Source of the DNA: Proteromonas lacertae
Taxonomy: Eukaryota; Sar; Bigyra; Opalinata; Proteromonadidae
Assembly (NCBI GenBank): GCA_002245135.1
Contig: NGBS01000030.1
Span: 1-64,000 of the forward strand
Reading direction: 5' to 3'
DNA: 64,000 nucleotides
Numbering within the stretch: position 1 is the stretch's first letter; each line of letters starts with the position of its first letter. The position numbers and the translations under genes are program-made. Below, piece after piece: positions 1-64,000 of this stretch. The notes beneath the pieces are model-generated. The model had not been told where the DNA came from, made no database searches, and saw only the letters and a program-made list of their open reading frames with translations.

Positions 1-3000
1 TACTGTTGAATAAATATATAAACAATGTAATAGAGATAAAAACCTGTGAATTTGAAGATAAACTATTATATCGATTATCAATTCTTACATATTTCTTTTG
101 TCATAAGTTGTTTGAATCATTTTCTTCATTGGAAATAGATAAGATGTTAGTAATAATATATAAATGTTTAAAGAGTAAAAAATACGAGATAGAACGAAAT
201 GGTTTGTTGTATAAAAAGTATATTAAATGCTAAAGAGATTCGATATGGAAATATAATAAAGAAAGCTAAAATCAAGATTGATCCAATAGATTGTCCAATT
301 ATATATGATGATGAAAGATCCTTAAGAGAAAGAAATGAAGTAGAAGAGAATAATGGTTTATCATTGAATAATTCACCATTATTAGTATTACCATCACCAT
401 CATCGTCACTGTCCATATCATATAATGAAATTGTATCACCAAGAATACCTTCAACAACGTCATTAATATCGAATGAATTAATAAGATACAAAGAAGAATT
501 AATAAAAGAATTTATAAATTATATTGGAAGATGTGACAAAAGACAAAAATCCAAATTATATATTTATTTAAAACATAATAATCCAATAATTGATTCAATC
601 TATGTGATATTATGTATATTAAATTATATGTCATTTTCGAATGAAAATAATATCGAAATAATCAAATGTCAATATGAAAGTTTGATGGAATTATTAAAAG
701 ATAATCATTTGAATTATATGAAGATAAAAGTTCATATCTATTCATTACTAAGTCCGTTATTAATAGAATATAAAGACAATCACAAATATGATGAAATGTA
801 CTTGAAAATGATCCACAGAGATTTACAAAGTAATTGGAAATTGTTATTGTGTTTAGTGTTATACAGTTTATGTAATTTTACAAAATATAACAGTAACAAA
901 ATGAATAATAAGAATATAATGTTAAAGTTGTGTGAAATGTTTAAGAATGAAGATAGTTATTTACTATATGATGTATATATCTTTTTTGATATTAAGTCAT
1001 TATTCATCTCATCGTGAATTTCGAAAGCTATTAAGTGAAAAGATCAATTTAGAAACAATTCAACTACTATTAGATGAAAGTGAAGAAGAATCCTTAGTAA
1101 AATCAATCATTAGTTTTTATAACAAATCTAATCCAAGAAAATGAAGAAATATCATTACTATCTGCTGAGAATAATACAATGTTGAATAATAAATATCTAT
1201 TTTCTGTATTATATCGTCGATATGATTCCAAAGTAATATCGATGTTATATACTCCATAATCCTCAATTTAGACAATTATCCCAACTTGTGTATTCCAATA
1301 TTGAAATTATGTGAATTATTTACTTTGAACTTCAGTTATTCGATGTATACAATAGGAAAACTATATCCAATTCTTCACAAGAATTTTCATAACTTTTCAA
1401 AGGAAGAACAAATTGCTTGTGTTAAATTTGTTCATGATCATTCTATATCAGATGATTTAAGAGATGGTAATGGAATGTTAAATGAAGAAATATGTGAATC
1501 GTTATTAAGAATGAATCATAAATTGATTTGGAATTACATATTACAATATAATTCTATATACACACAAATAAAAATTTCTTGAATATTTTGAAACATTTTT
1601 ACCATATCAAAATGTCATTAAAAGGAAGGATTCTGAAAATAGATTATCACCAAATGTATCATCTGCAGTAAGTCCATCTATTTGCAATTTCCCATCACCA
1701 AAAATTGAAAATGAAAAATCTGGAAATGATATTAGTAGTAGTATATGTGATATAATAAATGAAGAAGGAGATGATGATGATGATGATGATGACGATGAAG
1801 AATCATGTAAAGAATATTATCAATCATTAACAAATTCATTGATAAAATGCCTGATACCAAGTTTTATTGATGATAGTTTGGATGATAAAGTTATATATGA
1901 TCAATTCTATGAATTTGATGATAGTTATATGAAGGTAGTAAGTGGAGAAGTATTTATCAATAATGATAATACTCATCAAGAAGGATATCCGCCAAAGTTT
2001 ATTTATGATACAAATTACTTATTGTTTACTTCATTGTTACAGTTTATGTATAATACAATGTTCAGTGGAAACTTTTATCCATCAAAGAGATTATTGAAAA
2101 TATATTTCCCAGTTAACATTAATTATACTGTTTGTGGTAAGAATTATACTTTAACAAAGTTCGATTCAGTTTTTAATGATAAAAGACATTTTTTTGTTTA
2201 TATTTTAATCATGTAATAATGAACAAGCAAAGCGGTAGAGCAATAGCGAATTGGTTGCATAGTCATAAAAGAGTAGTTTCTTTAGAATTGAGAATGCAAA
2301 AAGATGACTCATATTTTTATGGTTTTATATTATTCATTTTTAAATATCATACCAAAATCTATTACATCAATAGTATTTTATTCATTACCATCAATTGATG
2401 AAATAGAATCAGTTTTTAGTTTGAATTATAAAAGAAGAGGATCGAAACTAATAGAAGGAATAGGAATAATTGAAAGTAGTTTACATTTGTATCTAGTAGA
2501 CAAAGAAAACAATAATTATTTTCCCTTAATAACAAAATTATTTAAGAATGACAGTTATGGTGTAAAATGGTATGATTTACAGAAGAATGATTTAACTGAT
2601 GAAGATGTATCTGAGATATTATCTGTCTTGAAAGATAATTCATCTGTAGAATCATTCGATTTTTCTAATAACAATATCAATGTAGGAGATAGAATGACTG
2701 AAATACTTTGTTCAACTAAAGAACCTAATATGGTGAATAGTAATGATAGTGTTAATAGATATAGAAGTGTTAATAATAGTTTTATGAACATGGAATTACT
2801 CCAACTCCACTTATTTTTAGTGGTACAACACCTAATAGTATTAATAATCGAAGAGTATCTAGTGGATCTGGATTGTTTCTATCACCATCAGCATCTCCTT
2901 CAACACCTTCCTTTTATGTGAATCATGTAAATACTTTTCAGATTGAACCACAGAAATCTAGTGTAGTAAATGACATTAATAAACAGAACAATATAGAATT

Positions 3001-4938
3001 GAAACATGTTGCTTCTCCAATCAATAAAAAGACAGTTCCTCCATTAGTTATACCTATTATGTCTAGATCATATATCAGTTGTTTAAATGTATTGCTTTTA
3101 AATGACAACAATATATCAATTTCAAATGTGATTAAGTTGTTTAATGCGATATCAGTGGTTGATAGTACTTTGGAAAGATTTTATATAACTAGAAATCATC
3201 TAAGAATTGAGGATAGTGAATCAAAAATGGATATAATGAATAAAGAAGGAGATAGACTGCCATTATTTATTCGATCATTAATAGAATTATTTAAATCGAA
3301 TACATCATTAGTTACATTTGATATATCTGAAAATGAATTTGATTTAACACCATATTTCACAGAAATAACAGAAGCATTAATAGAAAGTAAAGATAGAAGC
3401 CATCTTCTTCATTTTGTAGTTGATACTTATTGTAATGATTGGGATACTTTTGTGTTTAATTTTAAGTCAGGTGGTAGTGATGTTGTTAACAATAAAATGA
3501 GTAATTCAGAAAGTGAAAATGAGCGAAAAAGTCCAATAGAATATTTGAATGCAAATGAAGGTGATGATGATCGTAATCCTGATATGATATTGTTTTATGA
3601 GTTTACCATTGGAAAGTAAATATTTAAGAATAGAAGATGAAAAAGATTCAATAATAAATACATTAAATAAATCAAACATGTAATATAAAACTGAATATAG
3701 TTTATGGAAATGAAAGTCGTATTACTCCATGTTATCATCCTCAAATATTCCATTATGCTGGTCATGTCGGAATAAAAGATTCTGTATTTATTCTTGAAGA
3801 TTGTAATGGAGGAGAAATAAAAAGAAACAGTAAAGATTTTATCAACTATATTTATCCTGAAAATACATATAATTTAAGATTAGTATATTTAAATGCCTGT
3901 TATAACGAAACAATATTGAACCAATTATTAGAAAAGAAAATTCCTCACATAATCTCATGTAATAAAGAATATGCGACAAGAATAAGCGATTCTGTTTGTA
4001 TTGAATTTTCTCATACATTTTATCAAGCATTATTTCGTGGTTATACAGTATATAATGCTTATAAATTAGCTTGTGATTCTGTTTCAATTTATGAATTAGA
4101 AAATAACAAACCTCCTTTTATATTAAGTCCAATAAATGGAAATCATGAAGAAATTTTGTTTTATCCCATTGTGAAACATACATTTACAATCGAAGAGCCA
4201 ATATTCTTATTACCTAAACTACCGAAAATATTTGTAGGTCAAGGATATAGAATAAAAAGATTATTAAAAATCTATAATAGTTTTTCTTATGATAAGAATC
4301 AAATAATAATTCCAAGAATCACATTAATTCATGGAAAAGAAGGAACTGGAAAGTCTTTATTTGCTTTAGGTGTTTTACATTATATTGAAACAAGAGAATT
4401 AATATTGACAAATCATGTGACATTTTATATATCCTTAGAAGGTTATAAAATGTGAATGAAATAATGAAGTTTATAAAAGACCAAATGTTATTACAGAAGA
4501 AACGATTAGAAGAAATAAAACCAATTCTAATAAATGATTTAGAAAATGCAAGTAAAATAATGTGTTTAATTCATGTAGAAAGTGAAAATAATGAAGAATT
4601 GTATAACAGATTAAATAAAGAATATAAAAAGACAAAATTTATAATAACAACGAGAGATTTTACTTCATTTGGATATTCATCTCCAAGAGAGGCAATTGAT
4701 GTAAGTAGAGTAATTGTTCCACATAATCCATTGAATGATTTTTTTCATGATGATTTGATATATGAAGTATATAAAAGTCTTGTTACTGATTATGATAATG
4801 ATGAAATATCAGAATTTAAGAAATTATATAAAAATACTTTAGATTTCTCCAACTTTAGTATATTTATTTATTTTATATTATGAATTAGAAACATTGTTTA
4901 ATGACATTTACAGAAAGATTCGTGAATTTAGATTTTAA
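1..4938 (+). CDS. LRR - CHAT protease - NB-ARC/STAND-like NTPase protein (5' partial)
   Basis: Multi-exon gene entering from the left edge. The N-terminal half (to about 2,300) is helical, with an Asp run near 1,770-1,800. Around 2,570-2,700 it reads as ribonuclease-inhibitor-type LRR (LQKNDLTDEDVSEIL, then FDFSNNNINVGDR), with further LRR near 3,070-3,400. From about 3,715 comes a CHAT domain: HYAGHV with candidate catalytic His at 3763-3765 and LNACYN with candidate Cys at 3898-3900, about 45 residues apart in one open frame. Then a P-loop GKEGTGKS (about 4,333-4,356) and an NB-ARC-like KFIITTRD motif (about 4,630-4,660); the expected Walker B acidic pair is replaced in IMCLIHVES. Tiny introns resolved by phase include 202-235, 973-1027, 1113-1137, 1244-1271, 1290-1335, 4442-4479 and 4858-4888. 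The last codons end in REFRF then TAA at 4936-4938. A one-base frame change near 1,571-1,577 has no GT..AG explanation. Function is inferred: CHAT plus STAND-like NTPase suggests a signal-activated protease. Confidence 0.75.
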
Positions 4939-5040
4939 TTTATTGTACAAATGATAATTTAGTTTTTAAAAATATCATTATTTGTTTTTTTATTTTTATC
5001 AATATTTTATTCATATCAAAAACATATAATAATAAAATAA

Positions 5041-5070
5041 TAATAATCATAATCATAATCATAATCATAA
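5041..5070. repeat. ATAATC simple tandem repeat
   Basis: About five copies of the hexamer ATAATC between the convergent 3' ends of the LRR-CHAT gene and the giant receptor gene. Confidence 0.8.
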
Positions 5071-8000
5071 TTACTGTTTAGTTAAAGTAGCGAATTTATT
5101 CATTTGTGTTTTAGTTTGAGTTGTAAATGTTCTTGACATATTAGTTGTAAACGACATATTACTCAACGATTTGTGAGATGAATTTCTTGAAGTTGAATAA
5201 CTGCCACCAATAGCACTATTTCCACCAGCAGAACCACTTGATGTAACATTCTTTGCATCTTCATCGATATAAATACTCACTAATTTCAAACCATATTGTA
5301 ATACTCCAACTATTATCGCTGTTAAATGAATTCCCATTGATCTTAATAATAAAGCTGAATCTGGTTCAGTACTTACATTAAAATCTAATAATACCATTAT
5401 TGCACCAAGTACTAATATCACTATTGAGGAGATAAACATTCCTAACGAATCATTATGTTCATTTGCAATATTCTTTGTTGAATTTGACATGAATACTAAT
5501 ATTACAGCAGGTAAGAAATCTGTTATTAATTCAATCACTGTAAATGGAGTTGAATATTCACATTCTCTTATTGATACTTCATTGAAATAATTACTATTTG
5601 AAACACTGTAAGTACCTACATATTCATTTGGATCTACTGTAAACCATATTAACAACAATATAGCTTCAAATATCATAAAACCTAACCAAAAACTCAATAC
5701 TCGATATATTGTGATTTTAGTTTTACGAATTGATCCTCTGATTCTTCGATGTTTTTGGTATAATTTTGATTCTGTTGCAAATAATGCCCCAAGTAAACTT
5801 TTCACAGCTAAACCTAATACAACCACTCTTGTAGCACAAACACTATTATCAGAGGCTGGATATAAAGACATTGGAATTGAACTAAATGCTAAAAATATTA
5901 ATGCAATTGCTGTTACAAAGTTATGAGCTCTACCAAATGTACGTATAATACTTTGTTGTCTGTGAATAAATACAAATATTAAACAACTTATTCCAACTAA
6001 CATAGATAATCCCATTAATGTATAACTAACAGCTTCTATTGTTACACTGTATTTATAAAACACTTGATCTTTACCATATTTACATTCATTAGGTAATCCT
6101 TCAGGGTATGGTTCTGGTTCAAATAATGAATTCGATCCTCTTGATGGGAATAATTGAATAAACTTCGCATTACGATTAATTTCAAATACATATGAGTTAC
6201 GAGATACATAGAAAGATTCAGTTACTTTAACTAAACCAGAAGGAACTTCTACTTCTAATCCAATACCAGTTAATTGTAAATATCTTAAAGGAGGTAAGAT
6301 CTTACCTGAATCAGTCACAGCTGTTGGATATAATTCTTCCCAAATTGCAAATGAATCTTTTATTGCTTCGATATTATCATCAATTGCTGTATTTATACCA
6401 ATATAACCTTTAGCATCACTAACAAATGATTGTGAAATTGCAGTTGATAATGATTCTTCATAACCTTGTACAACTAAAGAACCATATATTTGAGATAATA
6501 AATCATCAGTATAATCATTTTTGTCAAAGTTTAAGAAGGTTAATAAAACTTCACGACTATTGATTGAATTGGATATATAAGTATTAATAAACTTCAAACT
6601 AATCTCACCTGTCAAATAATATAATACTGCAATTCTACCATTCTCATCATCTTCTTTTTTCTTCAATATTGTACTAATAGCATCATTGATTTCATTCTCT
6701 GTTCCTTCTTCAATTGTGATTCTAGAAATTGTCTGTTTATTTACAGAGTAGTGTTCTTTTACATAATAATAAACAATATCCCAATTAGTACTCATCAATT
6801 CACTATTATCAGATATAAATATTAAACTATTAATTCCTTGTTTATGAATATATTGTTCAGCAGATAAGAATCTTTGAGAAGCTGTTGTACCAACTGCTAT
6901 TCTGTATGGATAACAACTTTTTCCTTCAGTAAAACCATAATAAACATATAACTTTGAAGTTTCTTTTGCTGCTGATAATGCATTATCCATACAAACACTA
7001 GTTTGACATCCAAAGAATGCTACAACTTCATCATCTTTCAAATATGGTGCTGTTTTATTACCAAATTCATCACTTGTAGCAGCAAATATAAACACTGGTA
7101 CAATATTATAACCATTTATTCCATTGTAATTAATATCTTGAACTAATGAATATTCAATAATCATTGCATTTACTTCTTTCAATTGTGCTTGAGTTGTTTC
7201 ATGGAAGAATATCATTTTCAATGTATCAGGTCTATATCTACTCTCACTAATTGTCCAATCACATTTATATCCTTCATTTTCAGGGAAATTATGAATCCAA
7301 GCTTCGGCTTGTTCTGGATTTGATGCATATTCAGTCACTCTTAACGATTTATCTTCACCAATGATACACAAGTATAAAATTCTGTTAATAATACCAGCAC
7401 CATTCATTTCCACTTTACCAGATGGAGCCATCATTGTATAACCATAGAGTGCTGTTCTTACTTTCTCTGTATCAAATGTCATTGTATAAGCAACAACAAC
7501 ATCAGCCCATAATTTAACAGATGTATAACCACTCTCCATTGCGGCTGTAATAATCACATCTTTACCATATCGATCTTTCATAGTTGATACAAAATCACTA
7601 GCTGTTGATAGATATGTATTACTATCGGATTCTTCTAAACCCATTTCTTTAATAAATGATGTTAATATATAAGCATTAGCCATACATTCAGATGGGATAT
7701 ATTCCATCAAATATCTATCTAATGATATTGATACAACATATGTATTAGTCATGTTGATTTTGAGTGGACATAACCAATTAAATGCTTTATAATTATTATC
7801 TTCAGACACAGCTAAAATAACAGATGAATTTCTATCTAAATTCTTATAATCAAAACTTTCAGGAACTGTTTTAGTTTCTATTATTTCTGTCAAGTTATAA
7901 ACATGTAAATTCAATTGTATCTGATTACATAATGCTTGCAAGGCATTACTAAACTGTAAACTCCACTTAGAATCACCTTGTATAATATATACATTATGTG

Positions 8001-11000
8001 TATAAGGTAATATTTGTTTCCATACACCATTTACTAACTGATTGATTGTTAATTGTGTTCCAAATGTATATTGTGGACATGATTCACTTAATGATAAACC
8101 AGGATAGAAGAATAACTTCTTATTTTGATCAAAATATGGAACTAACATATCATTAATTTCAGCTCTACCAGCACCAAATACAGCTGTAACTTCATCCAAT
8201 CTTGTGAATTCTTGACCATATTGTAAATACTTCTCAGCTTTAGATTGTGCATCTCTAATTAATATTTGTATTTTCTTTCCTAATATACCACCATTAGCAT
8301 TTAGTTCATCAACTGCGACAATAATACCTTGTGCAATTGATCTTTCAGTTGTATTATATTCACCACTAAATGAAGTAATAACACCAATTGTTGTAGTTGC
8401 TTCTTGATAATAATCACCAATTGATGCATCTTCAAAATTACATATATAACTACCATCGTTTATCCATTGTTTATAAACTTGAGGGAGATGTATTTCAGCT
8501 GATGTAAAAATAACGTCAAAACCAAATTCTGGATCATTTTCCTTTAATTTGCCATACACAATATATTGCTCCATGAAATTGTTGGTAAACATTTTAACAT
8601 TTCCTCCACTGGGTGATTTATAATCTATACTATATAATGCTTCTCTTAATGCATCAGATCCAGTACCTCCAGCTTTAGTTACTGCTTCCAAATAGATATT
8701 ACACATTACAAAACTTGTATACATAATCTCAGTAGCATAAGTACTTAAAGATAACATATTCTCTTTAAAAGCAACATTTTCTGGATTATCTAAATTAGTG
8801 AAATATGTTTGAGCAGAATAGAATGGTTTAACTCCTTCAGCACCAGCATTAGATGCAGTTGTAAATGATACAATTGGATAACTCTTATAATCTGAACTTA
8901 AAGATATAATTGATTTATCCAATAACACATGAATATTTGGAGGACCAACAAATAACAAATAGCAGCCATTCTTAGCTTTTGATATCAATATATTAACAAT
9001 CTCATCAAATGATTCAATATCTAAAGAAATAGCATTATTTGTATATAAACTATTAGCACCAACAAAATTCAAATATTTTGTAATATAATTATAATAACTA
9101 ATACCAATTTCATCGTTTGTTGTAATAGTACAAAAGTTCAATGTTTCTGGCTGTGTAGGTTCCATAATATAATCAATAATTCTATCAATAAAACTGGGTT
9201 CTTTCATTGCATTATATACATCTTCATAACATGATTCACCACCTGTATAACCTACTTGGAACAATGGAACATCTTTCTCACGTAGTAAGTCAGTAATAGA
9301 TTGAATACAAGCACTTGTAGCTGTAGTAAATATAACACCTCTTCCTTTAATAACTTGTTCCAAATATGCAGATAATAAAACATTGCAAGTATTATCATTT
9401 GATTCAATATCATAAGATTGAACAATAACTCTCGTCCCTAATAAACCACCATTTTTATTATTTATTTCTGAGATTAATAATTCAAAGACATTCAACACAT
9501 ACATATCATAATTTCTATAAGAACCACTGACTGATAAAGCGACAATAACTGTAATTGTATCAACTGTTCCTTGACTACCAACGTTAGCATTAGAGAAATC
9601 ACAAATTTTACCATCAAATCCTTCAATTTCCCAATTCCAAGCTCGAGGTTCTTGTATTCTAGTTTGACTGTATGCTACTGTTAATGATAAGTCTTTATTA
9701 ATCTGCATAATATAATATGGTAATGAAATATGATTATTTGAAAACATCATCACTGGACTAGTACAACCACTAATCTCAGAAGAATATAATTGTGAATTGG
9801 GTAATTGAGATTTTGCCCAGAACTTCAATGCTAGATAGGAACTATGTGCTAATTCATTTGTTACTACATTACCATAATGATATTTAACTGATTTTAAATA
9901 ATCACATTCTGGAGCTATTTCATCAAAGAATGAACCACAAATATAATTCTGAACATATCCTCCAGTTAACTTTAATGAAGTAGTAATATCTCTATCTTGT
10001 GTAATAGTCACAATCATATATTTATTTTCTTCATAAACCATAGTATCAAAATAATTAATAAAATCAATTGTTGTTTCATAATCTAAGGTGCTAACAACAA
10101 TGGCACCTTCAGCATGATTAGTGATTAAATCATCTACATATGTATAAGTTGTTCCTTTACCACTAGATACATAAACAGGTTCTCCAATCATTGTATATAA
10201 ATCTTTAAATATTGAATAAAACACTTGATGAATTACTTTATCACTTTCATCATTCATTCCAATTAAAAAGATGTTATTAGCAACAGATGTTTGATCAATA
10301 AATGAAGATAATTGTTTAGCATATAAATTGGGAACTAAACCTGTATAATATACATTCTCTTTACATTCTTGTCCTTCAGATGTAGCTGGATACCACAATT
10401 TCTTCTTTTCTACTCCTTCTACTATAGTATTCGTCAAATGCTTCTGATACAGTTTTTCTACAGTAATTGTTAGAACATCCTATTACTAATACAATTGAAG
10501 GATCTTTAGCAATTTCAATAGCTTTCTGTTCAATTTCACTTTCTACACTTACATCATATATTATATAATTCAAAGTTAAATTCTCTATTTCATTTAAGAT
10601 ATTCATTGTATCAATTTCACCAATCATCACATCTAATGTCAGTAATTCATGAGCACTATTTGATCCAGTTATTGCATATAATAAAGCGACATTTCTACTA
10701 TTACTTTTTAATTTACTACCAGTGGTATTAGCTTTAACACTCCATTCACAATAATACATATTTCCATTATTATTGTATTGAGTAGAATATGGATTTATAT
10801 CAGTTTTATGATTAATATTTATAATGATTTCTTCAGTATGAGTTTTATCCTCTGCATTATATGTTACTCTAATTAAATCCATATAGAATGATAATTGATT
10901 ATTAGAATTAATAGTTACATTTTCAACAATATCACTAACATCAACCTTATGAATTGCTTCAAAGAATGCATCAAATGTATAAGGTATTTCTTCACTTTGA

Positions 11001-14000
11001 TTGAATTCTACACTTCCTAAAGCTCTTGCAGCTATCACTACAGATAATAATGGTAATGGAGCAGGTTGTTCTGTAATAAACGAATAACGATTATTTGCAA
11101 TATCAATGATTGTTTTATCTTTGAATAATTCTTTATGTAAACCATTCACGAAATAATGACCATCATAATACTGCCATAATGATTCATTTATCACTTGAGA
11201 TAATTCCAAATTAAATGAAACAACTTTATAAGTGTCAGAATTATAATTTGACTTCAATTCTATTAAGAAATCAGTAATTGAATCTCCTTCTAAGAATGAC
11301 AATATAACACCTTGTTTCATTTCATTAACAATGATATTCAATATAATATTCATTTGATATTGATCCACTGGTATTCTTAAACTTCTAATAACATTTATAC
11401 CTCTTTTCTTTAACTCTTCTGCTGCATTTGCAGCATCCATTGAGTTTCTTTCATTATCAGTGTATAGTATAAATATATCACTACTTAAACTTCTATAGAC
11501 ATAAGATATTGTTGGTAATATATATTCAGTAAATGGTGAATTCATGTAGATAATGTTTTTACTACATTCATAACCTTCATATAAGAATGGATAGAATAAA
11601 ATCAATCCATTATCTTCCAAATCTTCTATTATTTCTTTTCTAATCTCTGTAATGGATGATCCAAAGACAATTAATGTTTTTGATTCATTGACAGCTCTTG
11701 CTAATGAATACTTTGCAATTTCAACATCATTTGCAATGTTAATAACTTCAGGAATAACCATCATTCCATGAATACCTTTATCATGTTGATTAATATAATC
11801 TACAGCAGCTAAATATCCATTAATCATTTCATTACTTAAGAAAGTATAATCACCAGAGAATGGGATTAAGAATAAGAACTTTATAGATGGATATGTATAA
11901 TTACTACCTTTCTCTTTACTACAAATTGTATATTGTTCTAAATTAAATGTATGTCTGAAACTTTCAGCTGGCCAATCAGTAGAAAGAGTTTGTTTGATAG
12001 TCAAATCTCCATTTATATCACTTGTCACTGCAGTTAAAGGGAATGGAATTGTAGTATCATCTTCTGATATTTCCACTTCACCAAATGATGTGGACAACTT
12101 ATCAGAATTAATATATTTGTAAACAGAATCCTTACTAAAATCTTGAGTTGAAATATATACTTCAATTAATATTTCATAAGCAACAATACCTCTTGCTTCT
12201 ACTTTTGGTAAGAAGTAATTTTCACCAAAGAGATTAACACCAACATTGAATATCTTAGGTGCTGTTGTTTCATCAGCATGTAAAGAGGCAATAACATAAT
12301 GACCAACTTTTAACTTTGGATCTAAATCAATGAAATATTCTTTTTGCCAACTGATTATAGGGAAATCTAATGATGCTTCTTCTACACTCTTGTAAGTATT
12401 CATCATTGATTGATTGTAGACTTTAAATACTTCATCATGGCATTCTCGATTAGTTAAATAGTTTAAGAAAATACCACCATCAGGAATTGACAGTTTATAA
12501 GCACTAACGAAATTCTGAATATCTTCCAAAGCAATTTCTACATTTGATTCATTAATAACGATATAATTCTTAATAAAACCACCCATATTCTCAATTGTAT
12601 TATTCAATAATGTATCTTCAGCTGTACCAACTAATGTATGACTTACTAATACCATTGTATTTGGAGAGAAGTAAGACATAAAGTATGAAATATATGGAAT
12701 AGTTCTTTGACTGGGGAAAGATCCTAATTCAATACTATTTTAATATATATAAATATAAATATATTATAAATATACATTCTATTATTACAAACATCTTCAT
12801 TCTTATTAACAACTGATAATATCAATAAATCTGGATTATCTTGGATATATTTATTCTGATACTCAATACTACAAGAAGTGACTACAATTTGAGATTCAGT
12901 AATATCACTGGCTGTAACATTATCACAATAATATTTGACCAATACAATTGAAGTATCTAATTCATTATTATTTACCATATATTGATTCATTAAGAAGAAC
13001 ATTGCTTCTTCATTTTCATTGATTATAACTACTATAACAATTGATGAAGTATCTGATGATGAAGATGATAATTCACAAGTTTCGTTTTTACCATCAGCTC
13101 TCTATAATTAAGATAAATAAATAAAATAAAATAAAATATACATATGTTAAATATGGTGATAATTTCATTGGACTTAAATTACTCAATTTAATTTCAAATC
13201 CTAATGTTTCATTCACTTGCATAATAACATAAAAGTTAGAAAAGCAATTATCAGCATTAACAGAAATAGTACCAATAGGTAATGATTGTGTTAATTGATT
13301 CAACTGTCTTTTGATTTCACTTAATACTTTCTGAGTAGATTGTTCATATGCAGTTTTTAACATAGTTAAAGCTGAATACATATTAATTGAATGTTCATTC
13401 AATAATCTATCACTATTACCAAATGCAGTTGAGAATGTCTTAACTAAAACATCATTTGCATCGTTTACTTCAGTATAAAGATAAGATGTTAAAATGTAAT
13501 GACCTACCCATCTATCGTCTTCAGTTGTAACAAAGGTTGGTAATGAATCTAAAGAAACAACAGTATAAACATCAGATGTTAAGTTATTCTCTTTCATACT
13601 TCCTAATAAATCATTAATTTTACCTCCTAACAAGGTAAATATAAGCATATTATCATCAGTATAATTCGTAATATCAGTAGTAAAATTATCTATCTTATAT
13701 TCATCAGTAATAGTATAAATCGAGCAATTCATTAATTCAACAGTCAATATAGTTTGATATACCATTTCACCTACATTCTTAGTAAAGTTACTATCAGCCA
13801 CAACAATCGCACACTTTCTAGATGGTGAAGAATGCCAAGCAAATGCAGAAAGAGCAATAGCATAATGATTAGGATATCTTCCAACTTGAATTATATTATC
13901 ATAACATCTTTCACCTTCACTTGGATGTACACTGAATAATAACTTATCATATTTCACTAAAATATCATGAATTGCATCTCTTTGTTCATTTGTTGTAGTT

Positions 14001-16796
14001 CCTATAAATGCTAATATATTACTGTCATTTGCATTCTTTTCCACATAGTCTTTCAATGCAGCAATAGTGTCAAATGTATGTATTGTTCCTTGTAAAAGTC
14101 TTCGGTTTATACCATCATCATTGTTGAAATTGGCAATCATAACATTAGCATAATTGGTATATTCATCAATATAATCTTTAAAATAATTATCAGTAACATA
14201 CAAAAACACAATTTCATAGAATTGAGTGATTGTATCAGTTCCATCAAGCCAAGTGCATCTTTTCTTTATATCCATATAAGCATTAGTTTGTTCAATATAT
14301 AAGGAAGTTGAAACTGATTCGATTTGATTATTAGTTGCATTGATTTTACCTAAATGTAATTCACAGTTGATATTACCTTGTGAATTCCATTCAACTCTTC
14401 CTCCAGGTCCTTCAATACTTCGTGAATAAACAATCATTTGGTTTATACTATCATGATCAGTAGAACGAGCAATTTCAATACTCTATATAAAAATAATACA
14501 ATCAATAATATTTATACATTTGCTAATAAGAATAATGATGAATATGCAAATGCAGTTGTTGCTGTAGTTGTATTATATGATTTTATTACAGACGAATTTA
14601 TCATTCTTCCCTTATACTCTTCAGCTTTAAAAGTATCTAATGAATCAAAGTAATAATTAATAACATAATGACCATCATACTAAATAATAAATAAATAAAT
14701 TTAATATACAATTGTCCAATTAGATTCCATTACAGCTTCATCTAATGTGAATGACACAACAGGTTGATTCTGAGGTGATAATTTGTTATTTTCATTATAT
14801 TTCTGGAAGAATAATGAGTGGTAATCTCTCTCCATTATATTCACAACAATACATCTACCACCTCCATCAGGATCAGCTTTTTCACAAGCACTACTCAATA
14901 ATTGACATGCATTAGCAGCTTGAACTTCAGTATTGGATCTTTCTAAGTAATTATCGATAATATTAAATCCACCAATAGTTTGAGTTAGGTTTGTAATACT
15001 GTAAAATGTATTGGTTGAAAAATAACCAAGTGTTCTTACTATATATAAGTTTGTAATTCCTGTAGTTGTCTTTAAGGTTTGTAAACCATATTTCCATAAT
15101 GAATAAATACTAGCTCCTTACATAGAAATTAAAGAAAAATAAATATATAAAAAAATTAAAAGGATATAGATAAAACATTCTTTCTACAAGTATTACCAGC
15201 TTCAGGTGTAACATGAATATATAAATAATCAATAGTACCATCATCATTCAATAAAGATAGAAAACTATTCATATGTTCAGCTTCAGCAGTGCTAAATATA
15301 CCAACAATATTGAATCTACTTGCATAATTCTTAAATTCGTCAAATACCTCTTGTGGTGTAATAGATAAATCAATATAGATTGGAACTATTGGTTTATTCA
15401 AGACTGGTTTCTATATATAATAATAATATTAAAATGAAAATATAACTATACATTTTTATTAAAATAATCAATAGCAGCAGTAAATGAATTAATAACATTC
15501 TTTTCAAATGGAGCAAATTGATTTTTAGTTATTGTCACTCTATATGTCATTAATGCAACATAAATAACATCAGGCTTGTATGCAGTTTGAGATTCTAATA
15601 CATTACAAATAGTATCTTTTGGTATTCCATTTAAGAATGAATAAGAAACATCAGATGATAAAGTAGTAGTTTGTATTGTATCAGTTTTTATACCACTAGG
15701 ATCACTGTCATCCAATATAGCATTATATACATCAGAAATCAAAATATTACCAGGATTAATACCAAATGTCATTCCATCAGCTTCAAAATTGGCTTGTTTA
15801 TATCCTGTATATAATATATCACTTGTACTTGAAAAATCATTCAGTCTATCCTTTCCTATTTGATAGTATAAGTTAATGTGTTGGTATAAAACTATTGATT
15901 CTAAAGTATAATCTTTATTAGTCAGTTTAGTACCACTATCTGGGTTAGGCATTTTATTTAAAAAATCATTAGTTAATACTAATGCTTCAGATATAATAAA
16001 ATCTCCATTATTATTTGATTCATGTAATACTTTTCCTCTTCCATATACGGGAGTATAAATAAAATGATATTTTTTAACTAGATCTGCAGCAAGACCAGCA
16101 CTATTAATTTTTGTTTTGATTGCAGTACGAATAGTATCTTCTTTTGAAAAATAGTAAATGTCAAATTCATCAAGATCAGCTTGTTTTAATGCATTTATAA
16201 TCTTATCAGTTACTGTATCAACATCTGTTGATTTAGAAATTACCATATCATGTTTATAAGCTCTGAGATAAGTAAAAGCAGTTATTATTCTATCTTTCAA
16301 TTCAGCATTGAGGGTTTCATCAATCACAAAAGCAGTATTAAGGATTGTATTATCATTATTATCAGCAGCTATTTAACATATATAACAAATAATCATTTAT
16401 ACCTCTCAAGAAACTTCTTGTTGTATAATAACCAAGTATAATCCTTGAATAACAAACTTCCACCTCAGTGTTCATAGCGTTCCATACATATAAATTCTGT
16501 TCCTCTGCTATAATATTCAGCAAAGTTATATTAACATCAGAAAGATGAGTAAAAAACATATCTTCACTTGGATGGCCTTTTTTAAACTGTACAATGGTAG
16601 CATTTAAATTATCATCAGTAATAGTAACATGTGGATCGTATATTTCTATTTTAATATCTTGTGACTCATAGTATTTTAGAATCACTTCCATGTCATCTTT
16701 GAGTGAACCAGAAGTAACAAAATACTTAGTTACAAGAGCAGCCAAAGTATTCTCATGAAAGGAAGACCACAGCAAGAGAAAATAGAAAAAAATCAT
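5071..16796 (-). CDS. Giant class C-type 7TM receptor with nine tandem PBP1-like ligand-binding modules
   Basis: Starts at 16796 with a hydrophobic signal peptide (MIFFYFLLLWSSF) and stops at 5071; about 3,800 aa after removing about seven short introns (e.g. 16369-16402, 15411-15451, 14680-14709). The ectodomain repeats a PBP type 1 fold. The Cys motif after the 'E-G-x-x-C' turn recurs at about 16455 (EVEVC), 15190 (EAGNTC), 13905 (SEGERC), 12790 (NEDVC), 11565 (YEGYEC), 10370 (SEGQEC), 9235 (GGESC), 8080 (SESC) and 6915 (EGKSC), spaced 1,115-1,285 nt. Most modules end in a 'C-x-W/F' linker (CTWLDG, CEWSVK, CDFSNA, CNFEDA, CDWTIS). Module 8 resembles ABC urea/amide-binding proteins (NANGGILGKKIQ). 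A 7TM of class C type follows (about 5,320-6,080; ESKLYQKHRR loop), then a Ser/Thr-rich tail. The frame changes by one base near 10,390-10,430 and the exon join near 15,117-15,196 is unsure. Likely a surface receptor for small ligands such as amino acids. Confidence 0.8.
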
Positions 16797-17132
16797 TTCT
16801 ATAGTCGTTTTAAATAATTTTCGGTTAGGTTTTTAAGTATATTGAAGTAAAATCTAGAAATAAGATAGTTATGAAAGTAATAAAACTCATATTTATGATC
16901 TCATGCATGATAATAAGTAGTTTATGGTAATTTTTTATTTACTCACTAAAATGTTAGACTATTTATAAAATGTATGTATGTAACTATAAAACGTGCAAAA
17001 CGAATTTAAAATAACAAAATATATAGATTGCTAATCCCTGACAATACCTTCTATATATTATCATGTATATTTTATAAATAAAGAAAATATGTTTGATATC
17101 TGTTTGATTCTTCATAAGACAATTTTGCAGTA
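16797..17132. other. Intergenic region between receptor and deacylase genes
   Basis: AT-rich spacer holding the divergent upstream regions of the receptor gene (-) and the YbaK-like gene (+). A 71-codon reading frame on the minus strand (16984-17199) overlaps the first exon of the deacylase and has no recognisable motif; I do not call it. Nothing else stands out. Confidence 0.5.
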
Positions 17133-17799
17133 ATGATTTCCTGTGAACTTGATACAAAGATAAAATATTATTGTTGGAATTTGTGTCCATCATTATCAAA
17201 GGTATTGATGAATGAAATTTACTAATCTGTAGAATGTGAAGCCAAAGACATCTTACCTAAAAAATATGTCTGTAAAAGATCTTGAAGAGCAATATGCTGT
17301 TGAAGAAGACAGAGATACTAATGAAAGAATTATGAATTTAGTAAAATCATCAGGTATATGGTATTTTCATATGACACATGCACCAGTCCGTACAAGTGCT
17401 CAAGCTGCAGAAATTAGAGGAGTGTCTTTAGCCAGTGGTTCAAAAGCAATGTTATGTGAAGCAAAAAGTCAGAATGAGAATAAATATTATGTTTGTGTTA
17501 TGTCTGCTGTTAAGCAAATTGATTGGAAGAAACTAAGAAAACTAATAGGTAAAACAGCGCAAATGATAAATAATGAAAATGAAGTTAAAAGAATAACTGG
17601 CTGTGTTCCAGGCGCAGTTCCTCCATTTGGTAGTTTATTCAAAGGTGAAAGTGTTCAAACACTCTTAGATCAATCTTTAATAGATCAAGGTGAATTAATG
17701 AATTTTAATGTTGGATTAAGAACTGAGTCATTAAGATTAAATGTAAAAGACTATTTAGAATTAGAAAAGCCAATAATTGACCATTTTACTAAAGACTAA
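17133..17799 (+). CDS. YbaK/ProX-family aminoacyl-tRNA deacylase-like protein
   Basis: The main exon (17233-17799) encodes a YbaK/prolyl-tRNA editing-type domain: KSSGIWYFHMTHAPVRTSAQ near the start, then GVSLASGSKAMLC, and the typical GCVPGAVPPFGSLF segment that forms the substrate pocket. Such proteins hydrolyse mischarged tRNAs (for example Ala- or Cys-tRNAPro) in the cytosol. I place the start at ATG 17133: an exon of 23 codons ends at 17201, and a 31-nt intron (17202-17232, GTATTG..TGTAG) joins it in frame. If that exon is not real, the first ATG in the main frame is 17266, which still keeps the whole domain. About 212 aa in the longer form, a normal size for a free-standing family member. 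Composition matches its neighbours, so nothing points to recent transfer. Confidence 0.8.
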
Positions 17800-17868
17800 T
17801 AAGCCAAATCCAAAAATGTATATTTATACAAATATTAATTAATATGTTTTTTTTTAAATGTAATTATT

Positions 17869-18743
17869 TTAAGCCCATGCAATAATATTACCATGATCTC
17901 TACTTGGTTTGATTGGACTAACAGGTAATTCATATGTACCATTTAGAGTGTTAATTACTTGACTACTATCACTTGTTCTATTATCACGATGCTTATATTT
18001 TACTGGTTCATCACATCCATGTAACATATCATTAACAAATTTTGTCTCTCTTCCTGATCCAATACTTCTATTTTTGTATTGTGGTGGAGGAATGGGAGGT
18101 CCAAATATCTGATCTGGTACAACTGGTGGTGGTGGTCTTTGTTTCTCACCACAAATTATATAACTCGTATCTTTATATCCTTGGTGATATTTTGATACTC
18201 TTTCTGGGGAATAGTATTTGTATTGTTGGGATGGACCGTCAAAAACACCTCCAACTGCTACTCTTTGTCTATCTTTACTAATTTTCTTTTTTGGTGTTTC
18301 AATAATTGGTTCTATTGCTAGAATATATGATTAAATAATTTTCATACTGTCAAAAACAATGTGATCATCAGCCATGATAACTCTAATACCGGGTTTATCT
18401 AAGAAAAAGAATTAAATTAGAGAATTAATACATGGTGGTGGAGGAGGTGCTTCTGAATTAAAGATACTATAAAATATGATATTAATGTGCTATAAAATAC
18501 TCAGATTTCTGAAGTTCTTCCCAATGAGATGTGTGATTAGGTGGTTTGGGGTCTTCTCCTACGTTTTGAAAGATACTACATAAGATATTAAATGCAAATT
18601 ATACTTCATTATATCATCTTTTGGCACTTTAGGTTTTCTAGTTCTAGGTTTCTTCTCTGGCTTACCATCAAGCACACTACGATAAATCAATATATGTTAT
18701 ACTCTTTCATTTGGTTTGGTTTGAAAATTCTTGGGATAGGCAT
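17869..18743 (-). CDS. Uncharacterised proline-rich protein, multi-exon
   Basis: Translated by joining short exons: start ATG 18743 (MPIPRIFKPNQMK), stop 17869-17871 after GNIIAWA. Introns of about 26-36 nt separate exons near 18,680-18,700, 18,575-18,600, 18,465-18,500, 18,400-18,430 and 18,315-18,345. The protein is basic at the N-terminus (KPEKKPRTRKPKVPK), has short proline runs (EAPPPPP, RPPPPV, GPPIPPPQYK) and ends in a hydrophilic tail. No catalytic motif or membrane segment is visible and I do not recognise the family. Such Pro/Lys/Tyr-rich proteins are often cytoskeletal or ciliary, but that is only a guess. The upstream side carries the repeated motif CAAGCCAAGCC (18783-18796). Confidence 0.6.
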
Positions 18744-18985
18744 CGCAGAATAAAAAATTAATAAAATGATTTTTTTTTATTCTGGCTTGGCTTGAAAGAT
18801 CTTTAACTGTAATTATTTTTCTCTAATAATCACGCAAATAAGATCACATAGTTAATATATTGTGTTTTTATTGGTATCAATAGCATAAAAAACAAGAAAC
18901 AGTAGAGTGAATGAGAGTATGAAATAATAGTCATTATTTGAGAGTTATTACCTTTTGAAAAGATATACATTATTGTCTAATCTGT

Positions 18986-21287
18986 TTATAATAAGGATTT
19001 CTTCTTTTCTAAACTGGATATTCTATCCTGCAACTTCTTAATCTCATCATCAATAAATTCAGTATCTTTAGTCTTTTGATTTTCAACAGTATATTCAGAG
19101 AACATTTTCACAATCTCAGTCTCTCTCTTTAATATGTAATCTCTGAAAGACAATCTAATATCAGGTATATTAGTCAAATTCAGATTATTACCATCAGGTC
19201 CATCAAGATAATAAGTAGGACCAGAGAAATAGCACTTAAATGGATGTTCAAATCCACTAATTAATACACTATTCCTAGCTATTTCACACAAATCACATTG
19301 TCCTAACTCCCAAAGTTGTTGAGCAGTATAATACTCTTCCAAAAGTGGATCATTAGAGTGATGTAATATCAATGGATCATCAGTAGATAAAGTGACTTTC
19401 AAACCTCTCTTAAAGAACTTATAAAATGGATTATTCTTTAATTTTACAAACAAATTATTATTGGATAATGGAGACACTGATAAACCAATTTGTTCAAGGA
19501 AGTATAGATATTGTAATGGAGTATTATCTTGTAAATTAATTCCATGATTAATAGATTCAGCTACTAAATAAGATGCAGCTAAATGCATTGTATCACCAGC
19601 TTCACCACAATGAGGTCTGAATGAAATAATAGACATGTGATGATCTTTACGGAATTGGTTTAATGAATATAAATTTGCATACATAAAATACATCCAGTAG
19701 AAATAAGCAGGATTTTCATTGTATGTCCATTTATCAGGTGTAAATTCTGGTGAAATATCTAAGCCACAATCCACAATACTTTCATCATCAACTGAATCTA
19801 ATCCATCAACACAGTTTAAGAATATATATAATTCTTTATTACTTTCTGGATTAAGGGTATTTTCAAATAATGGAATGAATATATTATCCAACATTTGCTG
19901 TAAATTATCAATTGATCCTGTTTTCTTATATACATTGTATATTCTGGGGATTTGGATCATATATCTTACATTAGTTGATGCTAACTTGTTTTCTATAAAC
20001 CAATGTGCTAATTTTGCCCATTCATCTCGTTTTCTTCCATATCTATTTAAAAAATAATTAATAATATTGAAATGTATACATAGATAAACGATATTCAGCA
20101 CAAGTATGTTTTGCTGCTTCTAAACCTTCCACTAATTGTTTTGTTATACTTGCCATATATTCACCTTTGATCATGTTATCAGTTTTAATAAATACAGTTC
20201 TTAAATCAGTCTATATATAATAATAATAGTAATAATATAAATAGTAAATAAAAAGAATATATTATACAGCTCCAAATGGGTTGTATTTAGTATTAAATCT
20301 ATCAAATCTCTGATAGATAGTACCATCAGCTTGCATGTTTAATGAATCAAGTGATAAGTGATAAGGATGTAAATTCAATGATTGGAATAATTCAGTCAAT
20401 GTTAAATCTTTTCCATTTTTATTCATGACAATTCTATCAGCATCTTCCTCTGCTTTTTCTCTTATAAATTTCAATAACATTCTTGCAGTCATGGCAGCTG
20501 ATAAATGAATATGGTTATCCACTTTTCGAACATTATCAAAATCACGATGAGGAATGAATTTCTGTACATTTACTTCCTGAGTACCTGATAATTGTATATG
20601 CATATCATAACATTGATCTAAGGTCTTTAATCTTGAATAAGTGAATGATCTTGCTGATGGGAAGTTGACTATATAACACAATCTTTCATAATCTTTTAAA
20701 TAATCAGCAAATGCAGGAACTTCATGATATACTTTGTGTGAATCTGTTTCGTAGATTTTTATAACACCTCCTTTACTTTCAAATGTGTATTTCTTTTCGA
20801 TTTTGGGAATTGGCATATCATATGGTGTATAAGGTAAGTGCTTTCTTTTTCCTTCAAGTTTCTATAATTATATTAATAGATAGTAAATACGTAATTAAAA
20901 TCTTTATATTGATTTGGATCTAGTCCACCATAATATTCAACTGGTTTTTCAAATTCATATTTCTTTCTCATATTCATTGCTTCAACTAGAAGTTTACATG
21001 CCTAAACAACTTGTAAATGTGATTTATACTTCATAGTTCTCCATGTTCTTCAGATTCTCAGCAGTTCCAACTAGAAAAGTCTCTAAAACAGATATGTTTG
21101 CTTGATGAGTTATGTGAACTTGAGTTTCTGGTATTTTAACAGCTCCAGCGCTCAAATAAGACATTGCAGCTGTAGAAGCTTTTAATTTTCTAACTTTTTG
21201 AAATTTCTTTCTTATCAAGTCATGACGGTTTAACTTAGAAGTCTCAGTACTGCAATATAATCCCAATATAGTATACTTTTCATCCAT
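18986..21287 (-). CDS. AMPD: AMP deaminase
   Basis: Converts AMP to IMP plus ammonia in the purine nucleotide cycle. Start ATG 21287 (MDEKYTILGLYC), stop at 18986. Exons are joined by short introns near 20,985-21,005, 20,865-20,895, 20,210-20,265 and 20,045-20,085. Metal-site motifs are intact: HIHLSAAM (the HxH pair, about 20,490-20,515), FRPHCGEAGD (about 19,605-19,635) and STDDPLILHH (about 19,365-19,395). The family-typical AEYRLS-IYGRKRDEW join is restored only when the intron near 20,050-20,085 is removed, which confirms that splice. Close to 700 aa, the usual core length of eukaryotic AMPD. The C-terminus ends in a short coiled coil (KKLQDRISSLEKKKSLL). Transcribed divergently from the NDPK-paladin fusion across a 91-nt gap. 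Confidence 0.95.
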
Positions 21288-21319
21288 TTATTTATATTTT
21301 TAAAAACCTGACGTGTAAG

Positions 21320-21327
21320 AAACGAAT
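21320..21327 (-). promoter_or_regulatory. Candidate ATTCGTTT promoter motif (AMP deaminase)
   Basis: ATTCGTTT on the minus strand, 33 nt before the AMP deaminase start. The same word lies at similar distance before several other genes here; function is inferred from recurrence only. Confidence 0.35.
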
Positions 21328-21378
21328 ATTTTTGAAACGGTTATATTTTTTGAAAAGTTTCATCTTTCTTTTACTGAA

Positions 21379-23328
21379 ATGGAGAGAACTCTTTGTTTAA
21401 TTAAACCAGATGCTGTGTCTATGGGTTTTACTGACGCAATAATATGTAATTTAGAGGAAAAGGGATTCTTTATTTGTCAACAAAGAGAAACTACTATAGA
21501 TCGAAGAAAAGCCATGTATAAATATATTAATTATTGATAACAATTATAGAGAATTCTTTACCGAAGTTGAAAGTGAAGAAAAATTTGATGCAATTATAAC
21601 AAATATTACATCAGGGAAGTATAATCTATTTTGTATAATTGATTAGTTTGGTTGCATTAGAATTAGCAAAAGTAAGCGCTGTAAATCACTTGAAGAATCT
21701 CTTAGGACCAACAGATCCAAAATTAGCAAAACAAATTGCTCCAAGAAGTCTAAGAGCAAGATTTGGTACTGATGAAATAAACAATGCAGTATATGGATCA
21801 ACCTCACTAACATCAGCAACGCAAGAAATAGCCTTCTTTTTTCCTCGTCCTCCTTTAAGAGAATTACCAGCAAAAGCATATTTGGCAGCAACAATACTTC
21901 CAGCAATATCACAAGCATTAGTGCATCTATGTAGAGATAGACCAGCTGATCCTCACAGTTGGATATCCAGTTGGTTGAATGTTAATAAACCATCTTCTGC
22001 TATTGGAGCAGATCCTTATCCAGAACCAGTTTTACCAGGACATGTGTTGAAATCAGACGAATTTGAATTAATACATAAAGAAAATATATTTGGGCCAAGA
22101 TTCCATCCAAAAGTATATACATATATAATAATAGTTTAATCTTTTATTTTATTTAACTTAACTTAATAGATTTGGAATTATAGAAAGACTGAAGGTCCAG
22201 CTCCAGTTTACGGTATGGGACAAGGGCATTTAGAAGGTATCAAAGCAGTCATTAATCATTTATTAAAATCTGGATTTAATAAAGTGATGTGTTTAAATAT
22301 GAGAGAAGAACCAAGTATTATAATAATAATTATTATTTATAGTGGTGTTTGTGAATGGTGAGCCAATATCATTCAGATTAGAGAATCAATTAAATGAAAA
22401 TGTCGATTACTTCTATGGAATCTCAGCATTTGATTTAGAAAGAATTGAAAATAGATTGAAGAATGATATTTATGAAACATCCAAAGAAAGAAATAATCAA
22501 ATCACAATCTATTATCAAAACAGTGTAATGGAGAATAATCCTAAAGAAATAGATATAAAACCACACTGTATTAAAACACTTAGACAATTCTATGATTATT
22601 TCAGTGAAAAATCAGATAGAATAATATACAGCAGAATACCAATTACAGATGAAATTGGTCCAGATGATACAGATTTTGATGCATTAGTGGAATTGTTAAA
22701 ACACAATGAAAAAACAACTGCTGTGTTATGTAATTGTCAAGTATATATATATATATATAATATTATTGTATATGAATAATTAGATGGGTCAAGGAAGAAC
22801 TACAACTGCTATGGTAATTGCATGTATAATATGGAGAGCAATGAATGGATTATGGAATGTAACTGATCCTGTTGAACCTAATTTCAATGAACCTGATCAA
22901 AAGAATGGTGAATTTAAATGTGTGATGAGTTTATTGAAGGATCATCCATTTGGTATTCCAATGAAGCAATTTATTGATGAGATATGTGATTCATGTGGTA
23001 AATTTCAGAATTTAAGAACTACTATTTATGATACAATAGAAAGAGCGAAGAAATCACAAGTAGAAGCTGAAATATCGTCCAATTGTATATAATATGGTCA
23101 ATTTACTGTTGATTTATAGATGCATTTTATATTCGAAGAGCTCATAATTATTTACGAAGATATTATACTCTTATTGTATTTGCAATGTATTTTTTTATAT
23201 ATTGCAATTATGATTTTATTAGATATGTAAGAGAAAATGTTGCTGATTATTTCACAATTAGTTTCAGTCAATGGATGCGTAATCATTGGACTTTCAGGAA
23301 GATTATGCACTACATTTCACTTGATTAA
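21379..23328 (+). CDS. Fusion: inactive NDP kinase - Dpy-30 motif - paladin-like tyrosine phosphatase
   Basis: Start ATG 21379 (MERTLCLIKPDAVS), stop TAA 23326-23328. The N-terminus is an NDPK domain resembling the axonemal NME5 group. The phospho-His position is Tyr (NAVYGS, about 21,784-21,801), so kinase activity is probably lost. Next is a Dpy-30 motif (about 21,860-21,995: PAKAYLAATILPAISQALVH, then RPADPHSWISSWL), also found after the NDPK domain of NME5. The rest resembles paladin: APVYGMGQG, LNMREEP-VVFVNGEPISFRL and, across an intron at about 22,741-22,782, the phosphatase loop C-Q-M-G-Q-G-R-T (CX5R intact), ending with RRAHNYLRRYYTLIVFAMY. Introns of about 28-57 nt keep phase throughout, supporting one gene. 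Probably a ciliary or signalling scaffold whose only plausible active site is the phosphatase loop. Confidence 0.75.
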
Positions 23329-23530
23329 TTAAGGTAAATATGATTTATTTTGTTTTTTTTGTTTTTTATGAATTTTGGAACACCATAAACTTTCAAGTCA
23401 AGCCATATTTATTTTTTAAATTCTTTTTTTCTTGGGATACTATAAACTAAAATTTAGTTTTATCCCATAAAATAGATATGCGTAAAGATATATGTAGTTT
23501 GAGGTTATTTAAAAGCATTATTGTAACTTC

Positions 23531-23539
23531 ATTCGTTTT
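23531..23539 (+). promoter_or_regulatory. Candidate ATTCGTTTT promoter motif (cold-shock-like gene)
   Basis: ATTCGTTTT 46 nt before ATG 23577. Its presence supports that ATG as the start rather than an upstream exon. Confidence 0.3.
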
Positions 23540-23576
23540 TATTTCATAGTATCGTTCATATTATGGTATAATATCG

Positions 23577-23833
23577 ATGAATAATCCTGCTAAATCGTTT
23601 GCATTTATTTCGCCAGATAAATTTGCTAGAGAGACGGTTATTAAGAATTGTGGTAGATTTGCTGGAAGTATAACTCTGATTCTAATATCATAGTATGGTG
23701 TCCATATCGATCACTTACAAATTATAATGATAGGAGGCTTCTTGTAGAAGGAAAGATGGTTGAGTATGATATTGATTGGCCTAGGAATATTGGAGAGAAT
23801 GCAGTTGCACTAAATGTGCAAGTATTCGATTGA
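23577..23833 (+). CDS. Small cold-shock-domain-like protein
   Basis: Two exons joined across a 26-nt intron (GTATAACT..ATCATAG, about 23,671-23,696) give about 76 aa. The pattern matches a cold-shock OB fold: an RNP1-like stretch (KSFAFISPDKF), then the late motifs LVEGKMVEYDI and NAVALNVQVF, which correspond to 'L-x-E-G-x-x-V-x-F-D' and 'A-x-N-V' of CSD proteins. Such proteins bind single-stranded RNA or DNA. Codons just upstream of ATG 23577 (YGIIS in the same frame) also look like the first CSD strand, so a short upstream exon ending at the TTTCATAG at 23,542-23,549 is possible, but I found no donor in phase. Stop TGA 23831-23833. Confidence 0.55.
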
Positions 23834-23984
23834 AGATGTTAAAATATTACATTATAACATAATATTTATTGTAGTAGTTGTTTGTTTGGATATATTAGAA
23901 ATAATAACTGAAAATGGAATTAAATTACATAGGATTACGATGAATTGATAAGATGGATGAGAATTAGTATTTAATAAAAAATCT

Positions 23985-23993
23985 ATTCGTTTT
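23985..23993 (+). promoter_or_regulatory. Candidate ATTCGTTTT promoter motif
   Basis: ATTCGTTTT about 75 nt before the start of the 1,035-aa coiled-coil gene; a second GATTTTCGTTTC follows within 20 nt. Confidence 0.3.
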
Positions 23994-24064
23994 AAATTTG
24001 ATTTTCGTTTCATTTTAGTTTATGATTATATTGCTATTGTGGACATTTTTTAAATATTAATTTG

Positions 24065-27000
24065 ATGTCTATTATCACAATTGAATCTTTTCAGAAAGAT
24101 TTGACAAATCATTTGTGTTTATATAATGAAGGAAGTATAAGTACTAGAAATTCTTTGATTTCTAAGCGAATACAAAATATTAGTAAATATTATCATGATT
24201 TTAATCTTGAGTGTGAAATAGTGAGGAGAATATTACAGAAGGGAATAGATAAACAAAATAAAACTAAAGGAAAATATGTCAGTGAAATAGGAATGGAAGA
24301 TGATAAATTCATCAATCTTGTCATTAATGATTTAGAAAAACCAAAAGTATCTCAAAGCCCAATTCATATGTCAAAAGTAAGTGTTGGGTATATTGATAAT
24401 GAATCATCTCAGAAAAGTGTATTTGATTACATATCAGATATAACTGATTTTGATTTGTTTAAATCAACATCAAATTATTTAAAGATAGCTGAATTATACA
24501 ATTCAATATATAGAGAAATGATATCCTTATCAGAAATGCAGAAAAGATTAGAACAGTTGGAATTGAGTGAAAAAATAATTTTGAAACTTAAAGATGATGA
24601 ATGTGATCTATTGCGATATTATAACTATCATAACTATCATTCTGAGAGAATAACATCATTTAAAAAACTTCAAATTGAATATAATAAATTATTAGAACAA
24701 TATAAAAGTGTAAATACTGGAGAAAATCATATTAAATGTAAAGGAAACGAGTATAAAGATGATGAAAATGAAGCTAGAGATGAAAATGAGGAAAAGAAAG
24801 AGGAAAATAGACAATCTGATATAGAAGAGATGATGATGAAAATGAATGATGAAAAAAGAAGAATTAATGATAAATCTATTCACAATATGGTAGATTGTCT
24901 TCATTCTGCTGCTAAATTAAGATCAAAACTACTGAAAGAGAATGATACTGAAATATGTTCTAGAATATTGTTATTAATACAAAATTACTTTGTATTGATA
25001 AGAGATGATAATGAAGATCTTCCAGAACCAACTTTATTAATAAATAGTTGTAAAAAAATATATGATGCTGTATTTGAAATTACTGAATCATATGAAGTCT
25101 CACAAAATAAAACAAATTTAGCTTCATTGCGATTAATTTATCCTTACGATATATTATTGGAAGATAATAAAGATAGAAAGAAAGTTTTATTTGATGAGTT
25201 TGTAAATGATATGAAAAATTTGAGAAAAGAAATGAGTAAAGAAGATATTTTATATCAAAAGACATATTCCAAACATTTTCAATCATATTATTTAATTTTT
25301 GAAAAAGCAGTGTTATGTTGTTCAAAGTCACTCACGAATGATTTCAATAATTATATTAAATTAGAATCATCACTTGATAAAGTTATATTACTCCATAAAC
25401 AGTATAGTAGTAATGTTAGTAATATTTCTGTATTAAATGATACTACTTTGAATAATCAACCTTCTATTACTTTATTGAAAGAATTGATTGATAAATGTAA
25501 TAGCTATTATAGTAATGAAATTGATAAATACAAACCAAATGATATAAAAAAGGAAGAGGATGGAGGAGGAGGATGTTGTTGTTGTTGTCATAATAATTGT
25601 GTTATAGGAATTCAATATTTCTATAAATACATTAAGATAGATGATGAATATAAAGCTCAGAGATATTTCTTGGAAGCTTTTAAGGCAATATATAATACAG
25701 AGATAGTATTAGCACAATTCAGAGAAATAATAAAAATGTTAGTTGAAGAAGGATTTAATATTGAATTTCATTCGTGTATTAATAAGTTGTTGAATAAAAT
25801 GAAAGAATTAAAACCTTATGGTAAGTATAATAATTATAATACAACCTCACAAAATATAGTAGAAGAAGCTTCTTCTAGAATTGTTCTAATTATTGATATT
25901 AATACATCTATAAGAACAAAAATGGAAGAAAGTCACACATTTTTAACATCAAGTTTGAATGATATAAGAGATATGATTATAAGACTTAAGAACTATATTG
26001 TAGAAGAAGATTTATTTTATTACGAGATTTATTGTAGAATAGAATATTTGTCAAGACTTTTAGTTAGACATATTGAATTGTGTGATAGAAAAATAGCCAA
26101 ATCTAGAAGAATAGAGGAAGTATTACAACAAATGTATGAATTATGGTGGACTGATAGTGATTCAAGAGTCATTTATAGAGTAATTACTACAGAAATTCCA
26201 CAGATTGAAGCATTAACTTACAGTAGACCATCTTGTTCAGAAATATATTTAAATCCAAACCCAAATCCAACAAAGTATATATTTGGTAGAGGTATTAAAG
26301 TTGCGCCAGAACCATCCAGTGATCTATCACTATTAATAACTGGACCTCCATTACCAGTTCCATTTGGATATGAAGTATTATTAGAATCAATACTTTGGAA
26401 TGTTGAATCATATCAATATTACTATCCCAATATGAGATTAGATTTCTATAATGAAGAAATTAATGAATTATTACAAGCAAATTTACAGGTGAATAATAAG
26501 AAAGTGAAAATGTATGAAACACAGATTTCTATATATCAGAAATATATATCGTTACATATGAATGATGTTGATTTACTATTAAATACAATTATTGATAAAG
26601 AGCTGATATTGAAAGAGAATAATGAATACATAGCAGAACTTGATAAGAATGAAATGTTATATCATGAGAATACTATTCTATATGATCTATGTGGAATTGA
26701 TTGTTTGAAATTGTTTGAGTATATTGAAAATAATCTGGATGAGCTTAAAAAGGATTATAAAGAGTTTATCAAATCAAGTACTTACCATTTTAATAAGATG
26801 AGAAGATTGCACAATCTATTGGTTTTGTTAATTAAAGAGAGAGTAAAAGAGATTAAAGATATAAATGAAAATAATGCAATTCTGTACAAAGAGATATATG
26901 AGCAAGAAGATGAAATAGATAATAGAATGAAAGATGTTACACAGTATAAGAAAATGAATGAAGAAAAGTATAATGAATTGATGAAATATTATAAAGAAGA

Positions 27001-27172
27001 GAAAGCAGTAATATCTAATATATTAAATGAAGGGAAAAAGAAGATTAAAGTGAATGGAAATTGTATTAATACTACATCGAAAAACCAAATGAATATTTTA
27101 CTTGAAAAATGGAATAATAAAGAAGATATTCAAGTGAATAATAGTAAATTGCCTTTTAAAGATATGCAATAA
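24065..27172 (+). CDS. Large coiled-coil protein, uncharacterised
   Basis: Single exon of 1,035 aa from ATG 24065 (MSIITIESFQKDL). Predicted almost entirely helical: Lys/Glu/Asn/Ile-rich heptad-like stretches with a very charged segment near residues 230-275 (DENEARDENEEKKEENRQ). A non-helical insert near residues 730-790 (RGIKVAPEPSSDLSLLITGP) separates the two halves. A Gly-Cys patch (GGGGCCCCCHNNC, about residues 500-512) is odd in an otherwise coiled-coil protein; it could bind metal or just reflect a GGA/TGT codon repeat. No motor, kinase or membrane motif. I do not recognise the family; centrosomal, axonemal or tethering roles would all fit the shape. Confidence 0.75.
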   Translation: MSIITIESFQKDLTNHLCLYNEGSISTRNSLISKRIQNISKYYHDFNLECEIVRRILQKGIDKQNKTKGKYVSEIGMEDDKFINLVINDLEKPKVSQSPIHMSKVSVGYIDNESSQKSVFDYISDITDFDLFKSTSNYLKIAELYNSIYREMISLSEMQKRLEQLELSEKIILKLKDDECDLLRYYNYHNYHSERITSFKKLQIEYNKLLEQYKSVNTGENHIKCKGNEYKDDENEARDENEEKKEENRQSDIEEMMMKMNDEKRRINDKSIHNMVDCLHSAAKLRSKLLKENDTEICSRILLLIQNYFVLIRDDNEDLPEPTLLINSCKKIYDAVFEITESYEVSQNKTNLASLRLIYPYDILLEDNKDRKKVLFDEFVNDMKNLRKEMSKEDILYQKTYSKHFQSYYLIFEKAVLCCSKSLTNDFNNYIKLESSLDKVILLHKQYSSNVSNISVLNDTTLNNQPSITLLKELIDKCNSYYSNEIDKYKPNDIKKEEDGGGGCCCCCHNNCVIGIQYFYKYIKIDDEYKAQRYFLEAFKAIYNTEIVLAQFREIIKMLVEEGFNIEFHSCINKLLNKMKELKPYGKYNNYNTTSQNIVEEASSRIVLIIDINTSIRTKMEESHTFLTSSLNDIRDMIIRLKNYIVEEDLFYYEIYCRIEYLSRLLVRHIELCDRKIAKSRRIEEVLQQMYELWWTDSDSRVIYRVITTEIPQIEALTYSRPSCSEIYLNPNPNPTKYIFGRGIKVAPEPSSDLSLLITGPPLPVPFGYEVLLESILWNVESYQYYYPNMRLDFYNEEINELLQANLQVNNKKVKMYETQISIYQKYISLHMNDVDLLLNTIIDKELILKENNEYIAELDKNEMLYHENTILYDLCGIDCLKLFEYIENNLDELKKDYKEFIKSSTYHFNKMRRLHNLLVLLIKERVKEIKDINENNAILYKEIYEQEDEIDNRMKDVTQYKKMNEEKYNELMKYYKEEKAVISNILNEGKKKIKVNGNCINTTSKNQMNILLEKWNNKEDIQVNNSKLPFKDMQ

Positions 27173-27325
27173 TCTCCGTAAATTATATAAATATAATATT
27201 ATTAATTAATTAGTGATTAATTGTTGTTTTTGGTTAAATAAAAATAATGAAAAATAATAAACATTAACAAAATAATACTAAAATTAAATAAAATTCAACC
27301 TAAACTCTAAAATTTCATTTAACAT

Positions 27326-30300
27326 TTAATCATTTTCAGGTATTGGCAATAAATTAATTCCACTTTTTATATTTTTCAAATTCTTATCAGGATCAATAAC
27401 AATACTACCAGGTCTTGAATTTGGTCTTGATGATAAAACCATTGAACGTTTATACAAAGTTGTTTTACGTCTTTCTTGTGCTACAACTATTCTATCAATC
27501 TCTTCCTCGGTCATTTGGTTATTTAAAACATTAACTACTAAACTAATAGCACAACTTCTAACCATATTCTCTGAATGACTCTCAATATATCTGAAATGCC
27601 TTACATCATCTAAACTCATCTCATAATATGGACTTCCAACGAAACTATCCCAAAAGTCATTCAATAATTTGTCAAATACTAATTTCTTTGCTTCTTTAAA
27701 TATTTCTTTTGTCTATTCATATAATATAACACATAATATTTATATACAACAACAGCAAAATGAGCAGTAATATTCTCTTTTATTTCAGGTGTTAATGGAA
27801 CAATGTCGTATTCAATATATTTTGTTATTATCATATATGCGTTTTGTTCTAACTCTTCTTTTGCTTTAATCTTTGTAAATTGCTTTACATCATGATAGAA
27901 TTCAATCAGACTACTCATATTGTATTGTTCAGCAAAACAAATCATATGCGCTCTTAATATTCTGTTCTTCAAAAACTTCTTCATTTCTTTAATTTTTTGT
28001 TTCTTTGTTGCTAATGAATAAGGTTGCAATAATGAAGGTTTAGCTCTCATCAAAATAATAATAGGAAAAGGAAGCATATAACAAATGCCAAAACATACTA
28101 AACCACAGAAAAAGAATACAATTACAAATCTTTCATATGGTAAAAGCCAATCATTTACTAGTAAAACTGCTCCACACATAATACCTAAAAACCTATTCAA
28201 CATTATATATAATATATATATATATATATACAAATAATAACCTTCAGTATAAACAACAAGTTTATTTTTTCTTTTACAACCATACACAAAGAAATATATT
28301 TGAGCGGCAACTTCAAACCAAATGAAATAGGAGAATAATGTTGGTGAAAAATACGATTCACATGAATAATAATACACTAATCTATTCCCAACTAAATCAG
28401 CATTGTATTTTATATAAATTGGAGATATAAACACTCTACATACTAATAAAATAAAATATATAATCAAAACAGCAGCTTCTATGTATATTATATTCCCTTC
28501 ATATGTAAAATTCTGTTGAACTTCTTCATTCACTAAATAGGGGGTAAATGCATAAGTTCCAATTGCTAAATAATACACAAATGATTGCAATGAACATAAA
28601 AATGTAGTTGGTCTTCCTACAATAATGAATTGATATGTAATAATGATTAATGGTAAAAAATACCACATTGCAAACATGATTGGGAATCTATAAGCTCTTA
28701 ATTTTCTATAATAAATATATATAAACTATGAAATATACCTTCTATTCATTATAGTAAAAATAGCCAAACTAAGTAATAACAACAAATCAAGAGCAGCAAC
28801 TACATACAATCCAATAACATCTGGTACAAGAAAATAACTTGATTTTTCAACTGGATTCCAAGTCCAAGGTGAAGGAGTAATATAACCACAAGTACAATCA
28901 CTATATCCATTCTCTTCTGTGCAAACATGACCATTTTGATTACAAACAGGTGCTGTTGATGGTGATACAATATACGGTGTTCTATAATCATCATATGATT
29001 GAATTTGAGCTAAGGTTGATTTTAATTCTTGATTCATTCCATCATTATCAAAACCAACTGGTCCAAAAAACGTCTTCCAAGGTTTACAATCACAACTATA
29101 CAAAGCACATGGTTGAGTATATGAATTATCATCTTCATTTTCACATACAGAAAAGAAATTATGAATTGTCAAATAAATATTATTCACAGGACTTGAATCA
29201 AAATATGTATTATCATTATCATAATTCAAATTCCTTAATGTGGATGATAATTCGACAACTCTTTGAATTGTTACACCTATTAATGAACCTCTAGCAATAT
29301 ATTCATAATCACCATCTAAATCAACAACCATATTATAAACTGAACTATTCATATATTTCATATAATTATCTTTAGCATATTTCATAAAATTATCTGTTGA
29401 TCCTAAATATGATTTTATAACATCATTTCCATATCCTTGATTCTCACTAAATGCTGTACTATAATAAATATAAGTATTATCTATATCATATTCTCTAGGT
29501 CCAGTAACAGTATAAGCTCTAGTGAGACTCATTATCACTTTTGGAGTATAACCAATTGCTTTTAATATGTGTAAATAAGATGGTAAATTCTGATCAACAT
29601 TTAATAATAATATATCAGGATCAAGTTCTTGTGCTAACTTCAACCATTTTTCAATTTCATCAACTCTTCTTTTGACTATATGTTGACTAGTATCAACTAG
29701 TGGATAAACACAAGCTTCATCACTTCCACAATCACTTACACTATGGCAATTAATACCTGTAAAATTAGTTCTATCATTTTCACATCTTTTTTCTATTAAA
29801 TCAATTGATACACCAGCAATATCTCTATAATGATCTACTATTGCTTGAACACAATTAATTGAGTATAATATATCTATTGTATCACCTAAAATCATCCACC
29901 TTCTATAATTCAATCGTTTATGAAATATTTCAATAGCTGGCAAGGCTGTTTCTGTAGATTTCATAATTGGTGAAAAGGCAAATTGATAAGCAGGTGAATA
30001 TGCTTCCTCTGGACCACATGATCCAATTACACCAACTTCAAAGCCATACATACCATATTTGTTGTATATATACTTATTAAGATGCATATTATATTCATCA
30101 CCCATTGGCAGTATGATGAAATGTGGTTTCTCATAATTATCTCTATTTGCTATATCATCAACCCATATAGTAAGTAGATGTAAATATTCGTTGTCATTGG
30201 CATTTAATACACCAAGATCTATAATTTGCAAACATACAGGCATTCTATACATTATATAAAATAGAATGCGAAAATACCTTTTGCCTCCCACACATTCCTT

Positions 30301-30608
30301 ATTTACTAATGCATTTGTATCACCACCTACACATATACCACCTTCTGAATTGATCGCATCTCTCCATAGATAATAACCTGCCCAATTTGGTATCTCTAAC
30401 AGTTAAAATATTATTTATCATATACCAAAAACATTAAATACATTGCTACTACTACTAGCTACTTCTATTCGAATATCTCCCTCTTCGCACTTGGATTTTG
30501 AGAATTGAGTAAGCATATTGTCACCATACTTGCTTTCCGCCTATAGAATTATAAAATATATAATACCAATTTTAAAATAACTATAATCCATACTATAATC
30601 AAATTCAT
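27326..30608 (-). CDS. 7TM receptor with PBP-like, Cys-rich ectodomain and C-terminal RGS domain
   Basis: The start ATG at 30608 encodes a signal peptide (MNLIIVWIIVILKL) joined across a 26-nt intron to AESKYGDN. The ectodomain looks like a PBP1 receptor fold (AGYYLWRDAINSEGGICVGG, then YGFEVGVIGSCGP), followed by Cys-rich segments (CALYSCDCKPW, then CTEENGYSDCTCG) before the membrane. Seven hydrophobic segments run from about 28,785 down to 28,030. After the last TM comes an RGS domain (about 27,620-27,960): FAEQYNMSSLIEFYHDVKQF, then EIFKEAKKLVFDKLLNDFWD and SFVGSPYYEM. RGS domains accelerate GTP hydrolysis by G-alpha, so the receptor may shut down or tune the pathway it senses for. Stop at 27326. 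Introns of about 26-48 nt, including a TA repeat intron near 28,205-28,250, join all pieces in phase. Confidence 0.8.
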
Positions 30609-30838
30609 AAAAAAATCGTTATTTTGTTACAATCACTATTTTATCATATATGAATGATTCCGATGATATTTCTACTTTAATTCATCACTTATGTTCAGTT
30701 ATGATGACATGTTGTGTTTATTGTTTGATCTGTTTAAATCAAAATCAAAATCTTTGATTTATTATCCATTTCTTCAATCAAAACATACACAAATAAAAAT
30801 ACATGTATAAATAATAAAACTATTATAAGCCCTTTCTA

Positions 30839-33449
30839 CTATTGTTCTTCATTTATAGAAGAGTGACATCCTTCACTCTCACTAATCACATGACTCTCCG
30901 TATTATTAATAGATGGCATGCTCTCATTAGCAATATGAATAGATTCATCCACATGCCCATCATTCTTTGCTTGATTCTGTTTTGCTTCTTCCATTGATTC
31001 GTCTTCAATCGCTACTTCATCAGCTGTTGTTGCATCAACACCATAATCATAAGATTCATCTCCTTCTTCTTCATCATCATCATATGATTCTTCATTATTA
31101 TTATTATTATCTTGTTGTTGTTGTTGTTGTTGTAATAACATTTCTCTTTGTTTCATTAATTCTTCTAATTTCTGTTCATCAGTCATACTTTCATCTTTTT
31201 CTTCATTTTCATTTTCTTGTTGTTGTCGTTGTTGTTCCATTCTCTTTAAATCTTCTTCATTCATACTTTCTTCATTCTCTTTCACTTTCTCATTAAAATA
31301 TTCTTCATCTTCTTCTTCTAATCTCAATAATTCATTTCTTCTCTCTATTAACTCTTTCTCTTTCATTTTCAATAATTCTAATCTTTCTCTATCATCTATA
31401 CTTAAATCATCAGATAATAAACTCTCAGTATCATAACTATCACAGTAACAACTACTTCCATCTTCATTTATATCATTATAATTGGCATTAGAATCATAGT
31501 GAGTATCATCTATTATAGATGGTTTTGAATTAGTAGTAGTAGGAGGTAAAGGTGGTTTGTTATATTTATTATCTTTCTTATTCACCTTTTTATTATTTCC
31601 TTTCTTCTTATCTGCTACTACTATTACTGGCTTTGATGGTTGTTGAATTGGCTTTTCTTCCATTTTATTCACTTCTTTCTTTAATTTCATTAATTCATCT
31701 CTTTTTTGTTTCAATACTCTTAACCTTGCTAAATCATATCCAATTACTGCAGCTTCTCGTCTTTTCTTCTCTTTTTCTTCCATTCTTTGCATTTCTTCTA
31801 AGAATTCTTTCTCTTCTTTTTCTTTCTTTAGTTTTCTAGCTAGTCTTTGCTCTTTCTGTAATTTCTTTAATCTTTCTTCAGCTTCTTGGGCTCTTCGGGC
31901 AGAATCTTCAGCTTGTTTTCTCATCTTCTCTTTCTTAAATTCTTCCATCACTTTCTTCTCGATTTTCTTCTTCTCTTTCCATTCATCTAATTCTTCTCTC
32001 TTCTTTTCCATGTCTTCAGTATTCTTTGATCTTATAGTCTCTTTATATTGAGATGTTAAATTCTTTTCAACTATTTTATTCTGTTTAGCAATCTTCTTCT
32101 GTTCTTCGATCTTCTTTTTTCCTTTCTTAATTACTTCTTTTCTCATCTCTTCTTGTCTCTTTTTAAATCTTTCTTTGGCTTGTCTTTTTCTTTCCATTTC
32201 TGCACTTACTTGTTTATCCATCTGTTTCTCTTGCCACAATCTTAACTCTAATTGTTCTCTTAATATTCTTTCTTTCTCTTCAGCTGTCCATTCCTCCATA
32301 TATTCACCATATGTTTCAATCTCAGGAGCTTCATCACCTACATGTTTGGCAGTGTCACTGTATATTTTACATAACTTTGAAGCATCTTCATCTACTTGGG
32401 ATAGATAATCTGCATAACAGGTACTAGTTAATGGCTTCTGAGATGCATCTAATATTTGCTTTCTAGTCATTGGTGAATTCTTTCTACCATTTGGATTAGG
32501 GAATAAAATGATTGGTTTAGCTTTCTTCTTCTTATTTTTCTTTACTGAATTAGGTGATTCATGACTACTTATTGTATCTTTCATTGAATCACTATCTCTC
32601 AATAGACTTCTTCTGGAACTTAGTTTCTTTAAGAATGAATTATGTTTAGATAGTTTCTTATCAGTAGGTGATAATTCAAATTGTGTAATAAATGTATCAC
32701 CTGCTGAATCTACTGTTTCTATTATATTTCTCCATGCATGCTGGATTGTTAATGCTGCTTCATTCATATTCTTACGCTTATAATATACTCTTCTTCTTCC
32801 TAAAAATCCTCTGATTAAACTTTGTATCTTTATGAGACATCTAATTCTGTGTATATATGCTGCTGTTCTTTCTTCTTTGTGTAATCTCGCAATTTTACCT
32901 CGGATTATCTTCTGGATTTGTATTGCTGAATCAGTCATATGCTTTATTCTTCTCCTTACCAGGAAGGTTCGGATTATTTTCTGTAGACATTTTGCACCAT
33001 AATCTTCTTTCGCTTCTCGCAGTTTCTTTCTACAGTAATGACCAATGTAAACTCTTTGAATTAATACTCTTGCTTCCATTTCTATTTCTTTACGAAGAAG
33101 TCTCTTTTCTCCACGAAGAATACCAGCTTCTATTTTTCGCTTTTTATCTTTTAATTGTTCTAATTCTCTCTCCATTGTTATTCTAGCATCTTTGAATTTT
33201 TCAATTTCTTTTGTATTATGTTGTATATCTAAATTTTGTATTAGTTTGATTTTCTGAAGGCTTCCATCTCTATAAAACGGATTATTATAAAAGAAATTGA
33301 ATATACTCATAAAATTTACCAGCATAGTTCTCTGAAAAGCACTGACTTCTAGCAAATGATGACGGATGACAGAAGAATTCTGCATAACGTCTATGATCAA
33401 ATCCAGTTAATGGATCAATAGCTAAGTTACTATTGAATGTAGCAGTCAT
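30839..33449 (-). CDS. IQ-motif, coiled-coil protein with acidic C-terminus
   Basis: Start ATG 33449 (MTATFNSNLAIDPLTGF); a 37-nt intron near 33,265-33,302 joins ENYAGKFYE to DGSLQKIKLI. At least four IQ-like repeats follow (about residues 115-225: ARVLIQRVYIGHYCRKKL, KCLQKIIRTFLVRRR, AIQIQKIIRGKIAR, IKIQSLIRGFLGRRR, LTIQHAWRNI), the usual calmodulin or light-chain binding motif. The middle is a long, extremely Lys/Glu-rich single helix or coiled coil. The C-terminal 250 residues are Glu/Gln/Asp-rich with a Gln run and an Asn run (LQQQQQQQDNNNN). About 850 aa. Likely a calmodulin-regulated cytoskeletal or ciliary protein; I do not assign an orthologue. It is transcribed divergently from the next gene, across 134 nt. 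Confidence 0.75.
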
Positions 33450-33522
33450 AATATTATTGGAATAATTAAATATTTATATGATATATATTCTATAAAGTAA
33501 AATAACTACAAAAATAAATTTC

Positions 33523-33530
33523 AAAACGAA
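33523..33530 (-). promoter_or_regulatory. Candidate TTCGTTTT promoter motif (IQ protein)
   Basis: TTCGTTTT on the minus strand, 74 nt before the IQ-protein start; it adjoins the second shared word CAAGCCAAGC (33,531-33,540). Confidence 0.3.
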
Positions 33531-33583
33531 GCTTGGCTTGTATATTCAAATAAATTTGAACGTTTTTTTCATATTTATATTTT

Positions 33584-35310
33584 ATGGAAATACTCATTGT
33601 GGATGCTTTTTCAGAGTCAGAAGAAGGTAGAACTAATTTTAAGTTATTTAGGGAATATGTAGTGAAGTTAAGTAAGAAATATGCATTTGGTGGTGAATTA
33701 ACAACTTATGTTAGAAAATATAATGATCTTGATGATTTTATATATGAGAATGACTCAAATTATACAAATGAAAGTAGCATACATAGATTTGACACATTAG
33801 ACATTATTTTTATAGATGGAGGTGCAGCAATGTTACCATGGCTTAAAGCATTTGATAAAGTACGAATTCTAATAAAAATGTGTATTTATACTGAGAAATG
33901 CCTGTTCTGCTGTTCTACAGCTTCAATGATATTATGTTATTTATGCCATATAGGTAGTAGAAGATACAAAATTATTAATGGTCAAGGAAAAGGAACATCG
34001 ATTAGAGAATTAGAAAATTACGAAAATCTAAAACTACCTCCAACAGAAGTCTTTTACGATAATCATAACGGTCAATTTTATAGTTACAATGCTGAATATA
34101 AATCATGGAAATCTCTAGGTTATTGTGGATTAATCTACAAACATGCTCGACAACAATCATCCAAGTTTTACACTCCTAAATATCCTATTCATGCATCTAT
34201 GTCTCATCCTGTGTATTCAACACCATGGGAATGTCCTTGTTATATATTATCTGAGCAAGTTAATAATTGGTTAATTAGAGATATAAAACAAAAGGAATTT
34301 GTTGTACCAATTCATTCACAATGGATAATGATTAATCACACTCCAATATTCCCATTCACTGTAATATGTGAAAATGAAAGAAATCCTATATTATTTGAGT
34401 ATAAAAATAGTGTTGGTGCTTTTTTCCATATAAATAATAAATATCCACAAACTGTTACTATATTAGAGACATTTATTAGACAGAAAGTTGAATTAATGAG
34501 AGAATATGGAACAATACATCAAAGTGCAGTTATATTAATGAGAGTTGTGAATAAGAAAAGACCCTTTTCAGCCAGAAAAGCACCAAGTAATGTTTCGTTA
34601 ACCAGAAGTGATTCAAAAACTCAACGTCCTTCTTCTGCATTACCTCAAACTGGTAAAAATAAACATTCATTAACAACACCATTCAAACCATCAACCTTTT
34701 GGTAAATCAACACAATTATTGCACATTAATTCAATATATGAAGATAATAATAATAATAATAATAAAGAGAATGAATCTAAAAGAAATATGAAAAGAGGTA
34801 GTATAGGTAGATGTGAAAATATAGTAGAAGATAATAAAAGAAATATGAATGGTAAAAATAAGAATAGTTATTTAAGTCTAAATAATGTTAATGAATATAG
34901 TTCAGATTGTGATTTCTATTATAAACCAGGCGAAGAACCACCACCACCACCTCCACCTCCTCCAGAATCTCCACCTGTGTATAGATTCACTGTGAAAACA
35001 ACTCCATATACAAGATATAATTATTTTAGAGATTTGAATATTACTGAAAGAAAGAAGAATAATAACAACCGATTTATTGGTATTAGGAATGATGGAAGAA
35101 TGTATAAAGATAGACAACATATTGAATATGAAGAAAATGAGAAAAGTAGAGAAGCTTGGGATGAATGATGAAGATTTCAAAAATACAATTGGTAAAGCAA
35201 CAACAAGAAGGAAAGTGGAAGTTCCTGTTATATCATGTAGTGGACCTTATAGACCTCCTGCATTGTATGATTTTAGAACAGGAAAAACTCAAACTGTATT
35301 TAATATTTAG
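33584..35310 (+). CDS. Class I glutamine-amidotransferase-like N-terminus with proline-rich tail
   Basis: Starts at ATG 33584 (MEILIVDAFSESEEGR). The first 130 residues look like a Rossmann/GATase1 fold: beta-strand ILIVDAF, then DIIFIDGGAAMLPW and an elbow-like LFCCSTASMILCYLC where a nucleophilic Cys would sit. No clear His-Glu pair follows, so catalysis is unproven. The middle (to about residue 330) is unrecognised; then a basic Ser/Lys region (RPFSARKAPSNVS). The 3' part adds an Asn run, a nine-proline run (EEPPPPPPPPPESPP) and ends TVFNI, TAG at 35308-35310. The 3' part needs a splice from about 34,650 to 34,745 (donor CTG-GTAAAA fits in phase) and one of 28 nt near 35,145-35,173. If the first splice is wrong, the protein ends at TAA 34703-34705 and the rest is a separate unit. 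Confidence 0.6.
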
Positions 35311-35485
35311 ATTAACTGTTATATATATTTATATATTGTATGTTTATTTATAATATGTGTGAAAATATGAAAAAAAAAACACTCATAATTATACATAAGT
35401 AATATAATTGGGAAAAAAACTTCTACTTACTTATAAATATTAAATGATCTAGTTTTAATAACTAACAGTTGCTTACATATAAAGT

Positions 35486-36194
35486 CTATTCTGACTTCTG
35501 TTGATTTTGATCAATTTTATTCTGATTTTGTACTTCACTTGTAGATGAGGTTGAATTACTAGTCGACGAGTCTTTGTCTGGAGTTTCTTTCCATACAGGT
35601 GTTAATGGCGCTCCTTTCTTCCTTAAATCATCTAAACCATGTGCAAATCTACACTTATAAGCTGGAAATAAACAAGTTCCTTTCATATAATATTGACATA
35701 ATTCAGTCTTATAATTAGGATGTAATACATAAGGAATATCACCATCTTCTATTCTTAAATCATCTTCACCATGTGCATAAGTACACTGTGCCTTGGATTT
35801 ATTGCATCTACCATGCAAATAAGCTTGACATAACTGTGCTTTTGTACGAACTTTTGGTTTGGTTTGATTTGGTTGTTGTTGTTGTTGAGATTGTTGTATC
35901 ATTTGTTCATTAGTTGTTGTTGGTGATGATGATGATGTTGATGGTTGTAATAATGACTGTGGTTGCTGCTGAGGTGGTTGTTGTTGTTGTATTAAAGTCG
36001 CAGTTGCTGTTGGTGGTGATGATTGATATTGTTCAGTCAATTGAGGTGAATGAGATACAGGGATTAACTCTTCAGTATTATTATAATTAACAGATTGTGG
36101 TGCAGCCATTAAAATATCATAATTGTTTCTCACTAAATTGGTCAAATAATCGGCTGTTTGAGGAAAAGACTTATTCATACTATATAATAATAAT

Positions 36195-36233
<39 letters not shown>

Positions 36234-37921
36234 TAAACAAATAAATGTAAAATATAATTTGGAGAAAAAGATGGAAATTGAGCAATCAATTGCTCATATA
36301 TAGAACTCTGATCAGGTGTTAATTGTACATTATATTCTTGTTGTTGAGATGTGATAGTCATAGGCTGGTTCTTACTCCTACTACTACCAACAGCAGGATT
36401 ATACGGCAATGCACAATTGGTTGGTCTTAATACAGATGGTATACTATTAGCTTGAATATTATTCATATATGCTGGGATATTGGTTGTAGTTGTTGTGTTT
36501 CGATCATTATGATATGAATGTATTGGTAATGTTCTATAAGAGGATGGAGCTGATACACCATATGCACCTCCTCCTCCACCACCACTTCCACCACCGCTCT
36601 TATTATTATTATTATTATTATTACCATCATGAGGAGGACTATATACTGTATTCTGATTCTCATATAATCTACGTGAATCACTAGGTGGTGTATAGGATGT
36701 TAATTGTGTTGGTGGTGAATAATGTTGTTGTTGTTGTTGTGGTGGTGGTGGTGGTTGAGTTTGCACATATCCAATAGTACGTTGATCAATAGGTGGAGAA
36801 TACTGTATAGCTGTATTCATATCATTCGTTGGTGGTGATGGATATGACATTGAAGTTCTTTCTAATTGATCAATAGTTCTTATAGTATCTTGAGGTGATT
36901 GATGTAATGATCGTGGTTGTGATGATGAAGAGGGTGGATTCGATGATAAAGGATTTAAAGGAGATGAGGATGATGTAGATGAACTGTTATTGTTACTATT
37001 ATTAGCTGGATTATTACTATCAACCGGTCCTCTTAGTACTAAGCTTGGATTTTGACTCAATACATGTGCAGCGATGAAGGATAAATCAGGATTCTTACCC
37101 ATTATCTTTTCTAATAATTCATCATATCTTTTTTGCAAAAGAACATTCTCTTTTTTTAATTTTTCTATTTCTTCTCTTTCTATTGTATCTGTAAGGGGTT
37201 TTTCTAATATTGCATTGTGTTCTAAGAGTTGTAAGGGTATTGATGTACCAGTAGAAGAGGAAAATAAAGAGGAATTTGATGGTTGTGATTGTTGTTGTTG
37301 TTGTAACAGTGGAGGTATTGATATATTCCCATTTTCTATTATTGTATCGAATTCTTTCAATAATTCTCCATAATTACATACTTCTTTTATTGAATCGTAG
37401 AGTTTCTGAAGTATTGGTAATATCTCTGCTTTTTCGTCTGGATTCTGAAGCTTCTTTATTGCTAATTGAATTGATGTTGACTATTACATATATTATAAAT
37501 GTATATACATAGAGAGACCTTCGTCGTTCACTGTCTTGAAGTATTGGCTTCAATTTCTATTAGTTTATAATCAAAAAAAGTGTAATACTGTTAGAAATGA
37601 ATGTTCTTTTTCGTGAATATCGTTTATTTTCTGTTGAAAAACTTCAGTTTTCTATATTAGAATAAAATCATGATTAATACTGTGTATTTCAGCTTTAATT
37701 GTTGTATTTCTTGCTTCAAGGTGTTATTTTGTAACTAAAAAATAATAGACACGACATACAGATAAATCCTCAAATTGTTTTGAATATTGTTTCTTTATTT
37801 TATCTTCAATGTCAGAATAGAGAGATTTGATTGTCTCACCGACTAAAGAAGCTAAGGAAGCAGTGCATTCCGCTATTCTATTGTTAATGATAATATTTTT
37901 CTCTTGGTCATTATCATCCAT
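35486..37921 (-). CDS. Tandem CCCH zinc-finger protein with coiled-coil and Pro/Gln-rich regions
   Basis: Start ATG 37921 (MDDNDQEKNIIINNRI). Five or more tiny introns, one only 25 nt (about 37,735-37,760), join coiled-coil exons (LKQEIQQLKLKY, then HEKEHSFLTKLKPILQDSE). The middle is Pro/Gln/Ser/Asn-rich low complexity. Near the C-terminus are two zinc fingers of spacing C-x7-C-x6-C-x3-H: LCQAYLHGRC..CTYAH and LCQYYMKGTC..CRFAH (about 35,645-35,845), each followed by G-x-DDLR. CCCH pairs commonly bind AU-rich RNA and direct decay or translation. An intron carrying a pure TA repeat (about 36,185-36,236) is removed in phase before MNKSFPQTADYL. Stop at 35486. Role in mRNA control is inferred from the fingers. 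Confidence 0.8.
36197..36232. repeat. TA dinucleotide repeat inside an intron
   Basis: About 17 TA units within the intron that splits the CCCH zinc-finger gene; similar shorter runs fill introns near 22,745 and 28,210. Confidence 0.8.
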
Positions 37922-39308
37922 GAATAATAGAAGCTCAAATATAAAAAAATGATAAAAGAAAGACGAGAAGCTGAAGTGTATTTTTGTTACATACATTTAA
38001 ATAGAATTCTTTCACGTCAAATCCAATTAATTCTTTTTATCATTTTAAAGTCATCATTAAAATACTAATTGACTGCTTAAATATACCTGAACCATTTAAA
38101 TATGCGTAGAGTATATGGACGAGATTATTTAATCTATCAAATTTTATTATGTAAGAAAAAAATCATTAAGTTGTCTATCAAATGGCATTTATTTTGTACT
38201 TTTTATACTGCACTTTATTTATCAACTAATTGCCAATACGTCATATCATTTATAAATGACAAATAATTGGCAAGCTTTAGTTTGAGTCTATTTTTTTAAA
38301 TGTTGTTTTATCTCTTGACATAACATCTAATGATTGTAGTAATAACATATTTTTATAACATTACCACATAATTCTTCTTAAAATATGAAAAAAGTTATAT
38401 TATATAGATATACAAGTTTGTATTCTATACCTACTACATCATTTATTGAAGAAGAAGTAGTTAACTGGATTGCTTATTTTGAATTTTCTGAATGTTACAG
38501 TTCATTTTTTGTTTTCTTTAATTAAACCATTCATCTGACATCCTATAATGAAAAGCATGAAGATGTCAGCCACATATAAAGCATGAAGAAGCATTTTATA
38601 TATTCACTATTTGAGATTTAAACAAGTTTGAGATAAAAATGGTAATGAAAAGGGTAGCGACAATAGTACACTCTACAGATGGTTCTGATACACCAAAAAC
38701 CCTTTTACTCTTTGGAAAATAAATTGATATTATTTTTATCGTAATAAAAAATATCTGAATATATAATGATGATATATAATGATGGAAGATGAAAATATTA
38801 TTTCAGATATTTAAAATACACTGATTGTTATTTACATAAAAACTATATTGGTTGTTTTAAAATAATTCATAAATTTATTCAGTTTATTCATACATATATA
38901 ACTTCTAATCTTCAATGTACATACTTTTATTATTTACACTCCACAACATTTTTAATATCTATCTTTTCACTTATGGTTAAGTGTTACATCAAAATATGTG
39001 TAAGTGCTTATTCAATTACCAGAACTCTTTCTATATAATTTCATTTCTGTGATTAACAAGAATTACAAACGTAATTGAAACGACTAATATTTTTAAAATT
39101 ATAATTATCAAAGTAATAATGATCACTAGACGTTTCAACATTCTTTAACAAAAAATTCATTCTCTTCTATTATTTGATAGAAATATAAATATAAATATAG
39201 ATAAAAGACACAACACATTGGATAATATCTAACATCTGAAATGAAATTGCTGAAATTTATTTGTATTTTAATTCCTTATTGTTTTTCATAGTCAAAATAG
39301 GAAATCTG
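37922..39308. other. Long intergenic region with a two-tier inverted repeat
   Basis: The largest gap in the window (1.39 kb). It is very AT-rich and has no reading frame longer than about 30 codons with recognisable content on either strand, even allowing for 25-60 nt introns. It contains an inverted repeat at 38230-38273 (separate entry). The right end holds the upstream region of the GH47-like gene. I see no tRNA-like cloverleaf, but a small RNA gene cannot be excluded by eye. Confidence 0.5.
38230..38273. repeat. Two-tier inverted repeat
   Basis: TTGCCAAT (38230-38237) pairs with ATTGGCAA (38266-38273), and inside it GTCAT (38240-38244) pairs with ATGAC (38256-38260), leaving an 11-nt AT-rich loop. 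It could fold as an RNA hairpin or be a dyad binding site. Confidence 0.6.
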
Positions 39309-41048
39309 ATGGTGATATTGCTGTTACTAGCAATAAGTCTACCAATATTTTTATTCATTTTCTCAAATATAACAGGGAAAGTTGATAATCAGTAATATTA
39401 TTGTATTTGTAATTGTTTAGGTTATCAATAAGGAAAAATGATGGTCATGCAGATGAAAAAGATTTAATATTACCAACATTTCTAAGAAAAGAAGTCATAA
39501 TAACTAAATTATCAAGATCTACACATACTGTGAAAGAAGTAAGAGTTGGTGAGGATATTTTACCTGAAGCTCTTTCCTACAATGGGTTTATCGATGACAA
39601 TGATGGTCTTAGTTATGTTGAAGGAAGATATGAGAGTAACGTATCTGACGAGGAAAGAGAAAACATCAAAAAGCAGACTGATATTATGGCCTTATTTATA
39701 AGAAAGTCAATGAAGCATTATTGGGAAGGATACACAAAATGTGCCTATGGCTTCGATGAGATAAAACCCTGTAGTTGTTCAGGTGTAAATACATATGGAG
39801 GAATTGGTATGACAATATTAGAAAATTTAGATACTCTTATGTTAATGGATATGAAGGAGGAGTTGAAAACTGCTGAAAAGTGGGTATTTCATATTATTTA
39901 TATACCATTTTAGGTATTTGACAATTTTAAGATAGAGAACTTTAAAGTTGATCTGAAATTTACTGACATTATGAATAGAGTAGTAGGTTCTTTGTTATCA
40001 ATGTATAGTGTAACATACAATGATTATTATAAAAACAAATCAATTGAAATAGGTGATAGAATACTAAAAATTATCAACAATAATCCTTTACCACCAGTAT
40101 TTATATATTTTTATTATTGTATTATAATAGGAAATGATGAATTTAAATGATGAAAAAGGGATTAATTATGATTTAATATCTGTTAGAGATTGTGCAACAT
40201 TTCAAGTGGAGTTTAAATATTTGTCAAAAATATCATCCAATTCATATTATGAATCAAAATCTACTCCTATTTATTATGAATTTTATAAAACTAGGCAATT
40301 TGGTATATTTCCAGTAATTATAAAGAAATCAAATTATTTAAGTGGTGATATTAAATTCAATCGTTTTTATGATTATCTATTTAAATTGTCATTATTCAAT
40401 GATTATAAAGAAGATTATATTATGCAGTTGTATAAACGAGCTAAAACTGATTTATTCAAGAAGTTAATAAAGAGAAATATTTATGACAAAAGATTATTTG
40501 TAGGTAGAATTATAAGCTCAGGAGATAGTAGAGTCTTTGATTCTGTTATGGAAATATCATATTGTAGTGTAGCAAGTGTATTTGCTTTGGAAGCAATTGC
40601 ATCAGATCAGCCAGGCAAATGTGATAAAGAAATGGAGATAGCAAAATCATTAGTTTATACAATCCACACTCTTCATATGAAAACATTAACAAAATTATCA
40701 CCACAGTCAGTTCAATTTGATGATGAAGATGTAAAGATTGTGAATGCAGTGAATGAATTAAATGGAGATTATGCCGAAGCTTTATTTCTAATGTATCAAG
40801 CTACTAATGATCCAATATTCCAGAAATGGGGATGGGATTTATATTTGTCAATAGAAAGAAATACTAAAGTAAGTTATGGATATAGTGGTATAGAAAATGT
40901 GAATGAGTTAGGTAGTTACAATGATATTACACATCCAGAGTTTGGAGCAAAGACTTTGAAGTTTTTATATCTTTTATTTGGAAAAGTAAAACAAATAGAT
41001 ATAAGAAATTATATCTTTAATGTAAATGGTCATTTATTTGAAATATAA
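39309..41048 (+). CDS. GH47 alpha-mannosidase-like protein, probably inactive
   Basis: ATG 39309 starts a signal anchor (MVILLLLAISLPIFLFIF), giving a type II membrane topology usual for Golgi/ER GH47 enzymes. A 29-nt intron joins it to LSIRKNDGH. GH47 features are clear: MKHYWEGYTKCAYGFDEIKP, ILENLDTLMLMDMKEEL, YEAL-like AEALFLMYQATNDPIFQKWG, and TLKFLYLLFG followed by FNVNGH. But key positions differ from the family: the 'L-R-P-E-T-x-E-S' acid/base motif reads LNGDYAEAL, 'D-S-Y-Y-E-Y' reads NRFYDYL, 'A-E-T-L-K-Y' reads AKTLKF, and the calcium-binding 'F-N-T-E-A-H' reads FNVNGH. GH47 enzymes trim mannose from N-glycans; this one looks like a lectin-like or dead paralogue. Stop at 41046-41048. 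Introns near 39,881-39,913 and 40,100-40,131. Confidence 0.75.
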
Positions 41049-41110
41049 TTTCGTTGTATTTATTTATTTATTTTATTATAGTCGTTTATTAAAATTAACA
41101 ATAATTAATT

Positions 41111-42186
41111 TTAATCTACTTTATTTAAACAAATTCCTCTAAATTTTATTTTATTTCCATATTTATCTAATATTTCAATACCTTTCTCTAACATACTGCA
41201 CGTATCAATAATATTTAATCCATAAGAAGTTAATTCTTCTCTATCTTTATTTATAATGTTAATATGATCAATCACTTTTACTACATATTTTGCTTTATCA
41301 ATTCTTTCATCTACTTTATATACAGTGTAAGGTTGACTATTATAAAGATCATTTAATGCTTCTTCCATTGATTTAAACGACATTGCATCTTTCACTTGAG
41401 ATATATTACTTTCTAATCGAGATAATTTTGGTATAACTATAACCTTTCTATCTTCATTATTTGGTAATTTTAAATTATTATAATCACACACTGGAGTTAA
41501 AATATCACCAAATTTAAAAACATCTTCAATCTTCTTTCCATTTTTTTCTTTTTCTTGTTCATAAATATCTGATGTAGTTGAAGTATCACCATTTGAAAAT
41601 TGTGTTATATCTGGCAAAGATTCTGGTATATTTGAAGAAATAATTTCAGTATTATTACTTCTAGCAGATAAAATTAAAAATGGAGGTGATTTGATTATGG
41701 AAATACATTTGAATAAAGTTGGATCTGATGTTTTACTAACAACAAATACATAAAACCTAAACTCTTGATTTCTTTTAAATAATTTCATGTTCATTGTCCA
41801 AGATTTTAGTCGTTTATTTATTATATACATTGATGGAGAGTATTCTTCCCCTAGATAGTAGGGGAAATCATCTGCTGGATTGAACTGAAGATCATTTACG
41901 GATATTAATTCATTAAGATGAAATTTGTTGGAAGATTCATTATTTAAACCAAAACAACCAAACAATAAATAATCTTCGATAGAAAACCCTTCTATATTTA
42001 CAAGTATAGATCTACCACAGAATTCTGATTGCTAAAAAGAAATAGAATGATTCTATATACTCTGTGTCCTCTTACATCATGATCAGGAAAACACAACATA
42101 TGTTTTATTTTTTTACTTTTATAGTTTCTTTTGTATATTTTATTCCACTTAATATCATTCTTAAAGCTTATTTTACATTCTGTCAT
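41111..42186 (-). CDS. Uncharacterised protein
   Basis: Start chosen at ATG 42186 (MTECKISFKNDIKW); a 29-nt intron (about 42,026-42,055) joins PDHDVRGHR to QSEFCGRSILVNIEGF. Stop at 41111. About 345 aa, without signal peptide or membrane segment. The first 160 residues look like a compact beta-rich domain (SILVNIEGF, then FRFYVFVVSK and SPPFLILSARSN); this pattern resembles the end of some immunoglobulin-fold DNA-binding domains, but the match is weak. A hydrophilic linker and a helical C-terminus follow (EELTSYGLNIIDTCSML). I do not recognise the family. It lies between two convergent/parallel membrane-pathway genes, which says nothing firm about its role. Confidence 0.6.
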
Positions 42187-42316
42187 ACTAAAAACAAAAA
42201 TAAAACAAAAAATAACTCTATGCTTGACAAAAGCTTGCAAATTTATTTTGAAAACATTATTTTTTAACACATATACAACATTAAAATCAATAAAAAGTGG
42301 TACAAATAAAGAGAAA

Positions 42317-43954
42317 CTATTCATTCTTTTCCTTTTTAACAATTTTACTATCATCATCAACTCTATTACTATCAACAGGATATATATGTCTCTGATATAA
42401 ATACAATACGAAAACAATATCATCTCTAAAACAGCTAATCCTATGCAAAGTTGGAACATGAATGATAAAAGCAAAGAAATCATCAATAATAGTGTTGAAG
42501 AATCTATATCCTAAACTTACCCATGGTAAACTAGGAACAGTCTTTAACTTATAATTCAAAAATAACTGAGGAGTCATCATCATAAAACCAAATGCATATA
42601 CAAAACTCGTCATTGTTTGTATTATCCATGAATACCAAGATGTGTATTTATTATTAATTAATGTATAACCAGCATAACTTAATAATATAGGTAATGCTAT
42701 AAACATTAATACTTTAAATGATTCTGAGCTTATATTCTTATTCATTGTTAAATTATCATTTTTATTATTTGTAGTTTTACTATTACCACCGCTTATTAAT
42801 CTTAATTTCCATAACTCAAATAGAATTGAAAATATATCAGGTAAGATAAATATGAATGAAGTACCTTGATCATATAAATAAAGAATAATTACAACCTAAA
42901 TACAATAAAAGAGATAATAAATATATTCATACTTCACAGATAATATTTAAGAATAATGTATGAATTGAATAATTATTGAAATATCTCTGTTTTCTCCAGA
43001 ATTTCCATTCGTTTTCAAACGCTAATATATCAAATAATAAATGTAAAAAACTAACCAATAATGTTGCAGATAATAATAAAGGATTTAATTCTGTAAAAAT
43101 ACTTCTTATTTCTTCCATATCATTATCATCTCCAATCTTATCAAACATTTCAAAACTATTTTCTATTAACAAAAGTATCTCATATTTCAATAAAGATATT
43201 TTATTAAATTTTATATTTAATGGAATGACATCTACTGTATCATTCATCGGAATAAACTCTTTATTTGATACTAAATATTTTGATGTGTATATAAACAAAT
43301 CATAAAATTTTCTCTTTATTAAAGATAGTCTGCTATTTATAAGGATTGGTATTTGATTTGGATTTATATAAGGTTGATTTACTACTATAGATATTGGTAA
43401 TGTTGGTATAAAATGAGTTACAGGGGTTAAGATTTTATTGGTGATTATATTTGTAGTTCTTTTATCCAATAAATATCTACTTTCATCATACTTTATCTTT
43501 TGTTTTGTAGTTAGAGGATATGCGAAATACTTTGTATGCTTTGACCCTTTTGGTGTTAAACATATATGCAAGTAGATTAATTTCCCAGAGATAAGTAAAT
43601 CCCATAAATCTTCATCGATTTTGTCAGATGTCAAATTGTATGATAAGTTCATTGATTCTAATGATAATGGATAATTTAGATTTGATTTATTATATAATAT
43701 GTCTGTATGTGACAGCGATGCAAGAGAAAAAGTTCGATAATGTGATAAAGCTATTACCATTGAAAATTTTGTGTTATTAACCCACAAAGGTTGGTAAAAT
43801 GAATCATTTATTTCATTTTTATTCCATACTATTCCAGTTGTATAGAAAAAAAAGTACATCTATTATAAAAATAAAATAATAATACAGAGTATATCATTTT
43901 TGCTGCCAACAACAAAAATGCAATAGTTGTTACTAATTCGCAAGTAAATCCCAT
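42317..43954 (-). CDS. CLPTM1-like: CLPTM1 family transmembrane protein
   Basis: Start ATG 43954; the first exon is a membrane segment (ELVTTIAFLLLAAKMIYS) joined across a 27-nt intron to MYFFFYTTGIVWNK. The luminal region carries family features, and the 3' exons are diagnostic: LLFDILAFENEWKFWRKQR, YSWIIQTMTSFVYAFGFMMM, TPQLFLNYKLKTVPSLPW, NTIIDDFFAFIIHVPTLHR and FRDDIVFVLYLYQRHIYPVD. Stop at 42317. CLPTM1 proteins sit in the ER/Golgi; animal members retain GABA-A receptors, and CLPTM1L acts as a lipid scramblase for glucosaminyl-PI in GPI synthesis. The C-terminus ends soon after the VDSNR motif, as in CLPTM1L. About 520 aa, a normal length. Confidence 0.93.
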
Positions 43955-44099
43955 TTCAATAAATAATTACAGGAGTGTGACAGTAAAAATGTCAATATAA
44001 TAAAATACAAAATATTTAATCATTAGATCAAGTTACACTTCATATATTAACACAAATCAAAACAATATGTTATAAAAATATCATAAATATATTAAGTGA

Positions 44100-44698
44100 T
44101 TATTCTTTTGGAGCTATAGGATTTGCATGAATTGTGACTGTTTCAATAATAATATCACTAGTTGGTCTATTCTTTTTACCGACTGGTACTTTTTCCATTT
44201 TATCTAATGTGTCAAAACCACTTATTACATGACCAAAAATTGTATACACATGATCCAGATGAGATGCTGGCGCATACGTTATAAAAAATTGACTAGCATT
44301 AGTATTTGGACCATTATTTGCCATTGACACTATTCCTCTTTCATCATGTTTCAATTCTGCTTTGAATTCATCTTCAAACTTTCCTCCCCAAATACTTTCA
44401 CCTCCTTTTCCAGTACCTATTTATTACCATAAACATATATACCTGTTGGATCTCCTCCTTGAACAATAAAGCCTTTTATATTTCTATACTTATTATCATA
44501 TAAAAATACCTGTGAAATTTGGTGTTATTATAATATCCTGAACCACATAATGCTAAAAAATTCTATTCAAATTAAACTAATGCATAAATACTTCACAGGC
44601 AGTATTAACTTTATCGCAAAATAACTCTATTTTTATATCACCTAAATTTGTATGAAGAGTAACAGACTAATAAACATCAAACACAAGAATTATACCAT
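44100..44698 (-). CDS. PPIL3: Cyclophilin, PPIL3 type peptidyl-prolyl isomerase
   Basis: Spliced product starts M-SVTLHTNLGDIKIELFCD and continues NFLALCGSGYYNNTKFH, RNIKGFIVQGGDPTG, GGESIWGGKFEDEF and GIVSMANNGPNTNASQFFIT, ending NPIAPKE with stop at 44100. The FHRNIKGFIVQGGDPTG and SQFFIT motifs carry the active-site Arg, Phe and Gln residues. PPIL3 is a small spliceosome-associated cyclophilin. The first exon appears to be the ATG alone (44698-44696), directly followed by a GT donor; a 29-nt intron ends TTATTAG and the next codon is TCT. Three more introns of about 29-40 nt occur near 44,420, 44,485 and 44,560. About 160 aa, as expected. Confidence 0.93.
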
Positions 44699-44795
44699 TT
44701 TTTAATTTTAATGGTGCGAAAAATATTTCCAATTCCCCCAAAATTAAAAAGAATGATAAAATAAATAAAAAAGAAAATTGGTCTAGAAAATTAAT

Positions 44796-45744
44796 CTAAT
44801 AATCTAATTTTACATCATTTCTATAGAAATAATATATATAACTATACGATTCAAAAAAACATTCTAAATCATCCACAGTATAATCATGTCCCAACTTTTC
44901 AGTGATTTTAACAAAACATTTATACAGTTCTCCTTTCTTATACACATTTATCAAAGGACAACCAACTGGATTAAATGCTTTCAGTGCTTCATGACCATAT
45001 ACTTCAACAAATCTAACACGATCAAACTTCTGAGCAAGAGGAAGTAATAAATTATGGCAATAAACTGAATCTGTAGTATATCGATCAATTAAATGAACTA
45101 CTACAAATGTCTCATTTTGTTTATCATCAATTATTTCCAATAATTTAATGGGTGTAACTAAATCTAATGTACCATACTTTATAGCAGGAACAGCTTGCAG
45201 TTCAGCTAATCGTTTCTGCCTATATTCTTGCAGAAAATTACCATCATCCTCTTCTTCATCATCTGCTTCATCCTCTTTATCACAATTGTATAATTTGTCA
45301 TTTGCGTGTAATAAAGCCTCTGCGTTTGCTTTGTACGTTGCTGCATAACTTACACTAGGATCTGATGTTGAAACACCACATGTAATGTTGTGAATTATTA
45401 TATTCTTTTCTTCATTTTCGATTTCTCTCTAGTTCAATTAAATATATAAACTGATTAATATACTTCTATTCTTTTTTTCTCCAGATCTTCATAATAATCT
45501 GCTATAACACCTTTTGGACCACAGTTATGGCCAAATTTTCTTATTGGAGGAGGAGTATCACTTTTTGATAATTTTTCTTCATAAGCTTTCATTTCTTTAT
45601 AGTATTTCAATTCTCTATTTCTATATAGTCTTAAATATACGTATCTTCAGGTCCAGAGTCTTCATTTTCTGCTGCTCTTTCTTCATCTGATCCTTTGTCC
45701 TTCATTGGATCATAATCACCTAAAATTACTCTCTCAATATCCAT
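44796..45744 (-). CDS. Phosducin-like protein
   Basis: Start ATG 45744 (MDIERVILGDYDPMKDKG), stop at 44796. The N-terminal helical part includes PPPIRKFGHNCGPKGVIADYY; then the family hallmark FLQEYRQKRLAELQ followed by a thioredoxin-fold domain (FVVVHLIDRY, LAQKFDRVRFVEVYG, CPLINVYKKGELYKCFV). Phosducin-like proteins work with the CCT chaperonin to assemble G-beta-gamma dimers (PhLP1) or fold actin/tubulin; the sequence looks closest to the phosducin/PhLP1 branch. Introns: a 22-nt candidate near 45,625-45,646 and one near 45,429-45,465. With two 7TM receptors and an RGS domain nearby, heterotrimeric G-protein signalling is evidently present in this organism. About 280 aa. Confidence 0.85.
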
Positions 45745-45967
45745 AACAAACAAAAAAAAAGAAAAAAACGATAAAAATGAAATGGGGTTATGAAAATAAT
45801 TTTGGGCAAAGAGTAGAAAATGGAATAAATGAGTAAATAATAAAAATTATGATAAGATTAATTAATTATCTATAAACAATTCTATTTTTTCTTTCATCAT
45901 AATTTTCATATCTACTAAAAACACAAAAAACATTTCATATTATTATACATAAAAAATGAATAATATT

Positions 45968-47125
45968 TTATACCACTTCAGCTTCTGTAGCCACTTTTCT
46001 ATACCCATTATTATCTCTTATCCAACCTCGTGGTAGCCAAGAATCATGAAATAAATAAGATCTATTTATCATTAATTATAATAGTTATATACGTGAAAAC
46101 TCCAATAAATAACCCCATTACAATATCAATTGAGTAATGACGACGACAACATAATAAATTGGGAATTAATATTGATAAATATACGATAGTAATTATCCAA
46201 CCAATAAAACGAACTATATAATATTAATAACAATTAATAAAATAATACATTTCTTTGGTAATGCCATTGTAAAGCAATATAACCATACATAAGCACCAGC
46301 TGTATGTCCACTAAATATTAAATCACCACAATTGTGACTCATTCCATATAATGGAGATATATGGCCTAATATATCATATATACTACTAGTAACAGGTAAT
46401 TCAGTTGAACCAATTCTACAATGAATAGCTGGACCAGGCAAAGAAGTCCAAAATGTAGTAATTGTTCGAAAATAATACACTAATGCTGTTAAACGAATAC
46501 AACTACAGAAGAAATTTAAACGACTTTCAGGAGATAAAAATACAAATATTGTTATTAACGAGAATACTAAGAACACATCCATTATATCACCAACATAGAA
46601 AAACCATGAATCACGAGATATTTCTGGAAATAACCAAAAACCAATATCAAATAGAGTTTTATTAGGTTTGTGTAAATATGAACAATAAGCAGAAGATATT
46701 CCATTAGTACATCTATTAATAACAATGCAATATATACGTGGACAAAAATAATAATAAAAGATGAATAATTACTGTCTTTGAATTAGGTCCATGATTGAGT
46801 AGAATATAATTTGTAATGATTGTATAAAGCAATATTGCTGTTACAACAATTATACTAATTAATCATATAAATAATAAATTTCAAATATTATACTAATAGT
46901 ATTTGCGTTCTTTACACACTTTTATGAAAAATGTATCCCATCCTGTTAGAAGGACAAAATACTTTCAAAATTAAATACACTTAGATAATATTTCATACAA
47001 AAATGATATATTATTCCCATACTAACAGCATATATAGCTGACCATTTCAAGTTCAATCCATTCTCTTCAATCAATTGGCTTGATCTTCTACGTGGTACAC
47101 TTTCTGGTGGAATTATACTGGACAT
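45968..47125 (-). CDS. Sphingomyelin synthase-like (PAP2_C) membrane enzyme
   Basis: Start ATG 47125 (MSSIIPPESVPRRRSSQ). Several membrane segments follow (IIVVTAILLYTIITNYILL, DVFLVFSLITIFVFL, ITIVYLSILIPNLLC). Catalytic motifs of the SMS/SMSr family are present: CGDLIFSGHTAG (His of C3) and CCRRHYSIDIVMG (His and Asp of C4), completing the His-His-Asp triad. Such enzymes move a phospho-alcohol head group from a glycerophospholipid to ceramide, making sphingomyelin, ceramide phosphoethanolamine or inositol phosphorylceramide. Exons are separated by short introns at about 46,867, 46,770, 46,690, 46,215 and 46,065-46,095. I end it at TAA 45968-45970 (TEAEVV); conserved-looking codons beyond (RYENYDERKNRIVY) suggest a possible further exon down to about 45,870. 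Confidence 0.8.
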
Positions 47126-47199
47126 AGCTGCTTTATTTAAAAAGAATTCTAAAAAAAGAAACAATAATCAAGCCTGAAAGTTTGATAAAAATCATAAAA

Positions 47200-47906
47200 A
47201 TGCAATTAAGAATAAATACAAGCAATGAAAACAAGGTATATTATATATGATATGAAATTCACAATAGTTTAAAGAATTTCAAAGGATGTTTAAAAAGTTT
47301 GATATAAATCTTGATAGAACTAGTGTATATTAGGTGTGTTTATTTGTAGAATGATGTTCGTGAAATAGTATCAGATCCTGTCAGTGTGTTAATTAATAAG
47401 GCATGTCAAAATGGTTTTGGTATTAATAATTTATAGGTTTATGTAATAATTAGATGTTGTAGTAGAGGATACAACGCTTATGGTTGAAGGAGAAGATGTT
47501 GGAATTAATATAAGATGGTTAATGGATGATTTACCAAAATATAAAGGCAAAAAAGCAGTTTGGACTGTTTTGTTAGGTGTACTGGTATATATAATAATGA
47601 TAATAATGTATTTGTATTATCGTAAATAGAAGAAAGAAGATAATAAAGTTCACATTTATGAAGGTGTAATTGATGGAATAATAGTAGAAAAAAGAGGAGA
47701 AAGTAATTTTGGGTACGTTTAGTTTATTAATAACATGTAGATTTGATCCATTTTTCCAACCTGATGGTTCAGATAAAACATTAGCTGAAGATAAGCCAGA
47801 CGAAAGAAGTGCAAGGTTTAAAGCTATAGAAAATCTTGCAAATAATCATGTGAAGTATATAAAAGATGGAATATTTGAATGGAATGGCAAATGGCAAAAT
47901 GAATAA
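47200..47906 (+). CDS. Inosine triphosphate pyrophosphatase (HAM1/RdgB family)
   Basis: Removes non-canonical purine NTPs (ITP, dITP, XTP) as NMP plus pyrophosphate. Start ATG 47200; exon joining gives MQLRINTSNENK-FKEFQRMFKKFDINLDRTS-NDVREIVSDP, matching the family's nucleotide loop 'T-G/S-N-x-x-K-x-x-E'. Then DVVVEDTTLMVEG (the metal-binding 'V-E-D-T'), GVIDGIIV, NFGFDPFFQPDGSDKTLAE (family 'G-F-G-Y-D-P-I-F') and RSARFKAIENL where most members have S-H-R. The S-H-R to S-A-R change is unusual because that His helps bind the base. Five introns of 25-41 nt, all in phase. About 180 aa, slightly short. Divergent from the sphingomyelin-synthase-like gene, 74 nt apart. Confidence 0.85.
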
Positions 47907-47997
47907 AAAACTAACTCTACACATAAACAAATAATTATAATAACATCACATAAAAAATAAGAATTTACATTTTCATATTGTTGTTTATATTTCTATT

Positions 47998-49530
47998 TCA
48001 ATCATCAAAAACAAAATCTTCTTCCCACGCTACCATCTCAATTTCAACAACACCTCTGTTTAATCTACGTGTTTGTATAGGTTGTTGTTCTGCAACCAGT
48101 ATTCCATTAGGATTATTTTCACCAGGGATAATACCAACAACATAATTATCACCATTTGGACTTTCAAATAACGAAATATCAGGAACAAAATCATCTTCTA
48201 CTGTTTTCTCATTCTTCTCATTTGTTTTAGTAAATAATACAGAAGGAATAGATGTTCTTTCATCCCATGTCATTTCTGGAATAATATTAAAATAAGGTTC
48301 ATTCGGTCTAAATCTAAATACTATCAATATCCAAAACACTGAAATAATATCAACAATTTCTCTATAGTAATGTATTTTATAAGTTTGAATAGTAATTTCC
48401 CTAACAAATGGCATAGCAATTCCACGGAATATACATAAGTAAAATAGTAATACTATAAAATAGAAATACATTTTATATTTCTGATAAACAGGAGTATTAT
48501 AACCATCTACATTATCTCTTATTATCATTATTAATTGAGTTCTTAATAATTTGATATTTTCAATTGTTTTATATATTAGAAAACATATTGGAAGTACATA
48601 TATAATTGCAGTGAATATATAAGTCACTAAACTTTCAATAATATAAGTTTCTAATATTAACATAATCGAATTACCAATATAATAAAGTGAAACAAACAAA
48701 ATAATGAATCTCACTTCATTAAATGTCAATTGTTGCCTAACTAATTGATATCCTTCAGCAATCCAAAATAAACATAACATTGTTAAACTTTCATATAATA
48801 ATCTGCAGAATAAAACTACTACATCAAGATATATATTGCATAACCTTCCATTCATATTACATACATACCAAATTGAATAATCAATTAAGCAAGTGAAAAA
48901 TTTGAATGATGGTATTGTTACTAGCACTTGTATTAATGATGTAGCAGCTGAATGTCTATAGTAATAACATAATAAAGCCCAAATTCCTGCTACAAACATA
49001 TATATCAAAAACAATCCCAAATACATATCATCTATTGTATCATATGGTCCATTTTTCCAACTTATTTCATAATGGGAATCTTTAGGAACTCTAAAACAAT
49101 ATTGTTGATGATCTGTATAGACTGAACAATTGAAGGAATCTGCTTTACATTCTTTTTTGTATTTTTCACACTCAAATCTACAAGCTCTCCAATAACTAAT
49201 ATGCAATCCTGATTTTGGACAAAATGGATATGTAGCAGCACAAGCAAACATTTTTGCAACCTCTAAGCATGATTTCTTGTTAGTTTTTGATAAATTACCA
49301 TAATATTCATTAGCAAACATACCTTGTTCATCAGCTGAATATGTAGTTGGGATATAATCATATGATTCAACAGCTCTTGCGTATGTCCATGATGTACTAC
49401 CTTTACAAATCGTATTTTTTGGAATGTGTTCGGGCTCACCAGGAGAATCACATACATATTCTAAAGTTAAAGGATCTAATAAATAGGATAGTTTAAGACA
49501 CAAAAAAAGAAGAAACAGAGTAGTAATCAT
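47998..49530 (-). CDS. 7TM protein with Frizzled-like cysteine-rich ectodomain
   Basis: Single exon from ATG 49530, signal peptide MITTLFLLFLCLKLSYLL, stop TGA at 47998. The ectodomain (about residues 25-155) has a Frizzled-type Cys pattern: SCLEVAKMFACAATYPFCP, then YWRACRFECEKYKKECKA and a closing FNC..YC pair. Seven membrane segments follow (about residues 170-425), with WIAEGYQLVRQQLTFNEVRF after TM4 and an acidic cytosolic tail (about 85 residues). The membrane part lacks the Frizzled KTxxxW motif and looks somewhat like GOST/TMEM145-type 7TM proteins, so this may be a CRD joined to a different 7TM class. Frizzled-like receptors without Wnt occur in amoebae and early fungi. Convergent with the ITPase gene. 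Confidence 0.75.
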   Translation of the reverse strand: MITTLFLLFLCLKLSYLLDPLTLEYVCDSPGEPEHIPKNTICKGSTSWTYARAVESYDYIPTTYSADEQGMFANEYYGNLSKTNKKSCLEVAKMFACAATYPFCPKSGLHISYWRACRFECEKYKKECKADSFNCSVYTDHQQYCFRVPKDSHYEISWKNGPYDTIDDMYLGLFLIYMFVAGIWALLCYYYRHSAATSLIQVLVTIPSFKFFTCLIDYSIWYVCNMNGRLCNIYLDVVVLFCRLLYESLTMLCLFWIAEGYQLVRQQLTFNEVRFIILFVSLYYIGNSIMLILETYIIESLVTYIFTAIIYVLPICFLIYKTIENIKLLRTQLIMIIRDNVDGYNTPVYQKYKMYFYFIVLLFYLCIFRGIAMPFVREITIQTYKIHYYREIVDIISVFWILIVFRFRPNEPYFNIIPEMTWDERTSIPSVLFTKTNEKNEKTVEDDFVPDISLFESPNGDNYVVGIIPGENNPNGILVAEQQPIQTRRLNRGVVEIEMVAWEEDFVFDD

Positions 49531-49561
49531 CAAAAAAACAAATTTTGTATTAAAAAAATAT

Positions 49562-49570
49562 ATTCGGTTC
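49562..49570 (+). promoter_or_regulatory. Variant ATTCGGTTC motif before Nop53
   Basis: ATTCGGTTC 55 nt before ATG 49617, a one-base variant of the ATTCGTTTY word seen before other genes. Confidence 0.25.
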
Positions 49571-49616
49571 TTATTATTTCACAAACCATTTTTGGGTGTT
49601 TGAAAAATTAATCAAA

Positions 49617-50692
49617 ATGCCAAAATCATCAAAGAAGTCGAAATGGAAGAAAATACAAATAGAAAAACTCGAAGAACATTTAGAGGAAGTGAATAAAGAG
49701 CAAGCCATGGGTGAAGTTGCAGATGAATCACTCTATAAAATTGATACAGATGGTTCAGCTTCATTATCAAAATCAGTTGAAAAAATAAAACGAAAAATTG
49801 AACAACCTTTAGCAGAAAGACGTAAAGTAGCCAAATTATCAAAACATGTATGAAATATACGTAATTAATATATATATTATACTTAGTATGAAAAACAATC
49901 AGTTCATGAAGTTAAAGAATCAAATAAAGAGAAAAAAGAAGAAGTGAAAAAAACATCCAAAATTGATGTTAAAGATAATTTAAGAGATGTATGGTCTGAT
50001 GGAACTAAATTATCACGAAGTGCAAAGGTATATATATATTAAAATTAAATATACATACACTATAGAGTGTAAAACACAAACTAGAAACTCCATATAAAAT
50101 CAAATCAGTTCCAATACCAATCGCTGGTTCAAGTTATAATCCATCTGTAGAAGATCATTATGAAGCTGTAGAAAAAGCAAAAGAAAAAGAAGAAAAATAC
50201 GAAGAAATAAAGAAGAAAGAATCAACATTACCTCCACCACCTGATGAGTCAATGTTTTTAGAAGGAGGTCCAGAAGATGATAATGAAGAAGGAATAATGA
50301 TACAAAACCCCAAAACAAAAGAAAAAAGAAAAACAAGAAGTGAAAGGAATAAAAGTAAAATAACAAAACAAAAACAAAATTTACCTAAAATACAACAGAA
50401 AATAAAACAATTTAATCAACAACTAGATTCTGCTAAAGTTATAGCTCGTCAAATAGAAAAGGAGAAAAAAGATAAAGAAATGAAGAAAGAAGAAATTGAA
50501 AAGAAGAAACAAGAAAAATATGAAAATGAATTACCAATAATGAAGAAGAAAGGTAAGAAACAAATAACAGTTCCAAACCTCGAGATACCTCTAAGTGATG
50601 AAATAGCTGGAAATATGAGATCAATGACAAATATTAAAGATGCGTTGAAGGATAGAGTGAAAATAATGAAAATAAAGAAACAAGTATTTTAA
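49617..50692 (+). CDS. NOP53: Nop53/GLTSCR2 ribosome biogenesis factor
   Basis: Start ATG 49617 (MPKSSKKSKWKKIQIEK). Introns near 49,853-49,887 and 50,027-50,065 join Lys-rich exons. Family motifs: DNLRDVWSD, IPIAGSSYNPSVEDHYEAV and the C-terminal IPLSDEIAGNMRSMTNIKD followed by LKDRVKIMKIKKQ. Nop53 acts in the nucleolus in late 60S subunit assembly and recruits the exosome-linked helicase Mtr4 to pre-60S particles; the Mtr4-docking arch-interaction motif in yeast is short and I cannot identify it confidently here. The rest is charged, helical linker. About 335 aa. It shares an 86-nt divergent upstream region with the Frizzled-like gene. Confidence 0.9.
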
Positions 50693-50957
50693 GAATATAT
50701 TTTTATTAACAATTTCTAACATTTTTTTCAATTATTTACTAGATTTTCTTAACTATGTTGTTAATTTGTTATTTTTTTTGTATTTTTGTGTATATTCATA
50801 CATTTATTCAAAAACAACACACTTATTTATAAAATATATTAAATATATAGTCTAAGAACTACAGAATTAACCAAACAATTGATAAAAGCAATATATTCAA
50901 AAGATTCTTTTATCAAATTGATGATATTTCTGTATGTGTACATTATATAATAGTAAA

Positions 50958-51568
50958 TTAATAACCGAAAATCTTCACCATTCTTAATACATGGTTTGGA
51001 CATTCTCTTATTTTATTCCAATACATATAACCACCACTATTCACTTCTACTCTTTTATATAAACCATTTGGCCATAACTGTGGACCAATGTGATTAGCTT
51101 GATATTCATAAATGTCTCTATATCCTGCAGTTTGTAGACGGAACACTATTTACAATAATGTAATGATTTTATTTATACAATTTTCAACTGATTCATTCCA
51201 CTCAGTTGCTCTAGCAATAGTTTTAGGTTTTGGTGGTAATTCACCTGGATTCAAGTGCTGTGGCTCATTTTCTATTATGAATATAAACGAATGTTACAAT
51301 ACCATAAACAGCAGGTGCTTTTACGGCTCGTGGAACTGATGCTGCTCTAGTCTTTCTTCTTGGAACAGGACTCTTTCCTCCTATTAGTATAATGCCATAA
51401 TTACATACTTAAAACTTGTAAATTTCTTTTTTCAGATTCAGCTGATCGAATTTGTAACTCAGGTAGTCCAGAGTATTTACCAGAAGGCTATTGGGTTTTA
51501 ATAGTGTTAAAGAATACTGCTGTCAAGATATTACGACTGAGAGTGGTGTGTTGTCTATAAACGCTCAT
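50958..51568 (-). CDS. MEIG1: MEIG1-like ciliary/spermiogenesis protein
   Basis: Five exons with introns of about 30, 28, 31 and 33 nt, all in phase, from ATG 51568 (MSVYRQHTTLSRN) to the stop at 50958. The C-terminal 80 residues match MEIG1: TIARATEWNESVENL, FRLQTAGYRDIYEYQ, then LWPNG, a Gly-turn and YMYWNKIRECPN ending VKIFGY. In mammals MEIG1 binds PACRG and carries cargo to the growing sperm flagellum; outside animals it tracks with motile cilia. The N-terminal 85 residues (SPVPRRKTRAASVPRAVK, then NPGELPPKPKT) are an added basic, proline-containing extension not found in the 88-aa animal protein. About 168 aa in total. Confidence 0.85.
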
Positions 51569-51757
51569 TTTGAAATAAAAAAAACTGAAAAAATGAAATT
51601 GAAACGGTCACTATTTTAAAATTATTAACTGTTTAATAAACTGTCAGATTGTGATTTATTTTAACTGTAGAAAAAAAACAATAGATAAACTAACCACTAT
51701 GAATTATAAAATATTTGTTTAAAACATTAAATTATAGAAAACTTATCAACTAACTCA

Positions 51758-52542
51758 CTAATTAGACCATCCTAACGATAACAATTCACATAATTCAGAA
51801 ACATTTTGAGCATAATAATCATGAGGTACATCCATCCTATAATAAGGATTAAGTAAACAAGAAAGAGTTTCAGCTCCTAAAAATAAAATAATGTTATAAA
51901 TATTAATACTCTTGGCAGCTGTCATTTCATGAATACTATCTCCAACACATAACACTTGACAAGGCAATAATGAATATTTCCTACACACATGAATTAAAGG
52001 ATCTGGATTTGGTTTATTTGGCTGAAATTCACGTGTAATTACATAATTAAATCTATAAGGACACATCTTATAGAAGTGATTCACAGCATCTTCTGAATTT
52101 GCTGTCAAACATATTGAATATACATCTATTATTGATATATGTATTATATATTATTAATTTTCTTACTTTTGTTTTGAAGAAGACGATGCAATATATCTAC
52201 ATCTGCAATATAATTAAAAAAAGAAATATTAAAATACCAGCTTGTACTTTCATTTCAGCAAGTGCTTCATTTTCCATTTTTATGATCTATTTAGAATAAT
52301 CATTCATCAAGTCAATACTTCTTTTAATGCTTCTTCTCTTTTTGAAGGATCGTACTTCATAACATATGGATATATGCTTTCTCCTTTCGGAACACCTGTT
52401 CTTCTTCTCATTTCTTCAAAATCAATTGTAACTAATTTAAAAAATCACACTATTATCTACATGGTTTGGTTAATGTTCCATCCAAATCGAATACTACAGC
52501 TTTACAAAATTTTAATAACGAAATTGGCTTTAGTACTTTCAT
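51758..52542 (-). CDS. HAD-superfamily hydrolase (phosphoglycolate phosphatase-like)
   Basis: Start ATG 52542 (MKVLKPISLLKF), stop at 51758. Motif I VVFDLDGTLTKP has both catalytic aspartates; motif II is ICLTANSEDA, motif III the Lys of QPNKPNPDPLIHVC, motif IV VGDSIHEMTAAK. A cap domain of about 80 residues sits between motifs I and II (EMRRRTGVPKGESIYPYV), typical of the Gph/beta-phosphoglucomutase branch. Introns are near 52,430-52,460, 52,270-52,310, 52,205-52,235, 52,125-52,165 and 51,880-51,912; the last restores TAAKRAETL. Substrate cannot be read from sequence; phosphoglycolate, 5'-nucleotides or sugar phosphates are all possible. Divergent from the pseudokinase gene. Confidence 0.85.
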
Positions 52543-52590
52543 TTTTTAAACTATAATATTAAGTAGGTTTGATTATGTCAAATATTTTTT

Positions 52591-52599
52591 ATTCGTTTT
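52591..52599 (+). promoter_or_regulatory. Candidate ATTCGTTTT promoter motif (pseudokinase gene)
   Basis: ATTCGTTTT 38 nt before ATG 52629 in the 86-nt divergent region shared with the HAD hydrolase gene. Confidence 0.35.
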
Positions 52600-52628
52600 G
52601 ATTTTGTTATTTTGTAATTATTAAGCTA

Positions 52629-54129
52629 ATGACTTCATTTTATGATGTAAATATTGCTCCATTTCTACCTTATGGTTATGAAGTATACGAATATATTAAT
52701 AAAGTGATTAATAGATATCAAAATACTTAACTACAGAATCAAGTGGGTTATTATTTGAAGTAAAATGTTTGACTGAAAATAATTATGAAATATTAAAGGT
52801 TTTAAATATATTGAAACTTAGTGGTGATGTTGTAGAAAAGTATTTATCAATTATCAAACAAGTACAAGATATAGAATGTGATAATATAATTAATTATACT
52901 TCTATAACATATGATGATAAATATTTAGGTTTGACTATGAAAGATTATCCATATTCACTTCAAAATATTAATCCACTTTCTTTTTTTGAATATACTGGTG
53001 TATATGAATTATTAATGGAGATTACATCAGCAATCAAAGTATTACATAGTAATAATATAATTCATTCGAATATAAAACCATCGAATATATTAATAACAAA
53101 AGGTGAACATTATATTTTAACTGATTATCATAACAATTTATTGTATAATCCATCTACAGAATCATCAGTGTCATTAAATTCTCTTCATTATTTATCACCA
53201 GAAACAATTCAAAGTGGTGAAATTACAGCTGCATCTGATATGTGGAGTGTAGGAGCAGTAGTTTATTATTTATATAAATCATATGCTCCATTCGAAGGTA
53301 AAACAATTTTTCAAATAATGAAAAATATTAGTATATGTAATTATAAACCTTTTCCTAAAAACAAAAAAGGATTTGAATTGATTAATCAAATATTAGAGAA
53401 CTTATTAACTATAAAAAAAGATGATAGATATACAATAACTCAGTTGATTGAATTATTATCTAAATATGAAAGTGAAGAGTTTATTGTTAAGCAAGAATAT
53501 GATAAAAATTGTATTGAAAAGGATGAAAAAGAGAATAAGAAAGAAAATGGGATTGAATTAGATGAAAAGACTAAGGAAACTATCAATAAAAGAATAAATA
53601 TTTATAATAACAATATTTCAAATGGTTTAACATTTTCATTTGATCATATTGGAGATAATGGCATAAAGTATCTTGCTGATAAACTTGAATCAATGGAGAA
53701 TATTACAAAGTTGATATTAAGAGATAATAACATTACTGATAATGGATTGAAAATCCTAACATATCATCTAAAATACATTCCACAATTATCAATACTCAAT
53801 TTATCATGTATATACATATATTGTTATTGTAATTGTTATTGTAAATAGCTAATTTAATAACAGAAAAAGGAATAGAAATATTTTGTAGAAAATTACAAGA
53901 TATAAAGTTAATAAAGAAGTTGGATTTAAGCTATAATAGAATAAATGATGATGGTGTAGAATATTTGGTTTCTTCAATATATAAATGTTCTCAATTAGAA
54001 GATTTGAATATTTTGTGTATAATTTACATATTTATTATTTTTATAGGTAATAGACTTAATGATATTTACACAGCAAAAGATAATATATTATCATCCCATC
54101 CTAATAAATCACTAAATATATTAATATAA
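52629..54129 (+). CDS. Pseudokinase - LRR protein
   Basis: Start ATG 52629 (MTSFYDVNIAPFLPY); an intron of about 64 nt joins to ESSGLLFEVKCLTENNYEI. The kinase-like domain (about residues 15-260) keeps a possible VAIK lysine (EILKVLN), the C-lobe SPE-like YLSPETIQSG and DMWSVGAVVYYLYKS. The catalytic loop reads HSNIKPSN (HRD Asp to Asn), and the DFG position reads DYH. Both changes predict loss of normal phosphotransfer. After a charged linker come ribonuclease-inhibitor-type LRRs (DHIGDNGIKYLADKL, RDNNITDNGLKILTYHL, NLITEKGIEIF, DLSYNRINDDGVEYLV). Stop at 54129; introns near 53,808-53,849 and 54,015-54,046. Likely a binding scaffold or sensor; it shares the LRR class with the LRR-CHAT gene at the left end. 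Confidence 0.8.
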
Positions 54130-54215
54130 CTATTTTATGAATTGTTTTTGAAATTTTAAAATTTCAATGTAATAATTACATGTAAATTACAATAAAAAAT
54201 CTAAAAATCAAACAA

Positions 54216-55979
54216 ATGACTTTATATCTTGATGAGAAGATATTTTCTGAAGCAATAGCTAATCTTAACAAAGCTATGGAATCTAAAAACAGATTAGAAG
54301 AAGCTACAGATGAAGTGCTGACATCATTCGAAAAGAAGATTGCTACATTAGAGAAAAGGATGGAACCTGTAAATGAAGTTACACAACCTCTTACACTAGC
54401 TCAAGATAATATCGACAAGGTTTTAGAAGGAATGAAAGATGTTTTAACTCATTTTGACTTATCATCCAATATAACAACCAATTTAAAATCAGATATTTTA
54501 CAATCATCCCCAGACAAATATTTTGAAGCTGTATCTGAACTAACAAAATCAGTAGAGTATGTAAAGAAACACGAAAACTACAAAAGTGCTGAATCAACTC
54601 TTCGTGTATTAGAGACCATATTAAACCAATCAGTTGAAGAAGTAACCAAAGATATTCAAGCAATCTTAATGGTAGCTTCATCGTTATTATCCGATGATAC
54701 ATTGCCACCAGTATCTGAAACAGGTAAACAGAGAGCTAATTACTATATAAAAGAATTAATGAAAGCAGGTGATAAAACATGGAGTTCAACATATGAAGAA
54801 GTGAGAAGTAGTAATATAATAATGCAATTAAGACAAATACAATCAGAATCAATGCAGGCTAATCCAAACTCATTATCCCATGCAAAAGATGCATTTGAAA
54901 GGATCTATAATCGATACATAAATGATATAAAAGATGAATATATATTAGCACAAGAAATCTTACCAGAAAATGAAATGAAAGAGAAGTTTTTGGCAATGGC
55001 AACTAAACCATTAATAGTGATTAAGGAAATGGAAGATTTATGTAAAGAAATAATCAATAAAGAACTAAGATCAAATGGTGAAAAGATTGTAGAAATGGCA
55101 AGTTTTTCTGATTTTATATATCAAGGTAATCAAACCTTCAAACATGTTATAGGAAGTATTGTTGAAGCATTTGGTGGTCCACTTCAAGAGATGGAAGAAT
55201 ATTATTATAGTTTCTTAGGTTCAACTAAAGATACATTAAGAGGGTTTAATAATGAAGTAAAACGAGCAAGAAGTAGAATAAAAGAAATTCCTGAGAATGG
55301 TAGTGTTTTGCCTATTGCTTCTTCTACTTTAACAACATTAAAACAATTATTTACAAGTTATTATGATGCTATGGTACAATTATTAAGTTCTGATGATCAA
55401 TATAAAGATACCAAAGATTATTTAGATTTTATATTGAAGAGTTTATGTGATATTATACTACAGTTAGTAAAAGCAGAAGGTAAAACCTCATTTTCACATA
55501 TATTTTTAATGAACAATTATCAATATTTAGTCGATCAATTAACATCCATAACAAGAGTCGATTGTACATTAACAATCGATCAATATAATGATAAAATATC
55601 AATGGAATTAGAAGAGTATATGAAATCTAGTTGGAGTAATATTAATAAGATTTTAAGCAAAAAACCTAAGATTGAGTATAGTAAAGGTAAGGATTTAACC
55701 AAAGATAGTAGAAGAGCAATTAAAACAGTATTTCAGGAGTTTTTGGATGAATTTAATAGCATTTATGATAGTCAAAAGAAGTGGTATATTCCTAATAGTG
55801 ATTTGAGAGACAGAGTTATGGATGAAATTTATAAGATTGTTCCTGTGTATAAAGAATTCTTTGAGAAGTATAAAAATGAGAGATTTTCAAAGAATATGAT
55901 TCATATGTATTTGCAATATCCACCTGCTAAATTTGAAGATATGATTGATGAGTTATTTACTGAAACATTGGATATTTAA
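54216..55979 (+). CDS. EXO70: Exocyst subunit Exo70
   Basis: Single exon, 587 aa. The N-terminal coiled coil (LEEATDEVLTSFEKKIATLE) is followed by the all-helical rod of CATCHR tethering proteins; diagnostic are the YYIKELMKAGDKTWSSTYEE stretch, DYLDFILKSLCDIILQ, FLMNNYQYLVDQL and the C-terminal KYKNERFSKNMIHMYLQYPP, which ends the domain as in other Exo70 proteins. Exo70 binds PI(4,5)P2 and Rho-type GTPases at the plasma membrane and helps the exocyst tether secretory vesicles. The basic patch near the C-terminus (KNERFSKNM) corresponds to the lipid-binding end. Intron-free, unlike most neighbours. Length is normal (yeast 623, animals about 650-700). Confidence 0.92.
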   Translation: MTLYLDEKIFSEAIANLNKAMESKNRLEEATDEVLTSFEKKIATLEKRMEPVNEVTQPLTLAQDNIDKVLEGMKDVLTHFDLSSNITTNLKSDILQSSPDKYFEAVSELTKSVEYVKKHENYKSAESTLRVLETILNQSVEEVTKDIQAILMVASSLLSDDTLPPVSETGKQRANYYIKELMKAGDKTWSSTYEEVRSSNIIMQLRQIQSESMQANPNSLSHAKDAFERIYNRYINDIKDEYILAQEILPENEMKEKFLAMATKPLIVIKEMEDLCKEIINKELRSNGEKIVEMASFSDFIYQGNQTFKHVIGSIVEAFGGPLQEMEEYYYSFLGSTKDTLRGFNNEVKRARSRIKEIPENGSVLPIASSTLTTLKQLFTSYYDAMVQLLSSDDQYKDTKDYLDFILKSLCDIILQLVKAEGKTSFSHIFLMNNYQYLVDQLTSITRVDCTLTIDQYNDKISMELEEYMKSSWSNINKILSKKPKIEYSKGKDLTKDSRRAIKTVFQEFLDEFNSIYDSQKKWYIPNSDLRDRVMDEIYKIVPVYKEFFEKYKNERFSKNMIHMYLQYPPAKFEDMIDELFTETLDI

Positions 55980-56107
55980 ACTAATTATAATTATAGATGT
56001 ATTTGTGTTTTTTTTTATATTCGAGTTTTTGGCTTGATTTTTTGATTTTTTTGTTTTTATTTTCTCATCAAATTGGATGTATTGTTTGTATATGAATTTA
56101 TTAATAG

Positions 56108-56337
56108 ACTGTAAGAATTGAAACAAGTGATCATCAACTGATTCTTGTTCCAGTTGCTGTTGTATTTTATTAATAATAATACTTAGGCAAAAATATCTCC
56201 AACTATAAAAGCAATGATTGAGTCAAGTATATTAATAGTAATTTACTATTCATTTGTTAGAATTTGTTGAAAAACAAGCAGTATCTCAAACACCAACTGT
56301 AAAAGAAGATGAAAATCAGTCCGATATTGTAAACTAA
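56108..56337 (+). CDS. Skp1/elongin-C-like (BTB/POZ-type) small protein, start not found
   Basis: Three short exons join in phase across introns of about 27 and 34 nt: TVRIETSDHQLILVPVA, AKISPTIKAMIES, then KFVEKQAVSQTPTVKEDENQ and IVN with TAA at 56335-56337. The first two match the start of the Skp1/elongin C fold ('I-x-L-x-S-S-D-G..V..A..S-x-T-I-K-x-M'). The third exon is polar and does not continue the fold, so this is either a much shortened member or a fragment. The first exon begins directly after an AG acceptor (TTAATAG, 56,101-56,107); an upstream exon with the start codon should exist, but no donor fits in phase. Confidence 0.45.
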
Positions 56338-56495
56338 GTTAATTAGTATTTATATATTTGTTTTGAAAGAGTAATATTTAAGTGAATGTCTATTTTATTT
56401 TGTAATACTGTTGTATATGGATAGTTTATTCTTACCTAATATATATTGAGAGTACTAATTAAGTTATGATGGTGAAATGAAAATTTTAAAAATAT

Positions 56496-56503
56496 ATTCG
56501 TTT
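56496..56503 (+). promoter_or_regulatory. Candidate ATTCGTTT promoter motif
   Basis: ATTCGTTT 45 nt before ATG 56548 of the coiled-coil gene. Confidence 0.3.
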
Positions 56504-56547
56504 CATAGTTTTTCTAAATTTAAAATTTCTTGTGCTTGCATTAATAT

Positions 56548-57502
56548 ATGGAAGAAATAAATAGGAAAGCTGAAGCAATCAGACAAAATCTATATTATAT
56601 TACAGATAAATTAGAGAAAAATAGCTTCGTAGTATTAGTTCCTTATTTTGTAATCTTTATTAGTCAAAACCTCTTGTATCTAATTTAAAAATACATCAAA
56701 AATATTATCTATTAAGTGAAAAAGGATATTATGAGACAATAGAGTCATTAAAACAAGAAAGTCTACTTTATCTAACAAAGCTTACTAGTATTGCTCAAGA
56801 TATAATAAGAAAATCACAAAGTGAAAAAGATAATCTAATAGCAATAAAAAGAAGAAAATCTGATTCAGTTCATTTTGAAGTATCTAAACATCTTGATAAT
56901 CTCAGAGTATTACAATTTTATTTAATATAATATGTATGTAGAATGAATATAAAGAAAAATTGGATAAATTATCATCAAATTTCGTAAGATTAGAAAAAGA
57001 ATTAGAAATGAAATTAGACATGAAGAATAATCTAGAAAATGAATTAATTGAATGTAGTAATATAATATCTAGTGCTGTTATAAGTGAAAGTGATTATACA
57101 AATAAAATATCAAAGTTTAAAAGTGATATAAATGAATTCAATAATCAAGAAGAAGAAATGAAAGTATATATAAAAGACTATTTTGTTATTTAATAATAAT
57201 AGAAAAAGATAAATGATATAGAAATAAAAATAAAACAACAAGAAGTCGAAATTAATAACAACGAAGAAGAAGAAAGTAGTGAAGAAATGAAGAGATTAAT
57301 AGAAGTTGAGAATGAAATAATAAGATATCAAAACCAACTACATATCCTACAAACACATTGTGATTCTTTAAAAGCCAATATTATTCCAAATAAAACTACT
57401 GAAGTGTTGAGAAACAGTGTAGCAGGAAAGAATGAAAAGAAAGAGATTGAAATATATGAAAAACTATTTAAAAAAGTAGTAGATGAGTTAAATAACAAAT
57501 GA
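56548..57502 (+). CDS. Coiled-coil protein, uncharacterised
   Basis: Four exons from ATG 56548 (MEEINRKAEAIRQNLYY) to the stop at 57500-57502, with introns of about 37, 38 and 28 nt near 56,628, 56,905 and 57,175. The product (about 285 aa) is almost wholly coiled coil: KPLVSNLKIHQKYYLLSEKG, RLEKELEMKLDMKNNLENEL, VENEIIRYQNQLHILQTHC. No membrane segment or enzymatic motif. The length and pattern resemble axonemal or intraflagellar coiled-coil proteins, but I cannot assign a family. Same strand as its neighbours but with its own upstream motif, so co-transcription is not implied. Confidence 0.65.
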
Positions 57503-57796
57503 ACATAAATCTATATGAGTTTTTTTATAATTGTTTTGTTGTTGTTGTTGTTGAATTAATTATCTGTATAAGTGTTGTATAAAGAGAGATTGTGTAGCTA
57601 ATGATCTAGTTTAAAATCTTGTAAAGAACATACCATACAGTATAGTTGTATATATAAATAGAAATAATAATAATATTCTGTAAATATGGAACATATGGTA
57701 CATAATTATTTAAGCGTCATATTAATATCGTTTCAAATTATTTTACTTTACAAAACAATTGTTTATCAGTGACACAAGTACTTTTGACCTTTCATT

Positions 57797-58862
57797 ATGG
57801 CTTCTATTGTTCCAATCAGCTCCATTAATTCAAAAGAAGATAATTATAACTACGTATAATATAAAGATTTTTAATCTTTAGTACTTTTCATATAAATTAT
57901 ATAAAAATCAAAAAAAGAAGAGATATCAGACGTTGTGTTATCCAATATCTAATACTACTGTTGCAATATGTAATACTCTCTTTTGTATTTTATAAATTGT
58001 TATAAATAAATGTATAGTGAATAATAATGAAATAAATGTGATAATTGGATCGTATTTATCAATGTGGATAAAGAATCCTAAAGATAATTTTGTTTCAAAA
58101 ACTACAATTTTGAGTAAATTTGAAAAAGAATGTGAAAGTTATATATCATCTTTCTTTATAGATGAGAAGGTAAGTTGCAATGATTACGTGTTATTTATAT
58201 GCTTTTTCTTATTTTATAAAACTCCAGATATTCTATCAGTACTAGTCTCAATATGTGGTAATACCAGTAACATTTTAATAACCAAAGATAAAATGGATAT
58301 ATTTTGTGATATGTATCAAGTAGAGAAGAAGTTTTATCAAGCAATAATAGAATTGTTAGAAGAATCAAAGAATATCTATCCTGACTCAGATAAGAGAGCT
58401 TATGATTTAAAGACATTTATAATGTACATGTCAGACAGTTTTAGTATTTTAACATCATTAAATAGTATTCAACATACCATAATGAAATTAACTTTTGATC
58501 AATTAATGATGGATAGCATACTTTTTAAAAGAAATTACTATTATTTTAAAAATAATAACTATACAATCATACCATTTAAAAAAGAAACCTGCTCTGAAAA
58601 ATTATACAGAATCATGTTTACAAATAAACCTAAACCTTATTATTGTAATTATTCTACTAAATACCCATTAGAACAAGAGAAGGCAGTTGTGTTATATAAA
58701 ATTAAAAGTAGATTTGGTTATTCCAAAAGAAACAATTCTACATTCTTCTATTCATTAACACCAAAATCAATTAAACTACAATTACATCAAACTCACAGCC
58801 TCTCATCTAGTGTTAGAAAATCCCCTACCTGTAAATTTATAGTTCCTTCATTATCAGTTTAA
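57797..58862 (+). CDS. Uncharacterised helical protein
   Basis: Three exons: ATG 57797 (MASIVPISSINSKEDNYNY), introns of 28 nt and about 48 nt, then a 282-codon exon to the stop at 58860-58862. Phases fit exactly (the second join completes a Leu codon). Total about 330 aa. The middle (residues 60-230) is helical with hydrophobic stretches (YVLFICFFLFYKT) and could be an EF-hand-like helical array without calcium loops; I see no DxDxDG loop. The C-terminal 80 residues are basic and Ser/Tyr-rich (KSRFGYSKRNNSTFFYS). Family not recognised. Confidence 0.6.
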
Positions 58863-59083
58863 TAATTAGTTAATATTAATAGTATTTATTGTGTAATATA
58901 TGTTTTGAAGTTTTACTTAAAATATCATAAATTAATAAGATTTTAAAAATGTCGTTACAAATATGAAGTAAAATACACGAAAAACAATATCTTGTGTGTT
59001 TATTCGTTATTTCATATTCATCCAATCAATGCACTTAATTATTGTATAAATTCAAAACGATTCATTTTTTTTAATATCACAAA

Positions 59084-61197
59084 ATGGGATTTTTAGAGTT
59101 AGGAACACCTCTTTCATTTGAAAAATCTAAGAAATATATTCCATACAGTATTTTATATCCATACTGAGATAACTATAGTTCGAGAGCACGGCATTACTCA
59201 ATTTTTGAACATCTACAAAAAATTTAAGAATGATCATAACCACCAATTTTTATGGGGTGATGAAGTTTATATTATTATGTATATATTTTAGATCGAGTAC
59301 ATAATTACTAAGAAAGATGAAGAAACTGGGTTATATAAAGTGTTATTGTGCTATGATGATTTGATAGATAAAGTAAGAAATGATGAAGAGTATATTATCA
59401 TTGTTTTTAGCTAATTAGAGATGAAACTTCTTCTTTTCACCCAGAATATGCAGGTTATATGATAGAAGCCACTCCCAACAAGCCATATGGTAGTTTTATA
59501 GGTGATCTCTTAGAAGTGGAAAGAAATATGAATAGAAGAAGAAAAACTGTGTTAAAACATCTACCAAAAGATTCTCATATATTATCATTAGTTAATTTTC
59601 CATATATGGGAGTTGGCGATTTTACAATACCATCTTATAAACCGCATGGAACTATTGCATTATCAGATACTATTCCAGATGAAATAATCAATTCTCATCC
59701 AAGATTTGCGTATATTTTAATATTAAATAATAATAATAGAACATTAACAAAAAATATTCGATCAAGAAGAGGTGAAAAAGTGAATATCAATATGCCAATA
59801 TTTCCTGATACAAATACAAAAGATGTAAAAAAAGGAATCGAAATGGATTGTATGGGATATGGAATGGGTTGTTGCTGTTTACAAGTTACTTTTCAAGCTA
59901 GAGATTTGGATGAAGCTAGAAAATTGCATGATCAATTAACTGTTATTTCACCCATTATGTTAGCATTAACAGCTGCTTCACCTATTTGGCAAGGTAAATT
60001 ATCTAATGTTGATACACGATGGAATGTAATCAGTGCAAGTTGTGATGATAGAACCAAAGGAGAAAGAGGATTAGAACCATTAAAACCAGGTGAAAAATTA
60101 ATACCAAAATCAAGATACAGTTCTATTGATTTATATATTGCTAATACCAATAATAATAGACCTGAATATAATGATATTGAAGTACCAATAGATGAAGCAT
60201 CATATAACAGATTAATCGAAGAAGGTGTTGATGATAAATTGGCAAGACATATTGCTCATTTATTTGTAAGAGATCCTTTGGTTGTATTTAATGATAGAAT
60301 ATATGTGGATGATAAAAAAACTTCTGAACATTTTGAAAATTTCCAAAGTACCAATTGGCAAAGTGTCCGTTTCAAACCACCACCACTTGAAGGAGAAGTC
60401 AATGGTTGGAGAGTTGAATTAAGAACAATGGAAGCACAATTAACAGATTGTGAAAATGCTGCTTTTTCAATATTTTCTGCTTTATTATCAAGAACTGTGT
60501 TATTCTTTGATTTGGATTTGTATATTCCAATATCTAAAGTTGATGAGAATATGGAAAGAGCTCATCACATTAATGCAGCGTTGACTGAAAAATTCTGGTT
60601 TAAAAGACATATAGTTCCTTTACAGAGTGGTTGTAAGTGTTGCACTCCAATTTCATCTGACAGAGATGAATATGGTGAATTTACAGTTAAAGAAATACTT
60701 TTAGGTCATGTATAAAATACTTATTTTTATTATGTTTATATAGAATCGTAGTCCTGGATTAATTCCATTAATATATGCATATTTAGATATTATTGGATGT
60801 AAAGGAAATGACTTATTAGTTATTCAAGGATATATGAAAATTATAATAAATCGAATAAATGGCACGACGATGACAACTGCTTCATGGATTAGAGATTTCG
60901 TAATGAACCATGAAGATTATAAACATGATTCAATTGTAACACCTGTCATCTTCAATGATTTGATGGATAAATTAATTGAATTTACTGAAAACGGGCGAAT
61001 GTTGTTGTAATTTATTAGCCAGTATCTATAGTGGAGATATTTTGGATAATCAAAAGAATACTGAAGAAATATTGAGAGTGAGAATGAGAGGTCAAAGCTT
61101 TCACGATGAAATACCATGTGACAAATGTAGAAAAATAACTGAGTTGATAGAATCCAAAAAAGAGGAGTTTGAATCTTTTGAAGTGATAGAACTGTAG
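59084..61197 (+). CDS. GCLC: Glutamate-cysteine ligase catalytic subunit
   Basis: First and rate-limiting step of glutathione synthesis: ATP-dependent joining of Glu gamma-carboxyl to Cys. Start ATG 59084 (MGFLELGTPLSFEKSKKY), stop TAG 61195-61197. Introns of about 26-38 nt near 59,160-59,190, 59,266-59,291, 59,374-59,411 and 60,713-60,743; a 22-nt intron (GTTGTTGTAA..CCAG, about 60,999-61,020) restores the C-terminus. Hallmarks: LVNFPYMGVGDFT, the glycine/cysteine box MGYGMGCCCLQVTFQARD, ALTAASPIWQGKL..DTRWNVISASCDDR, NWQSVRFKPPP, GWRVELRTMEAQLTD, and TTASWIRDFVMNHEDYKHDS near the end. About 640 aa, as usual for the eukaryotic (family 2) enzyme. The cysteine-rich C-terminal GCKCC (about 60,630-60,645) is extra and could be redox-active. 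Confidence 0.95.
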
Positions 61198-61455
61198 AAT
61201 AAACTCCATGATAATTGCTCGTTCATATTTGTTTATTTTTTATAAATCTGTTGTTAAATATTCTTAATCACATAATCACACAAATAATTGGAATTAAATA
61301 TATCTTGAAGCATTTGAAAATGTAACATCTTAATAATCATAACAGATGGGGAAAGTATGAAGAGTAATATTCTAATACAGCTAAAATTGTATTTTTTATT
61401 GGCAGTTAGTCTTTTTAATCAAAATTTTTAGTAAACTTAAAGGAAGGAGTATTAT

Positions 61456-64000
61456 ATGCCAGAAACATCTGTAAACAATCTATCAGATGACTTCAGTAAA
61501 TATACTGAAGAATATTCTGAGAACTCACTTAATGAACTATTAGACGGCAAGGTAAAACAAGAGATATCTGAATACCAAAAGAAAATAGACTCTGAGAAAA
61601 ATAAATGTTTGACTCATTTAAACAAGTATACTGAGGAAATTGAAGAACATCAAAGGAATATAGATGAACTTAAACCACAAGCTGATAAAGAATGGGAAGA
61701 ATATAATAAATCTGGTAAAAAAGAACAAAAAGCCAGAAGTGAAGCTAACAAAAACCGAGAAAAAGCAATGAAAAAGGAAGCAAAGGAAGATGACGAAGAA
61801 ATATCAGAAGCAGCTAAAGCAGAAGAAGAAGCTGCTAGATTAAAAGCAAGCGAAAGTGTAAAATACAGTAAAGATGCTTCAAATCACTTAGAGAACTATG
61901 AAGGATTACAGCAAGAAATAGACAAAGAAACAGAATTACGTAATGACAAAAGGAATAGAAAAGAGCAATTAGAACTTGCTGATGAATGGCTAGATTTCTT
62001 CGATAAGGAAGCTGAATATATAACACATTTACATAAACACAATTACTTCTGTAGAAGACTCCATACATATCAAGATTTAGTAGTAAGATTATTAGACTTG
62101 AAAAGTAAATACTGTGAAAGAGATAATAAGAAATTAGTTGAATTAGGAGAATTATTTACAAAAGAATCGAAATGTGTAACTGAAATATTTAGACAATTCT
62201 ATTGTGATTGTTATTTAGAAATATCTCACTTACTAGAGGATGCACAAAATGAGAAATCAATTAAAAACTTTAAGATAATTAGAGGATATAATGATTTGAT
62301 TAAGCAATATAAAGATCTATGTAATACTGAAGAGGAATTAGTTACTCCAGAATTATTAAGTCTTGAGAATGGTAATAGAATAGTAACAATGGCATTAGAT
62401 ACAGACTCACCCTGTCCAGCTATTGATTTAGTGTTAGAAGAAGACTGTGCACTTGATTTTATCACTCCTTCTGAGGATGTTGATGAAGTAAAATCATTAT
62501 TTAAGAATATATTATCATCTAGAAAAGAGTTGATTAATATAGAAGGGAAGTATTTTGAAGAAGTTAAAAAGAGTGTTGCTAATTATATGAAAACATGTTT
62601 TGATAGTGTTAAAAGTATTGCTAAAGATATAGAAACATCAAAATCCAATACAGTTGCTTTAACAAAGAGTTATAATAAACATCATACATCCTTTGATTTA
62701 TCAAGTAAGGGGTTCGAAAATAATTTGGAATCAAAAAATACCCCAATTAAAGAAATGAAATCATTGATAGAAAAAGAGAATAATGTTATTAAAGAACAAT
62801 ATTTACAATCAGTTGTAGTTGAATTAGGTAAAATCAGATCAGATCCATTAGATTGTGGTTTAGAGCAATTCAAAACATTGAGACAAATTGATATATATAA
62901 TGTAGCGAATGATGTTTTATCATGTGCCAAAATAACCAATGAGTTTTATTTAATATTATTACCACTTCGTGAAACAAAACAAAGATTATTAGAAGAGAAT
63001 TATAAGTATCAATGGTTTGTAGCTTTGTTTAAACTGATTGAATTGGGTATAATAAGTGGTGGCCCAATGAATAAAGATGAATATATAGGACAATTAGCAG
63101 ATGATATAGATGCTGCAATTAAGAAAATAGAAACTGTAAAAGATGATTTAAGTTCAACTTATACAACAGTAGAGACTAAAATGATAGAATTAGATAAACA
63201 ACTAGAATCAATGATAATTAAAGCTGATGAATTTAATGTTTATAGAGATGATGATATATATCGTAATCTAACAAATGAAGCACATTATTGTGGTAGACAA
63301 TTAGGTAATACAAGAGAATCATTGAGTTATCAATATGCATTAATAGAGAAAAGTCAAAAGAATTGTGAAAAACTATTGGAACAATGGGATTATATGAAGA
63401 AAAAGATTGATAGTTTATCAAATGGAGAATTAGAACAAAGAAATTTATTACAAGAACAACAAGTTGATGAGAATAATGAGAATGAGAATGAACAAGAATT
63501 TAGTAATGATGAAAATATAGAAGTTAATAACAATAATAATATAGTGAGTGAAAAAATACCATGTCCACCAACTAATTCACCTGAGAATATGTCTAATAAT
63601 TATGATGATGATGATAATAACATAGAAGATGATCCAAATGAACCAGTAACAGTACAACAACAACAAGAAATTGAAACACCCAATAAAGTGGATGAGATTC
63701 AAGATTCAGAAGTTGTTGAGAATTTCAATAATGATGATGGTGAGAATAGAAAGGAATCAGTTCAAGAAATACCAGCTCCAGCTGTTTCTACTGATGATTT
63801 TAAGTTTAGTGTTGAACAGAATGAAGTAGAAGCTGTAAATGAAACAGAAGGAGTTATAAAACCTGAAGCTCCATCAGAAGAGCATTTGAGTACAGTTTCA
63901 CCCCCTGACGAACCACCACTTGAAGAATCTCCACAACCACCACTTGAAGAATCTCCACAACCACAACCTCAAGAACAAGAACAAGAGCAACCTCAAGAGC
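61456..64000 (+). CDS. Coiled-coil protein with acidic low-complexity tail (3' partial)
   Basis: Open frame from ATG 61456 (MPETSVNNLSDDFSKY) to the window end without a stop, about 848 codons. Residues 30-170 are highly charged coiled coil (KKEAKEDDEEISEAAKAEEE); residues 180-660 are mixed helical with few charged runs (WFVALFKLIELGIISGGPM). From about 63,420 the protein becomes Asn/Glu/Pro-rich (NNNNNIVSEKIPCPP, then DDDDNNIEDD) and ends in Pro-Gln-Glu repeats, including two exact copies of a 24-nt unit at 63913-63960. The first coding third has more GC-containing codons than its neighbours. No known domain recognised; a spectrin-like or tether role is only a guess. Confidence 0.75.
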   Translation, partial: MPETSVNNLSDDFSKYTEEYSENSLNELLDGKVKQEISEYQKKIDSEKNKCLTHLNKYTEEIEEHQRNIDELKPQADKEWEEYNKSGKKEQKARSEANKNREKAMKKEAKEDDEEISEAAKAEEEAARLKASESVKYSKDASNHLENYEGLQQEIDKETELRNDKRNRKEQLELADEWLDFFDKEAEYITHLHKHNYFCRRLHTYQDLVVRLLDLKSKYCERDNKKLVELGELFTKESKCVTEIFRQFYCDCYLEISHLLEDAQNEKSIKNFKIIRGYNDLIKQYKDLCNTEEELVTPELLSLENGNRIVTMALDTDSPCPAIDLVLEEDCALDFITPSEDVDEVKSLFKNILSSRKELINIEGKYFEEVKKSVANYMKTCFDSVKSIAKDIETSKSNTVALTKSYNKHHTSFDLSSKGFENNLESKNTPIKEMKSLIEKENNVIKEQYLQSVVVELGKIRSDPLDCGLEQFKTLRQIDIYNVANDVLSCAKITNEFYLILLPLRETKQRLLEENYKYQWFVALFKLIELGIISGGPMNKDEYIGQLADDIDAAIKKIETVKDDLSSTYTTVETKMIELDKQLESMIIKADEFNVYRDDDIYRNLTNEAHYCGRQLGNTRESLSYQYALIEKSQKNCEKLLEQWDYMKKKIDSLSNGELEQRNLLQEQQVDENNENENEQEFSNDENIEVNNNNNIVSEKIPCPPTNSPENMSNNYDDDDNNIEDDPNEPVTVQQQQEIETPNKVDEIQDSEVVENFNNDDGENRKESVQEIPAPAVSTDDFKFSVEQNEVEAVNETEGVIKPEAPSEEHLSTVSPPDEPPLEESPQPPLEESPQPQPQEQEQEQPQE
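63913..63960 (+). repeat. 24-nt exact tandem duplication in coding sequence
   Basis: Two perfect copies of a 24-nt unit (63913-63936 and 63937-63960) encoding PPLEESPQ each, inside the low-complexity tail of the partial coiled-coil gene. Confidence 0.9.

Follow-up and report, generated by a model that had tools for sequence, protein, structure and literature searches.

A 64,000-nucleotide stretch of Proteromonas lacertae DNA (contig NGBS01000030.1; hereafter the window) encodes a receptor in which about nine PBP1-type modules precede a single class C seven-transmembrane (7TM) domain. This architecture had been proposed in a sequence-only reading, and it is supported here by profile searches, by long reading frames in relatives, and by structural models. 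That reading overlooked the existence of a large receptor family in which nine modules recur. We consider it likely that this family comprises class C, GABA-B-like G protein-coupled receptors (GPCRs) carrying a nine-module chain of PBP1 Venus-flytrap (VFT) domains of the UrtA/AmiC type. The proposed gene span was borne out, and neither separate genes nor fewer than about seven PBP1 folds, the two outcomes named as fatal to the proposal, appeared in whatever could be tested. The features of the locus are as follows.

5071..16796, reverse strand: whole receptor gene, with ATG at 16796, stop codon at 5071-5073, and eight exons (model)
16712..16796, reverse strand: possible signal peptide, MIFFYFLLLWSSFHENTLAAL, judged by eye
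15641..16727, reverse strand: module 1, a degenerate PBP1-type module with weak support; it has both the turn cysteine and the linker cysteine
14270..15571, reverse strand: module 2, holding introns 2-5; i-E 1e-48 on the spliced protein
about 15196-15117, reverse strand: intron 3, boundaries uncertain
13142..14221, reverse strand: module 3; i-E 5e-66; Pfam PF13433
11951..13044, reverse strand: module 4, holding intron 7; i-E 7e-31
10781..11890, reverse strand: module 5; i-E 1e-60; Pfam PF13433
9631..10699, reverse strand: module 6, crossed by a 1-nt frame shift; two profile pieces
10376..10479, reverse strand: overlap of two reading frames, with one extra base compared to copy C1020
8464..9561, reverse strand: module 7; i-E 1e-64; structure modeled
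7291..8397, reverse strand: module 8; predicted fold matched to UrtA
6106..7224, reverse strand: module 9, adjoining the membrane; i-E 3e-63; structure modeled
5308..6051, reverse strand: class C 7TM domain, closest among solved structures to GABA-B receptors
17233-17796, forward strand: divergent tRNA_edit-domain gene on the 5′ side of the receptor gene

An iterated module profile recognizes modules 2-5 and 7-9 at i-E values of 7e-31 or better, while module 6, cut by the frame shift, is recovered as two pieces (i-E 9e-14 to 1e-12 and 2e-46 to 4e-45). The Pfam search that had been recommended reports PF13433 (Peripla_BP_5) stretches in three of four window frames: the 1802-aa frame has four, the 786-aa frame three, and the 460-aa frame one, whereas the 307-aa frame has none. 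The turn motif said to recur nine times does so in a relaxed form. Nine turn cysteines are present at a spacing of 1117-1282 nt (given as 1115-1285), but the strict E-G-x-x-C sequence occurs in only four modules (EGERC, EGYEC, EGQEC, and EGKSC), with looser versions in the remaining five. Likewise, a linker cysteine follows all nine modules, whereas the C-x-W/F form claimed for most of them was seen by eye in only five. Both motifs resemble those of bacterial UrtA, a likeness that the sequence-only reading did not recognize. Paired turn and tail cysteines are found, as in UrtA, in 87 of 98 modules, which are related to each other rather than independent counts, such that the p value of this test overstates independence. 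A chance motif as the source of the module repeat was considered and rejected.

Structure prediction, also recommended earlier, was carried out in part. Three consecutive window modules (7-9) were modeled as three alternating strand-helix modules with a mean pLDDT of 79, and the module 8 model matched UrtA by structure comparison, where the VIA-align rows fall mostly on model residues 1-382 and say little regarding module 9 and the 7TM domain. Module 8 is thus predicted to adopt a PBP1 fold, and modules 7 and 9 are predicted to do so from the shape of their models. The PF13433 matches together with the predicted fold of module 8 assign the modules to the UrtA type.

Module 1 is the weak member of the array. 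It is not recognized by Pfam, and the iterated profile yields an i-E of 3 on the spliced protein and 3e-3 for one fragment. When aligned by itself with the module alignment, it gives an hhalign Prob of 1.5% (P 0.035), compared to 0.1-0.7% for shuffled, reversed, and unrelated controls, and a module-1 profile built from other genes finds it at a sequence E of 1. When combined with its paralogous copies from C1155 and C1020, the Prob is 81% against all modules and 62% against modules 2-9, whereas module 1 from the other genes is not matched by this combination in hhalign (Prob 0.2%). We call this region a degenerate PBP1-type module, an assignment that is weakly supported.

In the wider family, the script used for grouping arrived at nine modules for all but one of ten genes; the exception, C1043, was given ten, the extra one being a stray 24-aa match that was treated as noise. 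Fragments were grouped into modules by eye for C244, C168, and C994. The gene sample (n = 13) included eight genes picked for long frames beside the 7TM domain, C1155 because it is closely related at the DNA level, C244 for its strong 7TM domain, and two genes, C168 and C994, whose matches to the 7TM domain are weak. For C830, C116, and C244, only 194-291 nt were read upstream of the first match, and a tenth module is possible there. Short, one-module relatives were sought with a 746-aa query made up of module 9 and the 7TM domain of C713, and none of the 8000 best candidates matched at E 1e-3; this search needs shared 5-residue words and is weak evidence of absence. An 18S pattern was matched at 19 sites.

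As shown by computation, the modules appear to be related by position in the chain. Some observations speak against this: when deep groups are compared, the nearest relative of 47 of 104 modules sits at a different position. In a FastTree analysis, modules 1, 2, 4, and 7 do not form single clades, and support for the largest pure position clades ranges from 0.565 to 0.996. Only modules 3, 6, and 9 form single clades in an IQ-TREE tree, which is unfinished and carries no support values.

A nine-module ancestor would have been built once from an UrtA-like domain, with each module probably closed by its own disulfide between the turn cysteine and the C-terminal tail cysteine. Module 9, which is best conserved (mean identity 0.256 versus 0.161 for module 1) and nearest the membrane, would relay its closure to the 7TM domain in the manner of GABA-B receptors. 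The outer modules might bind other small, perhaps nitrogen-containing, metabolites or keep the shape of the array. Ligand binding by these outer modules and their communication with the 7TM domain are putative parts of the explanation that we favor as a whole. In this way, several inputs may be read by a single receptor on behalf of the cell's few G-alpha proteins, and the role of the family would be to sense chemicals in the surroundings. The multi-ligand or length-based sensor put forward in the sequence-only reading is likewise hypothetical.

What might be bound was explored by using UrtA as a guide. UrtA contacts urea through W120, S122, Y141, Q144, E146, Y190, N246, and S274 (PMC10392092). 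By remote alignment, the modules keep a mean of 0.55-1.85 of these eight residues depending on position. Module 5 keeps the most (mean 1.85), and the maximum of four occurs in one module 5. A urea receptor as a general reading was rejected because these residues are largely lost. In gene group C, conservation of the pocket columns exceeds that of the other columns in modules 4 and 5 (ratios 1.42 and 1.62) and falls below it in modules 1 and 7 (0.77 and 0.66), and gene group A exhibits another pattern; the columns were taken from UrtA, and the pockets of other modules may differ.

It is possible, though in our view somewhat unlikely, that only the membrane-proximal module, perhaps with module 5, senses a ligand, and that the others, having lost their pockets, form a stalk or an adhesive filament by which the receptor is raised or anchored. 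The superior conservation of module 9, the loss of most urea-pocket residues, of which module 5 retains the most, and the group C pattern fit this idea, as does the mean identity of only 14-15% among modules of one gene (four genes measured). However, dN/dS stays under 0.5 not only in module 9 but also in modules 3-8, and the modeled folds of modules 7 and 8 are PBP1-like. A mere spacer should also tolerate a varied number of modules, yet nine recurs. Moreover, the columns derived from UrtA may represent the wrong pocket, and the group A pattern differs.

The 7TM domain proposed for the end of the gene is recognized by Pfam 7tm_3 at E 4e-20 (72.9-78.1 bits; curated cut-off 33.5). Seven hydrophobic segments follow module 9 in a hydropathy scan, and seven helices are present in the structural model. 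The scan is crude, in that it finds only six segments in the 7TM domain of relative P0002. In that protein, it also flags one segment within the array (1557-1575). A VFT module (module 9) precedes the 7TM domain, as in class C receptors, although the usual, not strictly defining, architecture of one module per chain is here replaced by nine. The NCD3G domain (PF07562), which lies between the VFT and the 7TM in the mGluR/CaSR/T1R subfamily, was not found in window frames at E up to 10, in L012, L013, and L018 at E up to 1, or in P0002 at 0.01, which places the receptor outside that subfamily. Among solved structures, GABA-B1/B2 are nearest by sequence to the 7TM domains of P0002 and C713. GABA-B receptors also lead the Foldseek list for the window model, where the match is local (TMq 0.26, rmsd 25.7 A against whole receptors). 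Probable membership in the GABA-B subfamily is thus assigned from the nearest solved structures. This GABA-B-like domain and the presence of G-alpha genes in the genome make it very improbable that the chain is a soluble or shed nutrient trap, whose modules would be freed by proteolysis as a sponge that feeds uptake while the 7TM domain serves as an anchor.

The gene model departs from the sequence-only reading in its introns, which had been described as short, in-phase, and between modules. Six of the seven lie inside modules and one lies between; none falls beyond the initial 35% of the gene, and phases 0, 1, and 2 are all represented. The boundaries of intron 3 are uncertain because the sole in-frame GT-AG choice found deletes the module 2 turn cysteine. 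In addition, a 1-nt frame shift that had been overlooked lies between 10376 and 10479, inside module 6. Given these two defects, the window copy may be a pseudogene or contain an assembly error. Frame breaks are more numerous in the near-identical receptor copies found on small contigs than in the window copy. The signal peptide proposed for the start is plausible by eye, although the start of the gene was left unflagged by a hydropathy scan over 19 residues. In paralogue C1155, a hydrophobic stretch is visible by eye immediately upstream of module 1.

The frame shift and the uncertain intron could also be expected if adjacent single-module genes or a decayed cluster had been misread as one chain, but this explanation is largely refuted and to us barely credible: uninterrupted frames of 3672 aa (C283) and 3886 aa (P0002) carry the array together with the 7TM domain, 22 of 132 7tm_3 matches, counted by hand, lie in frames of at least 2500 aa (one with two stops inside the match), exon 8 of the window gene covers modules 5-9 and the 7TM domain apart from one frame shift, and the hydropathy scan finds no hydrophobic segment inside the window array.

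If the nine-module receptor family is interpreted correctly, then the persistence of nine flytraps per chain across deep divergence raises two questions: over what distance a protein can conduct a ligand signal, and whether a single GPCR is capable of computation on many metabolites, perhaps reading many small molecules at once. We tentatively propose, as an idea that may well prove wrong, that dozens to about a hundred nine-module receptors act as multi-ligand logic receptors. Each position would independently bind a ligand of its own, whether conserved or variable; recombination would swap the distal module between genes, and one 7TM domain would integrate the inputs. To our knowledge, no receptor of this kind is known among GPCRs. 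With its hundreds of UrtA-type domains, all of them eukaryotic, the family also forms a natural series.

Class C GPCRs have been understood through one flytrap per chain and closure within a dimer, and the GABA-B subfamily is an obligate dimer that couples to Gi. The window family resembles GABA-B receptors in its nearest 7TM domain, in the lack of an NCD3G domain reported by Pfam, and in a PBP1 module directly before the 7TM domain. However, GABA-B receptors have one ligand-binding module per chain, compared to nine of UrtA/AmiC type here. Tandem flytraps on a membrane sensor are known from the bacterial EvgS/BvgS kinases, which join two modules of type II fold to a histidine kinase, whereas nine type I modules are here joined to a GPCR. 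No GPCR with tandem VFT modules turned up in the literature searched, where most subscription papers fell outside.

UrtA and AmiC are bacterial urea- and amide-binding proteins, whereas here nine such modules form one chain on a eukaryotic membrane receptor, and no module keeps more than four of the eight urea residues listed for UrtA (PMC10392092). The Grl proteins of Dictyostelium and Physarum are, like the window family, protist family 3 receptors with outer domains of the PBP superfamily. According to their description, this outer part is one large domain at the N-terminus, either ANF, BMP, or of no recognized kind; tabled species have up to 37 family 3 receptors, and the word “tandem” is absent from the main text (PMC10445921). 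Class C receptors are expanded in anaerobic gut fungi and other fungi, too, and their N-termini are long (200-1600 and 57-1667 residues), with domains of the type II binding, BMP, ANF, or beta-helix kinds (PMC5168858, PMC3251606); the gut-fungal authors report that they found no ANF domain in their class C receptors (PMC5168858). In contrast to these shorter fungal N-termini, the window family carries about 3400-3500 residues of type I modules. Well-studied class C receptors have one module, and the family with nine bacterial-type binding modules per chain ties a bacterial nutrient-binding protein to probable eukaryotic chemosensing.

The receptor gene in the window has a divergent neighbor on its 5′ side, and the two features are placed as follows.

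16796 (ATG) to 5071 (stop), minus strand: receptor gene (gene model)
17233-17796, 5′ side of the receptor gene: divergent gene with a tRNA_edit domain

The sequence-only reading had proposed nine PBP1-type (Venus-flytrap) modules on one class C 7TM domain. Its domain assignment is borne out by Pfam, which places Peripla_BP_5 in three frames (four times in a 1802-aa frame, three times in a 786-aa frame, and once in a 460-aa frame) and 7tm_3 at the end of the array. An iterated module profile reveals consecutive modules of ~360 residues each, joined by short linkers. Modules 2-9 are clear. Module 1, the most distal, is degenerate: it has the expected size and position, retains both recurrent cysteines, and has a counterpart in the paralogue C1155 consisting of two matching pieces, with weak to moderate profile support.

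Seven short introns (30-80 nt in the gene model) all lie within the first 35% of the gene, and exon 8 extends from within module 4 through modules 5-9 to the 7TM. For intron 3 (15200-15110, minus strand), no GT-AG placement was found that keeps the turn cysteine of module 2. The sequences ATATCCTTT and TTCTTTAAT in this intron resemble U12-type intron signals, and the reading frame closes cleanly with neither GT-AG nor U12-type ends.

Other loci were noted in passing. A probable 7TM gene at 27679-30402 (minus strand; 7TM by eye) is followed by an RGS domain (PF00615, E 7e-5, just below cut-off) and has an outer part of ~530 aa without a significant Pfam match; it is likely an RGS-GPCR fusion. 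A Frizzled-like receptor lies at 48001-49578 (minus strand; weak Fz domain, E 4e-5, below cut-off). A possible multi-exon gene at 193-4883 (plus strand) may encode an NLR/STAND-type protein: stretches resembling leucine-rich repeats and CHAT are visible by eye, and its P-loop matches NACHT/AAA weakly (E 0.03-0.4). Loci L029-L031 are rDNA repeats spaced ~7.66 kb apart.

The window gene belongs to a large receptor family in which nine modules recur. Across the genome searched (50.2 Mb, 1181 contigs), 7tm_3 gives 132 matches, 123 above cut-off, some being pieces or copies of one gene; a first look with PF13433 picked up 683 candidates, and 112 of these are in the scored listing. Each of the first eight 7TM loci returned, two being near copies, is directly preceded by module 9 and the last part of module 8. 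Among 13 genes of this genome, 11 have nine modules (the window gene, C283, C713, C356, C624, C830, C116, C1043, C396, C1155, and C244), with module 1 only a partial match in several of the 13 and with <300 nt read upstream of the first module match in C830, C116, and C244. For C168 the count is eight detected modules, and for C994 it is four, the sequence covered there beginning inside the array. In the related database protein P0002, a single 3886-aa frame holds a hydrophobic start, nine stretches as counted by Pfam itself, and a 7TM. Another, P0004, has a best match of 77% in this genome, so its source is another species or strain, unless this assembly lacks the gene. The module search returned one match in 668 shuffled control fragments.

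By best identity, the nearest relative of a module is the same-position module of another gene in 100/104 cases. When only other deep (diverged) gene groups are allowed, the same position is nearest in 57/104 (shuffle mean 12.1); modules 1 and 4 fail this test (0/6 and 1/12). Module trees require 11 (FastTree) or 13 (unfinished IQ-TREE) position changes, where the minimum is 8; on the unfinished tree, 500 shuffles give at least 67, and gene labels give 92. Mean identity among modules within one gene is 14-15% in the four genes measured. Because same-position modules are nearest kin, tree changes are few, and within-gene identity is this low, the chain was most likely assembled once, before the sampled receptors split, and its modules most likely have not been homogenized since. 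Conservation tends to increase along the chain, mean identity being 0.161 for module 1 and 0.256 for module 9.

The distal module may have a separate history. When C304 was compared with C1020 in 150-nt windows (window 17050-15450 against locus L032), identity was 90-100% downstream of ~15550 over the next 8 kb, 61-86% over module 1, and 38-45% in the 5′ flanks. This break near the module 1/2 border, seen in one pair, suggests that the distal module was exchanged between paralogues, although the break may instead be an assembly chimera.

The window copy carries a 1-base frame shift between 10376 and 10479 and may be a pseudogene or contain an assembly error. At this site, the near-identical copy C1020 has one base fewer and an unbroken frame; several further frame breaks in the near copies C1021 and C1020 look like assembly error. 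Against a pseudogene, dN/dS is 0.23-0.45 by module relative to C1155 (modules 3-9, with 4 and 6 partial) and 0.12 relative to C914, where changes are few. These low ratios argue for a functional receptor.

In known class C receptors, flytrap closure re-sets a dimer of 7TM domains. Because the 7TM here is GABA-B-like (by sequence in the relatives P0002 and C713, and by a Foldseek match that is local, TMq 0.26) and no cysteine-rich domain between module 9 and the 7TM appears among the listed domain matches, the 7TM would be expected to be controlled by module 9 in GABA-B fashion. A model of modules 7-9 (pTM 0.67) indicates that these may have a preferred arrangement. In gene group C, UrtA-pocket columns exceed the rest in conservation for modules 4 and 5 and fall below it for modules 1 and 7, a pattern that would fit a chain in which certain positions keep their ligand and others vary it; group A differs, and samples are small. 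G-alpha genes are present in the genome, with 12 matches, some of them duplicates or fragments.

Two flytraps in tandem are reportedly on record in EvgS. As covered in the available parts of published surveys, class C receptors of fungi, social amoebae, and animal relatives have ANF, BMP, or other domains in their outer part, with N-termini reaching 1667 residues (PMC3251606, PMC10445921, PMC12716839). Three strains of gut fungi together have ~100 class C receptors, and the ANF domain is absent from all of them (PMC5168858). Because no GPCR with tandem flytraps was found in the literature searched, the nine-module receptor represents, as far as these searches reach, a new architecture within a known receptor class.
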